A stretch of DNA of 64,000 nucleotides from Hymenobacter jeollabukensis. GTDB taxonomy: Bacteria; Bacteroidota; Bacteroidia; Cytophagales; Hymenobacteraceae. The position numbers were made by a program, and so were the translations under genes. The notes below the pieces were generated by a model. That model saw nothing but the letters and a program-made list of their open reading frames with translations, had not been told where the DNA came from and did no database searches. Below are positions 1 through 64,000 of the stretch, piece after piece. The stretch covers positions 124,001-188,000 of the forward strand of contig NZ_VAJM01000003.1 in NCBI RefSeq assembly GCF_005771675.1. The letters are read 5' to 3'. How positions within the stretch are numbered: position 1 is the stretch's first letter; each line of letters begins with the position of its first letter.

Positions 1-34
1 CTCTTTTCCCAACCAACTCTCCTAATCACTGTTC

Positions 35-2494
35 ATGCTTAACAAGTACTCCGCCCTCGGGCTGGCCCTGCTCGGCAGCCTGACTGCCCAAGCCCAGGAT
101 GGCGCCCGCGTCGGCGCACCCCAACTCCTGAAAGGGGCCGATGGCCAACCCGAATTCGTGCAGTTCCCCGCTGCCGCCCGTCCCCTCGATTCGCGCGTGG
201 CCCTGGCCGCCGCCCTGCCCCTTACCCAGAACGACGAGCTGCGCGTAGCGCGCACCGAAGCTGACGAGCTGGGCTTTACCCACGAGAAATTCCAGCAGTA
301 CTACAAAGGAGTGAAGGTGGAGCACGCCACCTACACCGCCCACCGCCGCAACGGCGCCGTGGAAAGCCTCAGCGGGGACTTCGAGAAGCTGCCCGAAGGC
401 CTCAGCGTGCGGCCCTCCGTGTCGGCCGAGTCGGCGCTGCAGGCGGCCATGAGCTTCGTGCGCGCCAGCAAGTACATGTGGCAGCTGCCGAACGAAGGCG
501 CTGCCGCTATGGAAACCGAAGGCAAGAGCACCTTCAAGCCGGCCGGGGAGCTGGTGCTGGTGCGCAACGCCATGAGCATGGACGCGGCCAAAGCCGGTCA
601 GCTCACCCTGGCCTGGAAGCTGGACGTGTACGCGGCCCAGCCCGTGAGCCGCGCCTACATCTACGTGGACGCCCACACCGGCGAAATCGTGATGCAGGAC
701 GCCATCATCAAGCACGCCGCCGCCACGGCTACCTTCGCCACGGCCTACAACGGCACCCGCTCGCTGGCCAACGAAACCACCACCGGCGGCTACCGCCTGC
801 GCGAGTACACCCGCGGCCTTGGCATCGAAACCTACAACGCCAAGAAGGGCAACAGCTACACCGCCGCCGTTGACTTCATCGACGCCGACAACAACTGGAC
901 GGCCGCCGAGTACAACAACGCCAACTACGACAACGTAGCCGGCGACGCCCACTTCGGTGCCCAGGCCACCTACGACTACTGGAAGAACGTGCACGGCCGC
1001 AACTCCTACGACAACGCGGGCGCCAAAATCAAGAGCTACGTGCACTTCGACGACGTACCCGGCGGCGCTGGCTACGAAAACGCCTTCTGGAACGGCTCGG
1101 TGATGACCTACGGCGACGGGGCCAGCACCTTCAAGCCGCTGACGGCCATGGACGTGTGCGGCCACGAAATCGGCCACGCCGTGTGCGAAAAGACGGCTAA
1201 CCTGACCTATCAGAACGAGTCGGGTGCCATGAACGAAGGCTTCTCCGACATCTGGGGCGCCTGCGTGGAAGCCCTGGCGGTATCGAACTACGGCCTGACC
1301 GGCAAGAGCACCTGGCTGATCGGCGAGGAAATCATGAAAGCCGGCGGCGCGCTGCGCTCCATGAGCAACCCCAACGCCTACTCCCAGCCCGACACCTACC
1401 AGGGCACCTACTGGCGCGCTACCACCTCCTCGCCCACCTCGAGCAACGACTACGGCGGAGTGCACACCAACTCGGGCGTGCTGAACTACTGGTTCTACCT
1501 GCTGGCGCAGGGCGGCTCGGGCACCAACGACAAAGGCACGGCCTTCTCGGTGGCCGGCGTAGGCATCGATGCCGCCGCTAAAATTGCCTTCCGCACCGAA
1601 AGCGTGTACCTCTCAGCTTCGTCGAACTACGCGGCTGCCCGCACGGCCGCCATTTCGGCTGCCACCGACCTCTACGGTGCTGGCTCGACGCAAGTAACGG
1701 CCGTGACCAACGCCTGGGCCGCTGTCGGTGTAGGCGCTGCTGCCGGTGGCGGCGGTGGCGGTACCACCACGTACTGCGCTTCAAACGGCTCGACGCAGTC
1801 GTACGAGTGGATTGACCTGGTGCAGCTGGGCTCGATCAACCGCGCTTCGGCTAAAGAAACCGGTGGCTACTACAACGGCACCGCTACCAGCACCTCGCTG
1901 GCGGCCGGCGCTGCGGCCACCGTCTACTTTTCGGCCGGCTTCACCAGCACGGCGTACACCGAGTACTGGAAAGTCTACATCGACTACAACAAGAACGGCG
2001 TGTTCACCGATGCCGGCGAACTGGTCGTGTCGGGCTCCTCGTCGAGCGCGGCTACGCTGAGCGGTACCTTCACGGTGCCCACCACGGCTAAAAACGGCAC
2101 GACGCGGATGCGCGTCATCATGAGCGACGCTTCGGCTACCACCAGCTGCGGCACCTTCAGCTACGGCGAAACCGAGGATTACACGGTGAACATCACCGGC
2201 GGTGCCGCCGTCGCGCCGAGCGTAGCTGGCATCAGCGGTGCTACGGCCATCGGCAACGAAGTGGCCCGCGACGCGGTGGCCTACCCGAACCCGACGGCCG
2301 GCCTGCTGACCGTGGCCCTGCCCAACAACGGCGAGCTGAAGTCGGTAAAGGTGTACGACCAGCGCGGTGCTGAGGTGAAAGTGCGCGTAGTGGCCGGTGG
2401 CCAGCTCGATGTGAGCAACCTGAAGGCCGGCATCTACCAAGTGAGCCTGTCGGATGGCCAGAAAGCCTTCCGCACCCGCTTCGTGAAGGAATAA
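35..2494 (+). CDS. Secreted M4 (thermolysin-like) zinc metalloprotease with T9SS sorting domain
   Basis: Zinc endopeptidase exported by Sec and then by the type IX secretion system. A signal peptide covers about residues 1-20 (ends AQA). An FTP/PepSY-type propeptide runs to about 225, followed by the catalytic domain with HEIGH (H377, E378, H381) and the third zinc ligand E401 in NEGFSD. A Gly-rich linker near 575 leads to a GEVED-type beta domain ending GETEDYTV. The last ~80 residues (YPNPTAGLL, AGIYQVSL) form a type A C-terminal sorting domain. All catalytic residues are present, so an active enzyme kept latent by its propeptide is expected. The start lies 34 bases inside the window, so the promoter is probably cut off. 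Substrate unknown. Confidence 0.95.
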   Translation: MLNKYSALGLALLGSLTAQAQDGARVGAPQLLKGADGQPEFVQFPAAARPLDSRVALAAALPLTQNDELRVARTEADELGFTHEKFQQYYKGVKVEHATYTAHRRNGAVESLSGDFEKLPEGLSVRPSVSAESALQAAMSFVRASKYMWQLPNEGAAAMETEGKSTFKPAGELVLVRNAMSMDAAKAGQLTLAWKLDVYAAQPVSRAYIYVDAHTGEIVMQDAIIKHAAATATFATAYNGTRSLANETTTGGYRLREYTRGLGIETYNAKKGNSYTAAVDFIDADNNWTAAEYNNANYDNVAGDAHFGAQATYDYWKNVHGRNSYDNAGAKIKSYVHFDDVPGGAGYENAFWNGSVMTYGDGASTFKPLTAMDVCGHEIGHAVCEKTANLTYQNESGAMNEGFSDIWGACVEALAVSNYGLTGKSTWLIGEEIMKAGGALRSMSNPNAYSQPDTYQGTYWRATTSSPTSSNDYGGVHTNSGVLNYWFYLLAQGGSGTNDKGTAFSVAGVGIDAAAKIAFRTESVYLSASSNYAAARTAAISAATDLYGAGSTQVTAVTNAWAAVGVGAAAGGGGGGTTTYCASNGSTQSYEWIDLVQLGSINRASAKETGGYYNGTATSTSLAAGAAATVYFSAGFTSTAYTEYWKVYIDYNKNGVFTDAGELVVSGSSSSAATLSGTFTVPTTAKNGTTRMRVIMSDASATTSCGTFSYGETEDYTVNITGGAAVAPSVAGISGATAIGNEVARDAVAYPNPTAGLLTVALPNNGELKSVKVYDQRGAEVKVRVVAGGQLDVSNLKAGIYQVSLSDGQKAFRTRFVKE

Positions 2495-2522
2495 CCGCCT
2501 TCCACTACCGTTAGGGATGATG

Positions 2523-2559
2523 AAAAGCCCGTCGCGCAGCCGCGCGGCGGGCTTTTTTT
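2523..2559 (+). terminator. Rho-independent terminator of the M4 protease gene
   Basis: A 15-bp stem (2523-2537 with 2542-2556, one G-T pair) with a 4-nt loop runs into seven T residues, 28 bases after the protease stop codon. Confidence 0.85.
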
Positions 2560-2618
2560 ATGTTTGCGGGCCCGCGGTGGTGCGTCCGTTTTGGCCAGCG
2601 CCGCGTCTGTTCCGCCCT

Positions 2619-3509
2619 ATGCACCTTGCCCTTGTTACCTGCGACGCCCTGGCTCAGTACCAGAGCACCGGCGTCGCCGACGAAGACCACCAACTCGCCG
2701 ACTACCTGCGCGCCCGCGGCCTCGATGTCACGTTTGCCTCGTGGTCGGATGCCGCGGTGCGCTGGGAGCAGTTCGACGCGGCGGTGCTGAAGTCGCCCTG
2801 GGACTACTTCGACCGCCCCGCCGAGTTTCACCGCTGGCTCGACGAGCTGGACCAGCGCGGCGTGCGCCTGCTGAACCCAACGAGCATCGTGCGGCCCAAC
2901 GCCGACAAAAGCTACCTGCGCGCCATGGAGCAGGCTGGCGTGCCCATCGTGCCGACGGTGTGGCTGCCCAAGGGCAGCCGCGTGGACACCGCCGCGCTGC
3001 TCACCGCGCTGGGCCAGCCCGAAAAGCTGGTGCTCAAGCCCACCGTGAGCGGCGGCGCCAAGGACACCTTTGCCCTCACCCCCGACGAGGCTGCCGCCGC
3101 TACCGCGCAGCTGCAGGCCCTGGTGGATGCCGGCGACTTCATGGCCCAGCCCTTCCTGCCGCAGATTCAGACGGCGGGCGAGTGGTCGTTGCTGTTTTTC
3201 GGCGGGCAGCTCAGCCACTGCCTGCGAAAGACGCCCAAGTCCGGCGACTTCCGCGTGCAGCACATGTTCGGCGGCGGCATCCACGCCGAAACGCCCCCCG
3301 CTTTCATCCAGGAGCGGGCCGCCGACATCGTGCAGCACTTCGCCCCCGGCTGCCTCTACGCCCGCGTCGACGGGGTGGAAAACGGAGAAGGCGGCTTCTG
3401 GCTGATGGAGCTGGAGCTGATCGAGCCCTTCCTCTACCTCGACTCGGCCGGCCCCGCCGCCTACGCCCGCTACGCCAACGCGCTGCTGGAGCTGCTGAGC
3501 CGCAAGTAG
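2619..3509 (+). CDS. ATP-grasp domain protein (RimK/glutathione synthetase-like fold)
   Basis: A 296-residue predicted ATP-dependent carboxylate-amine ligase. The N-terminal third is a Rossmann-like pre-ATP-grasp domain (begins MHLALVTCDAL). The middle carries the ATP-binding lysine strand KLVLKPTVSGG, and the C-terminus has the metal-binding acidic strand LMELELIEP. The frame is open upstream, but the ATG at 2619 is chosen because the earlier residues come from the protease terminator and look non-coding. Similar proteins are common in Bacteroidota as stand-alone hypothetical ATP-grasp enzymes. No partner gene is adjacent, so the substrates are unknown. The domain call is secure; the reaction is inferred from the fold. 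Confidence 0.85.
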   Translation: MHLALVTCDALAQYQSTGVADEDHQLADYLRARGLDVTFASWSDAAVRWEQFDAAVLKSPWDYFDRPAEFHRWLDELDQRGVRLLNPTSIVRPNADKSYLRAMEQAGVPIVPTVWLPKGSRVDTAALLTALGQPEKLVLKPTVSGGAKDTFALTPDEAAAATAQLQALVDAGDFMAQPFLPQIQTAGEWSLLFFGGQLSHCLRKTPKSGDFRVQHMFGGGIHAETPPAFIQERAADIVQHFAPGCLYARVDGVENGEGGFWLMELELIEPFLYLDSAGPAAYARYANALLELLSRK

Positions 3510-3529
3510 CGCCGCCGGCTCGCTCCGCC

Positions 3530-3685
3530 GTCATTGCGAGCGAAGCAATCTTTCCTCTCGCGGCACGACGGCCCAACTGGCAGAAGCCGAAAACCGCACC
3601 GCCCGAAACTGGAGTTACCGGTTTTGGGCGGTGCGGTTTGTGCCGCGAGAGGAAGGATTGCTTCGTCCTTCGTCCTCGCAATGAC
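3530..3685. repeat. Nested inverted-repeat element, family A copy 1 (MITE-like)
   Basis: The outer arms are 3530-3566 and 3640-3685. They begin and end with GTCATTGCGAG / CTCGCAATGAC and match over 37 bp, except that the right arm has 9 extra bases and a few point differences. Inside them is a second hairpin, 3591-3609 with 3621-3639 (19 bp, one mismatch), containing CCGCCCGAAAC. There is no coding potential. The same design recurs at 48805-49011. It lies between convergent genes, so it may also end transcription. Confidence 0.85.
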
Positions 3686-3747
3686 TGCTAGTGCTGCTCC
3701 CGGCCGCAAAATCCGCGTAATCCGAAAAATCCGTCGAATCCGTGGTC

Positions 3748-4533
3748 CTAGAAGCCGTGCCCAATGAACCCGCCGTCGACCGACAACGTCTGGCCGGTAA
3801 TGTAGCTGGCGGCGGGCAGGCAGAGGAAGGCCACGGCCGCAGCCACTTCCTGCGGCTCGCCGATGCGGCGCATGGGCGTGCGGCCGATGACCTCCTGGCG
3901 GTAGTCCTCGTCGCTGAGCACCCCGGCGGCCAGCGGCGTCTGGATGTACCACGGCGCGACGCAGTTGACGCGGATGCCGTCGGGCGCCCACTCGGCGGCC
4001 AGGTAGCGGGTGAGCTGCACCAGGGCGGCCTTGGTCATGCCGTACACGGCGCCGGTGCGCACGTGCGTCAGGCCCGCCACCGAGGAGATGTTGACGATGG
4101 CGCCGGCCCCGCTTGCCTTGAGCAGCGGATGCGCCAGCTGGCAGAGGCTGAAGGCCGAGTCGAGGTTGGTCTGCATCACGTGCTGGTACTCCTCGGCGGT
4201 GTACTCCGTGGTAGGCTTGCGCACGTTGGTGCCCACGTTGTTCACCAGCCCGTCGAGGCGGCCCCAGCGGGTTTGCACCGCGTTGAGCAGGGTCTGACGG
4301 CCGTCGAGGCGGCTTACGTCGCTGGGAATGGCGTGGGCATCGAGGCCCTGTTGCTGCCAGGCGGCCACGGCGGCTTCCAGCGGCTCGGGCCGCCGGGCCA
4401 CCACGACCACTGTGGCCCCGAAGCCCAGCAGCTCCTGGGCCACGGCCGCCCCGATGCCGGCCGAGGCCCCGGTGACGATGAACACGCGGTCTTGCAGCGA
4501 CCAGCGCGTGGCCGCATCAGTGGGAAAGGGCAT
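3748..4533 (-). CDS. SDR family oxidoreductase (tropinone reductase-like)
   Basis: NAD(P)-dependent short-chain dehydrogenase of 261 residues, the normal length for a classical SDR. The cofactor motif TGASAGIG is near the N-terminus, NNVG follows in the middle, and the catalytic Ser-Tyr-Lys set is NISS ... YGMTK. It ends [11 protein letters not shown], the usual SDR C-terminus. The ATG at 4533 is preferred over a GTG 10 codons upstream because MPFPTD leads straight into the first beta strand. It resembles plant-type tropinone reductase and 3-oxoacyl-ACP reductase relatives. No pathway partner is adjacent, so the substrate is unknown. Confidence 0.88.
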
Positions 4534-4641
4534 AGCTCGGCGGAGAAAGGATGGAGGCAGCACGAAGCGTTGCTTCGCGTATCGTGAAATGGTCAGCGCC
4601 CGGACGTCAGCAGCAATACGTTGAGCCGCGCGCTACGGCCG

Positions 4642-5343
4642 CTACTTGATTTGGTATTCGGCTTTCAGCTCGAAGGTAGCGTAGCCGTCGTTCTGGGCGG
4701 GGTTGCCGCGCCGGCTCACGTCGTCGAGGTGGTCGGTGGTGGTGAAGGTGTAGAGGCCCTGGGCCGATATCCAGAGGCGCGGCACCACGTTGAAGCTCAG
4801 CCCGCCGCCGACGGGCGCAATCAGGGCCGTGCCGGGGTAGTCGGGCCGCTCGGGGGGCAGGAAGCCTTCGGGCACATTCGGGATGTTCACGCCCCGGTAG
4901 GCCTTGGGGTTGTAGATGGCGAAGCCCCCGCCGGCCTGCAGATAGGGCTTGATGCGGGCGTACTGGTTGCGCGTGGCGCCGTACCACGAGGGGTCGGTCA
5001 GCGGCTCGAAGCGCACGAAGCTGGTCAGCGAGAGGTTGCGGCCCCGGAATGCCAGGGCGCGCTCCAGCAGCTTGTCGGTGCCGGCCAGCTGAAACCAGGT
5101 CAGGTCGCCGCCCACGGCCCAGTGCGGGCGCCAGGTGTACACCAGCCCGGCGCTGACGGCCGGGCCCGGGCGCAGGCCGCCCAGGTCGCCGAAGTAGAGG
5201 GCCGCGCCGCCGCCGGCCGTGAGGCGCAGCGGGCCGCGGTAGAAGCCGCGGCCCTGCGCGTCGTAGTGGCGGCGGGGGCCCTGGGCCTGCGAGGCCAGCG
5301 GCGCCAGCAGGGCCGCGCCGAGGAGAAAGGAGGCTATGCGCAC
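4642..5343 (-). CDS. Outer-membrane beta-barrel protein, hypothetical
   Basis: About 233 residues with a clean signal peptide when read from the GTG at 5343 (MRIASFLLGAALLAPLASQA). The mature part alternates Gly/aromatic beta strands (LRLTAGGGAALYFGDLGG, YATFELKAEYQIK) and ends in an aromatic-rich strand typical of porin-fold proteins. The reading frame stays open upstream to 5469, but that would overlap the end of the TPR gene, so the GTG start is preferred. It lies 67 bases downstream of the TPR gene on the same strand and may share its transcript. Function unknown. Confidence 0.75.
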   Translation of the reverse strand: MRIASFLLGAALLAPLASQAQGPRRHYDAQGRGFYRGPLRLTAGGGAALYFGDLGGLRPGPAVSAGLVYTWRPHWAVGGDLTWFQLAGTDKLLERALAFRGRNLSLTSFVRFEPLTDPSWYGATRNQYARIKPYLQAGGGFAIYNPKAYRGVNIPNVPEGFLPPERPDYPGTALIAPVGGGLSFNVVPRLWISAQGLYTFTTTDHLDDVSRRGNPAQNDGYATFELKAEYQIK

Positions 5344-5375
5344 GAAATCGAAGCAATGGTGAGTGGGCCGGAGTA

Positions 5376-5395
5376 CGCCCGCCGCGCGGCGGGCG
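5376..5395. repeat. Short perfect GC palindrome between TPR and barrel genes
   Basis: A 20-bp self-complementary sequence (CGCCCGCCGC and its complement) lies between two co-oriented genes. It has no T-tract, so it is probably an mRNA processing or stability hairpin rather than a terminator. Confidence 0.5.
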
Positions 5396-5410
5396 TTGCC
5401 GGGCCCGAAC

Positions 5411-6130
5411 TTACTTAAACATGCCCTGCGGGTCGGGCAGCTTGTCCTTGAGCTGGCTGATGAGCTCAAAATCGATGCTGCTGAAGTCCAGGGTGCGGGC
5501 TTTGTGCAGGGATTCCCAGGCGCCCGGGTAGTTTTCCTGCTTGAACTGCACCCAGGCCAGCTGCTGCCAGGCGTAGGCGTTGTTGGCGTCGGCCGCGAGG
5601 GCGCGGTGCAGGTAATCGTCGGCCGTTTTCAGGTCCTTGCTCTTCTTGGTCTGCTCGAAGCGAATGAGGTAGACTCCGCCCACGTCGGTGAGTAGCTGGG
5701 CGTCGGTGGGGGCCAGGGCCAGGCCCTGGCTGAACAGCTGGAGGGCTTCGTCGGGGGAGTTGCTGGCGGTGAGCAAGCCCAGGCCGCGGTAGGGCGCGGG
5801 GTTTTTCGGGTCGAGCACCCAAGCCAGGTTGAAGCGGTAGCGGGCCGTGTCGGCCTGGCCTTCCTTGAGGTATTCGTAGGCCTTGTTGGCGAAGAACTGG
5901 CTGGCTTCGGTGCGGGAGGCAAAGCTCTGTTCGGCGCTCTGCAGGAAGGCCGCGCCCACCAGCTGCTGGGCCGCTTCGGGCGTGAGGCCGCCGAACAGCG
6001 GCAGCAGGCGCCGGGCTGCGGCGGGCACGTCGGCGGCGGTGCCTTTGGCTTTGACTTTTTGGGCCTGGGCCGGATCGGTCAGCAGCAGGCCGGCCGTGAG
6101 CAGGGAAAGCAGAAAAGGAAGTCGTTTCAT
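5411..6130 (-). CDS. Exported tetratricopeptide repeat protein
   Basis: A 239-residue protein with signal peptide MKRLPFLLSLLTAGLLLTDP (cleavage near AQAQ). The rest is alpha-helical TPR repeats, e.g. ARYRFNLAWVLDPKNPAPYR, LLTDVGGVYLIRF, and AYAWQQLAWVQFKQENYPGA with the W-LG-Y-F-A-P spacing of TPRs. TPR proteins act as protein-protein scaffolds; here it would act in the periplasm. A near-consensus TACCTTTA element lies about 40 bases upstream. It is followed by the barrel gene on the same strand. Partner unknown. Confidence 0.82.
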   Translation of the reverse strand: MKRLPFLLSLLTAGLLLTDPAQAQKVKAKGTAADVPAAARRLLPLFGGLTPEAAQQLVGAAFLQSAEQSFASRTEASQFFANKAYEYLKEGQADTARYRFNLAWVLDPKNPAPYRGLGLLTASNSPDEALQLFSQGLALAPTDAQLLTDVGGVYLIRFEQTKKSKDLKTADDYLHRALAADANNAYAWQQLAWVQFKQENYPGAWESLHKARTLDFSSIDFELISQLKDKLPDPQGMFK

Positions 6131-6332
6131 CGGTACTAACCGGGACGCAGGCGGCGCGCCCCGAGTTCCTAAAGGTACGGGGCCGGGCCGAACAGCGCCC
6201 CGCCCACCGCCAACGTCGCCGCAGCCCGATCATTGCCCGGCCTGGCCAATTCAGTGCGGGGCGACATCCGTCGGGGCGGGGCCTGCGTAGTTCGGCTGCG
6301 CCCGCACCGGGTGCGGCATTTTTTGGCTGCTT

Positions 6333-7229
6333 ATGACAATTTCCCGCTGGCTGCTCGTGCCGGCTTTGCTGGTGCTGCCGCTGCTGCTGGTAGCGGCCAA
6401 TGAACTGGCCGTGGCCCGCGCCAGCCGCCGCACGGCCGACGTGGCCTACGTGCCCGCCACCGACTCGGCCTACGACGCCACCCGCCACCGCCTCGACGTG
6501 TACGCCCCGCGCGAACCAGCTACCGCGCCGCGGCCGGTAGTGGTGTTCATTCACGGCGGCAGCTGGGCCAGCGGCAACAAGGATTTCTATAGCTACGTGG
6601 GCCGGCGCCTGGCCCGGCTGGGCGTGGTGGCCGTGGTCGTCAACTACCGCCTCGCCCCGCAAGTGCGCGTGCCGCAAATGGCCGACGACTGCGCACGCGC
6701 CGTGCTCTGGTTGCAAACCCACATCCGGGAGTACGGCGGCGACGCCGGCCGCATCTACCTCATGGGCCACTCGGCCGGCGGCGGCCTGGCCGCCTGGCTG
6801 GCCACCGATGACGCCCTCTTCGCCCGCCGCGGGCAGCCGCGCAACCCGGTGCGCGGCGTCATCCTCGACGACGCCGCCGGCCTCGACATGTACGATTACC
6901 TGCGCCGCATGGAATTTCCCGACGACCGGCAGTACCTCGCGGCTTTCGGGCCCGAGCCGGCGGGCTGGCGCGAGGCCTCGGCTCTGTATCACCTGCACGC
7001 CGGGGTGCCGCCCTTTCTGGTGTTCGTGGGCGCGAAGACCTACCCCTCCATCACCCGCAGCAACGAGAAATTCCGGCAGCGGCTGACGGCGCTGGGGGCC
7101 GCGCCGCCCTACCACGTGCTGCCCGGCAAAAAGCACGCGGCCATGGTGCTGCAGCTCTACTGGCCCGGCAACGTCATCTACCGCGAGCTGCGGGCGTTTA
7201 TCCAGGCCGACACGGCGGCGCGGTTGTAG
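6333..7229 (+). CDS. Alpha/beta hydrolase (carboxylesterase/lipase, HSL-like)
   Basis: A 298-residue esterase with an N-terminal signal-anchor (residues 7-22). The oxyanion motif HGGSW follows VVVFI, and the nucleophile elbow GHSAGG contains the catalytic Ser. A conserved LDVYAPRE strand at the start matches hormone-sensitive lipase/BD-FAE type esterases. The catalytic His is probably in the C-terminal KKHAAMV segment. It is likely anchored in or exported across the inner membrane. It is divergent from the TPR gene with about 200 bases between them. Substrate unknown, probably a small acyl ester. Confidence 0.87.
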   Translation: MTISRWLLVPALLVLPLLLVAANELAVARASRRTADVAYVPATDSAYDATRHRLDVYAPREPATAPRPVVVFIHGGSWASGNKDFYSYVGRRLARLGVVAVVVNYRLAPQVRVPQMADDCARAVLWLQTHIREYGGDAGRIYLMGHSAGGGLAAWLATDDALFARRGQPRNPVRGVILDDAAGLDMYDYLRRMEFPDDRQYLAAFGPEPAGWREASALYHLHAGVPPFLVFVGAKTYPSITRSNEKFRQRLTALGAAPPYHVLPGKKHAAMVLQLYWPGNVIYRELRAFIQADTAARL

Positions 7230-7352
7230 GTCGTTTCGGCGGGGCTGGGTGGGCAGCACGACGGTCTGCTAAACCGCTGCCTTTTTGATTGCGGTCCATT
7301 GACCCCGTCCGACTCTACTACCTGCTCCGCTGAGCAACGACGCGGCTGACTG

Positions 7353-7399
7353 GCAAAAAGCAAAGGCCGCCTCAATCCGGGGCGGCCTTTGCTTTTTGC
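7353..7399. terminator. Bidirectional terminator between esterase and PLD genes
   Basis: A perfect 19-bp stem (7353-7371 with 7381-7399) with a 9-nt loop; A-rich and T-rich ends lie on both sides. It sits between two convergent genes and can end both transcripts. Confidence 0.85.
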
Positions 7400-7414
7400 G
7401 AACTGCGGGGCTGG

Positions 7415-8119
7415 TCAGCCCTCGAACACGGCCATTTCGTGCCAGAGCTTCTCGAAGGCCCGGTCGTAGGGCTGCACCACGGCGGGGTCGTCGGTGATGA
7501 GCAGGTTTTCGAGGTTGTAGAGCGCGGCCGAGCGCGTCCAGTTGTAGCTGCCGGTGAGCACGGCGCGGTGGTCGGCCACGGCAAACTTGTGGTGCATGTG
7601 GTCGGCGGTGCGGTCGACGCGCACGGGCACGCCGGCTTGCTGCAGCTCCCGCACGTCGGAGCCCCGGTCCAGCAGCTTGTCGTTGTCGGTGATGAGGCGC
7701 ACGCGCACGCCGCGCCGGTGGGCGGCCAGCAGGGCCTCGGTCAGCCGGTCGTCGGCCACCGTGAACACGCACACGTCGAGGTGGGCGGCGGCCTGCTCGA
7801 TAAAGCGGCGGATGGCGCCCACGCACTCGTTGCCGGGGCTGAAGTACACCTGCGGCTGGTGCGCCGCCGCCCCGGGCAGCACCGCCGTGGCCCCGGCCAG
7901 CCAGTTGATGATGGCCTTGTCGAGCGGACTCGTCACCATTTCCTTGGCCAGCCCGAATACCTGCTGCCGCAACTGCGCTACGTCGCCGCCCTGCGCCACG
8001 AAGGCGGCGGTTTCGCGCTGCAGCATGGCGGCCTCCTGGGTGGAAAGCGTGGCGTCGGCCAGGGCCTGGCGGAAGCGGGTCAGCAGAACTTCGGTATCGG
8101 CGGCGGGGGAAACAGGCAT
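7415..8119 (-). CDS. Phospholipase D-like domain protein (single HKD motif)
   Basis: A 234-residue protein with one HKD motif: HHKFAVAD followed by GSYNWTRSA. This is the layout of Nuc-type nucleases and mitochondrial cardiolipin-hydrolase-like PLDs, which build the active site as dimers. Residues ~1-75 are a helical extension (QALADATLSTQEAAMLQRET) not part of the PLD fold. The ATG at 8119 (MPVSPAADTE) is preferred; a longer start at 8200 would add a Cys-rich unlikely leader. There is no clear signal peptide, so it is probably cytoplasmic. It could be a nuclease or a phospholipase; the sequence cannot decide. Confidence 0.85.
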   Translation of the reverse strand: MPVSPAADTEVLLTRFRQALADATLSTQEAAMLQRETAAFVAQGGDVAQLRQQVFGLAKEMVTSPLDKAIINWLAGATAVLPGAAAHQPQVYFSPGNECVGAIRRFIEQAAAHLDVCVFTVADDRLTEALLAAHRRGVRVRLITDNDKLLDRGSDVRELQQAGVPVRVDRTADHMHHKFAVADHRAVLTGSYNWTRSAALYNLENLLITDDPAVVQPYDRAFEKLWHEMAVFEG

Positions 8120-8240
8120 GGGGAATAAGCAGAAGCAGAAAACAGGAAGGGGCATCCGGGCAACGGCCCTGCCGAGGGGGGAGCCGTGCGCAGCTTCCAA
8201 CGGTCAGAACGGCTTTGGAAACGGGCCATCGGGTTTCTGA

Positions 8241-8277
8241 AAACGATAGGTCGATTTCCAAAAACGACCTATCGTTT
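8241..8277. terminator. Hairpin downstream of the GH1-like gene
   Basis: A perfect 13-bp stem (8241-8253 with 8265-8277) with an 11-nt loop. It lies 11 bases past the stop of the minus-strand glycosidase gene and is probably its terminator, although the T-tract is weak. Confidence 0.55.
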
Positions 8278-8288
8278 CGGTCAGGACT

Positions 8289-9512
8289 CTAGGGCAGCAG
8301 CAGTGCCGAGGCTTTGCGGGCCTTGCTGCGGCCGGGCACGGCGGCGGCTACGTGCTGCTGGGCGTCGCGCAGGGCGGCGGCGTATGGTTCGTAGAGGACC
8401 CGCTCCAGGGTGCCGTCGGCGCGCTGCTCCACGTCCCAGAGGCCCGAGCGGTGCCAGGGCCGGTCCAGGTAGTCCCAATCGGGCCGGTCGATGATGGGGT
8501 AGAGGCACACGCCCAGCAGCGGCACGCCGGCCTCGATGGCCGACGCGCACTCCGCGGCCACGAAGCGCAGCCAGTCGGGGCGGTGCTCCAGCGGGTGGCT
8601 GGTTTCGGTGATGACGACGGGGCGGTGGTAGCGCTGGTAGGCCTCCTTCAGCAGGCTGCGCAGGGGGCGCCAGCGCGGGTCGCAGGTTTCGTTGGCCCAG
8701 CCCAGGCGGGCGTTGCTGTGGCACTCCCACTGGTTGTCGTAGTAGTAGTTGAAGCCCAGCAGGTCGAGGTACTCGGGCCGGCCACCCAGCTCGGGGCAGA
8801 TGCGCCCGCTGAGCATGTCGACGGCCTGGTACTGGTACTCGTGCTGTTGCCGGGCCTCGCGCAGCTGCCGGGCCGTGGCCCCGTGCGGCGGCACGATGCT
8901 CACCAGCGGCTCGGTGGTGAGGATGCGGATGCCCGGGTCGGCTTCGCGCAGGGCCGCCACGCCCTCGATGTAGGCCCGCATCAGGCCGTACTTCACCTGC
9001 CAACCCTGGCCCACGCAGTAGGGCACGGTGCCGCGGGCGTCGCCGCCCAGCCAGCTCATAAAGCTCACCTCGTTGATGGGCGTCACGATCAGCTCGCCTT
9101 CGGGGCGCACCGAGCGGTAGAAGTCGACGAAGGCGCGGCACAGCGAGGCGAAGCGCCGGGCGAACATGGGGTGCAGCGGCGTCAGGTCGTCGGGGTAGCC
9201 GAAGTGGCACAGGTCCCAAAGCTGCTGCACGCCCTGGCGCCGGCCGGCTTCGAGCAGTTCGGCCACCGTGCTCCAGTCGTAGTGGTAGGGCGTGCGCTCC
9301 ACTTGGCTCCAGCGGATGCCCTCGCGCACGGTGCCGATGCCGAAGGGCTGCAGGCGCTCATAGTCCTGGTCGAGCTGCTGGTAGTGGCCGGTCAGGTGCA
9401 GAAAGTCTACGCGCTGGCCGAAGCAGTTCTGCTGATCGGTGCATTCGTAGCCGCCCATCCAGAACGACTGGAACGGGGAAGCAGAGCGGGAAGCGTTGTT
9501 GAAGTCAAGCAT
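8289..9512 (-). CDS. GH1-like family glycoside hydrolase (clan GH-A)
   Basis: A 407-residue TIM-barrel glycosidase. Candidate catalytic glutamates are in TPINEVSF (acid/base, NE motif at the end of strand 4) and VITETSHP (nucleophile, strand 7), with REGIRWSQVE and WDLCHFGYP matching GH1-type barrels. It is shorter than a classic GH1 beta-glucosidase (~450) and diverged. No signal peptide is seen, so cytoplasmic. The ATG at 9512 (MLDFNNAS) is chosen over a longer in-frame start at 9596. It follows the CDF transporter gene on the same strand with about 90 bases between. Natural sugar unknown. Confidence 0.78.
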   Translation of the reverse strand: MLDFNNASRSASPFQSFWMGGYECTDQQNCFGQRVDFLHLTGHYQQLDQDYERLQPFGIGTVREGIRWSQVERTPYHYDWSTVAELLEAGRRQGVQQLWDLCHFGYPDDLTPLHPMFARRFASLCRAFVDFYRSVRPEGELIVTPINEVSFMSWLGGDARGTVPYCVGQGWQVKYGLMRAYIEGVAALREADPGIRILTTEPLVSIVPPHGATARQLREARQQHEYQYQAVDMLSGRICPELGGRPEYLDLLGFNYYYDNQWECHSNARLGWANETCDPRWRPLRSLLKEAYQRYHRPVVITETSHPLEHRPDWLRFVAAECASAIEAGVPLLGVCLYPIIDRPDWDYLDRPWHRSGLWDVEQRADGTLERVLYEPYAAALRDAQQHVAAAVPGRSKARKASALLLP

Positions 9513-9605
9513 AGCATCGAAAGTGAAGTGACAGCCGCCGGAACAGCGGCCTACTGCGGTGCGGGAATGACTGAAAGGTGAAGCGGATAAAGGCAACCGG
9601 CGGCT

Positions 9606-10589
9606 TCAGGGCTTGGCGGCGGCCTGGGCAGCGGTATTCAGTGCCGGCGCTGGCCCTGACCGCTCCCGGGCCGATACGGCGTGGGCCTCGATGAAGATAC
9701 GTTTGAACTCCGGGTACTGGGCCCGGATGTTGTCCTGCAGCCGGTCGATGGCCTGCTCCACCTCGGCGGCGCTGATGCCGGTGCGGAACTTCACGTCGAG
9801 GGCCAGGATGACGTCGGAAGGGCCGAGGTACATGGTGAGCGGGGTGCGGGCTTGGCATTCCACGGCCGGGTCCTGCTCGGTGAGGCGCTCCAGCGTGGCC
9901 AGGGTGTCGGCATCCACGCCTTCGCCCACCAGCAGGGCGCGGGTGCGGCCCACCAGGAACACGGCCACCAGCATCAGAATCAGGCCGATAACGATGGAGG
10001 CGGCCCCGTCGAGGAAGGGGTTGTTCAGCAAGTGCCCGAAGTACACGCCCAGCAGCGCCACCACCAGGCCCACCACGGCGGCCAGGTTTTCGAGCACCGA
10101 GGCGAAGACGGCCGGGTCGCGGCTGCCGCGCAGGGTGGTCCAGAACCCGGCTTCACGGGCGCCTTCCAGCTGAAACAGCGCCTTCATGGCCAAGTACAGC
10201 GCCCAGCCTTCGAAGCCGATGGAAATGCCGAGCACCACGTAGTTCCACAGCGGGTCGGTGAGCGGCTCGGGGTGCTCGATGTGCTTGATGCCCTCGTAGA
10301 ACGACATGCCGCCGCCGATGCTGAAGATGAGCACGGCCACGATCAGGCCCCAGAAATACAGCTCCTTGCTGTGCCCGAAGGGGTGGCGCGCGTCGGCCGG
10401 GCGCTGGCTGCGGCTGATGCCGTAGAGCAGCAGCACGGCGTTGCCGCTGTCGACGAGGGAGTGAATACCCTCCGAAAGCATAGCCGAGCTGCGGGTGAAG
10501 TAGGCGGCGACGAACTTGCTGACGGCAATGCCGATGTTGGCGAGCAGTCCGCCGTAGAGGGCGGCTTTGGAGGAATTGGGGTTTGCCAC
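9606..10589 (-). CDS. Cation diffusion facilitator (CDF) metal exporter
   Basis: A 327-residue proton/metal antiporter that exports Zn2+ or similar divalent ions. About six membrane helices are present. Helix 2 carries the metal motif HSLVD (in EGIHSLVDSGN) and helix 5 carries LDGAAS. A cytoplasmic C-terminal domain follows (LGPSDVILALDVKF), the usual CDF ferredoxin-like metal-sensing domain. The start is GTG at 10589 (MANPNSSKAALYGG). It is divergent from the amino-acid permease gene. Metal selectivity cannot be read from the motifs. Confidence 0.92.
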   Translation of the reverse strand: MANPNSSKAALYGGLLANIGIAVSKFVAAYFTRSSAMLSEGIHSLVDSGNAVLLLYGISRSQRPADARHPFGHSKELYFWGLIVAVLIFSIGGGMSFYEGIKHIEHPEPLTDPLWNYVVLGISIGFEGWALYLAMKALFQLEGAREAGFWTTLRGSRDPAVFASVLENLAAVVGLVVALLGVYFGHLLNNPFLDGAASIVIGLILMLVAVFLVGRTRALLVGEGVDADTLATLERLTEQDPAVECQARTPLTMYLGPSDVILALDVKFRTGISAAEVEQAIDRLQDNIRAQYPEFKRIFIEAHAVSARERSGPAPALNTAAQAAAKP

Positions 10590-10735
10590 AGAAACGGGGT
10601 TAGAGTGGTCGGCCGGCCTTGCTATACGTAAGCCGCCGCGTTTGGCTGAATAGCCCGCAACTTACATCCAAAACCACCCGGGCCCTTCGCGGGTTACACC
10701 GCGCCGGCTGCCCCGCCGCCCTCACGCCCCGCTCT

Positions 10736-12172
10736 ATGCCCGACACCTCTACTCCACCGCTGGCCCCCGACACCCTCGCGCCGCCCGCCGCGCCCCCTCT
10801 GCGCCGCGAGCTGGGCCTGCTCTCGGCCACGGCCCTGAACATGATTGACATGGTCGGCATCGGGCCCTTTGTCACCCTGCCGCTGGTCATGGGCTTCGTG
10901 GGGCCGTACTTCCTGCTGGCCTGGCTGGTGGGCGCCGGCCTGAGCATCTTCGATGGGCTGATCTGGTCGGAGCTGGGGGCGGCCTACCCCGAGGCCGGCG
11001 GCTCCTACCGCTTTCTGAAGCTGGCCTACGGCGAGCAGAAATGGGGCCGGCTGCTTTCTTTCCTCTACGTGTGGCAAACCCTGGTGCAGGCCCCGCTGGT
11101 GCTGGCCTCGGGCGCCATCGGCTTCGCGCAGTACTTCAGCTACCTGGTGCCCCTGCCCGAGTGGTGGCAGCCCAAGCTGGTGTCGGGCACGGTGGTGCTC
11201 TTGCTCATCGCGCTGCTCTACCGCCGCATCAGCGACATCGGCCGGCTGGGCGTAATGCTCTGGGTGGGCGTGCTCGGGCTCATGGCCTGGCTGATCATCG
11301 GCGGGCTCACCCACGCCACCCACGCGGTGGCCTGGCTGCCAGCCGGCGGCGCGGCGGCGCTGCCGGGCATTCTACTGTCGGCGGCCATGGGGCAGGCCAC
11401 CGTCAAGACCATCTACAGCTACCTGGGCTACTACAACGTGTGCCACCTGGGCGGCGAAATCCGGGAGCCGCAGCGCGTGATTCCGCGCAGCATCTTCCTG
11501 AGCATCCTCGGCATCATGGCCCTGTATCTGCTGCTGAACTGGAGCGTGGGCTCGGTCATTCCCTGGCAGGAGGCCAAGGAGTCGAAGTTCATCGTCAGCA
11601 CCTTCGTCGAGCGGCTGTACGGGGCCACGGCGGCCAAAGCGGCCACGGCCCTGGTGCTTTGGGTGGCCTTTGCCTCGCTCTTCGCGGTGCTGCTGGGCTA
11701 CTCGCGCATCCCCTACGCCGCCGCCGCCGACGGCGAGTTTCTGCCCGTCTTTGCCCGCACGCACCCCACCAAGCACTTCCCGCACGTGTCGCTGCTGCTG
11801 CTGGGCGGGGTAGGCTTCGTGTTCAGTTTGCTCTTCAAGCTGGGCGAAGTCATCAGCGCCATCTTGGCCATGCGCATCCTGGTGCAGTTCGTGGGGCAGG
11901 CCGTGGGGCTGGTGCTGCTGCGCCGCCGCCGGGGCACGCAGGGGCTGCCCTTCCGCATGCCGCTCTACCCGCTGCCCGTCATCGTGGCCGTGGCCGTGTG
12001 GCTGTGGGTGTTTTTCAGCATCAAGGACGGCATCGTGCTCTACACCGACGCGGCGGCCCACACCCGGGTGTTTCTCCCGTTTCAGGTGGCGGCCCTACTG
12101 ATGATGGGCCTGGGCACGGTCATTTTCGTGCTCTGGAGCCGACGCCTGGGCCGCTGGCCATTTCGCCGCTAG
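10736..12172 (+). CDS. APC superfamily amino-acid permease
   Basis: A 478-residue polytopic transporter with about 12 helices. The first helix has the APC-type unwound motif in LNMIDMVGIGPF, and the second reads GAGLSIFDGLIWSELGAAYP, close to the conserved helix 2-3 loop of the family. It would import amino acids or polyamines across the inner membrane by proton or exchange coupling. The ATG at 10736 (MPDTST) is preferred; a longer frame to 10619 reads through the promoter region. A hairpin follows at 12231. Substrate not predictable. Confidence 0.9.
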   Translation: MPDTSTPPLAPDTLAPPAAPPLRRELGLLSATALNMIDMVGIGPFVTLPLVMGFVGPYFLLAWLVGAGLSIFDGLIWSELGAAYPEAGGSYRFLKLAYGEQKWGRLLSFLYVWQTLVQAPLVLASGAIGFAQYFSYLVPLPEWWQPKLVSGTVVLLLIALLYRRISDIGRLGVMLWVGVLGLMAWLIIGGLTHATHAVAWLPAGGAAALPGILLSAAMGQATVKTIYSYLGYYNVCHLGGEIREPQRVIPRSIFLSILGIMALYLLLNWSVGSVIPWQEAKESKFIVSTFVERLYGATAAKAATALVLWVAFASLFAVLLGYSRIPYAAAADGEFLPVFARTHPTKHFPHVSLLLLGGVGFVFSLLFKLGEVISAILAMRILVQFVGQAVGLVLLRRRRGTQGLPFRMPLYPLPVIVAVAVWLWVFFSIKDGIVLYTDAAAHTRVFLPFQVAALLMMGLGTVIFVLWSRRLGRWPFRR

Positions 12173-12230
12173 CCGCGCCCACGCTAGCTGTGCCAGTCGG
12201 CTGAGCTTCTCACCCGCAGACCAACAAAAC

Positions 12231-12260
12231 GCCCCGGCCGAACACCACTTCGACCGGGGC
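12231..12260 (+). terminator. Hairpin after amino-acid permease
   Basis: An 11-bp GC stem (12231-12241 with 12250-12260, one mismatch) 58 bases after the permease stop. The T-tract is weak (TTACTA), so only a moderate terminator. Confidence 0.55.
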
Positions 12261-12500
12261 TTACTAAATGGAAATAGCAGTAGAATCCCAAAGACTCCAC
12301 CTGCTACTTACCAAAGCAACAACGCTAAGATAGTGGCCCTCTTCGTCACAAAACATGACAAATATCAGGACGATGCCGCTAGCTTTTGTGCGTGGTAATG
12401 GTAAATGGGTGAGTGCAAATAGGATTAATATATGTAAAATAATTGCACTTTTATTTAAATTAAATCTGCTTTAATGTATATTCGACTCATACTCCACCCA
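12261..12500. other. AT-rich gene-free stretch
   Basis: No plausible gene. Base composition changes sharply from GC-rich to AT-rich between about 12390 and 12480, and AGTGCAA (12412-12418) faces TTGCACT (12443-12449). This could be a promoter region for the structured stretch that follows. No TAnnTTTG element was found with confidence. Confidence 0.5.
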
Positions 12501-12503
12501 ATG

Positions 12504-12749
12504 TTCTTCGGTAGCCCATCCGTGGGCTGCCGAAGAATAGCGGCTCGGGCCCGCAGTCTACCCTGGATTGTAGGCCCGGCGGCCCGCTTGGCTGGCTCGG
12601 TTGGGCCGCCGGGCAGGCTCCGCCCGTTACCAGCCAGCCTATCGAATTGGGGAAGTATACGGGGTGCATCCGCCAACGGCAAACGGTCCGTTTGAGGTTG
12701 CCGCTTCCCGTGCTTCGCTGCTAAAGCCGGCCGTTGGGGCATGGCTTTA
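12504..12749. other. Hairpin-dense non-coding region (possible structured RNA)
   Basis: A run of inverted repeats: 12504-12518 with 12523-12537 (15 bp, one mismatch); 12576-12585 with 12603-12612 (10 bp); a nested pair 12590-12597 with 12632-12639; and a hairpin around 12671-12700 built on CAAACGG/CCGTTTG. Short open frames across it have no recognisable protein. It ends at a terminator-like hairpin at 12756. This arrangement suggests a transcribed structured RNA on the plus strand. No known RNA family was recognised (SRP, RNase P and tmRNA signatures are absent). Confidence 0.4.
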
Positions 12750-12755
12750 CCCTGG

Positions 12756-12787
12756 AAAGCCCGTCCCAGCTTTGGGGCGGGCTTTTT
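12756..12787. terminator. Terminator hairpin with plus-strand T-tract
   Basis: The stem AAAGCCCGTCCC pairs with GGGGCGGGCTTT (one mismatch) and five T residues follow on the plus strand. On the plus strand it would end the structured region; on the minus strand it lies just past the transglutaminase-like gene. Confidence 0.65.
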
Positions 12788-12838
12788 GGCAAGGCCGCCC
12801 CGAACATTCAGGCCGCCCGGATTGGCCTATTTCGGGAG

Positions 12839-14035
12839 TTAGCGCGTCATTTCGTTGGGGCCGCCACGAGTCGTAAACAGCGCGTCGCGCTGGGGCGGGC
12901 TGGTGCGCAGGTAGCGCGCCAGAAAGGCCTGGCTGTTCTTCAGGCGGGTTTCGCCGGTGCGCACCGAGGCCGTCAGGGCCCGCACGGTGGCCTGCCGCGT
13001 CTCGTCCGCAAACTGCACGGAGGCCAGAATAGCTTTGGCCTGCTGAAAATCGGCCGCAATGGGCTTGAGCAATTGCTGCAGCTGCGCATCGGTTTTGCGC
13101 GGCTGAAACTGGTGGTTGTAGTAGGTGAAGAACGCGTTCAGCCGCTCGACGGCCCGCTCCGTGAGCTGCTGGGCGCGGTTGTAATCCAGCAGCATGCGGT
13201 TGTGCTGCGTCACCTGGTATTCCTGCTCGCGCTGCCGGTTGTGGGCCTGATACATGGTGGCCAGCTGGTGTGGCTGCTCGGCCTGCCGGGCCCGGCGGCT
13301 GGCCGCCCGCAGCTGCCCCACGTAGTCCAGCCGCTCGTAGGCCGCCAGCGAATCGGCGCTGGCCCAGGGCCGGGCCGGCGCGGGCGGGGCCGTGCCCTGC
13401 TGAAACTGCGCCAGCGAGTAGGGCGCCGGCAGCAGCTGCCACAGCGGGTCGAAGGGCAGGTGAGTACGTACGAAGTCAGTCGGCGGCATCTTGAAATACG
13501 CGCTGTTGAGCTGGGGCACAAACGTGCCCTTTGCCACCGTGCCGGCCGCCCAGGCGGGGTCGAGCAGGTACCACTGGCCGCTGAGGCGCGTGGCGCACCA
13601 GGCATGGGGCACCGGCGAGAGCTGCCCGTCGGGGCGCTTGCTGAAGCCCGCCACCACGTAGGTGCGCAGGCCGAGGGCGTTGGCCAGGGCCGCGTACAGC
13701 TCGGCAAAGTCGGTGCCCACGCCGAGGCGGGTGCTCAGGGCCTGTGCCACGATGTCGGCCGGCTCGCGTGAGTAGTCCACGCTGTACATGTTGGCCGCGT
13801 CGTAGCGAAGCTGGCGCGCCACCCAATCGAAGGCCGCCCATGCCCGGTCGTCGTCGGTGGTAAAGCTGGCCTTGATGTAGCGCGCGAGCCCGCCTACGGA
13901 GCGAGCGGCCGAGTCGGGCACCTGCTGCATGCGGGCATCAATGGTCTGGTAAGCAGCCGGGAGCGGCTGTTGCTGGGCCCAGGCCGCGGCGGGCAGCAGC
14001 ACCAGCGTGGCGAGAATAACAACGCGGGAAAACAC
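12839..14035 (-). CDS. Transglutaminase-fold protein lacking the catalytic cysteine
   Basis: A 398-residue exported protein; a signal peptide ends at AWA (residue 20) from a GTG start at 14035. Residues ~65-165 form a transglutaminase-like domain: GVGTDFAELYAALANALGL sits where active enzymes have GVCxxYA, and HAW (H144) and DPAW (D159) supply His and Asp. The nucleophile Cys is replaced (G107/T108), so enzymatic activity is unlikely. The C-terminal ~200 residues are helical and Gln/Arg-rich (coiled-coil-like), of unknown role. It may be a binding or scaffold protein of the periplasm. It lies downstream of hemB but behind a hairpin. Confidence 0.8.
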   Translation of the reverse strand: MFSRVVILATLVLLPAAAWAQQQPLPAAYQTIDARMQQVPDSAARSVGGLARYIKASFTTDDDRAWAAFDWVARQLRYDAANMYSVDYSREPADIVAQALSTRLGVGTDFAELYAALANALGLRTYVVAGFSKRPDGQLSPVPHAWCATRLSGQWYLLDPAWAAGTVAKGTFVPQLNSAYFKMPPTDFVRTHLPFDPLWQLLPAPYSLAQFQQGTAPPAPARPWASADSLAAYERLDYVGQLRAASRRARQAEQPHQLATMYQAHNRQREQEYQVTQHNRMLLDYNRAQQLTERAVERLNAFFTYYNHQFQPRKTDAQLQQLLKPIAADFQQAKAILASVQFADETRQATVRALTASVRTGETRLKNSQAFLARYLRTSPPQRDALFTTRGGPNEMTR

Positions 14036-14067
14036 GATGCGGAAGTAATAGATGGGGAGGAATGGGC

Positions 14068-14111
14068 AATAAAATTGGGCAAATCCAGCGAAATACCGCC
14101 GAATTTGCCCA
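14068..14111 (-). terminator. hemB terminator
   Basis: A 9-bp stem (14103-14111 with 14076-14084, loop 18 nt) is followed on the minus strand by TTTTATT. It lies 25 bases past the hemB stop. Confidence 0.6.
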
Positions 14112-14135
14112 GTTCCAGGTGGTGACGACGCGGGC

Positions 14136-15128
14136 TTAGCCCCGGCGCAGCACGGCGGCGGCTTCCTTGGCGAAGTAGGTCAGGATGGCGTCGGCGCCGG
14201 CGCGCTTGATGCTCATCAGCACCTCCATCATCGTCCGTTCCCCGTCGACCCAGCCGTTCTGCGCGGCGGCCTTCACCATCGCGTACTCGCCCGACACGTT
14301 GTAGGCCGTCACGGGCAGCTGGGTGTGGTTGCGCACTTCCCGAATCACGTCGAGGTAGCTCAGCGCGGGCTTGATCATCACCATGTCGGCGCCTTCCTGC
14401 TCGTCGAGGGCCAGCTCGCGCAGGGCCTCGCGGCGGTTGGCAGGGTTCATCTGGTAGCTCTTCTTGTCGCCCTTCTTGGGGGCCGAGCCCAGCGCGTCGC
14501 GGAAGGGGCCGTAGAAGGCCGAAGCGTACTTCGCGGTGTAGCTCATGATGCTCACGTGCGAAAACGCGTTGCGGTCGAGCACGTCGCGGATCCAGGCCAC
14601 GCGGCCGTCCATCATGTCCGAGGGCCCGATGATGTCGGCGCCGGCGCGGGCCTGGGCCAGGGCCATCTGCCCGAGTACTTCCAGGGTGGCGTCGTTCAGG
14701 ATTTCGCCCGAATCCGGGTCCACGATGCCGTCGTGCCCGTCGGAGGAGTAGGGGTCCATGGCCACGTCCGACATGATGACCACGTCGGGGAAGGCCTTTT
14801 TGATCTGGGCAATGGTGCGGGTGTAGAGCCCGTCGGGGTTGTGGCTTTCCTGGGCCAGCCGGTCCTTCAGCCGGTCATCGATGCTGGGAAAGGGCGCGAA
14901 GGACTTGATGCCGAGGTCGACGCAGGCGCCGATTTCGTCGAGCAGGCGGTCGGCCGTGAAGCGCTGAATGCCGGGCATCGACGTGACTTCGATGGTCTTA
15001 TTCTCGCCCTCGATCAGGAACACGGGGTAGATGAAGTCGTGGACGGACAGGGTGGTTTCCTGCACCATGTTGCGAATGACTTCGGACTTGCGGTTCCGCC
15101 GGGGGCGGTGCGTGGGGATTAGTGCCAT
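14136..15128 (-). CDS. hemB: Delta-aminolevulinic acid dehydratase (porphobilinogen synthase)
   Basis: A 330-residue enzyme that joins two 5-aminolevulinate molecules into porphobilinogen in haem synthesis. The two Schiff-base lysines are visible in SYTAKYAS and VMIKPALSY. The metal-site loop reads DVAMDPYSSDGHDG, with Asp where zinc enzymes have Cys, so it is the Mg-dependent, cysteine-free type. The ATG at 15128 (MALIPTHRPRRNRKS) matches the family N-terminus; the open frame extends upstream but through the promoter. A TATCTTTG element lies 37 bases upstream. Confidence 0.97.
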   Translation of the reverse strand: MALIPTHRPRRNRKSEVIRNMVQETTLSVHDFIYPVFLIEGENKTIEVTSMPGIQRFTADRLLDEIGACVDLGIKSFAPFPSIDDRLKDRLAQESHNPDGLYTRTIAQIKKAFPDVVIMSDVAMDPYSSDGHDGIVDPDSGEILNDATLEVLGQMALAQARAGADIIGPSDMMDGRVAWIRDVLDRNAFSHVSIMSYTAKYASAFYGPFRDALGSAPKKGDKKSYQMNPANRREALRELALDEQEGADMVMIKPALSYLDVIREVRNHTQLPVTAYNVSGEYAMVKAAAQNGWVDGERTMMEVLMSIKRAGADAILTYFAKEAAAVLRRG

Positions 15129-15164
15129 GAGAACGTGTAAATCAACCGGGCAAAACAGCCGGGG

Positions 15165-15172
15165 CAAAGATA
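15165..15172 (-). promoter_or_regulatory. Promoter -7-like element of hemB (TATCTTTG)
   Basis: A perfect match to TAnnTTTG on the minus strand, 37 bases before the hemB ATG. No clear -33 TTG is seen at the expected distance. Confidence 0.6.
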
Positions 15173-15351
15173 AAGTTGCGGCGGCGGGCAGCCGATTGCC
15201 GCTGCCGCGCTCCACGCGCATGGCACCAGCCCGCCTGGCGGGCCGCGCTAGTGGCCCGAATCAGGCTGTTTGTGGGGGCCGGGCGGGGCTGCCAAGGCTG
15301 CCGACGACCAAGCGCGCTTGCACCGAGCAGGCCTGCACCGGGTTGGCCGCG

Positions 15352-15858
15352 CTAGGGCATGTCGCCCTTGCCGAAGCCCCAGAGCATGATGCCCAGTATC
15401 ACCAGCAGGCTCAGGGCAAACAGCCCGGCCCCGGCCCAGCCGCCGACGACCACCCAAAGCACGATACCGCCCGCCAACGCCAGGAGGCTCAGAAAGTCGC
15501 GCACATCGCCGCCCCGCAGCGCCGGTGCCGCCAGCCGCCGGACCTCGGCCGGGCGCCGGGCATGGCGGCTCACGAAGGTGGCCGGTCGGGTGCGGTGCCA
15601 GGGCGCGGTGGCAGCAGCGGCCGCCGGGCGAAAGTGAACAGAGCGCAACTGGCGGATCGACCGACGAACCGGGGATGGAAGCGGAACAGCCGGGGTGGCT
15701 TCGCGGGCTACGGGCGGCGCACCTGCCGCACCGGGCCGGGCTAATTCCGGAGGACTCGGCTGGAAGTGGAAGGCTGCTTGCGGCGTGCGGCAGCCAGCGG
15801 CTAGTACACCGGTCAATACAATGAAATAACGAAGCCGGTGGCCGGCTGACAGGAGCAT
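15352..15858 (-). CDS. Lipoprotein with C-terminal membrane helices, paralogue of the upstream gene
   Basis: About 168 residues. Lipobox LAAGC places the lipidated Cys near residue 23 from the ATG at 15858; a GTG at 15882 is an alternative that overlaps the upstream stop codon. After the Cys comes QAAFHFQPSP, almost the same as QTAFSFQPAP in the upstream gene. Then follows a Pro/Ala/Arg-rich disordered segment, and the C-terminus has two hydrophobic helices (LLALAGGIVLWVVVGGWAG). The gene is probably co-transcribed with its paralogue. Function unknown; this layout suggests a small envelope protein anchored at both ends. Confidence 0.72.
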   Translation of the reverse strand: MLLSAGHRLRYFIVLTGVLAAGCRTPQAAFHFQPSPPELARPGAAGAPPVAREATPAVPLPSPVRRSIRQLRSVHFRPAAAAATAPWHRTRPATFVSRHARRPAEVRRLAAPALRGGDVRDFLSLLALAGGIVLWVVVGGWAGAGLFALSLLVILGIMLWGFGKGDMP

Positions 15859-15878
15859 AATAGGCGAGGTTGATGACC

Positions 15879-16445
15879 TCACATATTAAAAAACTCCTGG
15901 AATATCTCCTGCCAGGCATGCTTGCCGCCGATGCCGAGCACCAGAAAATAGTCGCCCAGCAGCATGATGGCCGCGCCCACGCCCAAGCCCAGCCAGCCGC
16001 CCAGCCACAAGCCCACCGCCACGCTGCCCACGATGAGCAGCGCCCCGAGGACGATGTGCCAGGTGTCGCGGCCGGCAGCGGGGCGGGCGGGCCGACTGGC
16101 TTGGTGCCGCGCCGGCTGCCTTAGTAGTCGCGGTCGGGGCGCAAAGCGGCGCGGGCCCTGGGCGCGTAGCCGGGCCGCCACGGGGGCGGCCCGATGCCGA
16201 GGCGCGGGCTGCGCCGGCGCGGGACGGGTGCTTGCCGCTGCGGAAAGGGCAGGCTGAGCAGACGCAGGAAGTACGCTGTCGGCAGTTTCAATCGGTACGG
16301 CAACCGGCGCGGGGACGGCCGACTCAACAGGCGCCGGCTGAAACGAAAAGGCGGTTTGGGAGCTGGCGCAGCTATTGAGCAGCGCGCTGCCCAGCAGGCC
16401 CAGGCCCAGCATAAGCGGCCGGAAGCGGAAAGTAAAAAGCGTCAT
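15879..16445 (-). CDS. Lipoprotein with C-terminal membrane helices, tandem paralogue
   Basis: A 188-residue protein. The signal peptide ends in a lipobox-like ALLNSC (Cys near residue 26). The mature start SSQTAFSFQPAP matches the downstream gene. The middle ~80 residues are Pro/Ala-rich and disordered, with Arg-rich patches (HRAAPVAARLRAQGPRRFA). The C-terminus has two membrane segments rich in Gly (IVGSVAVGLWLGGWLGLGVG). Stop and the GTG of the next gene overlap (ATGTGAGG), which supports translational coupling. No known domain was recognised. Function unknown. Confidence 0.75.
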   Translation of the reverse strand: MTLFTFRFRPLMLGLGLLGSALLNSCASSQTAFSFQPAPVESAVPAPVAVPIETADSVLPASAQPALSAAASTRPAPAQPAPRHRAAPVAARLRAQGPRRFAPRPRLLRQPARHQASRPARPAAGRDTWHIVLGALLIVGSVAVGLWLGGWLGLGVGAAIMLLGDYFLVLGIGGKHAWQEIFQEFFNM

Positions 16446-16513
16446 CGAGCGAAGGCATGAGCCGGGGCAAGATAGGCCCCGGCGCCGCTAGGTACGCAGG
16501 GCCCGCAAAGCAG

Positions 16514-16545
16514 TTCGCCGCCCCGGGTAAGCCCGGGGCGGCGAA
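16514..16545. repeat. Perfect 14-bp hairpin downstream of the small lipoprotein gene
   Basis: TTCGCCGCCCCGGG (16514-16527) pairs with 16532-16545 over a TAAG loop. It lacks a T-tract; a transcript-end or stability hairpin is likely. Confidence 0.6.
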
Positions 16546-16575
16546 ACAAAGAAATCGAAGAAAAAGCCGGCCGGC

Positions 16576-16815
16576 TTAGCGGCGGTTGGCGCCGGCGCGC
16601 TCAGCCGACAGCGCCCGCGCCTCGCGCATCGATACCACGGCGCGCGTGGGCTCGGGGCTCTGCGAATCGTGCATCAGCACCACGGCCTCGGTGGAGTCGG
16701 TAGCCGCCACGGTGGTAAACTCCCAGCGCGGCGCGGTAACGGCCGATTTGGTGGTCTGGCAGCTGGCCAGCGAGAGGGCGGCCACGGCGAATAGCAGAGT
16801 GTAACGAGTCAGCAT
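16576..16815 (-). CDS. Small lipoprotein, hypothetical
   Basis: A 79-residue protein with a lipobox signal peptide (MLTRYTLLFAVAALSLASC), so it is expected to be lipidated and held in the envelope. The mature part (~60 residues) is hydrophilic with no known domain (WEFTTVAATDSTEAVVLM). A TAGTTTTG promoter-like element is 28 bases before the ATG, and a strong hairpin follows the stop, so it is probably a single-gene transcript. Function unknown. Confidence 0.7.
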   Translation of the reverse strand: MLTRYTLLFAVAALSLASCQTTKSAVTAPRWEFTTVAATDSTEAVVLMHDSQSPEPTRAVVSMREARALSAERAGANRR

Positions 16816-16842
16816 AACAGCGGGTTAGCGGTGAAGACGAAG

Positions 16843-16850
16843 CAAAACTA
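16843..16850 (-). promoter_or_regulatory. -7-like element TAGTTTTG before the small lipoprotein gene
   Basis: A perfect TAnnTTTG match on the minus strand, 28 bases before the ATG at 16815. Confidence 0.5.
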
Positions 16851-16962
16851 GCTTGCTCCGCTGCCGCCTAACCGCCGGATTCGCCGAAACCGTTCCGCCG
16901 CTGTGCGAAAATCCGGAATGGCTGGTCGAGTGGCTCGCCGGTAGCGCTAAGTCCGGCAATTC

Positions 16963-18225
16963 CTAAAACGCCAGAATCACCTCCTCAATCACGTCGCAGG
17001 CCTCGTGCAGCTGCTCCTCGGTGATGACCAGCGGCGGGGCGAACCGAATGATGTCGCCGTGGGTGGGCTTGGCCAGCAGGCCGCGCTCCATCAGCGTCAC
17101 GCACACGTCCCAGGCGGTGCGGCCGTCGGCGGCGGGCTTGATGACGACGGCGTTGAGCAGGCCCTTGCCGCGCACCAGCTCCACCACTTCGGGGCGCTTG
17201 GCCTGCAGGCGGCGCATCCGCTCGCGGAACACCTCGCCCAGGTAGCGGGCGTTTTCGGTGAGCTTTTCCTCCAGCAGCACGTCCAGCGCGGCCACCATCA
17301 CGGCGCAGGCCAGGGGGTTGCCGCCGAAGGTCGAGCCGTGCTGCCCGGGCTTGATGCCCAGCATGATTTCATTGCGCGCCAGCACCGCCGACACCGGCAG
17401 CACCCCGCCGCTCAGGGCCTTGCCCAGCACCAGCATATCGGCGTGCAGGCCCTCGTAGCAGGAGGCCAGCAGCTCGCCGGTGCGGCCCAGGCCGGTCTGA
17501 ATTTCGTCGGCAATCAGCAGCACTTTGTGCCGCTTGCAGATGGCGTGGGCGTGGGCCAGGTAGCCATCCGAGGGCACTACCACGCCCGCCTCGCCCTGAA
17601 TCGGCTCGACCAGGAAAGCGCACACGTGTGGGTCCTGCACGGCGGCTTCCAGGGCCGCCAGGTCATCGTAGGGCACCACCTGGTAGCCGGGCATGTAGGG
17701 CCCGAAGCCGCCGGTCGAGTCCGGGTCGGTGCTGAAGGAGATGATGCCGGTGGTGCGGCCGTGGAAGTTGTGCTCGGCCACCACGATGCGGGCCTGGTTG
17801 GGGGCAATGCCCTTCTGCTCGTAGCCCCAGCGGCGGGCCAGCTTCAGGGCGGTTTCCACGGCTTCGGCGCCCGAGTTCATCAGCAGGGCCTTGTCGTAGT
17901 TGAACAGCTCGCAGAGGTACTTTTCGGCCCGGCCGAGCTGGTCGTTGAAGAAGGCCCGCGAGGTCAGCGTGAGCTTCTGGGCCTGGTCGGTCAGCGCCTT
18001 GATGATGCGCGGGTGGCAGTGGCCCTGGTTCACGGCCGAGTAGGCCGAAAGGAAGTCGTAGTAGTGCTTGCCTTCCACGTCCCAGAGGTGCACGCCCTCG
18101 CCGCGGCTGAGCACTACTGGCAGCGGGTGGTAGTTGTGGGCACCGTACTGGTCTTCCAGCTGCATCAGGTCGTGGCTGCTGAGCTGAATGGGGGCGGCGG
18201 TAGCGGGGGGCGTGCTAACGGACAT
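16963..18225 (-). CDS. rocD: Ornithine--oxo-acid aminotransferase
   Basis: A 420-residue class III PLP aminotransferase that converts ornithine and 2-oxoglutarate to glutamate-5-semialdehyde and glutamate. The N-terminus ([20 protein letters not shown]) and [12 protein letters not shown] are characteristic of ornithine aminotransferase, and the PLP-binding region [14 protein letters not shown] ... LGKALSGG contains the catalytic Lys. Length fits the family. It starts at ATG 18225 behind a TACTTTTG promoter element and is divergent from ridA, whose product removes reactive enamines made by PLP enzymes. Confidence 0.95.
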
Positions 18226-18268
18226 GGCGGGGAATGTTTGGGAGTGGAAAACAGGAGCGGAGAGGTTT

Positions 18269-18276
18269 CAAAAGTA
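18269..18276 (-). promoter_or_regulatory. -7-like element TACTTTTG before rocD
   Basis: A perfect TAnnTTTG match on the minus strand, 44 bases before the rocD ATG. Confidence 0.5.
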
Positions 18277-18358
18277 CGGAAAACGGCTGCCGATGGTACC
18301 CCGGCACGCCGCCCCTGATCCGCCGGCCACCCGGCTACGGTCAACTCGCGGCGGCGCC

Positions 18359-18366
18359 TACCTTTG
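18359..18366 (+). promoter_or_regulatory. -7-like element TACCTTTG before ridA
   Basis: A perfect TAnnTTTG match, 26 bases before the ridA ATG. A -33 TTG was not found at 17-20 bases upstream. Confidence 0.5.
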
Positions 18367-18392
18367 CGGCCTTCACCTCGCTCCGCAGCCGC

Positions 18393-18773
18393 ATGGAAAT
18401 TCTTCACCACCCCGAAGCCCCCCAGGCCGTTGGCCCCTACTCGCAGGCCATTGTTACGGGCGGCCTCGTGTTCTGTTCCGGCCAGACGCCGCTCAACCCC
18501 GCCACCATGCGCATCGAAGCTACGACCATCGAGGAGCAGACGCGGCAGGCCCTGATCAACCTCGACGTGGTGCTGTCAGCCCGCGGGCTGGGGCTGGCGG
18601 ACGTGGTCAAAACCACGGTGTTCCTGAAAAACTTCGCCGATTTCCAGCGCATGAACGCCGTGTACGCCGTCGTGTTCGGCACCCACCGCCCGGCCCGCAC
18701 CACCGTGGAAGTGTCGCGGCTGCCGCTCGATGCCCTGGTCGAAATTGAATGTATTGCCGCCCTGCGGGGTTAA
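18393..18773 (+). CDS. ridA: RidA family enamine/imine deaminase
   Basis: A 126-residue cytosolic protein that hydrolyses reactive enamine/imine intermediates released by PLP enzymes. Family motifs are visible: PQAVGPYSQAIVTGGLVFCS near the N-terminus, NLDVVLSARG in the middle, and the substrate-binding Arg in RPARTTVEVSRLP. The ATG at 18393 (MEILHHPEAP) gives the normal family length; the open frame extends 53 codons upstream through the promoter. It is divergent from rocD. The DUF5522 gene follows 9 bases later and is likely in the same operon. Confidence 0.93.
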   Translation: MEILHHPEAPQAVGPYSQAIVTGGLVFCSGQTPLNPATMRIEATTIEEQTRQALINLDVVLSARGLGLADVVKTTVFLKNFADFQRMNAVYAVVFGTHRPARTTVEVSRLPLDALVEIECIAALRG

Positions 18774-18944
<171 letters not shown>

Positions 18945-19060
18945 TGCTCCGCCGGGGCGCGCCACTGCCTGGTAAACCTGCAGCGGCTATTTTTTCTCAG
19001 ATGAATTGCTGGCCACCGCGCTTCCGAGAAAGGGGCTAACGCACTATTTTTCAGGTAGAG

Positions 19061-19091
19061 TTTGACTTAGTCAGACTTTTACCGATATTTG
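19061..19091 (+). promoter_or_regulatory. rpmB promoter (TTTG-N19-GATATTTG)
   Basis: TTTG at 19061-19064 and GATATTTG at 19084-19091 are 19 bases apart, the Bacteroidota -33/-7 spacing; the -7 element has one mismatch. The -33 lies in TGACTTAGTCA, a perfect dyad. The same TTTGACTT start occurs in the rpmG promoter. Confidence 0.7.
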
Positions 19092-19133
19092 CGTCCCTTT
19101 TTCTAGCATCGTCACTCCAAAGTACACATAGCC

Positions 19134-19373
19134 ATGGCCCGAGTTTGTGACCTGACCGGCAAGCGTACCCGCGTTGGTAACAACGTGTCGCACGCCAACA
19201 ACAAGACCAAGCGCAAGTTCTACCCGAACCTGCAGAAGAAGCGCTTCTACATCCCCGAAGAGGATGCTTGGGTAACGCTGCGCGTAGCCACCTCGACTAT
19301 CCGCACGATCAACAAGAACGGCATCATGGCCGTGCTGAAAAAAGCCAAGCAGGAAGGCTACGTAGTATACTAG
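19134..19373 (+). CDS. rpmB: 50S ribosomal protein L28
   Basis: A 79-residue basic protein of the large ribosomal subunit. The family N-terminus [20 protein letters not shown] and the following [17 protein letters not shown] are clear. It lacks paired CxxC motifs, so it is the zinc-free form. It has its own promoter (TTTG-N19) and a strong terminator at 19394. In many Bacteroidota rpmB, rpmG and DUF4295 lie together; here an aminopeptidase P gene separates rpmB from rpmG. Confidence 0.98.
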
Positions 19374-19393
19374 TCCCGGCTGGTTGATACCGC

Positions 19394-19440
19394 GCCGTTG
19401 GCTGCCTGACGCTGGTCGTCGGGCGGCCAACGGCTTTTTT
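19394..19440 (+). terminator. rpmB terminator
   Basis: A 13-bp stem (19394-19406 with 19422-19434, one G-T pair) is followed by six T residues, 20 bases after the rpmB stop. Confidence 0.88.
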
Positions 19441-19470
19441 GCGTCCGGCCCGATGAAGTGCCGGCCAGCC

Positions 19471-19524
19471 CGAAAGTTGGGCAGAAGTTGCGGCGCCGGT
19501 AGCGCAACTTCTGCCCAACTTTCG
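19471..19524. repeat. Perfect 22-bp inverted repeat after the rpmB terminator
   Basis: Arms 19471-19492 and 19503-19524 are perfectly complementary over 22 bp with a 10-nt loop. The outer end is CGAAAGTTGGGCAGAAG. CTTCTTTT follows on the plus strand, so it could be a second terminator, but its length and perfection are more like the other intergenic palindromes in this window. Confidence 0.8.
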
Positions 19525-19588
19525 CTTCTTTTAGCCACGGCCAGCGCCACCGCCTCCGGTGCCGCGCTGAGCCCCTGCTTATTTCGGT

Positions 19589-21232
19589 ATGACGTCGATG
19601 TCGTGGTTCCGTCGCGGAACCTTCGCGCTGCTCTGCGCGGGTGCCCTGAGCGCCGCGCCCGCCCTGGCCCAACGCCAGGCCGGCCCCGGCCGGCCCGCTG
19701 ATTTTCTGGACCCCGGCTTCCACCGCGGCCGCCGCGACGCCCTGCGCCAGCTGATGCCCGCCGGTTCGGTGGCGGTAATCCTCACGGCCCCGGTGCGCAA
19801 CCGCGCCAACGACATCAGCTTCCTCTATCATCAAAACCCCGACCTCTACTACCTCACTGGCTACGACGAGCCCGACGGCGTGCTGGTGCTCTTCAAGGAG
19901 CCCCAGACGGTGGGTGGGCAGAGCGGCGTGACCGAGGCGCTGTTCGTGCAGCCCCGCGACCCGAAACGCGAGCTGTGGACCGGCCGCCGCCTCGGCAAGG
20001 AGGGCGCCAAGCAGGAGCTGAAGCTGCAGTACGTGGCCGATAACAAGGACTTCGCCACCGCCGGCATTGCCTGGGACAAGTTCAGCCAAGTGCTGCTGCC
20101 CGAGCTGCCCACCGACGTGCGCGACGAGGCCGACGACCCGGCCGACCTCTTCAACCTGGTGGCCGCGCTGCGCCAGCAGGCCAAGGTGCCCGCCGACTAC
20201 AACCCGCGCCTCACCGAAATTCACCAGCTGATCAGCCGCTTCGGGGTGGTCAATGCCGATAACCTGCGGCCTTATATCACCAATCAGGCCAGCCAACAGC
20301 CCGCCCTGGCCGCCGACGCCTACGTGCAGGCCTACCTCAAGGCCGACACCAAGGAGGCCCGCGAAAAAGTGGTGGCCGCCCGCCCCGCCACCCGCTTCGA
20401 CAGCGGCGCGCTCAACAACGCCCTCGACGAGCTGCGCGCGGTGAAGACGCCCGAGGAGCTGAAGCTGCTGCGCCAGGCCGTGCGCATCAGTGCCGTGGGC
20501 CAGCAGGAGGTGATGAAAGCCCTGCGCCCCGATATGGGCGAAATGGAGCTGCAGGGCCTGCACGAGTACGTGTACCGCAAGTACGGCGCCGAGTACGAAG
20601 GCTACCCCAGCATCGTGGGGGCCGGCGCCAACGGCTGCATTCTGCACTACGAAGTCAACGATAAGCCCCGGGTGGGCAACGACCTAGTGCTGATGGACTG
20701 CGGCGCCGAGTACCACGGCTACTCGGCCGACGTGACGCGCACCGTGCCGCCCTCCGGCAAGTTCAGCCCCGAGCAAAAGCAGATTTACGAGCTGGTGCTG
20801 GCCGCCCAGGAAGCCGGTTTTCAGGCCTGCAAGCCCGGTGCCGCCTTCCGCGCCCCGCACGAAGCCGCCAACAAAGTCATCGTGGAGGGGCTGAAGAAGC
20901 TCGGCATCATCAAGACCGACGCGGAGGTACGCCGCTACTTCCCGCACGGCACCTCGCACTACCTCGGCCTCGACGTGCACGACCGGGGCGGCTACGGCCC
21001 GCTGCAGGCCGGCAACGTCATCACCGTGGAGCCCGGCATCTACATTCCCGAAGGCAGTGACTGCGACAAAAAGTGGTGGAACATCGGCGTGCGCATCGAG
21101 GACGACATTCTCGTCACCAGCAACGGCTGGGAAAACCTCTCCAAGGAAGCCCCGCGCAGCGTGGCCGACATCGAAGCCCTGATGGCCAAGCCCAGCGCCC
21201 TGGACGATTTCAAGCTGCCGGTGCTGAAGTAA
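19589..21232 (+). CDS. Exported aminopeptidase P family protein (Xaa-Pro aminopeptidase)
   Basis: A 547-residue metallopeptidase (M24B) that cuts the bond before proline at peptide N-termini. A signal peptide (FALLCAGALSAAPALAQ) places it in the periplasm or at the surface. An AMP_N-type domain comes first (DALRQLMPAGSVAVI, LYYLTGYDEPDGVLVL), then the pita-bread catalytic domain with metal ligands in LMDCGAEYHGYSADVTRT, HGTSHYLGLDVHD, TVEPGIYIP and GVRIEDD. All ligands are present. It lies between rpmB and rpmG, but each side has its own terminator or promoter. Confidence 0.93.
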   Translation: MTSMSWFRRGTFALLCAGALSAAPALAQRQAGPGRPADFLDPGFHRGRRDALRQLMPAGSVAVILTAPVRNRANDISFLYHQNPDLYYLTGYDEPDGVLVLFKEPQTVGGQSGVTEALFVQPRDPKRELWTGRRLGKEGAKQELKLQYVADNKDFATAGIAWDKFSQVLLPELPTDVRDEADDPADLFNLVAALRQQAKVPADYNPRLTEIHQLISRFGVVNADNLRPYITNQASQQPALAADAYVQAYLKADTKEAREKVVAARPATRFDSGALNNALDELRAVKTPEELKLLRQAVRISAVGQQEVMKALRPDMGEMELQGLHEYVYRKYGAEYEGYPSIVGAGANGCILHYEVNDKPRVGNDLVLMDCGAEYHGYSADVTRTVPPSGKFSPEQKQIYELVLAAQEAGFQACKPGAAFRAPHEAANKVIVEGLKKLGIIKTDAEVRRYFPHGTSHYLGLDVHDRGGYGPLQAGNVITVEPGIYIPEGSDCDKKWWNIGVRIEDDILVTSNGWENLSKEAPRSVADIEALMAKPSALDDFKLPVLK

Positions 21233-21243
21233 GGCGTTGGTTT

Positions 21244-21351
21244 TTCGTTGCTTGTTTCTCGTTTTTCGGCTTTGCCAAGGCAGCAATGTCAGCTTTGTAT
21301 AGCTGATTCAGCCCGGAAACGGGCAACGAATAACGAGAAACCAACAACGAA
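21244..21351. repeat. Word-type imperfect palindrome upstream of rpmG
   Basis: Arms 21244-21268 and 21327-21351 (25 bp) match with three mismatches. Both are built from short repeated words of the type AACGA/AACAACGAA, low in sequence complexity. Spacer 58 nt. It sits 36 bases before the rpmG promoter. No coding content. Confidence 0.75.
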
Positions 21352-21366
21352 CAACCACTCAGGTGT

Positions 21367-21396
21367 TTGACTTTATCAAACCATTTCGTATCTTTG
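21367..21396 (+). promoter_or_regulatory. rpmG promoter (TTTG-N19-TATCTTTG)
   Basis: TTTG ends at 21369 and TATCTTTG starts at 21389, with 19 bases between: a full match to the Bacteroidota -33/-7 consensus. TTTGA and TCAAA form a dyad around the -33. It drives rpmG, DUF4295 and possibly ftsY. Confidence 0.85.
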
Positions 21397-21435
21397 CAGT
21401 CCTAAAATCGAAACCCACGTTCTGACCGTACCACG

Positions 21436-21618
21436 ATGGCCAAGAAAGGAAACCGGGTGCAGGTAATCCTGGAGTGCACCGAGCACAAGAACTCGGGCCA
21501 GCCGGGCACCTCGCGCTACATCACGACGAAAAACCGGAAAAATACTCCGGAGCGTATCGAGTTGAAGAAATTCAACCCGGTGCTCAAGAAAATGACCGTT
21601 CACAAGGAAATCAAGTAA
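21436..21618 (+). CDS. rpmG: 50S ribosomal protein L33
   Basis: A 60-residue large-subunit protein: [20 protein letters not shown] then [20 protein letters not shown], typical of bacterial L33. Only one Cys remains, so it is the zinc-free form. It is preceded by the best-matching promoter in the window and followed 8 bases later by DUF4295. Essential for normal ribosome assembly in some bacteria only. Confidence 0.98.
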
Positions 21619-21626
21619 GCTGAGTC

Positions 21627-21788
21627 ATGGCTAAGAAAGTAGTAGCTACCCTGAAAACCTCGGGCGGCAAAGACTGGGCTAAGGTTATCCGCGCGGTCCG
21701 CTCGCCCAAAACCGGCGCCTACACCTTCAAGGAGGAGATGGTGCCCGTTGACAAAGTGCAGGAGTTCCTCGCTACCGGCATCAAGTAA
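21627..21788 (+). CDS. DUF4295 family protein (likely Bacteroidota ribosomal protein)
   Basis: A 53-residue basic protein starting MAKKVVATLKTSGGKDWAKV and containing VRSPKTGAYTFKEEMV, the DUF4295 signature. Its start codon is 8 bases after the rpmG stop and it lies upstream of ftsY, the conserved Bacteroidota order. From memory, a small extra protein of the Flavobacterium ribosome (named bL38) corresponds to this family; this is not verified here. Size, charge and operon all fit a ribosomal role. A terminator follows at 21882. Confidence 0.9.
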   Translation: MAKKVVATLKTSGGKDWAKVIRAVRSPKTGAYTFKEEMVPVDKVQEFLATGIK

Positions 21789-21881
21789 GACCTTTAGCGG
21801 GTGCGTACGGTCAAGAGGCTGTGCCAACGCCCATCCGGTGCCCCACGGGGCCACCGCTACGCGCCCGTTCACTAAGTGAAG

Positions 21882-21909
21882 AAGTCCCGCCTTTCCGTGG
21901 GACTTTTTT
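21882..21909 (+). terminator. Terminator of the rpmG-DUF4295 operon
   Basis: AAGTCCC (21882-21888) pairs with GGGACTT (21899-21905), followed by a T-run to 21909. It would partly or fully separate ftsY from the ribosomal genes. Confidence 0.8.
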
Positions 21910-21926
21910 GCGTATTACCCCCGGTG

Positions 21927-22037
21927 TGCTGCGTGCCCAGAGCTTGGTGCCTGGGCCGGTGGCACCCACCCGTCGCCGCAGACGGCAGATGGCCGCGGCT
22001 GTCTATTTCCCAAGCACCAAGCACTAGGCACGAAGCA
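21927..22037. repeat. Word-type imperfect palindrome immediately upstream of ftsY
   Basis: Arms 21927-21955 and 22009-22037 (29 bp) match with four mismatches. Both are made of repeats of the word AAGCACC/AAGCACTAGGCACG. The right arm ends 8 bases before the ftsY ATG. It therefore forms most of the 5' untranslated region if transcription starts upstream. Confidence 0.75.
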
Positions 22038-22045
22038 CCAGATAC

Positions 22046-23023
22046 ATGGGCCTGTTCGATTTTTTTAAGAAGGACAAGGAAAACCAGGAGCAGCGCGAAT
22101 CCCTGGACAAGGGGCTGGAAAAAACCAAAACCAGCTTCTTCGACCAGCTCAGCAAAGCCGTGGTGGGCAAGAGCACCGTCGACGAGGAAGTGCTCGACGA
22201 GCTGGAAACCGTGCTGGTGCACGCCGACGTGGGAATCGACACGACGGTGAAGGTCATCGAACGCATCGAGAAGCGCGTGGCCCGCGACAAGTACGTGAGC
22301 ACCTCGGAGCTGGACCGCATCCTGCGCGAGGAAATTGCCGAGCTGCTGCAAAAGAACAACTCCGGCTCGACGGCAGTGCTGGAGCGCAGCGACCGGGCCG
22401 GCGGGCAGCCCTTCGTGATTATGGTGGTGGGTGTCAACGGCGTGGGCAAAACCACGACCATCGGCAAGCTGGCCCACCGTTTCCACTCGGCCGGTAAGAA
22501 AGTGGTGCTCGGCGCGGCCGATACCTTCCGCGCCGCCGCCGTGGACCAGCTCATCATCTGGGGCAACCGGGTGGGCGTGCCGGTCATTTCGCACGGCATG
22601 AACACCGACCCGGCCTCCGTGGCCTACGACGCGGTGCAGAAGGGCGTGGAAATGCAAGCCGACGTGGTCATCATCGACACGGCCGGGCGCCTGCACAACA
22701 AGGTGAACCTGATGAACGAGCTGAGCAAGATCAAGCGCGTGATGCAGAAAGTGATTCCCGACGCGCCGCACGAGGTGCTGCTGGTGCTCGACGGCAGCAC
22801 CGGGCAGAACGCCTTTTTGCAGGCCAAGGAATTCACCAAAGCCACCGAGGTGACGGCCTTGGCCATTACCAAGCTCGACGGCACGGCCAAAGGTGGCGTG
22901 GTTATTGGTATATCCGATCAGCTGAATGTACCGGTGCGTTACATCGGCGTGGGCGAGAAAATGACCGACCTGCAGCTGTTCGACCGCCGCACCTTCGTGG
23001 ATTCGCTGTTCTCTAAAAAATAA
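22046..23023 (+). CDS. ftsY: Signal recognition particle receptor FtsY
   Basis: A 325-residue GTPase that docks SRP-ribosome complexes at the inner membrane. A short charged N-terminal segment (MGLFDFFKKDKENQEQRES) is followed by the four-helix N domain and the G domain: GVNGVGKTTT (P-loop), AADTFRAAA, DTAGRLHNK and TKLDGTAKGG. It lacks the long acidic A domain of E. coli FtsY, as usual in Bacteroidota. A palindromic repeat sits directly before the start codon. Confidence 0.97.
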   Translation: MGLFDFFKKDKENQEQRESLDKGLEKTKTSFFDQLSKAVVGKSTVDEEVLDELETVLVHADVGIDTTVKVIERIEKRVARDKYVSTSELDRILREEIAELLQKNNSGSTAVLERSDRAGGQPFVIMVVGVNGVGKTTTIGKLAHRFHSAGKKVVLGAADTFRAAAVDQLIIWGNRVGVPVISHGMNTDPASVAYDAVQKGVEMQADVVIIDTAGRLHNKVNLMNELSKIKRVMQKVIPDAPHEVLLVLDGSTGQNAFLQAKEFTKATEVTALAITKLDGTAKGGVVIGISDQLNVPVRYIGVGEKMTDLQLFDRRTFVDSLFSKK

Positions 23024-23058
23024 GGACGGCGTTACGTTATTGGATAAACGGTAATCCT

Positions 23059-23508
23059 ATGGGTATCTACAAGACTCTTGTATTGGCATGCTGCGCCTTG
23101 TTGATAAGCTGTGAGGCACCTAAATACGTGTTACCGAAACAGCCTGCCCCGCCACAGGACGAAATGCAGGTTACTCTGGATGGTCGCATTATAACCTGGA
23201 CGCCAGTTAAATCAGGCGCGTCTAGCGGTGGATTGCAGTCCATGGTAATCCGCGGCGCCAATGCCGACGGGCAAACGGCCATTACCGTGTATTATCAACA
23301 AACTGCGCCGGGAGCAAACTGGACCGGGTTGCAGCTGTATCGTATCGACGCGACGGTGCTCGGCCAAACGGTGCAAGTTGACCCGCCCAATGCCGTAGGT
23401 GGAATTGCCTATGATGCCATCAGCAAACGTATGAGCGGGACCTTTGCATTGCGGGGGCAAAGCACGTTTCGCATGGAGAACGGTCGTTTTGACTTCCTCT
23501 GGCAATAA
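23059..23508 (+). CDS. Lipoprotein, hypothetical
   Basis: A 149-residue protein with lipobox LLISC (Cys about residue 18, CEAPKYVLPKQPAPP after it). The mature domain appears all-beta (MQVTLDGRIITWTPVKSG, RIDATVLGQTVQVDPP, MSGTFALRGQSTF), like a small immunoglobulin-like or lipocalin-type fold, but no family was recognised. GC content and codon choice (ATA, TTA, CGT) are lower in GC than the neighbours, which may reflect recent acquisition. It lies 35 bases after ftsY. Confidence 0.72.
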   Translation: MGIYKTLVLACCALLISCEAPKYVLPKQPAPPQDEMQVTLDGRIITWTPVKSGASSGGLQSMVIRGANADGQTAITVYYQQTAPGANWTGLQLYRIDATVLGQTVQVDPPNAVGGIAYDAISKRMSGTFALRGQSTFRMENGRFDFLWQ

Positions 23509-23645
23509 ATACGCAGCTTGGATGTTTTTCCAGATGTATCCTGTGGTCAAGCAGGCATACATGGTACATGTGGATTAACCATGGAAGCCTACCATCCTTG
23601 CTTTGCAAAGACAACCAATGCAGGTGAAGGCGCATCTGCTTACGC

Positions 23646-24962
23646 ATGCAGATTATTTACAAAGCGCCCGCCCCGGCCCTGGTGCAGCCCGCCCGTCTTG
23701 ATCCGTTTCTGAGCCAGAAGCTGCGGTTCTGGTCCTTGGTAGCCATGCTGCTGCTGGTATACGTGCACGCCTACAACCTGCACAGCCGCTACCTGCAGCC
23801 CTTCACGCCGGTGGACGAGCCGCTGGCGGTGGGCACGTTCCTGCAGTACTTCCTGGCCAACGGGCTGCTGCGCTTCCGCATCCCCATTCTGTTCGCCATT
23901 TCGGGCTACCTCTTCGCCCACCACGACGCGGGCACGCCGCACCGGGAGCGGGCGAAGCGGCGGCTGCGCACCTTGCTGCTTCCCTACCTGCTCTGGAGTT
24001 TGTTAGGGCTGGCCTTCACCTGGGCCCTGGAGCAGCACCCGTACACCCGGCAATTAGTGCTGAGTGCTTCGCTGAGCATTTTCGGGCCCGAGAATCCCTT
24101 CGTCAGCGGCTACTCGCCGGGGCAGCTGCTGCTGCGCTGGCTGCTGCTGCCGGTGCCGTTTCAGCTGTGGTTTCTGCGCAGCCTGCTGGTGATGAACCTG
24201 GCCTACCCGTGGTTACGTGCGGCCATCGACCGGCTGCCCGGCTTTTACTTTACCGTGGCCGGCCTGTTTTGGCTGTCCGAGTCCAGCCTGCCCCGCACCG
24301 GGCTGATGCTGCTGGGGGTAGGGGCCTGGCTGTGGCTGCGCACCACGGGCCACCGCGCGGCCCGTTGGCAGTGGCTGGGGGGCTTGGTCATCGTGAGCGG
24401 CGGGCTTATTTACCTGGCGGCCACCACCCGGCTGCTGTGGGTGGTCGAGCCGGCGTTGGGGCCGCTGATGGAAGGCTCGGGCCTACTGTTTTTCGGCCTG
24501 GGTGTGTGGCTGCGCCGCCGCGGGGCGGAGGTGCTGCTGCAGCCGCGCTGGTTTCACCTGGGGCTGTTTGCCGCGCTGTGGCTGGCCCTGCTGACCCTTA
24601 AAACCTGGCTGGCCTTCTACTTCGAGCAGCCTCCCTTTATTCCAATGCTGCTGCTGCACAAAGCCGCCGAACTGCTGGGCGTGCTGGTCATGTGGTTCGG
24701 CTCGAACGCGGTGGTGCGGGCGGCCATGCGCCGGCGCTGGTTTGTGTGGCTGACGGGCTTCTCGTTCATAATTTACGCCCTGCACGTGCCGCTGGTCAAC
24801 TACGCCACCGAAGCCGTGCTGGGCCGCTGGCCGCAGCAGCTGCTGCTCACCTTTCTGCTGCTGCCGCTGGTGGTGGTGGCCCTGGCGGTGCTGCTGGGGG
24901 CGTTGCTGCGCCGTGCGGCCCCGGCCGCGTACGGCGTGCTGACGGGGGGAAGAGGGCTGTAG
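23646..24962 (+). CDS. Acyltransferase family integral membrane protein (acyltransferase_3)
   Basis: A 438-residue protein with about ten membrane helices. The first helices contain LVYVHAYNLHSRYL and RFRIPILFAISGYLFAHHDA, the conserved H and R/SGYL elements of the acyltransferase_3 family (OafA/WecH type), which moves acyl groups from carriers to surface sugars or lipids. The C-terminus (FIIYALHVPLVNY) matches the last family motif. It stands alone between a lipoprotein and an SMR gene, so the acceptor is unknown. The ATG at 23646 gives a plausible short cytoplasmic N-terminus. Confidence 0.87.
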   Translation: MQIIYKAPAPALVQPARLDPFLSQKLRFWSLVAMLLLVYVHAYNLHSRYLQPFTPVDEPLAVGTFLQYFLANGLLRFRIPILFAISGYLFAHHDAGTPHRERAKRRLRTLLLPYLLWSLLGLAFTWALEQHPYTRQLVLSASLSIFGPENPFVSGYSPGQLLLRWLLLPVPFQLWFLRSLLVMNLAYPWLRAAIDRLPGFYFTVAGLFWLSESSLPRTGLMLLGVGAWLWLRTTGHRAARWQWLGGLVIVSGGLIYLAATTRLLWVVEPALGPLMEGSGLLFFGLGVWLRRRGAEVLLQPRWFHLGLFAALWLALLTLKTWLAFYFEQPPFIPMLLLHKAAELLGVLVMWFGSNAVVRAAMRRRWFVWLTGFSFIIYALHVPLVNYATEAVLGRWPQQLLLTFLLLPLVVVALAVLLGALLRRAAPAAYGVLTGGRGL

Positions 24963-25114
24963 GCCTGGGGCGCTAAGCCGGCTGGGGAGCACGGCTAAGC
25001 CCGGGTTCTGGCGGCTCGACGTAAGCCGTATGCTCGCCCGATTCGTTTTTAACATTGGTAAAAAGAAACGCGGGCGCGGGGCCGGACCTTTGCCGCACAC
25101 GTTTCCTGTTTGCC

Positions 25115-25441
25115 ATGCATTGGGTATTTCTGGTACTGGCCGGGTTGGCCGAAGTCGCGTTTGCGTTCTGTCTGGGCAAGGCCCGGCTGGCCACTGGCTC
25201 CGAGTCGGTGGGGTGGTACGCGGCCTTCGCGGGTTGCGCGGCGTTGAGCTTTTATCTGCTCAACCTGAGTTTGGCGCATATCCCGCTGGGCACCGCCTAC
25301 GCCGTCTGGACGGGCATCGGCGCCGTCGGCACCGCCGGGTTGGGCGTCCTCGCCTTCGGGGACCCGTTGACCGGCCCGCGCCTGTTTTTTCTTGCCACGC
25401 TGATCGGCTCGGTGCTGGGGCTGAAGGCGGTATCGGCCTAG
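25115..25441 (+). CDS. SMR family transporter, Gdx/SugE-like (guanidinium exporter type)
   Basis: A 108-residue, four-helix small multidrug resistance protein. The essential Glu is in helix 1 (VLAGLAEVAFAFCLGKA), and TAYAVWTGIGAVGTAGLG is the hallmark of the Gdx/SugE subgroup, which exports guanidinium with proton exchange. The ATG at 25115 (MHWVFLV) gives full family length; the open frame upstream is not conserved-looking. It converges with the Crp/Fnr gene with 1 base between stops. No guanidine riboswitch was recognised upstream. Confidence 0.88.
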   Translation: MHWVFLVLAGLAEVAFAFCLGKARLATGSESVGWYAAFAGCAALSFYLLNLSLAHIPLGTAYAVWTGIGAVGTAGLGVLAFGDPLTGPRLFFLATLIGSVLGLKAVSA

Positions 25442-25442
25442 G

Positions 25443-26021
25443 CTAGGCGGATGGCGGCTGTTTTAGCTGGGCGCGCACCCGGCTCAGCGTGACCTGCGTG
25501 ATGCCCAGATACGAGGCAATGTGGCCCAGGGCCACGCGCTGCAGCAGCTGCGGGTTCTGCCGCAGCAGGTCGGTGTACCGCTCGGTGGCGGTCCGGAACT
25601 GCCGGGCCAGGAGCTGCTGCTCGGTTTGCAGCCACACGCGCTCCACCAGCACCCGGCCCCAGTTGGCCACGTGCACATCGGTCTGGTACAGCTCCTGCAG
25701 CGCGGGCATGTCGAGCCGGAACAGGGCACTGTCCTCCAGCAGCTCGATGGTTTCGTAGCTCAGCGCCTGCTCGGTGTAGCCGCGAATCGAGACGAGCACC
25801 GCGCCTTCGGCGGAAAACCAGAAGGTGACCTCCCGCTCTTCGCGCCGGGCAAAAATCCGGGCGAGGCCGCGCTGCAGCACGTAGATGTGGCGGGCCAGCT
25901 GGTCGTCGCGGAAGAGCAGGGCCCCCTTGGGCAGCTCCACGTACTCGGCCAAAGCCAGCAGTTTAGCCAGCGAAGCTTCCGGCAGCGGATAGGTGGATTG
26001 CAGAATTTCAGACAAAGTCAT
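25443..26021 (-). CDS. Crp/Fnr family transcriptional regulator
   Basis: A 192-residue regulator. An N-terminal cyclic-nucleotide-binding-like beta roll (LPKGALLFRDDQLARHIYVL, GLARIFARREEREVTFWF) is followed by the long dimer helix and a C-terminal winged helix (HIASYLGITQVTLSRVRAQL). The roll lacks the canonical cAMP-binding RxS, so the ligand, if any, is not cAMP. The ATG at 26021 (MTLSEILQ) is preferred to a start at 26090. It is divergent from the GNAT gene, 98 bases apart, and could regulate it or the SMR gene. Confidence 0.88.
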   Translation of the reverse strand: MTLSEILQSTYPLPEASLAKLLALAEYVELPKGALLFRDDQLARHIYVLQRGLARIFARREEREVTFWFSAEGAVLVSIRGYTEQALSYETIELLEDSALFRLDMPALQELYQTDVHVANWGRVLVERVWLQTEQQLLARQFRTATERYTDLLRQNPQLLQRVALGHIASYLGITQVTLSRVRAQLKQPPSA

Positions 26022-26119
26022 ACGCGGCAGCATAAACGCCCAACGGCCCGCCGAAGGTCCGCAGCAGCGCGGGCAATTCAGCCAACCCACGCCCTCATTT
26101 CATTCAACCAAACAAGCAC

Positions 26120-26653
26120 ATGAACCAGCTCATCATCCGCGTAGCTACCGTACAGGACGTAGCCGAATTGCAGCGCATTGGCCGGCAGACGTTTGCGGAA
26201 ACCTTTGCGGCCAGCAACTCCGAGCAGAACATGCAGAACTACCTGACCGAAGGCTTTGCCCTCGATAAGCTGATGGTCGAGCTGCAAAACCCCGACTCGG
26301 CCTTTTACTTCGCGGAGCTGGCGGGCACGGTCGTCGGCTACCTGAAAGTCAATACCGGGCCGGCGCAAACGGAAGCGCAGGCGGCCCCCGCGTTGGAAAT
26401 CGAGCGGATTTACGTGCTGCGGGCCAACCAGGGGCAGCAGGTGGGGCAGGCCCTGTACGAGCAGGCCTTGACGCTGGCCGCGCAGGCCCGGGCCGAGTAC
26501 GTGTGGCTGGGCGTGTGGGAAGAAAACCCGCGGGCCATTCGCTTCTACCAGAAAAACGGTTTCGTGGAATTCGGCCAGCACGTGTTTACCGTGGGCGACG
26601 ACGCGCAGACCGACATCCTGATGAAGCGGCCCGTGCCCGGCGCGCGTCCTTAA
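26120..26653 (+). CDS. GNAT family N-acetyltransferase
   Basis: A 177-residue acetyl-CoA-dependent transferase. The acetyl-CoA loop appears in LEIERIYVLRANQGQQVGQA, and the C-terminal strand-helix AEYVWLGVWEENPRAIRFYQ is typical of PaiA/Rim-like members. The N-terminus (IIRVATVQDVAELQRIGRQ) starts with the usual beta1-alpha1. Similar proteins acetylate polyamines, antibiotics or amino acids; the substrate cannot be chosen here. It is divergent from the Crp/Fnr regulator. Confidence 0.88.
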   Translation: MNQLIIRVATVQDVAELQRIGRQTFAETFAASNSEQNMQNYLTEGFALDKLMVELQNPDSAFYFAELAGTVVGYLKVNTGPAQTEAQAAPALEIERIYVLRANQGQQVGQALYEQALTLAAQARAEYVWLGVWEENPRAIRFYQKNGFVEFGQHVFTVGDDAQTDILMKRPVPGARP

Positions 26654-26696
26654 ACCAAAGGAACGTTCCGGCTAGGAAAAGGCGTTGCCGGGTTCG

Positions 26697-26704
26697 TACC
26701 TTTG
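26697..26704 (+). promoter_or_regulatory. -7-like element TACCTTTG before rimO
   Basis: A perfect TAnnTTTG match 115 bases before the rimO ATG; implies a leader of about 110 bases. No convincing -33. Confidence 0.45.
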
Positions 26705-26819
26705 CCCTCCGATTTTCGCCGGCGGCGAAAACGCGGCAATTTGTTCAGAACTAGGTGCTTCCCGAGCCGGCGCAGCGCCCCAAAACGATACGCGAAGTGA
26801 ACCTTCGCGCCCTCAGCAG

Positions 26820-28133
26820 ATGAAAGTAAAAGGCAATCGGGCCAACAAGGTCAACGTCATCACCCTGGGCTGCTCCAAGAACCTGGTGGACTCGGAAGTG
26901 CTGATGGGCCAGCTGCGCGGCAACGGCTACGACGTAACCCACGAATCGACCAAGAACGAGTCGGGCATCGTCATCATCAACACCTGCGGCTTCATCGACA
27001 ACGCCAAGCAGGAAAGCATCGACACTATCCTGCAGTACGCCGACGCCAAGGAAGCCGGCAAGGTGGATAAGGTGTACGTGACGGGCTGCCTCTCGCAGCG
27101 CTACAAGGACCAGCTGGAGGTGGAAATTCCGCAGGTCGACGCCTATTTCGGCACCCTGGAGCTGCCCCAGCTGCTCAAGACCCTGAACGCCGACTACAAG
27201 CACGAGCTGGTGGGCGAGCGTCTGCTGACCACGCCCAAGCACTACGCCTACTTCAAGATTGCCGAGGGCTGCAACCGTCCCTGTTCGTTCTGCGCCATCC
27301 CGCTGATGCGCGGCAAGCACGTCGATAAGACGATGGACGACCTCGTCACCGAGGCCACCAAGCTGGCCCGCCTGGGCACCAAGGAGCTGATCTTGATTGC
27401 CCAGGACCTGACCTACTACGGCCTGGAAAAATACGGCGAGCGGAAGCTGGCCGAGCTGGTGCGCCGCATCTCCGACGTGAACGGCATCGACTGGATCCGC
27501 CTGCAGTACGCCTACCCCTCGCAGTTCCCGATGGAAGTGCTGGACGTGATGCAGGAGCGCGAAAACGTGTGCAAGTACCTCGACATGCCCCTGCAGCACA
27601 TTTCGGACAACATGCTCAAGACCATGCGCCGCGGCATCACGAAGCGCCGCACGGTGGAGCTGGTCGACCAGATCCGGCAGCGCATGCCCGACATTGCCCT
27701 GCGCACCACCCTCATTGCCGGCCACCCCGGCGAAACCGAGCAGGACTTCCAGGAGCTGTACGACTTCGTGGAGAAGACCAAATTTGAGCGCCTGGGCATC
27801 TTCACCTACTCGCACGAGGAAAACACCCATGCCTTCTCCTTGGAAGATAACGTGCCCGCCGAAGTAAAGCAGGAGCGCGCCGACGCCATCATGGAGCTGC
27901 AGCAGGGCATTTCGATGGACCTGAACGAGCAGAAAGTGGGCAACACCTACAAGGTGCTCTTCGACCGCAAGGAAAGCGGCTACTGGGTGGGCCGCACCCA
28001 GTACGACTCGCCCGAAGTCGACAACGAGGTGCTGGTGCCCGCCACCGAGCAGTACGTGCGCCTCGGCGACTTCGCCCAGGTGAAGATTACCGAAGCCTCC
28101 GACTTCGACCTGTACGGCGAAGTGGTGAAGTAG
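26820..28133 (+). CDS. rimO: Ribosomal protein S12 methylthiotransferase
   Basis: A 437-residue radical SAM enzyme that adds a methylthio group to an Asp of ribosomal protein S12. The N-terminal UPF0004 domain (VNVITLGCSKNLVDSEVLMG) holds one Fe-S cluster, the radical SAM motif is GCNRPCSFC, and a TRAM domain forms the C-terminus (YWVGRTQYDSPEVDNEVLV). The ATG at 26820 (MKVKGNRANKV) fits the family; an upstream open frame spans the leader. The stop lies 7 bases from the convergent acyltransferase stop, and its terminator lies inside that gene. Confidence 0.96.
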   Translation: MKVKGNRANKVNVITLGCSKNLVDSEVLMGQLRGNGYDVTHESTKNESGIVIINTCGFIDNAKQESIDTILQYADAKEAGKVDKVYVTGCLSQRYKDQLEVEIPQVDAYFGTLELPQLLKTLNADYKHELVGERLLTTPKHYAYFKIAEGCNRPCSFCAIPLMRGKHVDKTMDDLVTEATKLARLGTKELILIAQDLTYYGLEKYGERKLAELVRRISDVNGIDWIRLQYAYPSQFPMEVLDVMQERENVCKYLDMPLQHISDNMLKTMRRGITKRRTVELVDQIRQRMPDIALRTTLIAGHPGETEQDFQELYDFVEKTKFERLGIFTYSHEENTHAFSLEDNVPAEVKQERADAIMELQQGISMDLNEQKVGNTYKVLFDRKESGYWVGRTQYDSPEVDNEVLVPATEQYVRLGDFAQVKITEASDFDLYGEVVK

Positions 28134-28139
28134 CGGTTA

Positions 28140-29321
28140 TCAGCCGTTGACGACGGCTTCCCGCACTTCCTGGGTTTGGGAGCTAGATACCCCCGGCGCC
28201 GCGAGGCGCCGGGTTTTTAGTTTCAGGAAGGGCCGCTCCAGGTACTGGTAGCTCAGCCAGGCCAGGCCCGCGCTCAGCGGCAGGCTTACCAGCGCCAGTC
28301 CGATGACGGTGGGCAGCTGCGTGGGCAGGTGCAGCCGCGTGATGGCCTCGCTGACAACCATGATGACGATGGGGTGCAGGCAGTAGAAGCCGTAGGTGAA
28401 CGTGCCCCAGTACGTGAGCCAGCGGCTGCGCCCGAGCTTGAACGGGGAGTGCGCAGCGTAATTCTGCTCCAGCACGATGAAGGCGAAAAACGCCGAACGC
28501 ACCAGCCGTTCCACCGCCACGTTCAGCGGGTGCGAACCAAGGGCGTGCTGTCCGGCCATCAGCGCGAACAACGCGACGTAGACCGCGGGCACGGCCCAGC
28601 GCGGCCAGCGCCCCAGCCAGGCCCGGAAACCCGCGTAGCGGAAGCTGGCCCAGCCCGCCAGCCCGCCCACGGCCAGGTCGCCGGCCACCGAGAGCGTGTG
28701 CGCGAAGAGCCGGGCATCGTCGGTAGCGTGGGTGTAGCGAAACCAGAGCGAAACGCCAATAATCAGCAGAAAGGCGCCCGGCCGCCACCAGCGAAACAGC
28801 ACCATCAGCAGCACGGGCCACACCAGGTAAAACTGCTCTTCGACGGAAACCGACCAGAGCACGGCCAGGTTGAAAGTGGCCGGAACCGCATTGGCGTGGC
28901 GAAATGCGTCGAGGTTGGCCAGGAACAGGGCGTACATGCCCGGGTCGGCCGTTTCGTGCCAGGGCTGCCCGGTCAGGTGCATGTACCAGGGCACCACCAC
29001 GAAGCCAAAGGCCATGCAGGCGAAGTACAGCGGCCAGATGCGCAGCACGCGCCGCAGGTAAAAGCCCCGGATGCTGACCTGGCCCTGCTCGGCTTCTTCC
29101 TGCAGCAGCAGGTAGGTGATGAGGAAGCCCGACAGCACGAAAAACAGGCTCACGCCCTGCGCGCCCACGCTCAACAGCCTCAGCCCGTAGCGAAATACGG
29201 GGGCGTCGTGGGGCGTCCAGAGGTAGGCGTAGAGGTACAGCGTGTGGAACAAAAACACGCCCAGGCAGGCCACGGTACGCAAGCCGTCCAGATTTGGGAA
29301 ATACGTTGCGCGGGTTTTCAT
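28140..29321 (-). CDS. Acyltransferase family integral membrane protein (OafA-like)
   Basis: A 393-residue protein with about ten membrane helices. The family start YFPNLDGLRTVACLGVFLFH has the conserved R and H, VLSGFLITYLLLQEE is motif 2, and the end WLSYQYLERPFLKLK is typical of acyltransferase_3 proteins that acylate surface glycans. The ATG at 29321 (MKTRATYFPNLDG) is right against the first helix; the longer frame to 29576 is rejected. The last 30 residues (RRLAAPGVSSS) also carry the rimO terminator on the opposite strand. Confidence 0.88.
   Translation of the reverse strand: MKTRATYFPNLDGLRTVACLGVFLFHTLYLYAYLWTPHDAPVFRYGLRLLSVGAQGVSLFFVLSGFLITYLLLQEEAEQGQVSIRGFYLRRVLRIWPLYFACMAFGFVVVPWYMHLTGQPWHETADPGMYALFLANLDAFRHANAVPATFNLAVLWSVSVEEQFYLVWPVLLMVLFRWWRPGAFLLIIGVSLWFRYTHATDDARLFAHTLSVAGDLAVGGLAGWASFRYAGFRAWLGRWPRWAVPAVYVALFALMAGQHALGSHPLNVAVERLVRSAFFAFIVLEQNYAAHSPFKLGRSRWLTYWGTFTYGFYCLHPIVIMVVSEAITRLHLPTQLPTVIGLALVSLPLSAGLAWLSYQYLERPFLKLKTRRLAAPGVSSSQTQEVREAVVNG
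28192..28218 (+). terminator. rimO terminator inside the convergent gene
   Basis: A perfect 9-bp stem CCCGGCGCC / GGCGCCGGG with a GCGA loop and five T residues on the plus strand, 59 bases past the rimO stop. It overlaps the 3' coding end of the acyltransferase gene. Confidence 0.8.
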
Positions 29322-29427
29322 AGCAGGTCTGTGAGTAATTAATATAGTCATTATTTGATGATAAATAGTAAAATATCGGTATAAGAATATAAAATCATAT
29401 ATGTTTAACGCGTTAGCCGCAGCGGCC

Positions 29428-29471
29428 AAAAAAAGCCACCGCCACGCACCCTGGAGGGTGGTAGCGGTGGC
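29428..29471 (-). terminator. Terminator of the small membrane protein gene
   Basis: A GC-rich stem (29456-29471 with 29435-29451, minor mismatches) is followed on the minus strand by seven T residues. Confidence 0.75.
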
Positions 29472-29524
29472 AAAAGCAAGAATCGGAAGGCGGCGCCCTG
29501 CGCGGCTACACGGAGCGGCTGAGC

Positions 29525-29731
29525 TTAGTGGTGCGAGAGGTTGCGGCGGTGCACGCCGCTGGTCCAGTACTGCCACATGCCGATGATGGGCAGGTAGGTT
29601 ACGGTGTTGAACCAGCGCCGCCGCTCCCAGCGGCCGGGAAATTCACCGCTGCGGATGTGCCAGATGGTGAACAGCCAGGGCAATAGCCCGAGCAGGGTCA
29701 ACCAGACCCAGGGAAGCGTGATAAGGTGCAT
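29525..29731 (-). CDS. Small membrane protein, hypothetical
   Basis: A 68-residue protein. One clear membrane helix at the N-terminus (ITLPWVWLTLLGLLPWLFTI) is followed by an Arg/Trp-rich segment (GRWERRRWFNTVTYLP) and a shorter hydrophobic stretch (IIGMWQYWTSG). No known family. It has its own terminator, which supports it being a real gene. Function unknown. Confidence 0.6.
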   Translation of the reverse strand: MHLITLPWVWLTLLGLLPWLFTIWHIRSGEFPGRWERRRWFNTVTYLPIIGMWQYWTSGVHRRNLSHH

Positions 29732-29892
29732 AAGTGGGTGGAGGCAAGCGGTGAAGGGTGGTTAAGCAATATACAGAATTGCCACGGTGCAAAAAAGACG
29801 CAAGCGGCGAAATAAGGTTACGTCTGAACATTCGGGGCGGGGTGCGGTTTTTTTGCGAACGTTGCAGCCCGCACCGTTCCCCCCCGACCCCC

Positions 29893-31473
29893 ATGCCCGT
29901 GCACTGTCTGCCCTACGCCGCTACCGGCGCGTTCAGCTCCTTCCTCACCGATTACCTTAATCAGGAGCCCCGGCTTCAGCCGTTTTACCACCGCTTCCCC
30001 ACGCTGGCGGCCTTTCGGGAGCAGATCCAGGAAAAACAGGCCCAGTATCCCGCCGCCACCCGCGCCCGCCTGACGGCCGCCCTGCAGCGCCAATACGAAA
30101 CCCTGCCCGAAGTGCATCCGGCCGTGCGGCAGAACCTGGCCCTGCTGGCCCAGGACACGACCTTCACCGTCACCACCGGCCACCAGCTCAACGTGCTGAC
30201 CGGGCCGCTGTACTTCATCTACAAGATTGCCACCGTCATCAAGCTCTGCCGGCAGCTCAAGCAGGAGTACCCGCAGCACGACTTCGTGCCGGTGTATTGG
30301 CTGGCCTCGGAAGACCACGACTTCGCCGAAATCAATCACCTGCACCTGTTCGGCCGGAAGCTGGAGTGGCAGACCGAAGGCACCGGCGGCCCCGTGGGCC
30401 GGCTGAAGCTCGACGGGCTGGCCGAGCAGGTGCTCAGCCAGCTGCCCGCCGAAGTGCCCGCCGCCTTCCGCGAGGCCTACGAGCAGAGCGGCAGCCTGGC
30501 CGAGGCCATGCGCCGCCTCGTGCACACCCTGTTCGGCGAGTTTGGCCTGGTAAGCATCGAGCCCGACGACGCCGACCTGAAACCGGTGCTGGCCCCGGTG
30601 CTGGCCGAGGAGCTGCGCCGCCAGCCGGCTTACCAGGCCGTGCAGGCCGCCGACCAGGCCCTGGAAGCGGCCGGTTACAAGCCGCAGGTGTACTCGCGCC
30701 CGCTCAACCTCTTTTACCTGACCGACGGCGGGCAGCGCGAGCGGCTGGAGCTGGAAGACGGCCAGGTGGTGGTGCGCAATACCGATATCCGCTGGCCGGT
30801 GGACGAGGCCGTGCGCCACGCCGAGGAGCACCCCGAGCATTTCAGCCCCAACGTGGTGCTGCGCCCGCTCTACCAGGAGCTGCTGCTGCCCAACCTCTGC
30901 TACGTGGGCGGCGGGGCCGAAGTAAACTACTGGCTGCAGCTCAAGGGCGTGTTCGACCACTATCAGGTGCCCATGCCGCTGGTGCTGCTGCGCAATTCGG
31001 CCCTGTACGTGGGCCGCACCCACCTGGGCAAGCTGCGCAAGCTGGGCCTGACGACCGACGACTTGTTCCGCCCGCTGCCCGAGCTGAAAAAGCAGGTGGC
31101 TGCCGCCGTGGGGCAGGAGGACGTGAGCCTGGCCGAGCAGCAACGGCAGCTGGCCGAGGCCTTTGCCGCCGTGTCGGCCCTGGCCCAGCGCGTGGACCCG
31201 ACGCTGGTGAAAACCGTAGCCGCCGAGCAGCAGAAGGTGACGGGCATCGTGGCCGGGCTGGAAAAGCGCCTGAGCAAGGCCGCCGAAACCAAGCACGAAA
31301 CGGCCTACAACCAGCTCAGCGGGCTCAAGGAAAAGCTCTTCCCCGCCGGCGGCCTGCAGGAGCGCCACGACAACGTGCTCAGCATCCTCACCAACAACCC
31401 CGGCTTCATCGGGCAGCTCATCGACGCCTTCGACCCGCTGGCGCTGCAGTTCACCGTCATCGAGGAGGAATAG
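29893..31473 (+). CDS. bshC: Bacillithiol biosynthesis cysteine-adding enzyme BshC
   Basis: A 526-residue enzyme proposed to add cysteine to glucosaminyl-malate in the last step of bacillithiol synthesis. BshC features are visible: FTVTTGHQLNVLTGPLYFIY, PVYWLASEDHDFAEINH and LYVGGGAEVNYWLQL-type segments, then a C-terminal coiled coil (LAEQQRQLAEAFAAVSALAQ). The ATG at 29893 (MPVHCLPYAATG) is chosen over an upstream start at 29758. The folate gene follows after 5 bases, so they are probably co-transcribed. Confidence 0.93.
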   Translation: MPVHCLPYAATGAFSSFLTDYLNQEPRLQPFYHRFPTLAAFREQIQEKQAQYPAATRARLTAALQRQYETLPEVHPAVRQNLALLAQDTTFTVTTGHQLNVLTGPLYFIYKIATVIKLCRQLKQEYPQHDFVPVYWLASEDHDFAEINHLHLFGRKLEWQTEGTGGPVGRLKLDGLAEQVLSQLPAEVPAAFREAYEQSGSLAEAMRRLVHTLFGEFGLVSIEPDDADLKPVLAPVLAEELRRQPAYQAVQAADQALEAAGYKPQVYSRPLNLFYLTDGGQRERLELEDGQVVVRNTDIRWPVDEAVRHAEEHPEHFSPNVVLRPLYQELLLPNLCYVGGGAEVNYWLQLKGVFDHYQVPMPLVLLRNSALYVGRTHLGKLRKLGLTTDDLFRPLPELKKQVAAAVGQEDVSLAEQQRQLAEAFAAVSALAQRVDPTLVKTVAAEQQKVTGIVAGLEKRLSKAAETKHETAYNQLSGLKEKLFPAGGLQERHDNVLSILTNNPGFIGQLIDAFDPLALQFTVIEEE

Positions 31474-31478
31474 CGCCT

Positions 31479-32066
31479 ATGCTGAAAGCCGAGCTGCGCC
31501 GCCTGATGCTGGCCCGCCGCCGCGCCCTGCCGGCCGAAGAGCTGGCGGCCCGCAGCGCCCAAGTGGCCGCGCAACTGTTCAGTGGCTTCGACGTGGCAGC
31601 TTGGCGCACGGTACACGTGTTTCTGCCCCTGCAGCGGCGGCAGGAGCTGGATACCTGGCCCATCATCCGACGGTTGTGGGCCGAGCAGCCCGGTACACGG
31701 GTGGTGGTGCCGCTGGTGGAGGCCGACGGCACCCTCACGCAACGCCTGCTGACGCCCGATACGCCGCTGGTCGAAAGCGCCTGGGGCATTCCGGAGCCGC
31801 TCGGGGCACCACAGATCAAGCCCGCCGAACTCGACGCGGTGCTGCTGCCGCTGCTGGCCTTCGACGAGCAGGGCCAGCGCGTGGGCTACGGCAAAGGATT
31901 CTACGACCGATTTCTGCTGGATTGCCCGCAGGCCCGGCGCATCGGGCTGAGCCTGGAGCCGCCGGGGCCACGCATCGAGGACGCGTGGCCCGGCGACGTG
32001 CCCCTGCACGCCTGCGTGACGCCCGAGCGGGTGTGGCACTTCGGGCCGACGGCGGGCGGGCAATAA
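31479..32066 (+). CDS. 5-formyltetrahydrofolate cyclo-ligase
   Basis: A 195-residue enzyme that converts 5-formyl-THF and ATP to 5,10-methenyl-THF, returning a stored folate to the one-carbon pool. The N-terminal basic helix (KAELRRLMLARRRALP), the hydrophobic strand VLLPLLAFDEQGQRVGYGKG and FYDRFLL are diagnostic (GYGKGFYDR binds ATP phosphates). The start ATG at 31479 is 5 bases after the bshC stop. Length is normal. Confidence 0.94.
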   Translation: MLKAELRRLMLARRRALPAEELAARSAQVAAQLFSGFDVAAWRTVHVFLPLQRRQELDTWPIIRRLWAEQPGTRVVVPLVEADGTLTQRLLTPDTPLVESAWGIPEPLGAPQIKPAELDAVLLPLLAFDEQGQRVGYGKGFYDRFLLDCPQARRIGLSLEPPGPRIEDAWPGDVPLHACVTPERVWHFGPTAGGQ

Positions 32067-32122
32067 GCGGGACGACGGGGCCGTTCAGCGGGTAGTTATT
32101 CACCTCCAACCCGCTATCCGTC

Positions 32123-32620
32123 ATGGCCGAAATCCAAGCCGCCGCCCAGCCCCGCAGCACCAAGCCCCGCGCCAAAAAGCGCGCGTTTCGCCTCGACATG
32201 ACGCCGATGGTGGACCTGGCCTTCCTGCTGCTGACCTTCTTCATGCTCACCACCACGTTCAGCAAGCCCAACGTGATGCAGCTGACCATGCCCACCAAAG
32301 GCCCCGAAACGGGCGTGCCCGCCCGCAACGCCCTGACCTTGCTGCTCGATAAAAATGGCCAGGTGCATTACTTCCTCGGCCTGAACGACGCTGCCGACCA
32401 GCCGAAGCTGCGCACCACCAACTTTGCAGCCGACGGCCTGCGCCGGGTGCTGCTGGAGCAGCGCCGTAGCAACCCGAACCTGCTGGTGCTCATCAAAACC
32501 ACGCCCGAGGCCACCTACCGCGACATGGTCGACGCCCTCGACGAAATGACCATCACCGGCCAACACAAGTATGCTGTGGTCGACACTGCTCCGGCCGATC
32601 TGGCTTTGCTAAGCCGCTAG
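32123..32620 (+). CDS. ExbD/TolR family biopolymer transport protein
   Basis: A 165-residue inner-membrane protein with one N-terminal helix containing the proton-channel Asp (DMTPMVDLAFLLLTFFML) and a periplasmic C-terminal domain. ExbD works with ExbB to drive TonB or Tol. No exbB or tonB lies next to it, so it is an orphan copy that must use subunits from elsewhere. It has its own strong terminator. Confidence 0.92.
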   Translation: MAEIQAAAQPRSTKPRAKKRAFRLDMTPMVDLAFLLLTFFMLTTTFSKPNVMQLTMPTKGPETGVPARNALTLLLDKNGQVHYFLGLNDAADQPKLRTTNFAADGLRRVLLEQRRSNPNLLVLIKTTPEATYRDMVDALDEMTITGQHKYAVVDTAPADLALLSR

Positions 32621-32633
32621 CAACAGGGCCGCC

Positions 32634-32676
32634 CGACGGCGCCCGGCTCCGAGTCGTTCGGGGTCGGGCGCCGTCG
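32634..32676. terminator. Terminator between exbD and the convergent membrane gene
   Basis: A perfect 12-bp stem CGACGGCGCCCG (32634-32645) with 32665-32676, followed by TTTAA on the plus strand. It ends 1 base before the minus-strand stop codon, so it can serve both genes. Confidence 0.75.
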
Positions 32677-32677
32677 T

Positions 32678-33157
32678 TTAACGTGTGTACCGGCGGCCCA
32701 GCGCAATGCCAGCCAGCAAGGCAACGATTCCGAAAAGTACCTGCAGCACTCGGAGCACCGCCAACAGGCGCACCACGCTGCCATCAGCCGTCGTAGCAGT
32801 CGGAGCTACCATAGCCCCGCTCTGGTTTAACCAGAAGCTGTAGTTGGCAGCTGCTGCCACAGCGTTACTGGCGTCACCGAGCAGGTAAATCAGCAGCAGC
32901 GCCAACACGCCCGACGCTACTGCTACCGCCCGCGAAGTGCGCCGCCGCAACAGCGCGTAACAGCCACCCGCTACCGGGGCCAGCAACAGGGCAATGGCCA
33001 GCAGAGCGTGCGGCGGCGCCAGCACGAAATACGTATTGTGCAGTTGGATATCGAGGGTTGACTGGCGGTGGAAGCCATTCAGTAATCCGTAAAGCAGCAG
33101 CGTGCCGGCCACCCAGCCGGCCATAAGTAGCGACAAACGAAATAGGCGCGGCGGCAT
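32678..33157 (-). CDS. Four-helix membrane protein with a cytochrome-oxidase-I-like motif
   Basis: A 159-residue integral membrane protein. Helix 1 is followed by STLDIQLHNTYFVLAPPHAL, close to the subunit I segment DIxLHDTYFVVAHFH of haem-copper oxidases; the final His remains but the preceding His is replaced by Pro. Three more helices follow. It is far too short to be an oxidase. Start codon is 1 base after the GDYXXLXY stop, so it is the third gene of the DUF2157 operon. Function unknown. Confidence 0.75.
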   Translation of the reverse strand: MPPRLFRLSLLMAGWVAGTLLLYGLLNGFHRQSTLDIQLHNTYFVLAPPHALLAIALLLAPVAGGCYALLRRRTSRAVAVASGVLALLLIYLLGDASNAVAAAANYSFWLNQSGAMVAPTATTADGSVVRLLAVLRVLQVLFGIVALLAGIALGRRYTR

Positions 33158-33158
33158 C

Positions 33159-33713
33159 TTACTTAGGGCCGACTGCGGGCAGCTTTTCGATGCCCGTGAT
33201 GCGCGACTGACCCCAGGGCGCGATGCTCACGCGCACCAGCAGGGGCTGGCGCTGCAGGCCCAGGCCGGTGTTTTCGGGCACGTAGTAGCGCTCCAGGCCG
33301 TAGCGCAGCTGCAGGCCCTGCCGCCACACGTTGCCGACCCAACCGCGCAGCACCACGTGGTCGGCGGGCAGGGTGGCGGGGGCGGCGGGGTATACGGCCA
33401 CGGCGGTGTAGTAACCGGCGGCGGTGGGCTGTAGCTGCACGTACACCGGCCGGCGCCGCCGGGGCTCGTCCTCGCCGCGCCACAGGCGCCGCGGCACCTG
33501 GCTGATGTCGTAGTTCAGGCTCACGTAGTCGCCGCGGAGCAGGTCGCGCGGGTCGATGGGGGAGGTGCGCAGGGCCACGGTGCGCCCGTAGTGGCTGACG
33601 GCGTAGCCCGCCACGGCCACCAGCAGCACGAACAGCACCTGCGCGGCCACCACCAGCTGCACCCGGCGGCGCCGCTGCTCGGGCGCGGACGAAAAAAGCG
33701 GGGACGTGAGCAT
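33159..33713 (-). CDS. GDYXXLXY domain membrane-anchored protein
   Basis: A 184-residue protein with one N-terminal membrane helix (VQLVVAAQVLFVLLVAVAGY) and an outside domain starting LRTSPIDPRDLLRGDYVSLN; GDYVSLNY is the family signature. It overlaps the upstream DUF2157 stop codon by one base (TGATG), a usual translational-coupling arrangement for this pair in Bacteroidota and Proteobacteria. Role in the envelope is unknown. Confidence 0.88.
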   Translation of the reverse strand: MLTSPLFSSAPEQRRRRVQLVVAAQVLFVLLVAVAGYAVSHYGRTVALRTSPIDPRDLLRGDYVSLNYDISQVPRRLWRGEDEPRRRRPVYVQLQPTAAGYYTAVAVYPAAPATLPADHVVLRGWVGNVWRQGLQLRYGLERYYVPENTGLGLQRQPLLVRVSIAPWGQSRITGIEKLPAVGPK

Positions 33714-34939
33714 CAGGGCTGGGGCGTGGGCGGTTGGTCGGTGGTCGGCAGGGTGCGGGCCTGGCGGCGCAGGTACCAGCTCAGGCCGAGCAGCAAGAGC
33801 CCGCCGAGCAGGAAAAACAACGACTTGTTCAGGAAGTCCCAGGTCAGCTTGAAGTACGCCACCATCGTGGTGAGCACGAAAAGCACGGTGCCGAGGTTGA
33901 CGCGCTCGGGCGCCTGCTCGCGGAAGCCGCGGTAGAGCACCGAGCCGGAGTAGGCGTAGAGCACTACCAGCGCGGCCACGGCCAGCGGCAGCCCGCCGGG
34001 AAAGTAGTAGCCGGGCAGCAGCAGCAGCCAGTCGGCGGTGCTGCCGAGGCGGCCCCGGGCCCGCTTGCCCGCCACCGAAATCAGCAGCACCAGCAGCAAG
34101 GCCCCCAGGAAGCCCACCAGCTGCGGCCGCAGCCGGTCGGTGTAGCTGCCCGCCTCGCCGAACATGGCCAGCCCGAGCATGAACAGAAACGCGGCCGCCA
34201 GCGGCGGAGCCTGCCAAGAGCGGGCCGCCGGCCGGTCCGGCTGCCAGTCGCCCACGGCGTAGACCAGCATGGCTGGCACAAAAAACCAGGTGATTTTGAC
34301 GTGCAGATGCTCAATCAGCAGGGCCGACTGCCACAAGAGCCCGGTGGCCAGCACGGCCCCGCAGAAGCCGTCGGGGCGGCGCCACCAGTAGTAGCCCAGC
34401 CCGCCGGCCGTCAGCAGGGCGGTGGCGTAGCTGTAGGTGCTCAGGCTGCCCACGCTGTAGCCCTGGGCCATGGCCCCGATGAACACGGTAAGCAGGAGCA
34501 GCGTGCGGCTCTGGTACACGTAAGTCAGGGCCACGCCGGCCACCACCCAGGCCAGCAGTCCAGTCACGTCGTAGCCGACGAGCTGGTAAAGCTGGCTGGT
34601 GAGCACAATGCTGGCCCCGAACAGCAGCAGCCCCAGGCTGGCCAGGCCCACGCCCAGCCCGCGGTGCCCGCGCGCCAGGAAATACTCGCTGCCGGCGTAG
34701 GCGCCCACCAGCGCGCCGATGAGCAAGCCCAGCCGCAGAATTTCGGGCAGGCCCTGCCAGTTGGCCGCCACCACGCTCAGCGCGCTCAGGCCCACCAGCA
34801 CCGAGCCCAGAATGGGCAGCAGCCCAATGGCGCGGGGCTGCTCGGGGTACAGCGCCCGCAGCTGCTGCAGCTGCTCGGGGCTGATGATGCCGCGCTCCAC
34901 CCAGCCGGGCCCTTCGGTATCGAGGAAGTGTTGACTCAT
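33713..34939 (-). CDS. DUF2157 domain polytopic membrane protein
   Basis: A 408-residue protein. A soluble N-terminal segment (GPGWVERGIISPEQLQQLRA) matches the DUF2157 start, then about 10-12 membrane helices follow (ILGSVLVGLSALSVVAANWQ, LGLLIGALVGAYAGSEYFL). Usually paired with a GDYXXLXY protein, as here. Together they probably form an envelope complex, but no biochemical role is known. Confidence 0.88.
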   Translation of the reverse strand: MSQHFLDTEGPGWVERGIISPEQLQQLRALYPEQPRAIGLLPILGSVLVGLSALSVVAANWQGLPEILRLGLLIGALVGAYAGSEYFLARGHRGLGVGLASLGLLLFGASIVLTSQLYQLVGYDVTGLLAWVVAGVALTYVYQSRTLLLLTVFIGAMAQGYSVGSLSTYSYATALLTAGGLGYYWWRRPDGFCGAVLATGLLWQSALLIEHLHVKITWFFVPAMLVYAVGDWQPDRPAARSWQAPPLAAAFLFMLGLAMFGEAGSYTDRLRPQLVGFLGALLLVLLISVAGKRARGRLGSTADWLLLLPGYYFPGGLPLAVAALVVLYAYSGSVLYRGFREQAPERVNLGTVLFVLTTMVAYFKLTWDFLNKSLFFLLGGLLLLGLSWYLRRQARTLPTTDQPPTPQP

Positions 34940-34988
34940 AATGCGGCTTCAACTTACGCGGAACCGCGCAAACAGACCGGGAGGATTG

Positions 34989-35534
34989 CTATTCTTCGAC
35001 GTGCCCGCGGCCGTTAGCCCACGCTTTTCGTGCCCGGCGACGCTGGTCGGAGCGCCGGTTGTGGTCGAGCCAGGGGCTGCGCCGGTCGGTGGAAAAGCAC
35101 ACCGCATCTTCCATGATGGGTGAGCCCGGGCGAATCATCAGGCCGTTGAGCGGGCAGGTATCGTAGCCGCAACTGTGCTTGGAGTACATGCCGAAGTTGC
35201 GGTGCCGGAGACGCTTATCGGCCAGCAGGCGCTGCTGGGCCTGGCTGATTTGCTCCCAGAACGTCCGTTCGTCGGCCACGGTCAGCTCCTGGCCCAGGGT
35301 GCGGAGGCGGAAATACGTGTGCGGGTCCTTCAGCTGCAGGAACTCGTAGAACTTCGGGAATGCCTCGATGGCCGCGTCCCGCAGGCGCTGGCGCTGCGTC
35401 GGTTCCAGCTTGTCGTTTTCGAGCAGGCTGCGGAACAGGCCCAGCGAGTTGAAATCGGTGTAGCGCCGATAATTGGCCAGCAGGTGCCGGTATTCGGCCT
35501 CGGTGAGCTGGTTGAGGCGACGGTTGAGTTTCAT
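34989..35534 (-). CDS. Hypothetical protein with a Cys/His motif
   Basis: A 181-residue soluble protein with no family recognised. The first 110 residues are helical (LNQLTEAEYRHLLANYRRYT, AAIEAFPKFYEFLQLKD). A conserved-looking motif KHSCGYDTCPLNGLMIRPGS follows, with two Cys and a His that may bind metal or mark an active site, then MEDAVCFSTDRRSPWLDHN and a basic tail. The ATG at 35534 (MKLNRRLNQ) is preferred over an upstream start at 35579, which lies across the hairpin at 35548. Real-gene evidence is codon use and clean spacing. Confidence 0.7.
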   Translation of the reverse strand: MKLNRRLNQLTEAEYRHLLANYRRYTDFNSLGLFRSLLENDKLEPTQRQRLRDAAIEAFPKFYEFLQLKDPHTYFRLRTLGQELTVADERTFWEQISQAQQRLLADKRLRHRNFGMYSKHSCGYDTCPLNGLMIRPGSPIMEDAVCFSTDRRSPWLDHNRRSDQRRRARKAWANGRGHVEE

Positions 35535-35547
35535 GGCAAACGAAAGC

Positions 35548-35584
35548 GGCCGGTGCCGGGCTGCAAAAGTGCCCGGCACCGGCC
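35548..35584 (-). terminator. Hairpin after the zinc-ribbon gene
   Basis: A perfect 13-bp stem (35548-35560 with 35572-35584) and an 11-nt loop between two minus-strand genes. The T-tract is weak. Confidence 0.6.
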
Positions 35585-35603
35585 GTCAGAAAAGGTAATC
35601 AAG

Positions 35604-35852
35604 TCAGCGGGCGGCGGGCTGCAGCTCGGCTACCAGCTGCTCGGCCACCCACTGGTCCAGGTTGCGGTACCAGTCGAGGTGGGGCGACCAGCCGGCGCAG
35701 CTCAGGCACTGCGTGTCGTGCCAGCGGTGCAGGCAGCGCGGGCAGGTGCCGCCGGTGTCGAAGGTGTTCCAGGAATGGCCGCAGGTGCATTGCCAGCGCG
35801 ACCCGGCTTCGAGGTGCCAGTCGCATTTGGGGCAGGCTATTTCTACTTCCAT
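35604..35852 (-). CDS. Small zinc-ribbon protein, hypothetical
   Basis: An 82-residue protein with four Cys pairs: CPKC near the N-terminus, CTCGH, CPRC and CLSC. These give two zinc ribbons and suggest binding to nucleic acid or protein. The C-terminus is helical (NLDQWVAEQLVAELQ). No family name was recognised. It stands 28 bases downstream of mnmD on the same strand, so the two may share a transcript. Confidence 0.72.
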   Translation of the reverse strand: MEVEIACPKCDWHLEAGSRWQCTCGHSWNTFDTGGTCPRCLHRWHDTQCLSCAGWSPHLDWYRNLDQWVAEQLVAELQPAAR

Positions 35853-35880
35853 CGCGCGTTACCGAAGTTTCGACTGGGCC

Positions 35881-36561
35881 TTAGCGTTTCCAGGCCCGGG
35901 TCATTTCGCGCTTGCCAGCCGGGCCGGGCAGGCTTTCCACCTGCCAGCCGGCGGCTTTCAGGCTGCGCTTAAAGGAGCCCTTGGCGCAGTAGCTCACCAG
36001 GCAGCCGCCGGGGGCGGCGGCGGCGTAGAGCTGTTGAAACACCTCGTCGGTCCACATATCGGGCTGCTTTTCGGGTGCGAAGGCGTCGAAATAGATAACC
36101 TGGTAGGTGTCTTCGGCCAGGGGCAAATCCTGCAGGGCGCCTTCCAGCTTGAGCAGGGCAAACTGCGCGGTCAGGGCCTCGGGGGTTTCCCAGCTGGCTT
36201 CGTGCAGCAGCTCGTAGCACTCCAGCAGCTCGGGGTTGAGGATGTAGCGCTCGGCGCCAAGCTTGCGGATAACCGCCGCCGACAGCGGGTGCTTCTCGAT
36301 GGTGTCGTAAAAAATGGGGGCCTTGGCGGTGAGGCTGCGCTGCAGGGTCAGCAGCGCGTTCAGCCCGGTGCCGAAGCCTACTTCCAGCACCCACACTGGC
36401 GCCGGGCCGGTGGCCGTGGCCAGCACCGGTTCCAGCCCGGCCTGTAGGTACACGTGCAGCGCCTCCTGCACGGCACCGTGCGTGGAGTGGTAATGCTCGT
36501 CGAGCGCGGGTACGTACAGCGTATTGGAGCCGTCGGCCGTGGGGCGTACTTCTACAATCAT
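35881..36561 (-). CDS. mnmD: tRNA 5-methylaminomethyl-2-thiouridine methyltransferase, MnmD type
   Basis: A 226-residue SAM methyltransferase that completes the mnm5s2U modification at wobble position 34 of some tRNAs. SAM-binding LEVGFGTGLNALL and the catalytic/family segment IYFDAFAPEKQPDMWT are characteristic of the MnmC1 domain. It lacks the FAD-oxidase MnmC2 domain, so it is the stand-alone MnmD form. The ATG at 36561 (MIVEVRPTADG) is preferred over the longer frame to 36642. Confidence 0.88.
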   Translation of the reverse strand: MIVEVRPTADGSNTLYVPALDEHYHSTHGAVQEALHVYLQAGLEPVLATATGPAPVWVLEVGFGTGLNALLTLQRSLTAKAPIFYDTIEKHPLSAAVIRKLGAERYILNPELLECYELLHEASWETPEALTAQFALLKLEGALQDLPLAEDTYQVIYFDAFAPEKQPDMWTDEVFQQLYAAAAPGGCLVSYCAKGSFKRSLKAAGWQVESLPGPAGKREMTRAWKR

Positions 36562-36787
36562 TGGGAGAACGGTGAAGAAGAGGGGGAACAGAGGGGAGAA
36601 TGAACCGGTGGGGAGCCGGGCGGCGGGGTAAGATACGGGCAAAACGTTCGTTCACCAATTTGGCATGCCGATATTTGCCTGCCCCGAAAAACTTGTCTCT
36701 CAACGCGCTGCCCCGCCCGACGGTGCGGCCTTAATCGTAGCCGCCGCCCGGTAAGTTTCACCGCCGGCCCGCTTTTCTTGCCGGTTC

Positions 36788-37222
36788 ATGGCCCGAATCA
36801 AACTTGTCCTGCCCCAATCCTTTTCCGTGACGGTGGAGCTGCCCGTGCGCATCACCGACCTGAACTACGGCAACCACCTCGGCAACGACGCCCTGGTGAG
36901 CCTGCTGCACGAGGCCCGGGTGCAGTTTCTGCGCCACATGCAGCTGGCGGAGCTGGACCCGGCCACCGGCCAGGGCCTAATCATAGCCGACTTGGCTGTG
37001 GAGTACCGGGGCGAGGGTTTCTACGGCGACGTGCTGCGCGTGCAGATGGCCGCCACCGAGCTGCACAAGTACGGCTTCGACGTGGTGTACCAGGTGCAGA
37101 CCACCGCCGGCCGCGACATTGCCCGCGCCAAAACCGGTATGCTCTGCTTCGACTATACCACCCGCAAGCTTCGCAGCCTGCCCGCCGACCTGGCCGCCCG
37201 GCTGACGGGGCAGGAGCAGTAA
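36788..37222 (+). CDS. Acyl-CoA thioesterase, hotdog fold (4HBT/YbgC-like)
   Basis: A 144-residue hotdog-fold protein: ELPVRITDLNYGNHLGNDAL contains the catalytic Asp and the N-H pair of the 4HBT family, and the central strand VEYRGEGFYGDVLRVQM fits. It would cleave acyl-CoA or acyl-ACP thioesters. It stands alone between divergent mnmD and the palindromic repeat at 37232. Substrate length unknown. Confidence 0.87.
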   Translation: MARIKLVLPQSFSVTVELPVRITDLNYGNHLGNDALVSLLHEARVQFLRHMQLAELDPATGQGLIIADLAVEYRGEGFYGDVLRVQMAATELHKYGFDVVYQVQTTAGRDIARAKTGMLCFDYTTRKLRSLPADLAARLTGQEQ

Positions 37223-37231
37223 AGCGGCAAA

Positions 37232-37354
37232 TCAGAACGTCATGTCGAGCGAAGTCGAGACATCTCGCCGGATAGTAATTTCCTCGTTGAAAAGGAGTCA
37301 CTACCTGCCATCAGCACGCGAGATGTCTCGACTTCGCTCGACATGACGTTCTGA
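37232..37354. repeat. Perfect 37-bp inverted repeat, family B copy without gene
   Basis: Arms 37232-37268 and 37318-37354 are perfectly complementary over 37 bp and enclose 49 non-coding bases. The outer end is TCAGAACGTCATGTCGAGC. The arms are nearly the same as those around the GIY-YIG gene at 55755-56170, except for the core GAAG versus TTG. It lies between the thioesterase gene and rlmN. Confidence 0.92.
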
Positions 37355-37416
37355 GTCAATGCATTCATGCAGCACAATGACCACCCGCACCGGGAACCTA
37401 AGCGGCGGCTAGTTTG

Positions 37417-37424
37417 TACCTTTG
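37417..37424 (+). promoter_or_regulatory. -7-like element TACCTTTG, 4 nt before the rlmN ATG
   Basis: A perfect TAnnTTTG match ending 4 bases (TGCC) before the start codon. If transcription begins about 5 bases downstream, as for this promoter class, the mRNA has almost no leader. Confidence 0.6.
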
Positions 37425-37428
37425 TGCC

Positions 37429-38502
37429 ATGATTACGCTGCCCATCGTCACCCGACGCGACATCCGCAAACTCTCGCTCGACGAGCTGAAAGCTTTCTTC
37501 GTTGAGCACGGCGAAAAGCCCTTCCGCGCCAAACAGGTGATGGAGTGGCTCTGGCGCAACGTTGCCACCTCGTTCAGTGAGATGAACAACATCTCGCTGA
37601 GCACCCGCGAGCTGCTCGAAGCGCACTTCGCCATCAACGCGGTGCAGATTCATACCCAGCAGCAAAGCTCGGACGGCACCATCAAGTACGCCTTCCGCCT
37701 GCACGACGGCCACCTCGTCGAGGGCGTGCTCATTCCGAAGGATGAGCGCATGACGGCCTGCATTTCCTCGCAGGTGGGCTGTTCGCTGACGTGTAAGTTC
37801 TGCGCCACCGGTTACATGGAGCGCAAGCGCAACCTCGACACGGCCGAAATCTTCGACCAGGTCGCCATTATCGCCCGGCAGGCCCAGGAGCACTTCGGCA
37901 CCCCGCTCACCAACATCGTGTATATGGGTATGGGCGAGCCGCTGCTCAACTACGCCAACGTGCTCAAGAGCGTGGAGCGCATCACCGACAATAAGGACGG
38001 CCTGGGCATGGCCGCCCGTCGCCTTACCGTGAGCACCGCCGGCATCTCCAAGATGATCAAGAAGCTGGCCGACGACGGCTTCAAGGCCAACCTGGCGCTG
38101 AGCCTGCACGCGCCCACCGACGAGAAGCGCAACACCATCATGCCCATCAACGAGTCGAACGCGCTGCCGGTGCTGAAGGAGGCCCTGCAGCACTACCACC
38201 AGGTGACGGGCCGCATGGTGACCTACGAGTACATCGTGTTCGACAACTTCAACGACTCGATTCAGGACGCCAAGGACCTGCTGGAAATTACCAAGTGGAT
38301 TCCCTGCAAGGTCAACCTGATCGAGTACAACCCCATCGCGCCGGCCGCTTTCCTCAATGCCCAGGAAGACCGCCTCGTCCCCTTCATGAAGTACCTGGCC
38401 GACCGCGGCGTGCAGGTGAACGTGCGCCGCTCGCGCGGCAAGGACATCGACGCGGCCTGTGGGCAGCTGGCCACCAAGGAAGGCCAGCCCCAGCCGGCGT
38501 AA
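37429..38502 (+). CDS. rlmN: Dual-specificity 23S rRNA/tRNA adenine-C2 methyltransferase
   Basis: A 357-residue radical SAM enzyme that methylates A2503 of 23S rRNA and A37 of some tRNAs. The cluster motif is CSLTCKFC (C118, C122, C125) and the C-terminal methyl-carrying Cys is in DAACGQL. Segments such as MGMGEPLLNYANV and STAGISKMIKKLA are typical. The ATG at 37429 (MITLPIVTRRD) is preferred over one at 37414, which lies before the promoter element. Confidence 0.97.
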   Translation: MITLPIVTRRDIRKLSLDELKAFFVEHGEKPFRAKQVMEWLWRNVATSFSEMNNISLSTRELLEAHFAINAVQIHTQQQSSDGTIKYAFRLHDGHLVEGVLIPKDERMTACISSQVGCSLTCKFCATGYMERKRNLDTAEIFDQVAIIARQAQEHFGTPLTNIVYMGMGEPLLNYANVLKSVERITDNKDGLGMAARRLTVSTAGISKMIKKLADDGFKANLALSLHAPTDEKRNTIMPINESNALPVLKEALQHYHQVTGRMVTYEYIVFDNFNDSIQDAKDLLEITKWIPCKVNLIEYNPIAPAAFLNAQEDRLVPFMKYLADRGVQVNVRRSRGKDIDAACGQLATKEGQPQPA

Positions 38503-38512
38503 CGGTATTCCT

Positions 38513-38567
38513 CAAACGCCAAACGGCCCGCCAAGCACATGCTGCTCGGCGGGCCGTTTGGCGTTTG
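38513..38567. terminator. Bidirectional terminator between rlmN and the next gene
   Basis: A perfect 20-bp stem (38513-38532 with 38548-38567) around a 15-nt loop that can form four more pairs, between convergent genes. Confidence 0.8.
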
Positions 38568-38586
38568 GAAGAGGTTGTCTACCTGG

Positions 38587-39279
38587 TCAGGGCTGAATGG
38601 TGAAGGCCGCCGTCTGCGTGGGGCACTGCTTGGCCATCAGGCCGCCCACTTTCGCACCCATGGCGGTAATACGCGGCATGTCCTGAAGAAAAGTCGGGCC
38701 GTACTGCTGGGTTAGCTCGGTGGCGTGGGCTTTGATCTGCCGCTCCATCGTTTTCTGCACCATGGCCATGCGGTCGGCCTTGGGCATTTTGAGCAGCGGT
38801 TTCTTGGCGTCCTGGGCGGTGAGGTCGGTGCAGATATCAGTGGCCAGCTTGGTAAGCAGCGGGCGTTCGGCTTCGCTCACCGTGATGTCGGGTGCTTGGG
38901 CCGTGGCCGGGTCGGTGCCGGCCAGGCGGGCAAACAGCGTCATGGCCACGGGGCAGTCGGCAGCGAGCTGGCTGGCCACGCGCTGGCCCATGGCCTGCAT
39001 GGCCGACTGCGCATCGGCGCCACTGGCCTTCATGAGTTGCTCAATCTCCTGCGGGTGATTCATGGCCACCTGCGTCATCGATTGCTGCAGGGTGCTCATG
39101 GCTTCTTCCTTGCTGAGCTGAGCGAAGGGCTTGGCCGCGTTCAGCTTATCGAAATCCTGGCAGATTTCGGCCGTGAGCTGGCTTTCCAATGGAGTCGTGG
39201 ACGGGGCGGCGGGCTTGGTTTGGGCCAAGGTGGCCAAGGGCAGCAGCGCAGTGGCTAACGCGAGAAAATAACGGGGCAT
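38587..39279 (-). CDS. Exported protein with an internal duplication, hypothetical
   Basis: A 230-residue protein with signal peptide (MPRYFLALATALLPLATLAQ). The mature part contains two related ~85-residue helical repeats: LTAEICQDFDKLNAAKPFAQ ... MSTLQQSMTQVAMNHPQEIE and LATDICTDLTAQDAKKPLLK ... MVQKTMERQIKAHATELTQQ. Each carries a Cys near its start and a second Cys late (ADCPVAM, KQCPTQT), so each may be disulfide-closed. Similar single-domain proteins occur in Bacteroidota without a known role. The ATG at 39279 is preceded by a TACCTTTG element. Confidence 0.75.
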   Translation of the reverse strand: MPRYFLALATALLPLATLAQTKPAAPSTTPLESQLTAEICQDFDKLNAAKPFAQLSKEEAMSTLQQSMTQVAMNHPQEIEQLMKASGADAQSAMQAMGQRVASQLAADCPVAMTLFARLAGTDPATAQAPDITVSEAERPLLTKLATDICTDLTAQDAKKPLLKMPKADRMAMVQKTMERQIKAHATELTQQYGPTFLQDMPRITAMGAKVGGLMAKQCPTQTAAFTIQP

Positions 39280-39297
39280 ACCAAAGAGTGTAATTCT

Positions 39298-39305
39298 CAA
39301 AGGTA
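39298..39305 (-). promoter_or_regulatory. -7-like element TACCTTTG before the duplicated-domain gene
   Basis: A perfect TAnnTTTG match on the minus strand, 19 bases before the ATG at 39279. Confidence 0.5.
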
Positions 39306-39331
39306 AGCCGGAAGAAAGCAAACGGGCGGCC

Positions 39332-40027
39332 CTACCGGATGCGCTCCAAGTGGAAAGTGCCGAGCGACGTAGCAGTGCCCCCCGGCGCCAGCGGGCCGGT
39401 GCCGATGGGCGTCACCGGTTGGGCGGGGGCGGTGGGCTGATCGGGCGAGTCGAAGGCGGGCCCGCTGTCGGTGCCGGCGTCGTAGGCACGGGCACCCACG
39501 CTCAGGCTCGGCTGCCACTGGCCCGCCGCGTCGAGCAGCGACGGGCTTTCCAGGGCCACAAACCAGTCGGGGCTAGGCGCAATCATGGTGACGGCCGTGA
39601 CGAGCGGGTGCTGCGCATCGACGGTGATGGTGTCGACAAACCGGCCCGGGGAGCCGATGAAGGCCTGGCGGCTTTCAAACCAGCCACTCACCTGCTTGCT
39701 GAGCTGTAGCGTGGCTATTTCAGTGCGGAGCGCGGTGTTGTTGCCGCGCTCCGCCATATCCTTGATGCCCGTGCTGGCTAAGCCCCCCTGGCTGTATAAG
39801 GCCCGGTAAGCAACATCGCCGATACCGGTGCCACCGGAGCTGGCGTGGGCTACCCCAATCAGCCGCGAAAAATGCGCGCCGGCCGGGTAGGCCCCGGGGT
39901 GGGTGGCCGGGCTCCAGGTGGCTTCGAAGGTGACGCGGTAAGTGGCTGGGCTCGGCGCGGGCTGGACGTCTTTATCGGTGGTGCAGGCCGTAGCGGCCAG
40001 TAGAGCGGGGAGTAGCAAACGATTCAT
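39332..40027 (-). CDS. Spondin_N domain lipoprotein
   Basis: A 231-residue protein with a lipobox-like signal (LLAATAC, Cys near residue 15). The domain begins YRVTFEATWSPATHPGAYPA and FSRLIGVAH, and continues LVTAVTMIAPSPDWFVALES, all matching the spondin_N fold of extracellular matrix proteins, found in many Bacteroidota and Gammaproteobacteria. It would face the outside or periplasm. Role unknown, probably adhesion or binding of a surface ligand. Confidence 0.85.
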   Translation of the reverse strand: MNRLLLPALLAATACTTDKDVQPAPSPATYRVTFEATWSPATHPGAYPAGAHFSRLIGVAHASSGGTGIGDVAYRALYSQGGLASTGIKDMAERGNNTALRTEIATLQLSKQVSGWFESRQAFIGSPGRFVDTITVDAQHPLVTAVTMIAPSPDWFVALESPSLLDAAGQWQPSLSVGARAYDAGTDSGPAFDSPDQPTAPAQPVTPIGTGPLAPGGTATSLGTFHLERIR

Positions 40028-40123
40028 GGCAGACCGGAAAGTAGCAGGTAGCTAACGCAACGCTCTGCCGAAGCGGATTCGTGCCTTACCGCAATCATTC
40101 AGGTTCTTAAACGGGCGACTGGC

Positions 40124-41101
40124 CTAGCCGCGCCAGCGGCCCTCGGCGTGCGGGCGGCCGGTTTTCTGCTCTTCCAGGCTTTCCCCGGGCGGCACCTCGC
40201 GCACCTCGATGCGCACGGCGTGGGCCTTGGGCACCACGTGGGCGCCGTAGCAGTCGGCGTACTGCTGGGTCAGCTCGGCCCCGAAGAAGATGATGAGCGA
40301 GGAGTAGTAAATCCAGACCAGCAGCACGATGATGGAGCCCGCCGCCCCGAAGGCCGAGCCGGGGTTGGCGTTGCTGATGTAGAATGTGAGCAGGTACTTG
40401 CCGAGCACAAACAGCAAGGCCGTCACGAAGCCGCCCACCCACACGTCGCGCCAGCGGATGATGGCGTCGGGCAGGAAGCGGTAAATCAGGGCGAAGAGCA
40501 CCGTGGTGATGCTGAACGACAGCACGAAATCGACCAGGCGGATGAGCACCACGGCCACGTCGGGCATGATGCGCTGCAGGTAATCGGTGAAAAAGCTGAG
40601 CGTGGCGCTGATGACAAAGGAAATGAGCAGCAGCAGAGCAATGCTCAGGATCAGGCCAAACGACAGCACCCGGTCGCGAATGAACTGCTTGAGCACGCCG
40701 GTGTTGCCGTCGGTTTTCACGCGCAGGTTCCAGATGCTGTTGAGGCTTTCCTGCAGGGTGACGAAAAACGTAGTGGCCGTAAAAATCAGCGTGCCGATGC
40801 CCAGCGCGGCCGAAATACCGCCCTGCCGCTGCTGGTTGAAGCTGTTGATGGAGTCCTGAATGGTCTTGGCCGCGTCGGGGCTCACCAGGCCATTGAGCTG
40901 GGCAAATACTTGTCCCTGAATGGCTTCCTGATCGAACAGGTAGCCGGCGGCGGTGATGACGATGAGCAACAGCGGCGGCAACGAGAGCACCGCGTTGTAG
41001 GACAGGGCCGCGGCCAGGCGCAGGGAGTTGTTTTCATTGAACTGCCCGAGCGTGGTGCTCAGCAACGAGGGCAGGGAAGAGAGGCGAAATGAGGAAGCCA
41101 T
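40124..41101 (-). CDS. YihY/BrkB family inner-membrane protein
   Basis: A 325-residue protein with about six membrane helices. The family start LAAALSYNAVLSLPPLLLIV and the later GSIIVLLVWIYYSSLIIFFG are conserved in YihY/BrkB proteins (once called ribonuclease BN by mistake). The role is uncertain; some members are linked to serum resistance or lipid transport. The C-terminal ~40 residues are charged. It stands alone on the minus strand. Confidence 0.9.
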   Translation of the reverse strand: MASSFRLSSLPSLLSTTLGQFNENNSLRLAAALSYNAVLSLPPLLLIVITAAGYLFDQEAIQGQVFAQLNGLVSPDAAKTIQDSINSFNQQRQGGISAALGIGTLIFTATTFFVTLQESLNSIWNLRVKTDGNTGVLKQFIRDRVLSFGLILSIALLLLISFVISATLSFFTDYLQRIMPDVAVVLIRLVDFVLSFSITTVLFALIYRFLPDAIIRWRDVWVGGFVTALLFVLGKYLLTFYISNANPGSAFGAAGSIIVLLVWIYYSSLIIFFGAELTQQYADCYGAHVVPKAHAVRIEVREVPPGESLEEQKTGRPHAEGRWRG

Positions 41102-41187
41102 AAGCAGCGGAGGCCGGAACGGGCAAAGGAGGATTCTGCCGTACTACGGCGCCCCGCGCCGGGCGTTGGCCTGCCGAGGGCCCAAGC

Positions 41188-41913
41188 TCAACGGTGCAGC
41201 GTCCAGCGCAGCGTGTCGAGCGGGGCTGCCTTGAGGGCCGTGCTCAGCTCCTCGTCGCTGCCGAACTGCAGTTGCCGCAGCCCCGCCGCCTCTACCGACA
41301 CCTCGAATTCCGCCGCCGCGAAGGGCCAGGGCGTCACCTGCACCGACTCATCGGCGCGGCGGCGCACGTCGTAGCGGCGCCCGTCGGGGCCCTGGCTGAT
41401 TTCGAGGGCGCGCTCCATGTCGGGCAGCTCGTGGCGGCACAGAATGAGGCTGAGCCGGTCGCACCACTGCAGCAGGGCGTAGGCGCGCTGGGCTTCGTCC
41501 TTTTTCAGCCGCAGCTCGCGCCGCCAACGCTGCTGGCACCGGCGCTGCTCGTCGAGAAAGGCGTCGGTTTCAGAATGTTGGCCGCGCAGCTCTTCGTACA
41601 GGAAGCTTAGGTGCATGCTGGTGAGCAGGCTGCGCCAGCGGCCCTGAAACCGCGCCTCGCGCATGACTTCGCGGGCCTGCTCGGGCGAGAAGTCCTTCAT
41701 GGTGAAGTCGGCGGGGGCGCCGGCGGGCGTGAGGGCGTAGCGGCCGTCCCAGCGCCGCTGCCCGTCGTCGTGCTGGGCGGCGGCGGCCAGCAGGCCCACC
41801 CACCGGTCGAGAGGCAGAAACGCGGGCCACTGGTGCAGCAGTTGGGCCGCCAGCAGGGCGTGGGCCTGCTGGTAGATAATCTGCCAGCCCTCGGCGGTGT
41901 AGTTGACAATCAT
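41188..41913 (-). CDS. DUF3891 family protein
   Basis: A 241-residue soluble protein. DUF3891 features: an N-terminal helix with QIIYQQAHALLAAQLLHQWP, then LLAAAAQHDDGQRRWDG with the conserved HDDG, and LLTSMHLSFLYEELRG. The repeated His/Asp pattern (H..HDDG..D, MH, CD) resembles HD-domain metal-binding proteins, but activity is not established. The ATG at 41913 (MIVNYTAEGW) is preferred to a start at 41976. Confidence 0.82.
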   Translation of the reverse strand: MIVNYTAEGWQIIYQQAHALLAAQLLHQWPAFLPLDRWVGLLAAAAQHDDGQRRWDGRYALTPAGAPADFTMKDFSPEQAREVMREARFQGRWRSLLTSMHLSFLYEELRGQHSETDAFLDEQRRCQQRWRRELRLKKDEAQRAYALLQWCDRLSLILCRHELPDMERALEISQGPDGRRYDVRRRADESVQVTPWPFAAAEFEVSVEAAGLRQLQFGSDEELSTALKAAPLDTLRWTLHR

Positions 41914-41992
41914 GGGGCGCGTCGCGGATAAAGCTGCTGTCGATACGCGCCAACCGCCGCGCCGGATACGCGGCATCTACTCCCTAGAAACA

Positions 41993-42025
41993 GTGGTGCC
42001 ACGACTTGGGGAGTCGTGGCACCAC
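41993..42025 (-). terminator. Terminator of the epimerase gene
   Basis: A perfect 14-bp stem (41993-42006 with 42012-42025) and a 5-nt loop, 8 bases past the stop on the minus strand. Confidence 0.7.
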
Positions 42026-42032
42026 GTTCAGT

Positions 42033-43031
42033 CTACTTCGCGGCGGCGGCCAGGGGGGCCAGGTACTGCGGCTCTTCCCGCAGGTGCTGCAGCATATCGG
42101 CCGTCATCTTGTTCAGGTCGAACTCGGGTTGCCAGCCCCAGTCTGCGCGGGCGCGGCTGTCGTCGATGCTCTTGGGCCAGCTGTCGGCAATCTGCTGGCG
42201 CGAGTCGGGCTGGTAGCTCACCTGAAAATCGGGCAGGTGCTGCTGAATGCTGCGGGTTATTTCGGCCGGCGAGAAGCTCATGGCGCCCAGGTTGTAGCTG
42301 GTGCGGATTTTCACTTGCTCGGCCGGGGCATGCATGATATCCAGCGTGGCCTTGAGCGCGTCGGGCATGTACATCATCGGCAGGTAGGTGTCTTCCTGCA
42401 GAAAGCACTGGTAGGCGAGGCCCTGTGCCGCGTGGTGGTAGATGTCGACGGCGTAGTCGGTGGTGCCGCCGCCGGGCAGGCTCTTGTAGCCGATCAGGCC
42501 GGGGTAGCGCAGGCTGCGCACGTCGAGGCCGTGGCGGCGGAAGTACCAGTCGAGCCATAGCTCGCCGGCCTGCTTGCTGATGCCGTACACCGTGCCGGGG
42601 TCCATGACGGTGTACTGCGGGGTGTTTTCGCGCGGGGTGTTCGGGCCGAATACGGCGATGCTGCTGGGCCAGTAGATGCGCGGCTTGTCGTACTCCAGGG
42701 CCGCGCCCAGCACGTTGAAGAGGCCGTCCATGTTCAGCTGCCAGCCAAACTCGGGGTTCTTTTCGGCGGTGGCCGAGAGCAGGGCGGCCAGGTGATACAC
42801 CTGCTTGGGGCGGTATTTCTGCATCACTTCGCCGAGGCGGGCGCGGTCGAGCACGTCGAGCTGCTCGAAGGGGCCGGCTTCGGCCAGCTCCGGGTGCTTG
42901 GGCAGGCGCACGTCGGCCGCAATGACGTTCGAAGCGCCGTAGCGCTGGCGCAGTTCGTGGGTGAGTTCGAAACCCAGTTGTCCGCCGGCGCCAATTACCA
43001 GAATTGTGTCGCCTGTGCCGGTAGTGCTCAT
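42033..43031 (-). CDS. NAD-dependent epimerase/dehydratase, L-threonine 3-dehydrogenase-like
   Basis: A 332-residue extended SDR. The NAD motif GAGGQLG is at the N-terminus and YxxxK is in VYGISKQAGE. RRHGLDVRSLRYPGLIGYKS and GGGTTDYAVDIYHHA are typical of the SDR-type threonine dehydrogenases of Bacteroidota, which oxidise threonine to 2-amino-3-oxobutyrate. Its product is the substrate of kbl at 50110, which supports the call. The ATG at 43031 (MSTTGTGD) is preferred over a frame open to 43157. A TATCTTTG element lies 75 bases upstream. Confidence 0.85.
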   Translation of the reverse strand: MSTTGTGDTILVIGAGGQLGFELTHELRQRYGASNVIAADVRLPKHPELAEAGPFEQLDVLDRARLGEVMQKYRPKQVYHLAALLSATAEKNPEFGWQLNMDGLFNVLGAALEYDKPRIYWPSSIAVFGPNTPRENTPQYTVMDPGTVYGISKQAGELWLDWYFRRHGLDVRSLRYPGLIGYKSLPGGGTTDYAVDIYHHAAQGLAYQCFLQEDTYLPMMYMPDALKATLDIMHAPAEQVKIRTSYNLGAMSFSPAEITRSIQQHLPDFQVSYQPDSRQQIADSWPKSIDDSRARADWGWQPEFDLNKMTADMLQHLREEPQYLAPLAAAAK

Positions 43032-43105
43032 GGGGTGGGAGGGGGGAAGGAGTGGGGGAATGCCGATCAGGGGAAAGGTGTCTCGGGGCCGCGGCGGGCC
43101 GGCGG

Positions 43106-43113
43106 CAAAGATA
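43106..43113 (-). promoter_or_regulatory. -7-like element TATCTTTG before the epimerase gene
   Basis: A perfect TAnnTTTG match on the minus strand, 75 bases before the ATG at 43031. Confidence 0.45.
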
Positions 43114-43176
43114 CCCGGTTTGGCGGGCGGCGGCACGCGGCCGGCCGGGCCGTGCAACGTTCGAGGCTAGTACGGT

Positions 43177-43184
43177 TATCTTTG
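43177..43184 (+). promoter_or_regulatory. -7-like element TATCTTTG, 4 nt before the patatin gene ATG
   Basis: A perfect TAnnTTTG match separated from ATG 43189 by GGCT. Same spacing as at rlmN. Confidence 0.6.
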
Positions 43185-43188
43185 GGCT

Positions 43189-44295
43189 ATGATGCACAGT
43201 ACTATACCAGTGACGATGATGCGCCGCGGGCTGGCCCTGCTCAGCGGCCTGCTACTGCTAGCCGGGGCGGCGCGGGCCCAGTCGGCGCACCCCTACCGCA
43301 ACCTGGTGATGGAGGGCGGCGGCATCCGCGGCGTGGCCTACGGCGGCGCGCTGGAGGAGCTGGACAAGCAGGGCGTGCTGCGCGGCATCGAGCGGGTGGG
43401 CGGTACCTCGGCGGGCGCCATTCAGGCCGCGCTGCTGGCCGTGGGCTACACCCCGGCCGAAATCGTGCAGGAAGTCAACAACACCCCGATTCAGCGCTTC
43501 AACGACGGCCGCTGGTTTTTCTTCGGCGGCTCGCATCGCATGCGCAAGCAGTACGGCTGGTACCTCGGCGACGCCCTCACCAACAAAATAGCCGGGCTGG
43601 TGGCCCGCAAGACCGGCAAGCCCAACCTGACCCTAGGGGAATTGCACCAGCTGGCCCAGCAGCAGCCCGGCCACTTCCGCGACCTGTACACCACCGGCAC
43701 CAACCTCACCCTGCAGCGCGTGCAGGTGTTCAGCTACGAAACCAACCCCCAGATGCGCGTGGCCGACGCGGTGCGCATCTCGATGAGCATTCCGCTGTAC
43801 TTCCGCGCCGTGCTGCTCGACGCGCAGGGCAACGTCGTCCACGGCCGGCCCGAGAAAGGCCAGCCGGTGCAGGTGATGGTCGACGGCGGGATGCTGGCCA
43901 ACTACCCCATCGACCTCTTCGACAAGCCGCGTTACCTGCCCGCCGGCGCCCCGGCCACGCCCGATGCCCGCGGCAACGTGTTCAACCCCCAGACCCTGGG
44001 CCTGCGCGTCGACCGGGCCGAGCAGATTGCCCTCGATACGCTGCCCACCGGCCGGCAGGCCCTGGCGCCCTACGAAATCAAGAACTTCGGCACCTACGTG
44101 GGGGCGCTCTACAACCTGACGGAGGAAAACCTGAACCCCGCCCGCCCCGAGGACTGGACGCGCACCGTGAGCATCAACACCGCCGGCTTCGCGCCCAAGA
44201 TCAAGCGCATGTCGGAGGCCGAAAAGCAGCAGCTCATGGACAGCGGCCGCCTCGGCGTGCAGGCCTACCTGCAGCGGGCCCAGGCCAAGAAATAA
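43189..44295 (+). CDS. Patatin-like phospholipase, exported
   Basis: A 368-residue lipid acyl hydrolase. The oxyanion loop GGGIRG and the nucleophile motif GTSAG (Ser) are near the N-terminus, and the catalytic Asp is in VDGGMLANYP. A signal peptide follows an alternative ATG pair at 43216 (MMRRGLALLSGLLLLAGAAR); from 43189 it has nine extra residues. The promoter element 4 bases before 43189 implies either a leaderless start there or a short leader to 43216. It has its own terminator. Confidence 0.9.
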   Translation: MMHSTIPVTMMRRGLALLSGLLLLAGAARAQSAHPYRNLVMEGGGIRGVAYGGALEELDKQGVLRGIERVGGTSAGAIQAALLAVGYTPAEIVQEVNNTPIQRFNDGRWFFFGGSHRMRKQYGWYLGDALTNKIAGLVARKTGKPNLTLGELHQLAQQQPGHFRDLYTTGTNLTLQRVQVFSYETNPQMRVADAVRISMSIPLYFRAVLLDAQGNVVHGRPEKGQPVQVMVDGGMLANYPIDLFDKPRYLPAGAPATPDARGNVFNPQTLGLRVDRAEQIALDTLPTGRQALAPYEIKNFGTYVGALYNLTEENLNPARPEDWTRTVSINTAGFAPKIKRMSEAEKQQLMDSGRLGVQAYLQRAQAKK

Positions 44296-44313
44296 GTCTG
44301 CCGCTTCCTACCC

Positions 44314-44362
44314 AAAGCCGGTGCCCCGGATGGCTCGTTGCCGTCCGGGGCACCGGCTTTTT
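44314..44362 (+). terminator. Terminator of the patatin gene
   Basis: A perfect 17-bp stem (44314-44330 with 44344-44360) followed by a T-run, 19 bases after the stop. Confidence 0.88.
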
Positions 44363-44416
44363 ACTGCTCTGCCGGGGCAGCGGTAGGGTACTGACGAACA
44401 ACAAAACTTTCTTTAT

Positions 44417-44431
44417 TTAGACTTTTTCTAA
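44417..44431. promoter_or_regulatory. Dyad TTAGA-N5-TCTAA upstream of the TonB receptor
   Basis: A perfect 5-bp dyad with a 5-base centre in the AT-rich leader of the receptor gene. It may be an operator or part of the promoter. Confidence 0.35.
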
Positions 44432-44507
44432 TCAATCATATAAACTTTAGAACAAAATCAGGTAACGATTTTACTGGGCAAAGTTGCTGGTCTTTATTTG
44501 AATGTTC

Positions 44508-44524
44508 TTTGGAATGATTCCAAA
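44508..44524. promoter_or_regulatory. 7-1-7-type palindrome, candidate Fur-family operator
   Basis: TTTGGAATGATTCCAAA is a perfect 8-1-8 palindrome that ends 12 bases before the receptor ATG. Its AAT-N-ATT core and geometry resemble Fur-family sites. The downstream genes are for iron uptake. Confidence 0.55.
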
Positions 44525-44536
44525 TAAAATCAGCTC

Positions 44537-47002
44537 ATGAATACCCGCCGCCTGCTAGGAATAGCAACCATCGTTTCGGCTACTGCGCTGCCCGCCTGGG
44601 CCCAGCAAGCCACCTCCACCATTCGCGGCACCGTCCGCACCCAGGACGGCTCACCCGCCGAAGCCGTTTCCGTGGGCTTGAAGGGCCGCCCCCAGGGCGC
44701 CATCACCGACAGCAAGGGCCAGTTCGTCATCGACCGGGTGCGCGACGGGGAGTACAGCGTGGTGGTATCGGCGGTGGGGCTGCAGACGACGGAGAAGCCA
44801 GTGACGGTGAGCGGCGGGCAGCCGGTGACGGTGGACTTTGTGCTGGCCGAAAGCGCTCAGCGCCTGCGCGAGGTGACGGTGCAGGGCAACCGCATCAACA
44901 AGTTCGACCGCAAGCAGTCGGTGGACGTGAACAAGATGCCGCTCAGCAACCTGGAAAACCCGCAGGTATACGCCACCGTGGGCAAGGAGCTGCTGACTGA
45001 GCAGTTGGTGTTTTCGGTGGACGACGCGACGCGCAACGCGCCGGGCCTGCAGAAAATGTGGGACGCCACCGGCCGCGGCGGCGACGGCGGCGCCTTTTAC
45101 GCCGCGCGGGGCTTTGTCACCCAGAGCCAGCTGCGCAACGGGGTAGCCGGCAACGTAACCGGCGACATCGACGCGGTGAACCTGGAGAAGCTGGAAGTCA
45201 TCAAAGGTCCCTCGGCCACGCTGTTCGGCTCGTCGCTGACCTCGTACGGCGGCCTGATGAACCGCGTGACCAAGAAACCGCTCGATACCTTCGGCGGCGA
45301 AATCAATGTGGCGGCCGGTAGCTACGGCTTTCACCGCGTGTCGGCCGACGTGAACCTGGTGGACCAGAGCGCGCCTGCCGATGAGCCCAAAACCCTGGGC
45401 CTGCGCCTGAATACGGCTTACACCTACGAGGACAACTTCCAGAACAAGGGCTACACCGGCTTCAACAAGAACCTGGCCGTGGCCCCCAGCCTGCAGTGGC
45501 GCGCCACGGACCGGCTGACGGTAAACCTCGACGCGGAAATTTACCAAGGCCGGGGCACGGGCAAGCAGTTCATCTTCCTGTACTTTACGCCGGCTCAGTT
45601 GGGCTTCGATCGGGCCGACAAGTCGCCGTTCGATTACCGCCGGTCGTACCAGGGGCCGGGCCTGATTCAGGACTCGCGCAGCACCAACCTGTTCGGGCAG
45701 GTGCAGTACAAGATTTCGCCCAGCTTCACGGCCACGACCTACCTGACCAGCAGCCACAGCTACTCAAACGGCAACTCGGCGTACTTCTACCTGACGCCGT
45801 CGACCGCAGATTTCCGCCGCCGCCATCCCGAACTGCCCGCCGCCGACAACTACCTGGTGCGGGCCGACCAATCGACGGACAACAGCCAGAAGCAGCTGTG
45901 GGAGGCGCAACAGCTGTTCAACGGCGACTTCCGGGTGGGCAGCCTGCGCAACCGCGTGGTGCTGGGCCTGGATTTCCTGCGCACCCACTCGGACATCAAC
46001 TTCGTGGGCGCCAACTTCGACACGGTGGCCCTGGCCTCGCCGCGGCCCGTGCTGGATCAGTTCAACGGCGCTACCATGAACGCCGTGTACGCCAGCGGCG
46101 GCGGTGGGCGCTACCTGGTCACCACCAAGTCGAACACGTACAGCGCCTTCGTATCGGACGTGCTGAACCTGACCGAGCAGCTGAGCGTGCTGGCCGCCCT
46201 GCGCGTAGACCACGTCAGCAACACGGGCGGGCTGTTTTACTCGCCCGTGGCCGCGTACAAGCAAACCACGTTTTCGCCTAAGTTCGGGGTGGTATATCAG
46301 CCGGTGAAAGACCGGGTGAGCGTGTTTGCCAACTACCAGAACAGCTTCAACAACCTGGGTCTCTACCTGGCCGCCGACGGCAGCCGCCCGCTGGCCCGGC
46401 CCGAGCGCGCCAACCAGTGGGAAGGCGGGGTGAAGCTAGACGCGGCCGGCGGCCGCCTCAGTGCCACGGTGAGCTACTACAACATCCGGGTGCAGGACCG
46501 GCTGCGGCTGCTGGGCTACTCGCCCGTCACGTTTGAAGCCATTAACGCCCAGGACGCCACCCAGCGCAGCCAGGGCCTGGAAGTCAACCTGGTGGCCAAC
46601 CCGGTGCGCGGCTTGAACGTGATTGGCGGCTTCTCCTACAACGAGTCGAAGTTTGAGGACTCGCCCGAGGACGTAAACGGCCGCCGCCCCAACACCGCTT
46701 CCTCGCCCTACCTGGCCAACGCCTGGGTAAGCTACCGCCAGCCCGAGGGCGCGCTGCGCGGCCTGGGCGCGGGCGTCGGCGGCAACTACGTCAGCGAAAA
46801 CCGCGTGCAGAACGCGAACAACAACGTGTTTAAGCTGCCCAGCTACACGATCTTCAACGCCAGCATCTTCTACGACCAGCCCAAGTACCGCCTGTCGGCC
46901 AAGGTGGATAACCTGACCGACCAGCAGTACTGGACCGGCTACACGACCATGAACCCGCAGAAGCTGCGCAGCATTGTCGGCAGCGTGGCCTACAAATTCT
47001 AA
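44537..47002 (+). CDS. TonB-dependent siderophore receptor
   Basis: An 821-residue outer-membrane transporter. A signal peptide (ends ALPAWAQ) is followed by a carboxypeptidase-regulatory-like domain (STIRGTVRTQDGSPAEAVSV), then the plug domain (VIKGPSATLFGSSLTSYGGL) and a beta barrel ending in aromatic KF (IVGSVAYKF). This layout is the FecA/FhuE-like siderophore receptor type. The N-terminal extra domain is common in Bacteroidota. A palindrome near the start codon suggests iron-dependent control. The downstream PepSY protein could help release iron. Confidence 0.93.
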   Translation: MNTRRLLGIATIVSATALPAWAQQATSTIRGTVRTQDGSPAEAVSVGLKGRPQGAITDSKGQFVIDRVRDGEYSVVVSAVGLQTTEKPVTVSGGQPVTVDFVLAESAQRLREVTVQGNRINKFDRKQSVDVNKMPLSNLENPQVYATVGKELLTEQLVFSVDDATRNAPGLQKMWDATGRGGDGGAFYAARGFVTQSQLRNGVAGNVTGDIDAVNLEKLEVIKGPSATLFGSSLTSYGGLMNRVTKKPLDTFGGEINVAAGSYGFHRVSADVNLVDQSAPADEPKTLGLRLNTAYTYEDNFQNKGYTGFNKNLAVAPSLQWRATDRLTVNLDAEIYQGRGTGKQFIFLYFTPAQLGFDRADKSPFDYRRSYQGPGLIQDSRSTNLFGQVQYKISPSFTATTYLTSSHSYSNGNSAYFYLTPSTADFRRRHPELPAADNYLVRADQSTDNSQKQLWEAQQLFNGDFRVGSLRNRVVLGLDFLRTHSDINFVGANFDTVALASPRPVLDQFNGATMNAVYASGGGGRYLVTTKSNTYSAFVSDVLNLTEQLSVLAALRVDHVSNTGGLFYSPVAAYKQTTFSPKFGVVYQPVKDRVSVFANYQNSFNNLGLYLAADGSRPLARPERANQWEGGVKLDAAGGRLSATVSYYNIRVQDRLRLLGYSPVTFEAINAQDATQRSQGLEVNLVANPVRGLNVIGGFSYNESKFEDSPEDVNGRRPNTASSPYLANAWVSYRQPEGALRGLGAGVGGNYVSENRVQNANNNVFKLPSYTIFNASIFYDQPKYRLSAKVDNLTDQQYWTGYTTMNPQKLRSIVGSVAYKF

Positions 47003-47018
47003 GTCGGCGCCGTCCGAT

Positions 47019-47056
47019 AAAGTCCGCGCCGGCCCGTTGGGGTCGGGGCGGACTTT
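47019..47056 (+). terminator. Hairpin after the siderophore receptor
   Basis: AAAGTCCG (47019-47026) pairs with CGGACTTT (47049-47056); inner pairing is imperfect. It may reduce but not stop read-through to the next genes. Confidence 0.6.
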
Positions 47057-47085
47057 CGCGTTTCCCATTTCTCCGTTAGTTCCCG

Positions 47086-47586
47086 ATGACTACCCTGCCC
47101 GTTCCCCGTTTCGAAACCGGCCCGGCCATGCTGCTGGGCGGACTGCGCGGCGTGCATCACTTTGCCACCGCCGAGGCTACCGTGCCGGCCCAGTGGGCCC
47201 GGTTCCGGGCCCTGAAGCCGCTGCCGGGCCTGCTGAACCCGGGCACTGTCTACGGCATTCTGTGCCGGCCCGACCCGGGCAAGCGGATGTTCGAGTACCT
47301 GTGCGCCTGCGAAGTGGCCGACCTGGCGGCCCTACCCGCCGGCCTGGGCCGCCTGCGGGTGCCGGCAGCCCGCTACGCCGTATTCCGCCACACCGACTCG
47401 CTGCAGACGCTGGCGGCTACTTGGTGGGCCATCTGGCAGCAGTGGTACCCGACCTCGGGCCTGCACTGGGCCCCCACGCCCGATATCGAGCGGTACGGCC
47501 CCGAGTTCGACCCGGCCACCGGTCAGGGGGGCGTAGAAATCTGGTTTCCCATCCTGGCGGGCGCCGAGGCGCCGGCCCTTAGCTAA
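47086..47586 (+). CDS. GyrI-like small-molecule-binding protein
   Basis: A 166-residue protein with the GyrI-like/AraC effector-binding fold: an N-terminal strand (PAMLLGGLRGVHHF), a helix with AQWARFRALKPLPG, then MFEYLCACEVADLAALPAGL and YAVFRHTDSLQTLAATW. No DNA-binding domain is attached. Such stand-alone proteins bind or hydrolyse small hydrophobic compounds. Its position between the receptor and the PepSY gene suggests a link to iron-siderophore handling, inferred only from location. Confidence 0.8.
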   Translation: MTTLPVPRFETGPAMLLGGLRGVHHFATAEATVPAQWARFRALKPLPGLLNPGTVYGILCRPDPGKRMFEYLCACEVADLAALPAGLGRLRVPAARYAVFRHTDSLQTLAATWWAIWQQWYPTSGLHWAPTPDIERYGPEFDPATGQGGVEIWFPILAGAEAPALS

Positions 47587-47596
47587 GTCCCGCCCT

Positions 47597-48733
47597 ATGA
47601 AGCTAAAGCAAGCCGTCGGTAAACTGCACCTCTGGCTGGGGCTGGCCTCCGGGCTGGTGGTGTTCATCGTGAGCCTGACCGGCGCCATCTTTGTGTTTCA
47701 GGACGACATCCGCGACCTGACCGAGCCCTGGCGTAAGGTGGAAGCGCAGCATACGGCCATGCTGCTGCCTTCGCGCCTGCAGGCGGCGGCCCTGGCCCCG
47801 CATCCGGGCATCAGAGCGGCTGATACCTGGACCACCTACTTCGGGCCCGAGCGCTCGGCCACGGTATTCTTCACCGACAAGGCCGGGGCGCCCATCATGG
47901 TGTCGCTGAATCCTTATAGCGGGCAGGTGCTGCACGAGACGGACCTGCGCACGCACTTTTTTAGCATCATTCAGGAAATTCACATGCACCTGCTGCTGCC
48001 CGAGGCGGTGGCCAGGTGGGTGGTGGGCCTCGGCATCAGCACGTTCGTGGTGATGCTTATTACCGGCCTGGTGCTGTGGTGGCCCAAGCGCCGGCAGGAG
48101 CGGAAGCAGCGCCTGACCATCAAGTGGGGGGCGCGCTGGCGGCGCATCAACTACGATTTGCACAACGTGCTCGGCTTCTACGCGGCCAGCATCGGGCTGA
48201 TCCTGGCGCTGACGGGCCTGTTCATGATTTTTCCCTGGATGCTCGAATCGAGCATGTTCGTCATCAACGGCGGCCCGGTGGACCCTCAGGAGAAGATAAC
48301 GGCCAAAGTGGACACGCTGCAGCCGGTGGCCGCGGCTACGCAACCCCTGGCCGATGTGGTCTACCGCACCGCGCGGCGCCTCTCGCCCCGGGCCGAAATG
48401 ATTCTGCTGGGCCCGACGGGCAGCCGCAAGGACCCGGCGTACTGCTGGACCTACGCCAAAGCCCTGCACTACTACCACCGCGACGAATACGCCTTGCACC
48501 CGGTGTCCGGGCAGGTGCTGCAGTTCCTGCCCCACGCCCGCAAGAGCCCGGCCACCCGCTTCTCCGATATGAACTACGACCTGCACGTGGGCCAGATACT
48601 GGGCTTCGGCGGCAAAATCGTGGCTTTCCTGGCCAGCCTGATTTCGGCCAGCCTGCCCGTGACGGGCACCGTTATCTGGTGGGGCCGCCGCCATAAGACC
48701 AACAAACCGAAGCCCCGCCCCGCATTGGCCTGA
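47597..48733 (+). CDS. PepSY-associated TM helix domain protein (iron-uptake reductase-like)
   Basis: A 378-residue inner-membrane protein with four main helices: KLHLWLGLASGLVVFIVSLT near the start, the VVGLGISTFVVMLITGLVLW helix, the third with FYAASIGLILALTGLFMIF, and a last one near residue 355. PepSY segments fill the periplasmic loops (QVLHETDLRTHFFSIIQEIH). Such proteins often accompany TonB receptors and are thought to reduce ferric siderophores. The start lies 10 bases after the GyrI-like stop, so they form an operon. Confidence 0.88.
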   Translation: MKLKQAVGKLHLWLGLASGLVVFIVSLTGAIFVFQDDIRDLTEPWRKVEAQHTAMLLPSRLQAAALAPHPGIRAADTWTTYFGPERSATVFFTDKAGAPIMVSLNPYSGQVLHETDLRTHFFSIIQEIHMHLLLPEAVARWVVGLGISTFVVMLITGLVLWWPKRRQERKQRLTIKWGARWRRINYDLHNVLGFYAASIGLILALTGLFMIFPWMLESSMFVINGGPVDPQEKITAKVDTLQPVAAATQPLADVVYRTARRLSPRAEMILLGPTGSRKDPAYCWTYAKALHYYHRDEYALHPVSGQVLQFLPHARKSPATRFSDMNYDLHVGQILGFGGKIVAFLASLISASLPVTGTVIWWGRRHKTNKPKPRPALA

Positions 48734-48804
48734 TGCCTTTATCCACCGCGTGTGCAAAGCCGTGTGGAAAACTCGCGGGGCTGATGCGGACGGTTCACCC
48801 CGCC

Positions 48805-49011
48805 GTCATTGCGAGGCGCAGCTGCGGCAACCGTAGGAAGGCGTAGCCAATCTTTCCCCTCGCGGTAGAAGCGGTACAAGACGCACTCCCAGAAAACAGC
48901 CCCGCCCGAAACTCCGCGTCTGCAGGTTTCGGGCGGGGCTGTTTTCGGTTGGTGCCAGCGGCAGCGGCGGTGCTATTGGAGGAAGGATTGCTTCGCTTCG
49001 CTCGCAATGAC
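48805..49011. repeat. Nested inverted-repeat element, family A copy 2 (MITE-like)
   Basis: The outer ends are GTCATTGCGAG (48805-48815) and its complement at 49001-49011, with CAATCTTTCCCCTCGCGG-type sequence inside the left end and GGAAGGATTG inside the right end. The inner hairpin is a perfect 20-bp stem (48893-48912 with 48926-48945) containing CCGCCCGAAAC, as in copy 1 at 3530. It fills the 304 bases between the PepSY and TerC genes. Confidence 0.85.
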
Positions 49012-49037
49012 GGCCAGCGTTACCGTCTGCCGGGCTG

Positions 49038-49811
49038 CTACGGCAGGCGCTGGTGGCGGGGCACGTTGAAGAGCAGGGAAGAAGCCAGCGGCACCAGGAA
49101 CATGAGCACCGTCAGCACTGTGAGGCCCACGTCGGCGGCCTGGCTTTCGAGGAAGATGCTGACGGGGTGCTCGGGCTGAAAATGATCGAACAAGGACAAA
49201 ACCAGCTTCAGACCCAAGATGCCGATGACCAGGAAGGCCGAGGTTTCAAGGAAGGGGTAGCGGGCCATCAGCAGCACGAAGGCCTGGGCCACCAGCCGCA
49301 TGGCCAGAATGCCGATAAACACCCCGATGCAGACCAGGATGAGGTTGTCGGTGAAGGCCACCACGGCGAAGACGTTGTCGATGGAAAAGGCCAGGTCCAT
49401 GAGCTCGATCAGCGCCACGGTGGCCCAGAACTGCCCGAAGGCGCCCAAGGTGCGGCGGTACAGCCAGCTTTTCTCCTTCACGGGCGCGTCGTCGTCCTCG
49501 TCGTTGCCGCGGCTTTTGGGCCGGAACTGCTGGTAGCAGAGGTAGAGCAGGTACAGGCCGCCCAGGGGCTTGAGGTACCAGAAATTGATGAGGAAGGAGG
49601 CGAAGAGCAGGCAGATGCCCCGGAACACGTAGGCCCCGATGATGCCGTAGCGCAGGGCTTTCTGGCGCTGCTCCTTGGGCAGGTCGCCGACCATGGTGGC
49701 CAGCACCGCCGCGTTATCCACGCTCAGCAGGCTTTCGATGATGACCAGGTTGCCGACAATGGCCGCCGCGGCCAGCGGGTTGTCGAGAATCTGTTGGAGG
49801 TGGACGTTCAT
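49038..49811 (-). CDS. TerC family integral membrane protein
   Basis: A 257-residue protein with about seven helices. The conserved acidic motifs are ESLLSVDNAAVLATMV near the start and MDLAFSIDNVFAVVAFTDN in the middle, both with the SxDN signature thought to bind metal ions. TerC proteins are linked to tellurite resistance or manganese export (Alx/MeeF). The ATG at 49811 (MNVHLQQILDNPL) is chosen over a start at 49883. No riboswitch was recognised upstream. Confidence 0.92.
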   Translation of the reverse strand: MNVHLQQILDNPLAAAAIVGNLVIIESLLSVDNAAVLATMVGDLPKEQRQKALRYGIIGAYVFRGICLLFASFLINFWYLKPLGGLYLLYLCYQQFRPKSRGNDEDDDAPVKEKSWLYRRTLGAFGQFWATVALIELMDLAFSIDNVFAVVAFTDNLILVCIGVFIGILAMRLVAQAFVLLMARYPFLETSAFLVIGILGLKLVLSLFDHFQPEHPVSIFLESQAADVGLTVLTVLMFLVPLASSLLFNVPRHQRLP

Positions 49812-49923
49812 GCAGACAAGTAACCCCGGAAAAGCCGAAAAGGTCCGGCCAAAGCCCAAGGTGAGGGCGAAAATGCAAAACAACGGCTTTTACGGTGGCA
49901 GCACGTTAAACGCCGTCCGCGCC

Positions 49924-50050
49924 GTAGCGCGAACTTCAGCTGCGCTGACCTTCGGTTGTAGTTCGCGTATCCTGAACGGTTGTCGCAGAACGGAATCTAC
50001 CCTGACGGAAGAATACTACCTGGGATACGTGAGCTGAAAGTTCGCGCTAC
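49924..50050. repeat. Inverted-repeat element with 18-19-bp arms upstream of kbl
   Basis: Left arm 49924-49941 (GTAGCGCGAACTTCAGCT) matches right arm 50032-50050 with one base gap. The 90-base interior has a shorter pair CGTATCC / GGATACG. No gene. It is another MITE-like unit, not related by sequence to families A and B. Confidence 0.7.
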
Positions 50051-50109
50051 ATTCCTTGTCGCCGTACCTTCGCCGGCGGTTCCCCGTCATTCCCGAAAGC
50101 CCATTCCCC

Positions 50110-51357
<1,248 letters not shown>

Positions 51358-51383
51358 GGCTTGCTGCGTGCCTGAGTAAATAC

Positions 51384-51420
51384 CAAGGCCCGGTTGCGCA
51401 AGCGGCCGGGCCTTGTTGTT
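51384..51420 (+). terminator. kbl terminator
   Basis: A perfect 10-bp stem CAAGGCCCGG (51384-51393) with 51406-51415, followed by TTGTTG, 27 bases after the stop. Confidence 0.7.
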
Positions 51421-51500
51421 GACGGCCCACTCCTTGGGCTCAATCCGATAAACGCTACCTTCCATAGCAACTCCCGACCACTGTCATTCCCGCCTTTGCT

Positions 51501-52736
51501 ATGAAATTGCCCGTTGTCCTGTCCTGGCTTTTGGCCACCGGTACCGTCTCCGGCTTGCTGACCTCGCCGCCGACCGAAACGCCTGGCCCGGCCGCTGCTC
51601 CGACCAAAAGCAGCATCGTCACCGGAGCCGACCAGACCGCGGCCTACCTGCCCTACCTGCAGGGCAAGCGCGTGGCGGTGCTGGCCAACCTCACCACCAT
51701 CATCGGCAAGCGGCACCTAGTAGACAGCCTGCAGAGCCGGAGCGTGAACATCGTGAAGGTGTTCGGGCCGGAGCACGGCTTCCGGGGCAACGCCAGCGCG
51801 GGCGTCCACGTGGCCGATGAAAAAGACCCGGCCACCGGCATTCCCATCATTTCGCTCTACGGCCCGAAGCGCCAGCCTTCCGCCGAAGACCTGGCCGACG
51901 TGGACGTGCTGCTCTACGACCTGCAGGACGTGGGCTGCCGCTTCTACACCAACATCAACGCGCTGCGCAACCTGATGGACGCCTGCGCCCAGAACGACAA
52001 GGAGCTGCTCATCCTCGACCGGCCCAATCCCAATGGCTACCTCGTCGACGGGCCCGTGCTCGACATGAAGCTCAAATCCGGTATCGGGCAGTTTCCCATT
52101 CCCATTGCCCACGGCCTCACCGTGGCCGAGTTTGCCCAGATGGCCAACGGCGAAAAGTGGCTGCCCGGCGGCAAGCCCTGCCGGCTGCGCATCATCCCGG
52201 TGAAGAACTACCGGCACGACATGGAATACGTGCTGCCCGTCAAACCTTCGCCCAACCTCAATACCCAGCAGAGCATTCTGCTCTACCCCTCCACCTGCCT
52301 GTTCGAGGGCACGGTGCTCAACCACGGCCGCGGCACGCAGTTTCCCTTCACCGTGCTCGGCAGTCCGGCCCTGAAGGGCAAGTTCGACTTCGCCTACACG
52401 CCCGTCAGCATTCCGGGCATGAGCGAGACGCCGCTGTACATGAACCAGATGTGCTACGGCCTCGACCTGCGCCGGTACGACACCCGCGAACTGCGCAAAA
52501 CCAAGCGCATCAACCTGGACTGGATGATTACCCTCTACCAGGCCTACCCCGATAAGGCGCACTTCTTCGACCGCACCCAGAGCAAGGAAATCGGCAACAT
52601 CAACGGCCTGGCCGGCACCCTCGACTTTCAGAAGCAGATCGAAGCCGGCCAGACGCCGGCGCAGATCCGCGCCTCCTGGGAGCCGGCCCTGAGCCAGTAC
52701 AAGCAGATGCGCCAGCGGTACCTGCTGTATAAGTAG
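51501..52736 (+). CDS. NamZ-type exo-beta-N-acetylmuramidase (DUF1343)
   Basis: A 411-residue exported protein of the DUF1343 family, for which NamZ of Bacillus is an exo-lytic N-acetylmuramidase. A signal peptide is followed by GKRVAVLANLTTIIGKRHLV, KVFGPEHGFRGNASAG (conserved GPEHGFRG) and DVGCRFYTNINAL, with the C-terminal HGRGTQFPF. It would act in the periplasm on released cell-wall sugars. No muropeptide genes are adjacent. Confidence 0.9.
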   Translation: MKLPVVLSWLLATGTVSGLLTSPPTETPGPAAAPTKSSIVTGADQTAAYLPYLQGKRVAVLANLTTIIGKRHLVDSLQSRSVNIVKVFGPEHGFRGNASAGVHVADEKDPATGIPIISLYGPKRQPSAEDLADVDVLLYDLQDVGCRFYTNINALRNLMDACAQNDKELLILDRPNPNGYLVDGPVLDMKLKSGIGQFPIPIAHGLTVAEFAQMANGEKWLPGGKPCRLRIIPVKNYRHDMEYVLPVKPSPNLNTQQSILLYPSTCLFEGTVLNHGRGTQFPFTVLGSPALKGKFDFAYTPVSIPGMSETPLYMNQMCYGLDLRRYDTRELRKTKRINLDWMITLYQAYPDKAHFFDRTQSKEIGNINGLAGTLDFQKQIEAGQTPAQIRASWEPALSQYKQMRQRYLLYK

Positions 52737-52869
52737 GGGCGCCAGCAACCCTGAAGCATCCCGACAAGCTGGGCAACGCATCCGGCCGACCAAAGGGTAT
52801 TGAATCTAAGTGGACCCTGCTACCTTGGAATACAAGCCGACATGCACCTCTCACCATTAGCTAACTGCC

Positions 52870-53175
52870 ATGAAAAGACTGGTCTCCTTAACCTTCGTGC
52901 TGACGGCCGTAGCTGTCAGCGCATTTGCTCAAGCAAATAAGCCCGCAACTTCATCGACCCCCTCGATTATCTACCAGACGCAAAAGCAAAACGGCTCCGG
53001 TGTGGCCGTGCAGGGAATGTCGAGCGTGTCGCAGGCCGAAGCCGACCGCAATGCCGATAAGGCGGCGGTGAGTGGCAGCTTCCAGAATGCCACGGGCACG
53101 GGTACCCGATTTCAGGTTCCGGCTCCCGCTTCTACCACAAAAGCAGCCAAACCAGCCAAAGCCGCTCCCCACTAA
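52870..53175 (+). CDS. Small exported protein, hypothetical
   Basis: A 101-residue protein with signal peptide (LVSLTFVLTAVAVSAFAQ). The mature part is Ser/Thr/Ala-rich and probably disordered (QANKPATSSTPSIIYQT), ending in a basic KAAKPAKAAPH tail. No domain recognised. A TACCTTGG element lies about 42 bases upstream. Confidence 0.6.
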   Translation: MKRLVSLTFVLTAVAVSAFAQANKPATSSTPSIIYQTQKQNGSGVAVQGMSSVSQAEADRNADKAAVSGSFQNATGTGTRFQVPAPASTTKAAKPAKAAPH

Positions 53176-53288
53176 AGCATCGTGACGCGTTCCGTTTTCC
53201 GGGACGGGCAAAAACGGTTGTCGGCCCCCGTTCCGGATTTCGGAATGACCAAAAACGGCTGTCAGGATGTAGGAAGCTGTGGTTCGGC

Positions 53289-54131
53289 TCAAGCCGCCAC
53301 CTCCGCCGCCGAGCCCACCGACGCCGGGGACGCCGGTCGGGGCTGCGCGTCGAAGAGGAACTCGTTGAGCTTGGTGCGCAAATCGGAGGAGGAAAGGTTG
53401 CGGAATACTTCCCCGCCGCGCACCAAGGACATTTGGCCGGTTTCCTCGCTCACCACCAGCACCACCGCGTCCGTCACCTCGGTCAGGCCGATGGCGGCGC
53501 GGTGGCGCAGGCCCATGGAGGCGGGCACGTCGGGGTTTTCGCTGACCGGCAGAATGCAGCGCGCGGCCCGAATGCGGCCCTGCGCTATGATGACGGCCCC
53601 GTCGTGCAGGGGGGAGGTCTTGTTGAAGATGCTCATGAGCAGGCGCTTGCTCACGGCCGCGTCGAGCAGGTCGCCCGATTCGGCGTAGAACTTCAAATCC
53701 GAAGCCTGCTGAAAGGCAATGAGGGCGCCGGTGTTCTTGCCCGCCAGGCTCTTGGCCGCTTCCACGAAGGGCGTGACGGACATGCGCTGCATGGGCGTTT
53801 CGCGGCGCCACGAGAACATGCGCATCCGCTCCAGGGCCGTCACCTTGCCGATGTTGAGCAGGAAGCGGCGGATTTCCTGCTGAAACAAAATGATGCCCGC
53901 CAGCACGCCCACCGACATAAACTGCCCCAGGATCATGGTCAGCAGCTCCATGCCGGCGGCTTTCACCACCAGGTAGACGAGGTAAATCGACAGAAAGCCC
54001 AGGAAAATGCGCAGGGCCACCGAGCCGGTGAGCAGCTTGTAGATCTGGTAGAACAGAATGGTCACCAGCACCACGTCGACGACGTCGATCCAGCCGATGC
54101 GCAGGAAGCCGATGGCGACGGGGTTAAACAT
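53289..54131 (-). CDS. cdaA: Diadenylate cyclase CdaA
   Basis: A 280-residue membrane enzyme making cyclic di-AMP from two ATP. Three N-terminal helices (VDVVLVTILFYQIYKLLTG, ALRIFLGFLSIYLVYLVVKA, LTMILGQFMSVGVLAGIIL) are followed by the DAC domain with the catalytic HDGAVII and GLRHRAAIG (DGA and RHR motifs). Length and layout fit CdaA. It lies 18 bases downstream of folP on the same strand; in Bacteroidota this pair is common next to DUF1599. Confidence 0.95.
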   Translation of the reverse strand: MFNPVAIGFLRIGWIDVVDVVLVTILFYQIYKLLTGSVALRIFLGFLSIYLVYLVVKAAGMELLTMILGQFMSVGVLAGIILFQQEIRRFLLNIGKVTALERMRMFSWRRETPMQRMSVTPFVEAAKSLAGKNTGALIAFQQASDLKFYAESGDLLDAAVSKRLLMSIFNKTSPLHDGAVIIAQGRIRAARCILPVSENPDVPASMGLRHRAAIGLTEVTDAVVLVVSEETGQMSLVRGGEVFRNLSSSDLRTKLNEFLFDAQPRPASPASVGSAAEVAA

Positions 54132-54149
54132 GGGCGTTGGGGGTTGAAA

Positions 54150-55031
54150 TCAGGTACTAAGCGTGTTTTCGAGCAGGCGGACGGTCTGCACGGCTTCGGC
54201 CACGTCGTGCACGCGCACGAGGCGGGCCCCGCCGAGCACGGCCAGGGTATTCAGGGCGATGGTGCCGGGCAGGGCGGCGTCGGGCGTGAGGCCCAGGGGT
54301 TTCCAAACGAGGGTTTTACGGGAAAGTCCTACCAAAAGTGGCAAATCCAAGACGGTGCGCAGCTCGGGCAGCCGCCGCAGCAGCTCGTAGCCCTGCTGCG
54401 GGGTCTTGGCAAAGCCGATGCCGGGGTCGAGCACCACGTCGGCGGCGGGCCAGAGGGCGCGCAGGGCCGTGAGCCGGTCGCGGAAGTAGCGCGTGACCGA
54501 TAGCACCAGGTCTTCGTCGTACTGGGTGTGCTGGGTCATGGTCTGGGGGGTGCCGCGCATGTGCATGAGCACGTAGGGCACCCGCAGCCGCGCCACGGTG
54601 GGAAACATGTCCGCGTCGAGCAGGCCCCCGCCGATGTCGTTGATCATGTTGGCCCCGGCCTGCACGGCCTGTTCGGCCACCTGCGCCCGGAAGGTGTCGA
54701 CGGAGAGAAACACCTCGGGGAAGCGGCGGCGGATGGCTTCGCAGGCGGGCAGCACCCGGCGCAGCTCCTCCTCGGGGCTGATGTCCGCGGCGCCGGGGCG
54801 CGAGGAGTAGCCGCCGAGGTCGAGGATGGCCGCGCCGGCTTCGAGCATCTGCTCGGCGTGGCGCAGCACGTCGGATTCGGCTTCCAGCCGCGAGCCGGCG
54901 AAGAACGAATCGGGCGTCACGTTCAGAATGCCCATGACCTGGGGGCGGCTCAGGTCGAGCACGGAGCCGCCGGGGCAGCGCAGCGTCTGCCGGCCTCGAA
55001 ATAGCGTATCTTGCGCGGACAGACCAGTCAT
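54150..55031 (-). CDS. folP: Dihydropteroate synthase
   Basis: A 293-residue TIM-barrel enzyme that joins p-aminobenzoate to the pterin diphosphate in folate synthesis, the target of sulfonamides. The family segments MGILNVTPDSFFAGSR, LDLGGYSSRPGA, GANMINDIGGG and DPGIGFAKT are all present; GLSRKTL holds the conserved SRK. ATG 55031 (MTGLSAQDTL) is preferred over ATG 55094. It is followed by cdaA. Confidence 0.96.
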   Translation of the reverse strand: MTGLSAQDTLFRGRQTLRCPGGSVLDLSRPQVMGILNVTPDSFFAGSRLEAESDVLRHAEQMLEAGAAILDLGGYSSRPGAADISPEEELRRVLPACEAIRRRFPEVFLSVDTFRAQVAEQAVQAGANMINDIGGGLLDADMFPTVARLRVPYVLMHMRGTPQTMTQHTQYDEDLVLSVTRYFRDRLTALRALWPAADVVLDPGIGFAKTPQQGYELLRRLPELRTVLDLPLLVGLSRKTLVWKPLGLTPDAALPGTIALNTLAVLGGARLVRVHDVAEAVQTVRLLENTLST

Positions 55032-55185
55032 GGATTTCAGGCTTAGGAGCTTGGCGGGTAACGGTTCGGACGTAGGCGAGGCCCGCTGAGGCATTGCCGG
55101 AAAGCAAAGCCGTCAACTGCGCAAAGAACGTTCTAAGACCAAAGCCCTACTACCTCCGCTCTGTTTTAAAAATAGCATTTTCACG

Positions 55186-55731
55186 TTGAACGACCAAACT
55201 CCGCGGCAGTACGACGAGGTCATTGGGCAGTGCCGGACGCTGTTTCTGGCCAAAACCCACGACTACGGCACGGCGTGGCGCATCCTGCGCCTGCCCAGCA
55301 TCACCGACCAAATTTACATCAAGGCCCAGCGCATCCGCTCCATTCAGGAGAAGGGCACGCAGCTGGTGCAGGACCCCATCGACGACGAGTTCGTGGCCAT
55401 CGTGAACTACTGCGTCATTGCCCTGATGCAGCTGCACCTGCCCGCCGACGCGCCCCTGGACCTCGACGCCGACGCCGTGGCGGCCACTTACGACGAGGAA
55501 ATCGGGGAAAACCGCCGCCTGCTCTTCGCCAAAAACCACGACTACGGCGAGGCCTGGCGCCACATGCGCGTGTCGAGCATCACCGACATCATCCTGATGA
55601 AGCTGCACCGCACCAAGCAGATCGAAGATTTGCACGGCCGCACCCTGGCCTCGGAAGGTGTGGAAGCCAACTACCGCGACATGCTCAACTACGCCGTGTT
55701 TGCGCTGATTCTGCGCGGGGCGGTGGAGTAA
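55186..55731 (+). CDS. DUF1599 (nucleotide-modification-associated domain 1) protein
   Basis: A 181-residue protein with two tandem DUF1599 repeats: FLAKTHDYGTAWRILRLPSI ... FVAIVNYCVIALMQL and LFAKNHDYGEAWRHMRVSSI ... YRDMLNYAVFALI. The HDYG motif occurs in both. The family is predicted to act on modified nucleotides but is untested. The only start available is TTG at 55186. It is divergent from folP-cdaA, the usual Bacteroidota neighbourhood. The next conserved gene (BT_3928 type) is displaced by the GIY-YIG element. Confidence 0.85.
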   Translation: MNDQTPRQYDEVIGQCRTLFLAKTHDYGTAWRILRLPSITDQIYIKAQRIRSIQEKGTQLVQDPIDDEFVAIVNYCVIALMQLHLPADAPLDLDADAVAATYDEEIGENRRLLFAKNHDYGEAWRHMRVSSITDIILMKLHRTKQIEDLHGRTLASEGVEANYRDMLNYAVFALILRGAVE

Positions 55732-55754
55732 GTAAGGGTAGGGGCGAGGCAATC

Positions 55755-56170
55755 AGAACGTCATGTCGAGCTTGTCGAGACATCTCGCGTGCTGACACTA
55801 GATAGCATCCTTATCCTTGCCAGGTGCGCGGATCAATTGGCTCCCAGCGCGGATTCAGCGTGCCGACCAGCCATTCCTTCTTGGTTCGGCTCCAGTTCTT
55901 GAGCTGCTTCTCACGGGCAATGGCCTGCACGGCATCCGGGCTGATTTCGAAATACACCAACAAATTGCACTGGTAGCGTCCGGTAAACTTGCCGGCATCT
56001 CCCAAGCCTTGACCATGCTCGTGCAACCGGCGTTCTAAATCATTGGTCACGCCGATGTAAAGCACTGTCCGGGCCGGGTTGCTGAGGATATAGACGAAGT
56101 AGCTCATGCAGGTAAGATACTATCGGATGTCAGCACGCGAGATGTCTCGACAAGCTCGACATGACGTTCT
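55755..56170. mobile_element. GIY-YIG element with perfect 43-bp terminal inverted repeats (family B)
   Basis: The left arm 55755-55797 and right arm 56128-56170 are perfectly complementary over 43 bp (outer end AGAACGTCATGTCGAGC, inner end GTGCTGACA). The 330 bases between hold one gene, a GIY-YIG nuclease on the minus strand that starts 20 bases inside the right arm and stops 13 bases inside the left arm. It lies between two genes that are normally neighbours. A gene-less relative is at 37232. A mobile role is inferred; no target-site duplication was identified. Confidence 0.7.
55811..56107 (-). CDS. GIY-YIG nuclease family protein
   Basis: A 98-residue single-domain GIY-YIG protein: VYI at residues 5-7, YIG at 17-19, the catalytic Arg in DLERRLHEH (R26/R27), and the metal-binding Glu E66 in REKQLKNWSR. 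All catalytic positions are present, so active DNA cleavage is plausible. Size fits the UPF0213/YhbQ-type family. Its unusual feature is the pair of 43-bp perfect inverted repeats directly around it, which suggests that it acts on or moves with these repeats. Confidence 0.92.
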   Translation of the reverse strand: MSYFVYILSNPARTVLYIGVTNDLERRLHEHGQGLGDAGKFTGRYQCNLLVYFEISPDAVQAIAREKQLKNWSRTKKEWLVGTLNPRWEPIDPRTWQG

Positions 56171-56237
56171 AGTGGTGTCGTCCGGTATTTCTTCCTGCCC
56201 TTAAACCTTCCGCGTTGCCCGGCCGTTTGCCAGCCGC

Positions 56238-56245
56238 TTACTTTG
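56238..56245 (+). promoter_or_regulatory. -7-like element TTACTTTG, 4 nt before the BT_3928-type ATG
   Basis: Matches TAnnTTTG with one mismatch and ends 4 bases (TACT) before ATG 56250, the same spacing as at rlmN and patatin. Confidence 0.5.
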
Positions 56246-56249
56246 TACT

Positions 56250-57419
56250 ATGTCCACTTCCGCTTCCGCTGCTGCTACCTCGGCCATGACGGCCGGCAAT
56301 CAGCCGTCCCACGTCATGCGCACGCTCGTTCGAATCTGCTGGCTGTTGCTCGGCGGGTTGTTTATCTTCTCGGGGCTGATCAAGCTGAACGACCCCATCG
56401 GCACGGCCTACAAGCTGGAGGAATACTTCGAGGTATTCTCGCAGAGTTTCGGCTCGTTCTTCATGGTGTTTCACGGCATGGCCCGCACGCTGAGCATCAC
56501 GCTTAGCTCGCTGGAAGTGGTGCTGGGTGTGGCCCTGCTGCTGCGCTGGAACCTGCGCACCACGCTCTGGAGCCTGTTCGTGCTGCTGGTGTTCTTCGCC
56601 TTCCTCACGTTTTACTCGGCCGCCTTCAACAAGGTCACCGACTGCGGCTGCTTCGGCGACTTTATCAAGCTCAAGCCCTGGACTTCGTTCTTCAAGGACA
56701 TGTTCCTGCTGCTGCTCTGGGCGGTAGTGTTCTTCAATCAGCGCTACCTGCGCCGCGTCTTCGCCAAGGGCACGCTGGGCACCATGTACGTGACCTTCGC
56801 GCTGGCCGTGGCCGTGGGCATCGGGGTGTACGCCCTGGGCCATTTGCCCTACTTCGATTTCCTGCCCTACAAGGTGGGCAACGACATCGGCAAACTGATG
56901 CAGCCCTCGGCGCCGCTGCGCTACAAGTACATCATGGAGAAGAACGGCACCACCCAGGAATTCACCGATTACCCCACGGATACGCTCTGGAAGTTCAAGC
57001 AGATGGTGGCCTTAAACCCCGAGGATGGCCCGAAAATCACCGATTTTCGGGTGTGGGGCGGCGAGCAGGAAGAGCTGACCAAGGAAGTGCTGACCGGCAA
57101 CAAGCTGCTGGTCATCATTCAGAACACCGCCAAGGCCGACCGGGACCGGTTCCCGGCCATCAACCTGCTCATCGCCGGTGCCGACTCCTCGAAGAAGCAC
57201 ATCACCCCGATGATTATCACCAGCAGCTCGCCCACCGAGTTCGACGTGTTCCGCCACGAGGTGAACCTGCCCGGCAAGTACTACTTCGCCGACGCGACTG
57301 TGCTCAAATCGATGATTCGTTCCAACCCCGGCTTCCTGCTGCTGCAGGACGGCGTGGTGAAGGGCAAGTACCACTACCACGACATTCCCAGCCGCGCCAA
57401 GCTGGAGGAAGCGCTGTAG
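56250..57419 (+). CDS. BT_3928-type membrane protein, DoxX-like with C-terminal soluble domain
   Basis: A 389-residue protein. About four to five membrane helices form a DoxX/MauE-like domain: CWLLLGGLFIFSGLIKLNDP, then LEVVLGVALLLRWNL, with CGCFGDFIKLKPWTSFFKDM between helices. The C-terminal ~180 residues are soluble (DFRVWGGEQEELTKEVLTGN, NPGFLLLQDGVVKGKYHYHD) with a thioredoxin-like look. The CGC site suggests a thiol redox role. The gene is conserved near DUF1599/folP/cdaA in Bacteroidota. The ATG at 56250 was chosen by the frame and promoter element. Confidence 0.85.
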   Translation: MSTSASAAATSAMTAGNQPSHVMRTLVRICWLLLGGLFIFSGLIKLNDPIGTAYKLEEYFEVFSQSFGSFFMVFHGMARTLSITLSSLEVVLGVALLLRWNLRTTLWSLFVLLVFFAFLTFYSAAFNKVTDCGCFGDFIKLKPWTSFFKDMFLLLLWAVVFFNQRYLRRVFAKGTLGTMYVTFALAVAVGIGVYALGHLPYFDFLPYKVGNDIGKLMQPSAPLRYKYIMEKNGTTQEFTDYPTDTLWKFKQMVALNPEDGPKITDFRVWGGEQEELTKEVLTGNKLLVIIQNTAKADRDRFPAINLLIAGADSSKKHITPMIITSSSPTEFDVFRHEVNLPGKYYFADATVLKSMIRSNPGFLLLQDGVVKGKYHYHDIPSRAKLEEAL

Positions 57420-57429
57420 AGTAGTTGCC

Positions 57430-57507
57430 AGTTGTCAGTTGCGAGTTGTCAGTGCTCAACGCATTGTTTGGAACGAACTGACAACTGATAACTCGCAACT
57501 GACAACT
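57430..57507. repeat. Word-type palindrome directly upstream of the ABC permease gene
   Basis: Arms 57430-57453 and 57484-57507 (24 bp) match with one mismatch and are built of the word AACTGACAACT/AACTCGCAACTG. The right arm ends 5 bases before the ATG at 57513. Spacer 30 nt. Confidence 0.8.
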
Positions 57508-57512
57508 GACTC

Positions 57513-58574
57513 ATGCTCTTTTTCATCCTGCGCCGCCTGCTGCACGGCATCCTGATTCTGGCCGGCGTGGCCCTGACGGTGTTCCTGCTGTTTCAGGTGT
57601 TGCCCGGCGACCCGGTGGCCCTGCTGGCGGGCCAGCGCAGCGACGTGGCCACCCGCGCCGCCATTGCCGCCGACCTGGGCCTCGATCAGCCCGTGCCCGT
57701 GCAGCTGGCCGGCTACCTCAACGACGTGTCGCCGGTGGGCGTGCACCCGCGCGACTCGGCCGGGGTGGCCCGCTACGGGGGCGTGACCTTGTTGCCGCTG
57801 GGCGACGAGCGGGCCGTGGTGCTCAAGAAACCCTATCTGCGCCGCTCATTTCAGTCGAATAAAGACGTGCTCGACATTCTGCTCGACCACTTCGACGGCA
57901 CGCTGTGGCTGGCGCTGGCGGCCATGCTGCTGGCGGCGGTGCTCGGCATTGGCTTCGGCATCGTGGCGGCGCTGCGGGCCCACACCTGGGTCGACCGCAC
58001 GCTGCTGACGGTATCGGTGCTGGGCATTTCGGTGCCCTCATTCGTGGCCGCCATCCTCATTGCCATGACGTTCGGCTTTTACTGGAGCCACTGGACGGGC
58101 CTGAGCCTGACCGGGCAGCTGTTCGAGACGGACCCGTTCACGGCCGAGTCGCACGTGGTGTGGCGTAACCTGCTGCTGCCCGCGCTGGCCCTGGGCGTGC
58201 GGCCCCTGGCCGTCATCGTGCAGCTCACCCGCAGCTCCATGCTCGACGTGTTGTCGCAGGACTTCGTGCGCACGGCGCGGGCCAAGGGCCTTTCGAAGCC
58301 GCGCACCGTGTGGCACCACGCCCTGCAAAACGCCCTGAACCCGGTGGTGACGGCCGTATCGGGCTGGCTGGCCTCGCTGATGGCGGGGGCCTTCTTCATC
58401 GAGTACATCTTCAACTGGAAGGGCCTGGGCACCGTCACGCTGCGGGCCGTCGAAAACCTGGACTTCCCGGTGGTGATGGGCGCCACCCTGTTCGTGGCCT
58501 TCCTCTTCGTGGTCATCAACATTGCCGTCGACGTGCTCTACGCTGTGCTTGACCCGCGGGTGAAGCTTTCTTAG
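57513..58574 (+). CDS. ABC transporter permease, OppB/DppB type
   Basis: A 353-residue permease of the peptide/nickel importer class. N-terminal helix FFILRRLLHGILILAGVALT with GDPV (LPGDPVALLAG) is typical of DppB, and the EAA loop VRTARAKGLSKPRTVWHHAL contacts the ATPase. About six helices. No partner ATPase, second permease or binding protein lies next to it, as is usual in Bacteroidota where this permease gene is orphaned. Substrate probably peptides. Confidence 0.9.
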   Translation: MLFFILRRLLHGILILAGVALTVFLLFQVLPGDPVALLAGQRSDVATRAAIAADLGLDQPVPVQLAGYLNDVSPVGVHPRDSAGVARYGGVTLLPLGDERAVVLKKPYLRRSFQSNKDVLDILLDHFDGTLWLALAAMLLAAVLGIGFGIVAALRAHTWVDRTLLTVSVLGISVPSFVAAILIAMTFGFYWSHWTGLSLTGQLFETDPFTAESHVVWRNLLLPALALGVRPLAVIVQLTRSSMLDVLSQDFVRTARAKGLSKPRTVWHHALQNALNPVVTAVSGWLASLMAGAFFIEYIFNWKGLGTVTLRAVENLDFPVVMGATLFVAFLFVVINIAVDVLYAVLDPRVKLS

Positions 58575-58576
58575 TG

Positions 58577-58722
58577 GAATTCTGAATTAGGAATTATGAA
58601 TTCTGAATTGAGCCCCGATGGTGCAGAACGCGCAGCAGCCAAGCCAGAGCCGGTAGCCGGCGCGCAGCCGACAAGCCAGCCCGCCGACCAATTCATAATT
58701 CATAATTCAACATTCAGAATTC
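58577..58722. repeat. Word-type palindrome that overlaps the start of aroK
   Basis: Arms 58577-58610 and 58689-58722 (34 bp) match with four mismatches and are made of the word AATTCATAATT/GAATTCTGAATT. The left arm contains the proposed aroK ATG and the right arm encodes residues 32-42. Spacer 78 nt. Confidence 0.85.
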
Positions 58723-59234
58723 ACCTCGTCGGGATGCCGGCGGCGGGCAAAACCACCTTGGGCCGCGGGCTGGCCGTGCGCTTCGAGCTGCCGTTCCGCG
58801 ACCTAGACGAGGAAATCGTGCGGCGGGAGCAGCGCAGCGTGGCCGATATTTTCGCCGCCGAGGGCGAGGCGTATTTCCGGCAGGTGGAGGCCGATACGCT
58901 GCGGGAAGTGCTGGCAGCGCACCCGCGGCTGGTGCTGGCCACCGGCGGCGGCACGCCCTGCTTTCACCACAACATGGCCCTGCTCACCCAAGCCGGCCTC
59001 GCGCTCTGGCTCGATGTGCCCGTGGCCGAGCTGGTGGCCCGCTTGCAGCACGCCGCCGCCAGCCGCCCCCTGCTGGCCGCCCTGCCCGACGCGGCGGCCC
59101 TGGCTCAGCGGCTGGCGGAAACATTGGCGGCCCGAAAGGAGTTTTACGGGCAGGCCGCGCTGCGCTGCGCCGGCCTTACGTGCACGGTTGAAGCCGTGTA
59201 CGCCCTGGTGCGGCGCTACCTTGCCACCGGCTAA
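58596..59234 (+). CDS. aroK: Shikimate kinase with a repeat-derived N-terminal extension
   Basis: A 212-residue enzyme that phosphorylates shikimate in aromatic amino-acid synthesis. Walker A is GMPAAGKTT, the shikimate-binding DLDEEIVRREQRSVADIFA follows, then GGGTPC and RPLL. Normal shikimate kinases are ~170 residues and start right before Walker A (R-I-x-L-x-G). Here the first ~42 residues come from the palindrome at 58577-58722. The only other ATG in frame is inside Walker A (58734), so this longer start is required for a complete first strand. Confidence 0.9.
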   Translation: MNSELSPDGAERAAAKPEPVAGAQPTSQPADQFIIHNSTFRIHLVGMPAAGKTTLGRGLAVRFELPFRDLDEEIVRREQRSVADIFAAEGEAYFRQVEADTLREVLAAHPRLVLATGGGTPCFHHNMALLTQAGLALWLDVPVAELVARLQHAAASRPLLAALPDAAALAQRLAETLAARKEFYGQAALRCAGLTCTVEAVYALVRRYLATG

Positions 59235-59271
59235 ACCTTTCGGGGCGCGGGCGCGTTTGCGCGGCGGTGGC

Positions 59272-59279
59272 TACTTTTG
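59272..59279 (+). promoter_or_regulatory. -7-like element TACTTTTG before the fatty-acid hydroxylase
   Basis: A perfect TAnnTTTG match, 28 bases before the ATG at 59308. Confidence 0.5.
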
Positions 59280-59307
59280 CCCCTGAACCACACCTTTCTC
59301 AATCTAC

Positions 59308-59967
59308 ATGGAACAAAAGGCTGCTCCTGCGTCGGGCCAACTCCACAAGCCCAAGCACAAAGGTTCGGCGCAATTGTTTGACAACCCTGTGCTGGAGCGT
59401 ATGACGCACACGCACATCGCCGCGCCCCTGTCTATCTTCTTCTGCGTTGCCGCCGTCAGCCTGTACTACGGCCTGAGCCGCGGGCTGCTGACCGGTCTGT
59501 CGGCTTTCGGGCTGTTTCTGGTGGGCTGGTTTGCCTTTACGCTGGTGGAGTACCTGATGCACCGTTTTCTGTACCACATGAAAACGAATACGCCCGGCAA
59601 GGCCAAGTTTCAGTACACCATGCACGGCGTGCACCACGAGTATCCCAAGGACAAGACCCGCCTGGCCATGCCGCCCATCCTGACGGTGTTTGTGGCCTCG
59701 CTGCTGTTCTTCATCTTCCGCTTCACCTTCGGCAATGCGGGCTTCGGCATTCTGGCCGGTTTCGTGTTCGGCTACGCTACGTACCTGTTTGTGCACTACG
59801 CCATTCACGTGTACAACCCACCCAAGAACTTCCTGAAATTCTGGTGGCACCACCACGCCCAGCACCACTACCGGCAGGACGAGGTGGCTTTTGGCGTGTC
59901 GACTACCATCTGGGACCATATCATCGGTACTATGCCCGAGGATAAGCGGCAGGAAGCCAAGTCCTAG
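59308..59967 (+). CDS. Sterol desaturase/fatty acid hydroxylase family protein (FA 2-hydroxylase-like)
   Basis: A 219-residue membrane di-iron enzyme with about four helices. The His boxes are HRFLYH, HGVHH, HYAIH and HHAQHH. The layout YLMHRFLYHMKTN ... MHGVHHEYPKDKTRLAMPP matches fatty acid 2-hydroxylases that make hydroxylated sphingolipid acyl chains, which fits Bacteroidota membranes. It has its own promoter element. Confidence 0.88.
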   Translation: MEQKAAPASGQLHKPKHKGSAQLFDNPVLERMTHTHIAAPLSIFFCVAAVSLYYGLSRGLLTGLSAFGLFLVGWFAFTLVEYLMHRFLYHMKTNTPGKAKFQYTMHGVHHEYPKDKTRLAMPPILTVFVASLLFFIFRFTFGNAGFGILAGFVFGYATYLFVHYAIHVYNPPKNFLKFWWHHHAQHHYRQDEVAFGVSTTIWDHIIGTMPEDKRQEAKS

Positions 59968-59992
59968 ATTCCGACCAACGTTAGGGTTGCAG

Positions 59993-60035
59993 CGGCGCCG
60001 GCCGTGTCTGTCCAGGGCAGATGCAGCCGGCGCCG
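59993..60035 (+). terminator. Hairpin after the fatty-acid hydroxylase
   Basis: A 10-bp stem CGGCGCCGGC / GCCGGCGCCG with a 23-nt loop, then TTTCTTTG, 25 bases past the stop. Confidence 0.6.
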
Positions 60036-60104
60036 TTTCTTTGTATAGTATATATAGAAAACGGCTAATTCTTTGAAATCCTAATCCAGTCCTTTAGTGG
60101 GAAT

Positions 60105-60119
60105 AATTATATTATAATT
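60105..60119. promoter_or_regulatory. AT palindrome in the leader of the T9SS surface protein gene
   Basis: AATTATATTATAATT is a perfect palindrome inside an AT-rich stretch (60050-60180) upstream of the surface protein; possible operator or promoter region. Confidence 0.35.
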
Positions 60120-60232
60120 CCTATTTTGGGAACGTGAGTGGTATATGGGGTGGGTATTTTTAAATTTGTAAATGGTAATCTTTGTCCAGTGTGCAAGGAT
60201 TGCCCGTACCCACTCATCAGCTTCGACTGAGC

Positions 60233-62590
60233 ATGCACCACCTCTACCGTTTGGCTCTGGGAGCCGGCTTGCTGCTGCAGGCGCTGACCGTTCGCGGGCA
60301 GATTGTCCTGAGCAACTTCAACCCCAACACGCAAACCTTTAACACCCTCACCACGAGCACGGCCGCCACGCCGCCGACTTTCACCAACAACGTGACCCTG
60401 ACGGGCCTGTACCTGGGCTCGAACGTGTACTTCCAGAACTCGCCCACGTTTCCGCTGCCCAGCGGCTTCTACGACTACAGCCCCGACCGGCTGGGGGCCA
60501 ACGACGGCTCGGTGACGACGGCGCAGTTTTACAGCCTCGGCAGCGCCGGCTCTACCGACCGCGCCATTGGCGGCCTGGCCACCGGGCAGTCGGGCACGGG
60601 CTACGCGGGCCTGCGCTACAAGAACAGCACCGGTGCCGTCATCAAGAACCTGGCGGTGACCTACACACTGGAGCAGTGGTACAACTCCGGCACCATCGAC
60701 CAGGCCAACTTCGAGGTGCATTACCGCACCGCTACCACGTCGGCCTCGGTCTATGATGCGGCGGGCACCTGGACGGCCGTGCCGCAGCTGACCGTGTTTG
60801 CGCCCTCGACCACCAAGCCGATTACCAACCAGAACGGCAACGTGGCCAGCAACCGGGTGACGCTGTCGTACACCATTCCGAACGTCAACCTGGCCAACGG
60901 CGCGGAAATCATGCTGCGCTGGAAATACTCGCTCAACAACGCCACCAACGGCAACGGCCTGGGCATCGACGACGTGACGGTAACGCCCGAGTCGACCATC
61001 TTCTACAGCAAGGCCACGGGCAACTACAACGCCCCGGGTACCTGGGGCCCGAACGCCGACGGCACGGGCACCGCGCCCGCCAACTTCACGACGGCCAACC
61101 AGATTTTCTACGTGCGCGGCGCCGACGTTACGGCCGACCGCCTCGGCGGCAGCTGGACGGTGAGCGGCACCAACTCCAAAATCGTAGTGGGCCAGACCAG
61201 TGCGCCGGCCAAGCTGCTGGTAGCCGCCGGTGCTGACATCAACGGCACGGTGGACGTGACGACCGGCTCCACGCTGCGCATCGAGAAAACCAACTCCAGC
61301 ACCCTGCGCCTGGGCACCCTCAACGTGGGCAGCACCGTAGAATACAGCGGCACCACCGACCACACCGTGCAGGCCAAGCAGTACAGCCGCCTGCGCGTCA
61401 TCGGCACCGGCAGCAAAAACCTCGGCGGCGACGTGACGGTGACCGATACGCTCAGCTTCCGCGGCGGGGCCGACCTGGCCCTGGGCGCCTACAACCTCAC
61501 GCTGTCGACCCTGGGCGCCATCGTGGGCACCTCACCGACCTCGTTTGTGGTGACCAACGGCGCGGGCAAGCTGCGCCTGCCGGTGGCGGGCCTGAGCAAT
61601 GGCACGAGCACGGCGGTGCTGTTCCCGGTGGGTACCGCGGCCACGTCGTACTCGCCCGTGAGCATTCAGCAGAACACGGCCCAGAGCCAGGACATCTTTG
61701 AGGTGCGCGTTATCGACAACGTGTACCACCGCTACAATGCCAACGAAGAGCCGGTGGGCCCGCCCGTGCAGGGCGAAGTGGTAAAGAAAACTTGGCTGGT
61801 CGGCAAGGAGACGCCTACCATCCCGAACGTGGACGTGCAGCTGGCCATGGAGTGGAATACGGCCGATGCCACGGCGGACTTCGTGCCCGCCCAGGCCTTC
61901 GTCGACCACTTCACCGGGGGGCAGTGGGACCGGGTGACCAACCGCCCGGGCGCTACGCAGCCCCGCACCGGCGCCCACGGCGTGAAGCGCGGCGGCATCA
62001 ACAGCTTCTCGCCGTTCGGGGTATCGTCGAGCGGCAACGGCGTGCTGCCGGTGGAGCTGCTGAGCTTCGATGCCAAGCGCACGGGCAGCGCGGTGACCTG
62101 CACCTGGGCCACCGCTACCGAGCAGAACAACGCCCGCTTCGTGGTGGAGCGTAGCCTCGATGGCAAGACGTTTGAGACGGTGGGCACGGTGGCCGGGGCT
62201 GGCACCAGCACCCAGCGCCGCGACTACCGCTTCGTGGATGCCCGCCCGGCCCGCGAGCTGACCTACTACCGCCTGCGCCAAATCGATAACGACGGCACCG
62301 AAACGCTGTCGAGCGTGGTGGCCGTGGCCCCAGCGGCCGGCGACCAGGCCGCGTTGACCATCACGCCCAACCCCGGCACCGGCCTGTTTGAGCTCTGGAC
62401 CGATGCCGCGGCCGGCACGTCGCTGCAGGTGACGGTGCAATCGGTGCTCGGCACGGAGGTGCTGCGCCGGCGCGTGGTGGTGGGCACCCAGCGCCCGCAG
62501 CTCGACCTGCGCCGCCTGCCCGCGGGCGTGTACTCCGTGCGCGTGAGCACCGCCGCCGGCCAGCACACGGCCCGCGTGGTGAAGCAGTAG
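60233..62590 (+). CDS. Large T9SS-sorted surface protein, hypothetical
   Basis: A 785-residue exported protein. The signal peptide is MHHLYRLALGAGLLLQALTV (cut near RGQ). The body is beta-rich: two jelly-roll-like N-terminal domains (NVTLTGLYLGSNVYFQNSPT, GAEIMLRWKYSLNNATNGNG), a repetitive central part, and a fibronectin-like segment (LPVELLSFDAKRTGSAVTCT ... YRLRQIDNDGTETL) seen before many Bacteroidota sorting domains. The last ~80 residues (ITPNPGTGLFEL ... LPAGVYSVRVS) are a type A T9SS signal. The ATG at 60233 is preferred over a TTG at 60182. Function unknown, perhaps adhesion. Confidence 0.85.
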   Translation: MHHLYRLALGAGLLLQALTVRGQIVLSNFNPNTQTFNTLTTSTAATPPTFTNNVTLTGLYLGSNVYFQNSPTFPLPSGFYDYSPDRLGANDGSVTTAQFYSLGSAGSTDRAIGGLATGQSGTGYAGLRYKNSTGAVIKNLAVTYTLEQWYNSGTIDQANFEVHYRTATTSASVYDAAGTWTAVPQLTVFAPSTTKPITNQNGNVASNRVTLSYTIPNVNLANGAEIMLRWKYSLNNATNGNGLGIDDVTVTPESTIFYSKATGNYNAPGTWGPNADGTGTAPANFTTANQIFYVRGADVTADRLGGSWTVSGTNSKIVVGQTSAPAKLLVAAGADINGTVDVTTGSTLRIEKTNSSTLRLGTLNVGSTVEYSGTTDHTVQAKQYSRLRVIGTGSKNLGGDVTVTDTLSFRGGADLALGAYNLTLSTLGAIVGTSPTSFVVTNGAGKLRLPVAGLSNGTSTAVLFPVGTAATSYSPVSIQQNTAQSQDIFEVRVIDNVYHRYNANEEPVGPPVQGEVVKKTWLVGKETPTIPNVDVQLAMEWNTADATADFVPAQAFVDHFTGGQWDRVTNRPGATQPRTGAHGVKRGGINSFSPFGVSSSGNGVLPVELLSFDAKRTGSAVTCTWATATEQNNARFVVERSLDGKTFETVGTVAGAGTSTQRRDYRFVDARPARELTYYRLRQIDNDGTETLSSVVAVAPAAGDQAALTITPNPGTGLFELWTDAAAGTSLQVTVQSVLGTEVLRRRVVVGTQRPQLDLRRLPAGVYSVRVSTAAGQHTARVVKQ

Positions 62591-62615
62591 CGCGGCCCGG
62601 TAAGACGATAAATAA

Positions 62616-62651
62616 ACGGCGCCCGGCTCAATGGTATGAGCCGGGCGCCGT
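62616..62651. terminator. Bidirectional terminator after the surface protein gene
   Basis: A perfect 15-bp stem (62616-62630 with 62637-62651) with a 6-nt loop, between convergent genes. Confidence 0.75.
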
Positions 62652-62676
62652 GCGTTGGGGCGGGGAGAGTCGGGGC

Positions 62677-62853
62677 CTAGCTGCGGCGGAAAAAGCGGCT
62701 GAACAGCCACAGCAGCAGTACTATCACGACGATAACGCCGATAATGCCCGTGTAAGCGCCGGCCTTGAAAATGTCGCCGATAACCTCACAGCCGGTCAGG
62801 GGAAGCAGCAGCACCGCCAGCAGAAGCGGCAGCCAGGGGAGGGAACGTTTCAT
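62677..62853 (-). CDS. Short lipoprotein/membrane protein
   Basis: A 58-residue protein: signal peptide with lipobox LTGC (Cys residue 22), then VIGDIFKAGAYTGIIGVI and a second hydrophobic helix (VVIVLLLWLFSRFF). Very similar short proteins are widespread in Bacteroidota and are often labelled phosphatidate cytidylyltransferase by automatic pipelines, which is clearly wrong for this size. Function unknown. The ATG at 62853 was chosen because the longer frame to 63237 has no coding character. Confidence 0.75.
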   Translation of the reverse strand: MKRSLPWLPLLLAVLLLPLTGCEVIGDIFKAGAYTGIIGVIVVIVLLLWLFSRFFRRS

Positions 62854-62988
62854 GGGTGTAGAGGGAAGAAGGTGCAAAACCGGGCCGCCGCGTTTGGGTA
62901 GCCAGCTAAAGGCGCATACTGCCGGGCCGGGCAAAAGGTTGACGCCCGGGCGTCCGGCGGGCGGTGAACTATCGATCCGACTTTCGTG

Positions 62989-62996
62989 TATCTTGG
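62989..62996 (+). promoter_or_regulatory. -7-like element TATCTTGG, 4 nt before the ATG at 63001
   Basis: Matches TAnnTTTG with one mismatch and ends 4 bases (CCAG) before the start codon. Confidence 0.45.
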
Positions 62997-63000
62997 CCAG

Positions 63001-63273
63001 ATGAGTAACGAAGTAGCCAACCTGAGCCTCGCCGAAGCCACGCGCCACGAGCCCGTGCTGCACTACGCCTACTGCGTGGATGCCGGCAACCGCCCGGCCA
63101 ACCACGCCGGTGACTGGCCCGAAGAGGGCCGCGTGTACCCCGTGCGGCTGGTGCCGAGCCGGCTGGAAGGGATGTCCCTGATTCACGTACTGGGTTTCGA
63201 GGGCTCCGCCCCATACTACAACGCCTTCGGTCCGCACCGCTTCGAAGTGGTGGCCGAAGTGTGGTTAAATTAA
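63001..63273 (+). CDS. Small hypothetical protein
   Basis: A 90-residue soluble protein with no signal peptide or known domain (ATRHEPVLHYAYCVDAGNRP, VYPVRLVPSRLEGMSLIHVL). The mixed alpha/beta pattern and intact terminator support a real gene. The ATG at 63001 is preferred to a GTG at 62986, because a promoter-like element lies between them. Function unknown. Confidence 0.68.
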   Translation: MSNEVANLSLAEATRHEPVLHYAYCVDAGNRPANHAGDWPEEGRVYPVRLVPSRLEGMSLIHVLGFEGSAPYYNAFGPHRFEVVAEVWLN

Positions 63274-63594
63274 ACAGCGCCCGGCTAAGCTCAGGCTTAG
63301 CGGCCGAACCCAACGCTTGTAAAAAAGCGGCTGCCCACCCGGCAGCCGCTTTTTTTGTGTCTGCCGGCGGCCTGAGCCGGTTTGTGGGGGCTGCGCCCAG
63401 CGCGGGCCGGTGCGGCCTGCGCAACTGCGTTTGCGGAAAGAGTAGGCGCGCCGAAGCCGCACGGACTACCGGCCGGGATGAGGCCCGCCGGGCCGGATTG
63501 CCGACGGCGCGGCCCCCAAGAAATCCGGCGGCGCCCTTCGGCAGACCGGAATTTGATAGCACCTTTGACGTCCATTTCCCAAGAGCTGCCCGTG
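63274..63594. other. Gene-free stretch with one terminator
   Basis: Besides the terminator at 63321-63357, nothing with coding character was found. Open frames on both strands here are GC-bias artefacts. The promoter of the helicase gene must lie in the last ~100 bases, but no clear element was seen. Confidence 0.55.
63321..63357 (+). terminator. Terminator after the small hypothetical gene
   Basis: A perfect 15-bp stem AAAAAAGCGGCTGCC (63321-63335) with 63341-63355, followed by further T residues; probably bidirectional. Confidence 0.88.
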
Positions 63595-64000
63595 ATGAAC
63601 GCAACGGAACAAGAAGAACGAGAATACCTCGAAGAGGTGAAGGAGAAGCTTGCGTTGGCTGTAAAGCGCGTTGATGACGCGGTAAGGCAGTTTTCGGACG
63701 AGCTACGGCAGAAAAAGCAGTACATCCACGAGCACCAGTCCGGCATGGACGACGCCGACATGGTGGCCGCCGAGCAGTCCATCAACCGCATGGCCTATAC
63801 GGGCGAAGGGGCCGTGGCCCGCAAGCGCCGCCTGCTCAAGCTGGCCCAGTCGCCCTACTTCGGCCGCGTCGATTTTGCCGCCGCGGGCCAGGCCGCCGCG
63901 CCGGTGTACATCGGCGTGCACTCGTTTCTGGACGAGCAGCACCGCCAGAACCTGATCTACGACTGGCGCGCCCCGGTCTCCTCCCTGTTCTACGACTTCG
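63595..64000 (+). CDS. HelD-like UvrD-family helicase, N-terminal part (cut by window end)
   Basis: The first 135 codons of a longer gene. The N-terminus is a coiled coil (EQEEREYLEEVKEKLALAVK, VRQFSDELRQKKQYIHEHQS) followed by GRVDFAAAGQAAAPVYIGVH and LIYDWRAPVSSLFYDF. The latter (YDWRAPVSS) is a signature of HelD/UvrD-like helicases that recycle RNA polymerase. The ATPase motifs lie beyond the window, so activity cannot be checked. Confidence 0.8.
   Translation, partial: MNATEQEEREYLEEVKEKLALAVKRVDDAVRQFSDELRQKKQYIHEHQSGMDDADMVAAEQSINRMAYTGEGAVARKRRLLKLAQSPYFGRVDFAAAGQAAAPVYIGVHSFLDEQHRQNLIYDWRAPVSSLFYDF

Follow-up and report, generated by a model that had tools for sequence, protein, structure and literature searches.

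The window, the 64,000-nucleotide stretch of the Hymenobacter jeollabukensis genome analyzed here, contains a short gene for a GIY-YIG nuclease that lies between two inverted copies of a palindromic repeat (Table 1), and the question raised by this locus is whether the enzyme and the repeat belong together. The preliminary description had the gene enclosed by perfect inverted arms of 43 bp, and both the open reading frame and the arms are as described there. The perfect arms (43 nt each) are separated from the gene ends by 13 and 20 nt, and a weaker similarity extends the arms to 68 nt, over which they are 85% complementary. The arms also recur beyond chance: a 28-bp arm core has 79 copies with at most three mismatches in the 6.18-Mb genome, 58 of them exact, and the reversed pattern has none.

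Table 1. Features of the arm-enclosed nuclease unit, in window coordinates
Feature	Position	Strand	Remarks
Left arm (CGTC-tagged palindromic repeat plus inner tail)	55755..55797	+	CGTC end outward
Inner inverted motif GATAGCATC	55801..55809	+	GATAGTA also inside gene-free pairs
GIY-YIG nuclease gene	55811..56107	-	98 aa, intact catalytic residues
Inner inverted motif	56117..56125	-	8/9 positions match left motif
Right arm, perfect inverted copy of left arm	56128..56170	-	CGTC end outward

The encoded protein consists of a single domain, which matches the GIY-YIG family of Pfam (PF01541, E 3.5e-16). Its catalytic residues, which had been called intact from the sequence, are invariant across 26 aligned homologues (Y6, Y17, G19, R27 and E66), and an AlphaFold model of the nuclease (26 aligned homologues) has a mean pLDDT of 92. 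The protein resembles the UPF0213 group (1zg2, 1ywl) and Slx1, a nuclease that acts on branched DNA: the best fold match of the model is the UPF0213 structure 1zg2, which is also matched by sequence (E 8e-9), followed by a weaker fold match to Slx1 (E about 0.01). To our knowledge, no repeat association has been described for UPF0213 proteins or for Slx1. Searches of PADLOC and NCBIfam gave no match for the window protein, and PHROGs gave one weak match, to a family of unknown function. The gene is under purifying selection (dN/dS 0.03-0.07). At synonymous sites it differs more (0.54-0.57) than the neighboring DUF1599 gene does between the same genomes (0.15-0.22, with G169 left out for DUF1599), which indicates that the history of the nuclease is not one of simple descent with its neighbor. 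A homing endonuclease would be expected in an intron, in an intein or at its cut site within a conserved gene; the unit is instead intergenic and flanked by two complete genes.

There are three nuclease genes in the window genome (6.18 Mb, 27 contigs). Two of them carry the window arm, and the third (C22) carries arms of the form GTCATTGCGAG...GCAATC, a type that has 66 matches in the same genome. The two genes that share the window arm, that of the window and C9, differ at 75 of 297 positions, and all four of their arm cores are identical despite this divergence. A tree of type A nucleases (n = 4) had weak branch support and was set aside.

Most copies of the arm enclose no gene. The arm is a multi-copy repeat that occurs chiefly as gene-free inverted pairs about 60 bp apart and also as single arms; the gap measures 49-69 bp in 34 of 48 distinct pairs, and the CGTC ends point outward in 54 of 64 close neighbor pairs, a count from which overlap between loci was not removed. 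The window genome matches a relaxed pattern, GTCAT-NNN-GA...GA-NNN-ATC, 367 times (control 2). Across 20 genomes the counts lie between 7 (control 2) and 857 (control 0), and the repeat is thus not abundant in every genome with a nuclease. Many pairs in the window genome are mixed, with one window-type arm and a partner that has another stem or loop (L013, L020, L026 and L114, among others), and arms thus seem to be exchangeable. Rfam gave no match for six loci. Target site duplication, a feature of classical insertion sequences and MITEs that the preliminary description had proposed to look for, was not found: there is no consistent excess over 48 pairs, six boundary offsets and k of 2-7, in a test that elements making no duplication would escape.

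In an alignment of 78 arms, the outer edge is sharp (AGAAC/GTCAT) and conservation continues inward through CTCGCGTGCTGA. Of 131 arm-like strings, 115 have complementary letters at the outer three stem positions, whereas shuffling gave 69 on average and 80 at most; the sample leans toward the GTC stem because the loci were fetched by that stem. DNA folding of four single arms was no better than that of shuffled DNA, and a stable hairpin is therefore unsupported for them. At one locus of the sibling genome G166 (L034, C33), the two arms are immediately bordered on the outside by another perfect inverted repeat of 38 bp (2904-2941 and 3349-3386), as if the unit occupied the tip of a larger palindrome or the flank had been copied in reverse; a similar outward extension is present at L054.

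The enclosure of the nuclease by such arms is real and general. A collection of 144 nuclease loci was assembled from the window genome (3), a set of 80 kept from 575, a set of 29, 14 plasmid loci from 32 records, and another 18; it contains two duplicates, and 132 loci are distinct with full flanks. Correctly oriented CGTC palindromes are present on both sides of the gene in 79 of these 132, on one side in 30 and on neither in 23, and when same-site relatives within the genus are left out the counts become 74, 28 and 22 (n = 124). The preliminary description held that an element-type role would be unlikely if homologues mostly lacked flanking repeats, and this is not the case. By source, both-side arms are found in 42 of 73 loci of the set kept from 575, 17 of 26 of the 29-locus set and 8 of 14 plasmid loci. 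A slightly different rule passes 46 of 76 nuclease loci and only 9 of 4194 placements that were shifted within those loci. Likewise, within four Hymenobacter stretches two of 630 open reading frames are enclosed in this manner, and these are the window gene and its same-site relative, leaving 0 of 628 others. The records of loci with both arms, several of which are labeled as MAGs, include Bacteroidota, Clostridia, Patescibacteria (Uhrbacteria, Roizmanbacteria), Propionicimonas, Fibrobacter, Syntrophaceae, Alpha- and Gammaproteobacteria, and Planktothrix.

The arms are also specific to their locus. With the two duplicate loci included, arm similarity is 0.74 within a locus and 0.45 between loci, a difference reached in 0 of 5000 shuffles, and identical stem letters occur on both arms at 53 of 84 loci, where 9 are expected. 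The correlation between protein and arm similarity is weak over those 84 loci (r 0.15); over 13 loci of a single genus r is 0.76, a value inflated by shared sites. Among 22 loci of the genus, 13 have both arms, four have one and five, including one whose flank is short, have none. The intact nucleases of the window clade, five copies at four sites, share one arm type, and another nuclease clade, six copies at three sites, carries GTCATTGCGAG arms.

Copy number partly follows the nuclease. In a small sample of eight related genomes, the window arm has 77, 66, 51 and 36 copies in genomes with the intact clade and 25, 18, 3 and 1 in the others; agreement with its own nuclease is looser for the second arm type (66, 29, 26, 14 and 10 copies with it; 22, 9 and 0 without). 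A survey of 146 genomes of the order, from which eight with weak hits were set aside (one of these also has an excess), shows a repeat excess of at least 20 in 24 of 47 genomes with the nuclease and in 7 of 91 without it; outside the family the corresponding figures are 13 of 35 and 6 of 89. The association is incomplete in both directions, as the excess is below 10 in 18 nuclease genomes and at least 20 in eight genomes without a strong nuclease hit. Repeat counts are low on four plasmid records (5, 3, 9 and 0; controls 0).

Comparison of sites among sibling genomes reveals nuclease-bearing, gene-free and empty versions of the same place, and so the outcome that the preliminary description had weighed against an element, relatives keeping the whole unit with no empty sites, did not occur. 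At the DUF1599-MauE gene site, the nuclease unit is present in the window genome and in G170, whereas G167 and G168 contain a gene-free and partly decayed CGTC pair, G166 retains a single arm remnant, and G169 and G171 have nothing; the closest sibling, G165, has an unrelated inverted repeat there (CCTCACCCCCCGGCCCC...GGGGGTGAGG). At the C9 site, the unit of the window genome is replaced by gene-free pairs of two other types in G165 and G166 and by nothing in G170 and G167. A nuclease copy with 92% protein identity occupies a third place in G166, at which neither the window genome nor G165 has one. These differences would fit movement, and also old copies that were lost unevenly. No clean insertion junctions were obtained from about 200 kb of sibling genomes, because the intergenic flanks are too diverged; the loose palindrome rule used there gives many single hits that are chance matches in coding DNA.

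Palindromes of this general kind have been named CGTC-tagged REPs (Di Nocera et al. 2013; PMC3733652). As characterized there, they have a CGTC or TGTC end and AT at the start of the stem, form head-to-head pairs, possess a stem of 8-9 bp, a loop of 4-5 nt and a short tail near CCA, span several phyla including the Alphaproteobacteria and Neisseria, and are said to have no dedicated transposase (PMC3733652). The window arms share the end, the AT stem start and the head-to-head pairing with this description, but their stem is longer and interrupted and their tail is TCTCG, in place of the 8-9-bp stem, loop and CCA tail given there (PMC3733652). With an interrupted stem and this tail, the window arm is at best a further family of CGTC-tagged REPs; some plasmid loci, L244 and L251 among them, look closer to the repeats of that description (PMC3733652). 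The paper reports no dedicated transposase (PMC3733652); at the 79 both-side loci here, such repeats enclose a GIY-YIG gene. A literature search that took in parts of PMC5082802 and PMC12306157 recognized no paper tying GIY-YIG genes to REPs.

The arrangement is also similar to that of REPIN-RAYT systems, in which many inverted pairs of short palindromes likewise accompany a small number of enzyme genes that have this palindrome on either side, and the palindromes are clade-specific. It differs in the enzyme, which has a GIY-YIG fold here and is an HUH tyrosine transposase there, and in the outer tag, which is CGTC rather than GTAG. The unit is quite probably a REPIN-like element, with the nuclease, by association, the dedicated partner of a CGTC repeat family whose arms it may nick and spread. 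Dedication of the nuclease to these palindromes is well supported by sequence comparison, since the arms flank it in several phyla and match within each locus, and copy number partly follows the enzyme. To this extent the earlier proposal that the enzyme may recognize or mobilize the palindromes is partly supported; recognition and mobilization themselves we only infer, and target duplication was not found. As relatives of the nuclease often reside inside their own CGTC pairs, the enzyme is likely the partner that these repeats were said to lack.

Conceivably, this small nuclease recognizes the arm, probably when the palindrome is single-stranded or branched at the replication fork, and would nick it there. 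Repair or strand transfer could then copy arm pairs into new intergenic places, and the same processes may keep the arms uniform. Judged from the genomes compared, spreading of the repeats by the nuclease is plausible. The broader proposition, that GIY-YIG nucleases are the missing mobilizers of CGTC-tagged REPs and that, with the enzyme gene carried in the loop between paired arms, they form a second class of REPIN-type replicator, of independent origin and present in several phyla, stands about evenly between true and false. If it is true, the RAYT way of life has evolved twice, with unrelated catalytic folds. CGTC REPs occur in several phyla, and an enzyme inside a matching pair, clade by clade, makes the question of their partner testable.

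A different account begins with Neisseria, where the N. gonorrhoeae homologue (41% identity to the window nuclease) is located inside a 3.3-kb array whose 16 palindromes have the form ATTCCC...GGGAAT and CGTC ends (L297). Ssn is reportedly a site-specific single-stranded nuclease of the GIY-YIG superfamily that cuts single-stranded DNA at the repeat NTS in Neisseria, and together with NTS it is said to modulate natural transformation. The window nuclease family probably matches Ssn, and the N. gonorrhoeae homologue may be Ssn itself. Its position in a CGTC-repeat array fits what is reported of Ssn, so the nuclease family is likely a known one and probably not new; the RAYT-like system with a different enzyme class that had been proposed earlier is best read as a GIY-YIG enzyme paired with its own REPs. 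The window nuclease also resembles Ssn in being a small single-domain GIY-YIG protein with intact catalytic residues and in having many genomic copies of a candidate cognate sequence (the 79 arm cores). The Ssn literature may already report part of the present associations; as far as the literature was searched, the present work contributes an architecture of REPIN type in which the loop holds the gene, the variation between genomes at individual sites, and a connection to CGTC REPs that had no assigned enzyme. It could be that the window unit belongs to an Ssn-like host system without mobility. In such a system selection would keep the repeats as cis sites for transformation, single-stranded DNA processing or transcription ends; the nuclease would act on them while they multiply by other means, and the gene would have come to lie among them by local duplication or selection. 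The reported role in transformation, the array in Neisseria, the strong purifying selection and the lack of target duplication all agree with this account. The window gene, unlike the Neisseria homologue, is situated within a simple REPIN-like pair rather than an array. However, sibling sites are polymorphic, a given place carrying repeats of another type or no repeat at all, and the close G166 copy lies where the window genome has nothing, which together make a purely sessile system rather unlikely.

The inverted ends and many gene-free copies would likewise suit a MITE, that is, arms of a non-autonomous transposon moved by an unrelated transposase with the nuclease as a passenger. Yet it is repeatedly the nuclease that is enclosed, in several phyla and by different arms that match within each locus, none of the 628 other open reading frames is so enclosed, and target duplication is missing; this reading is very improbable and was rejected. 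The density of the repeats in Hymenobacter, evident from the relaxed-pattern matches, also raises the prospect that they often enclose any small intergenic gene, whether by chance or because both favor the space between genes. The same absence of other enclosed frames, in four repeat-dense stretches, and the match between the arms of a locus leave this explanation scarcely credible, and it too was rejected.

Some individual loci differ in their surroundings. No arm was found at the S. meliloti locus (L246). An arm-flanked nuclease unit resides between sufB and sufC in Azospirillum lipoferum (L251), and on a Planktothrix agardhii plasmid (L245) an arm-flanked nuclease is positioned between an MmeI-like restriction gene and the DISARM gene drmA.
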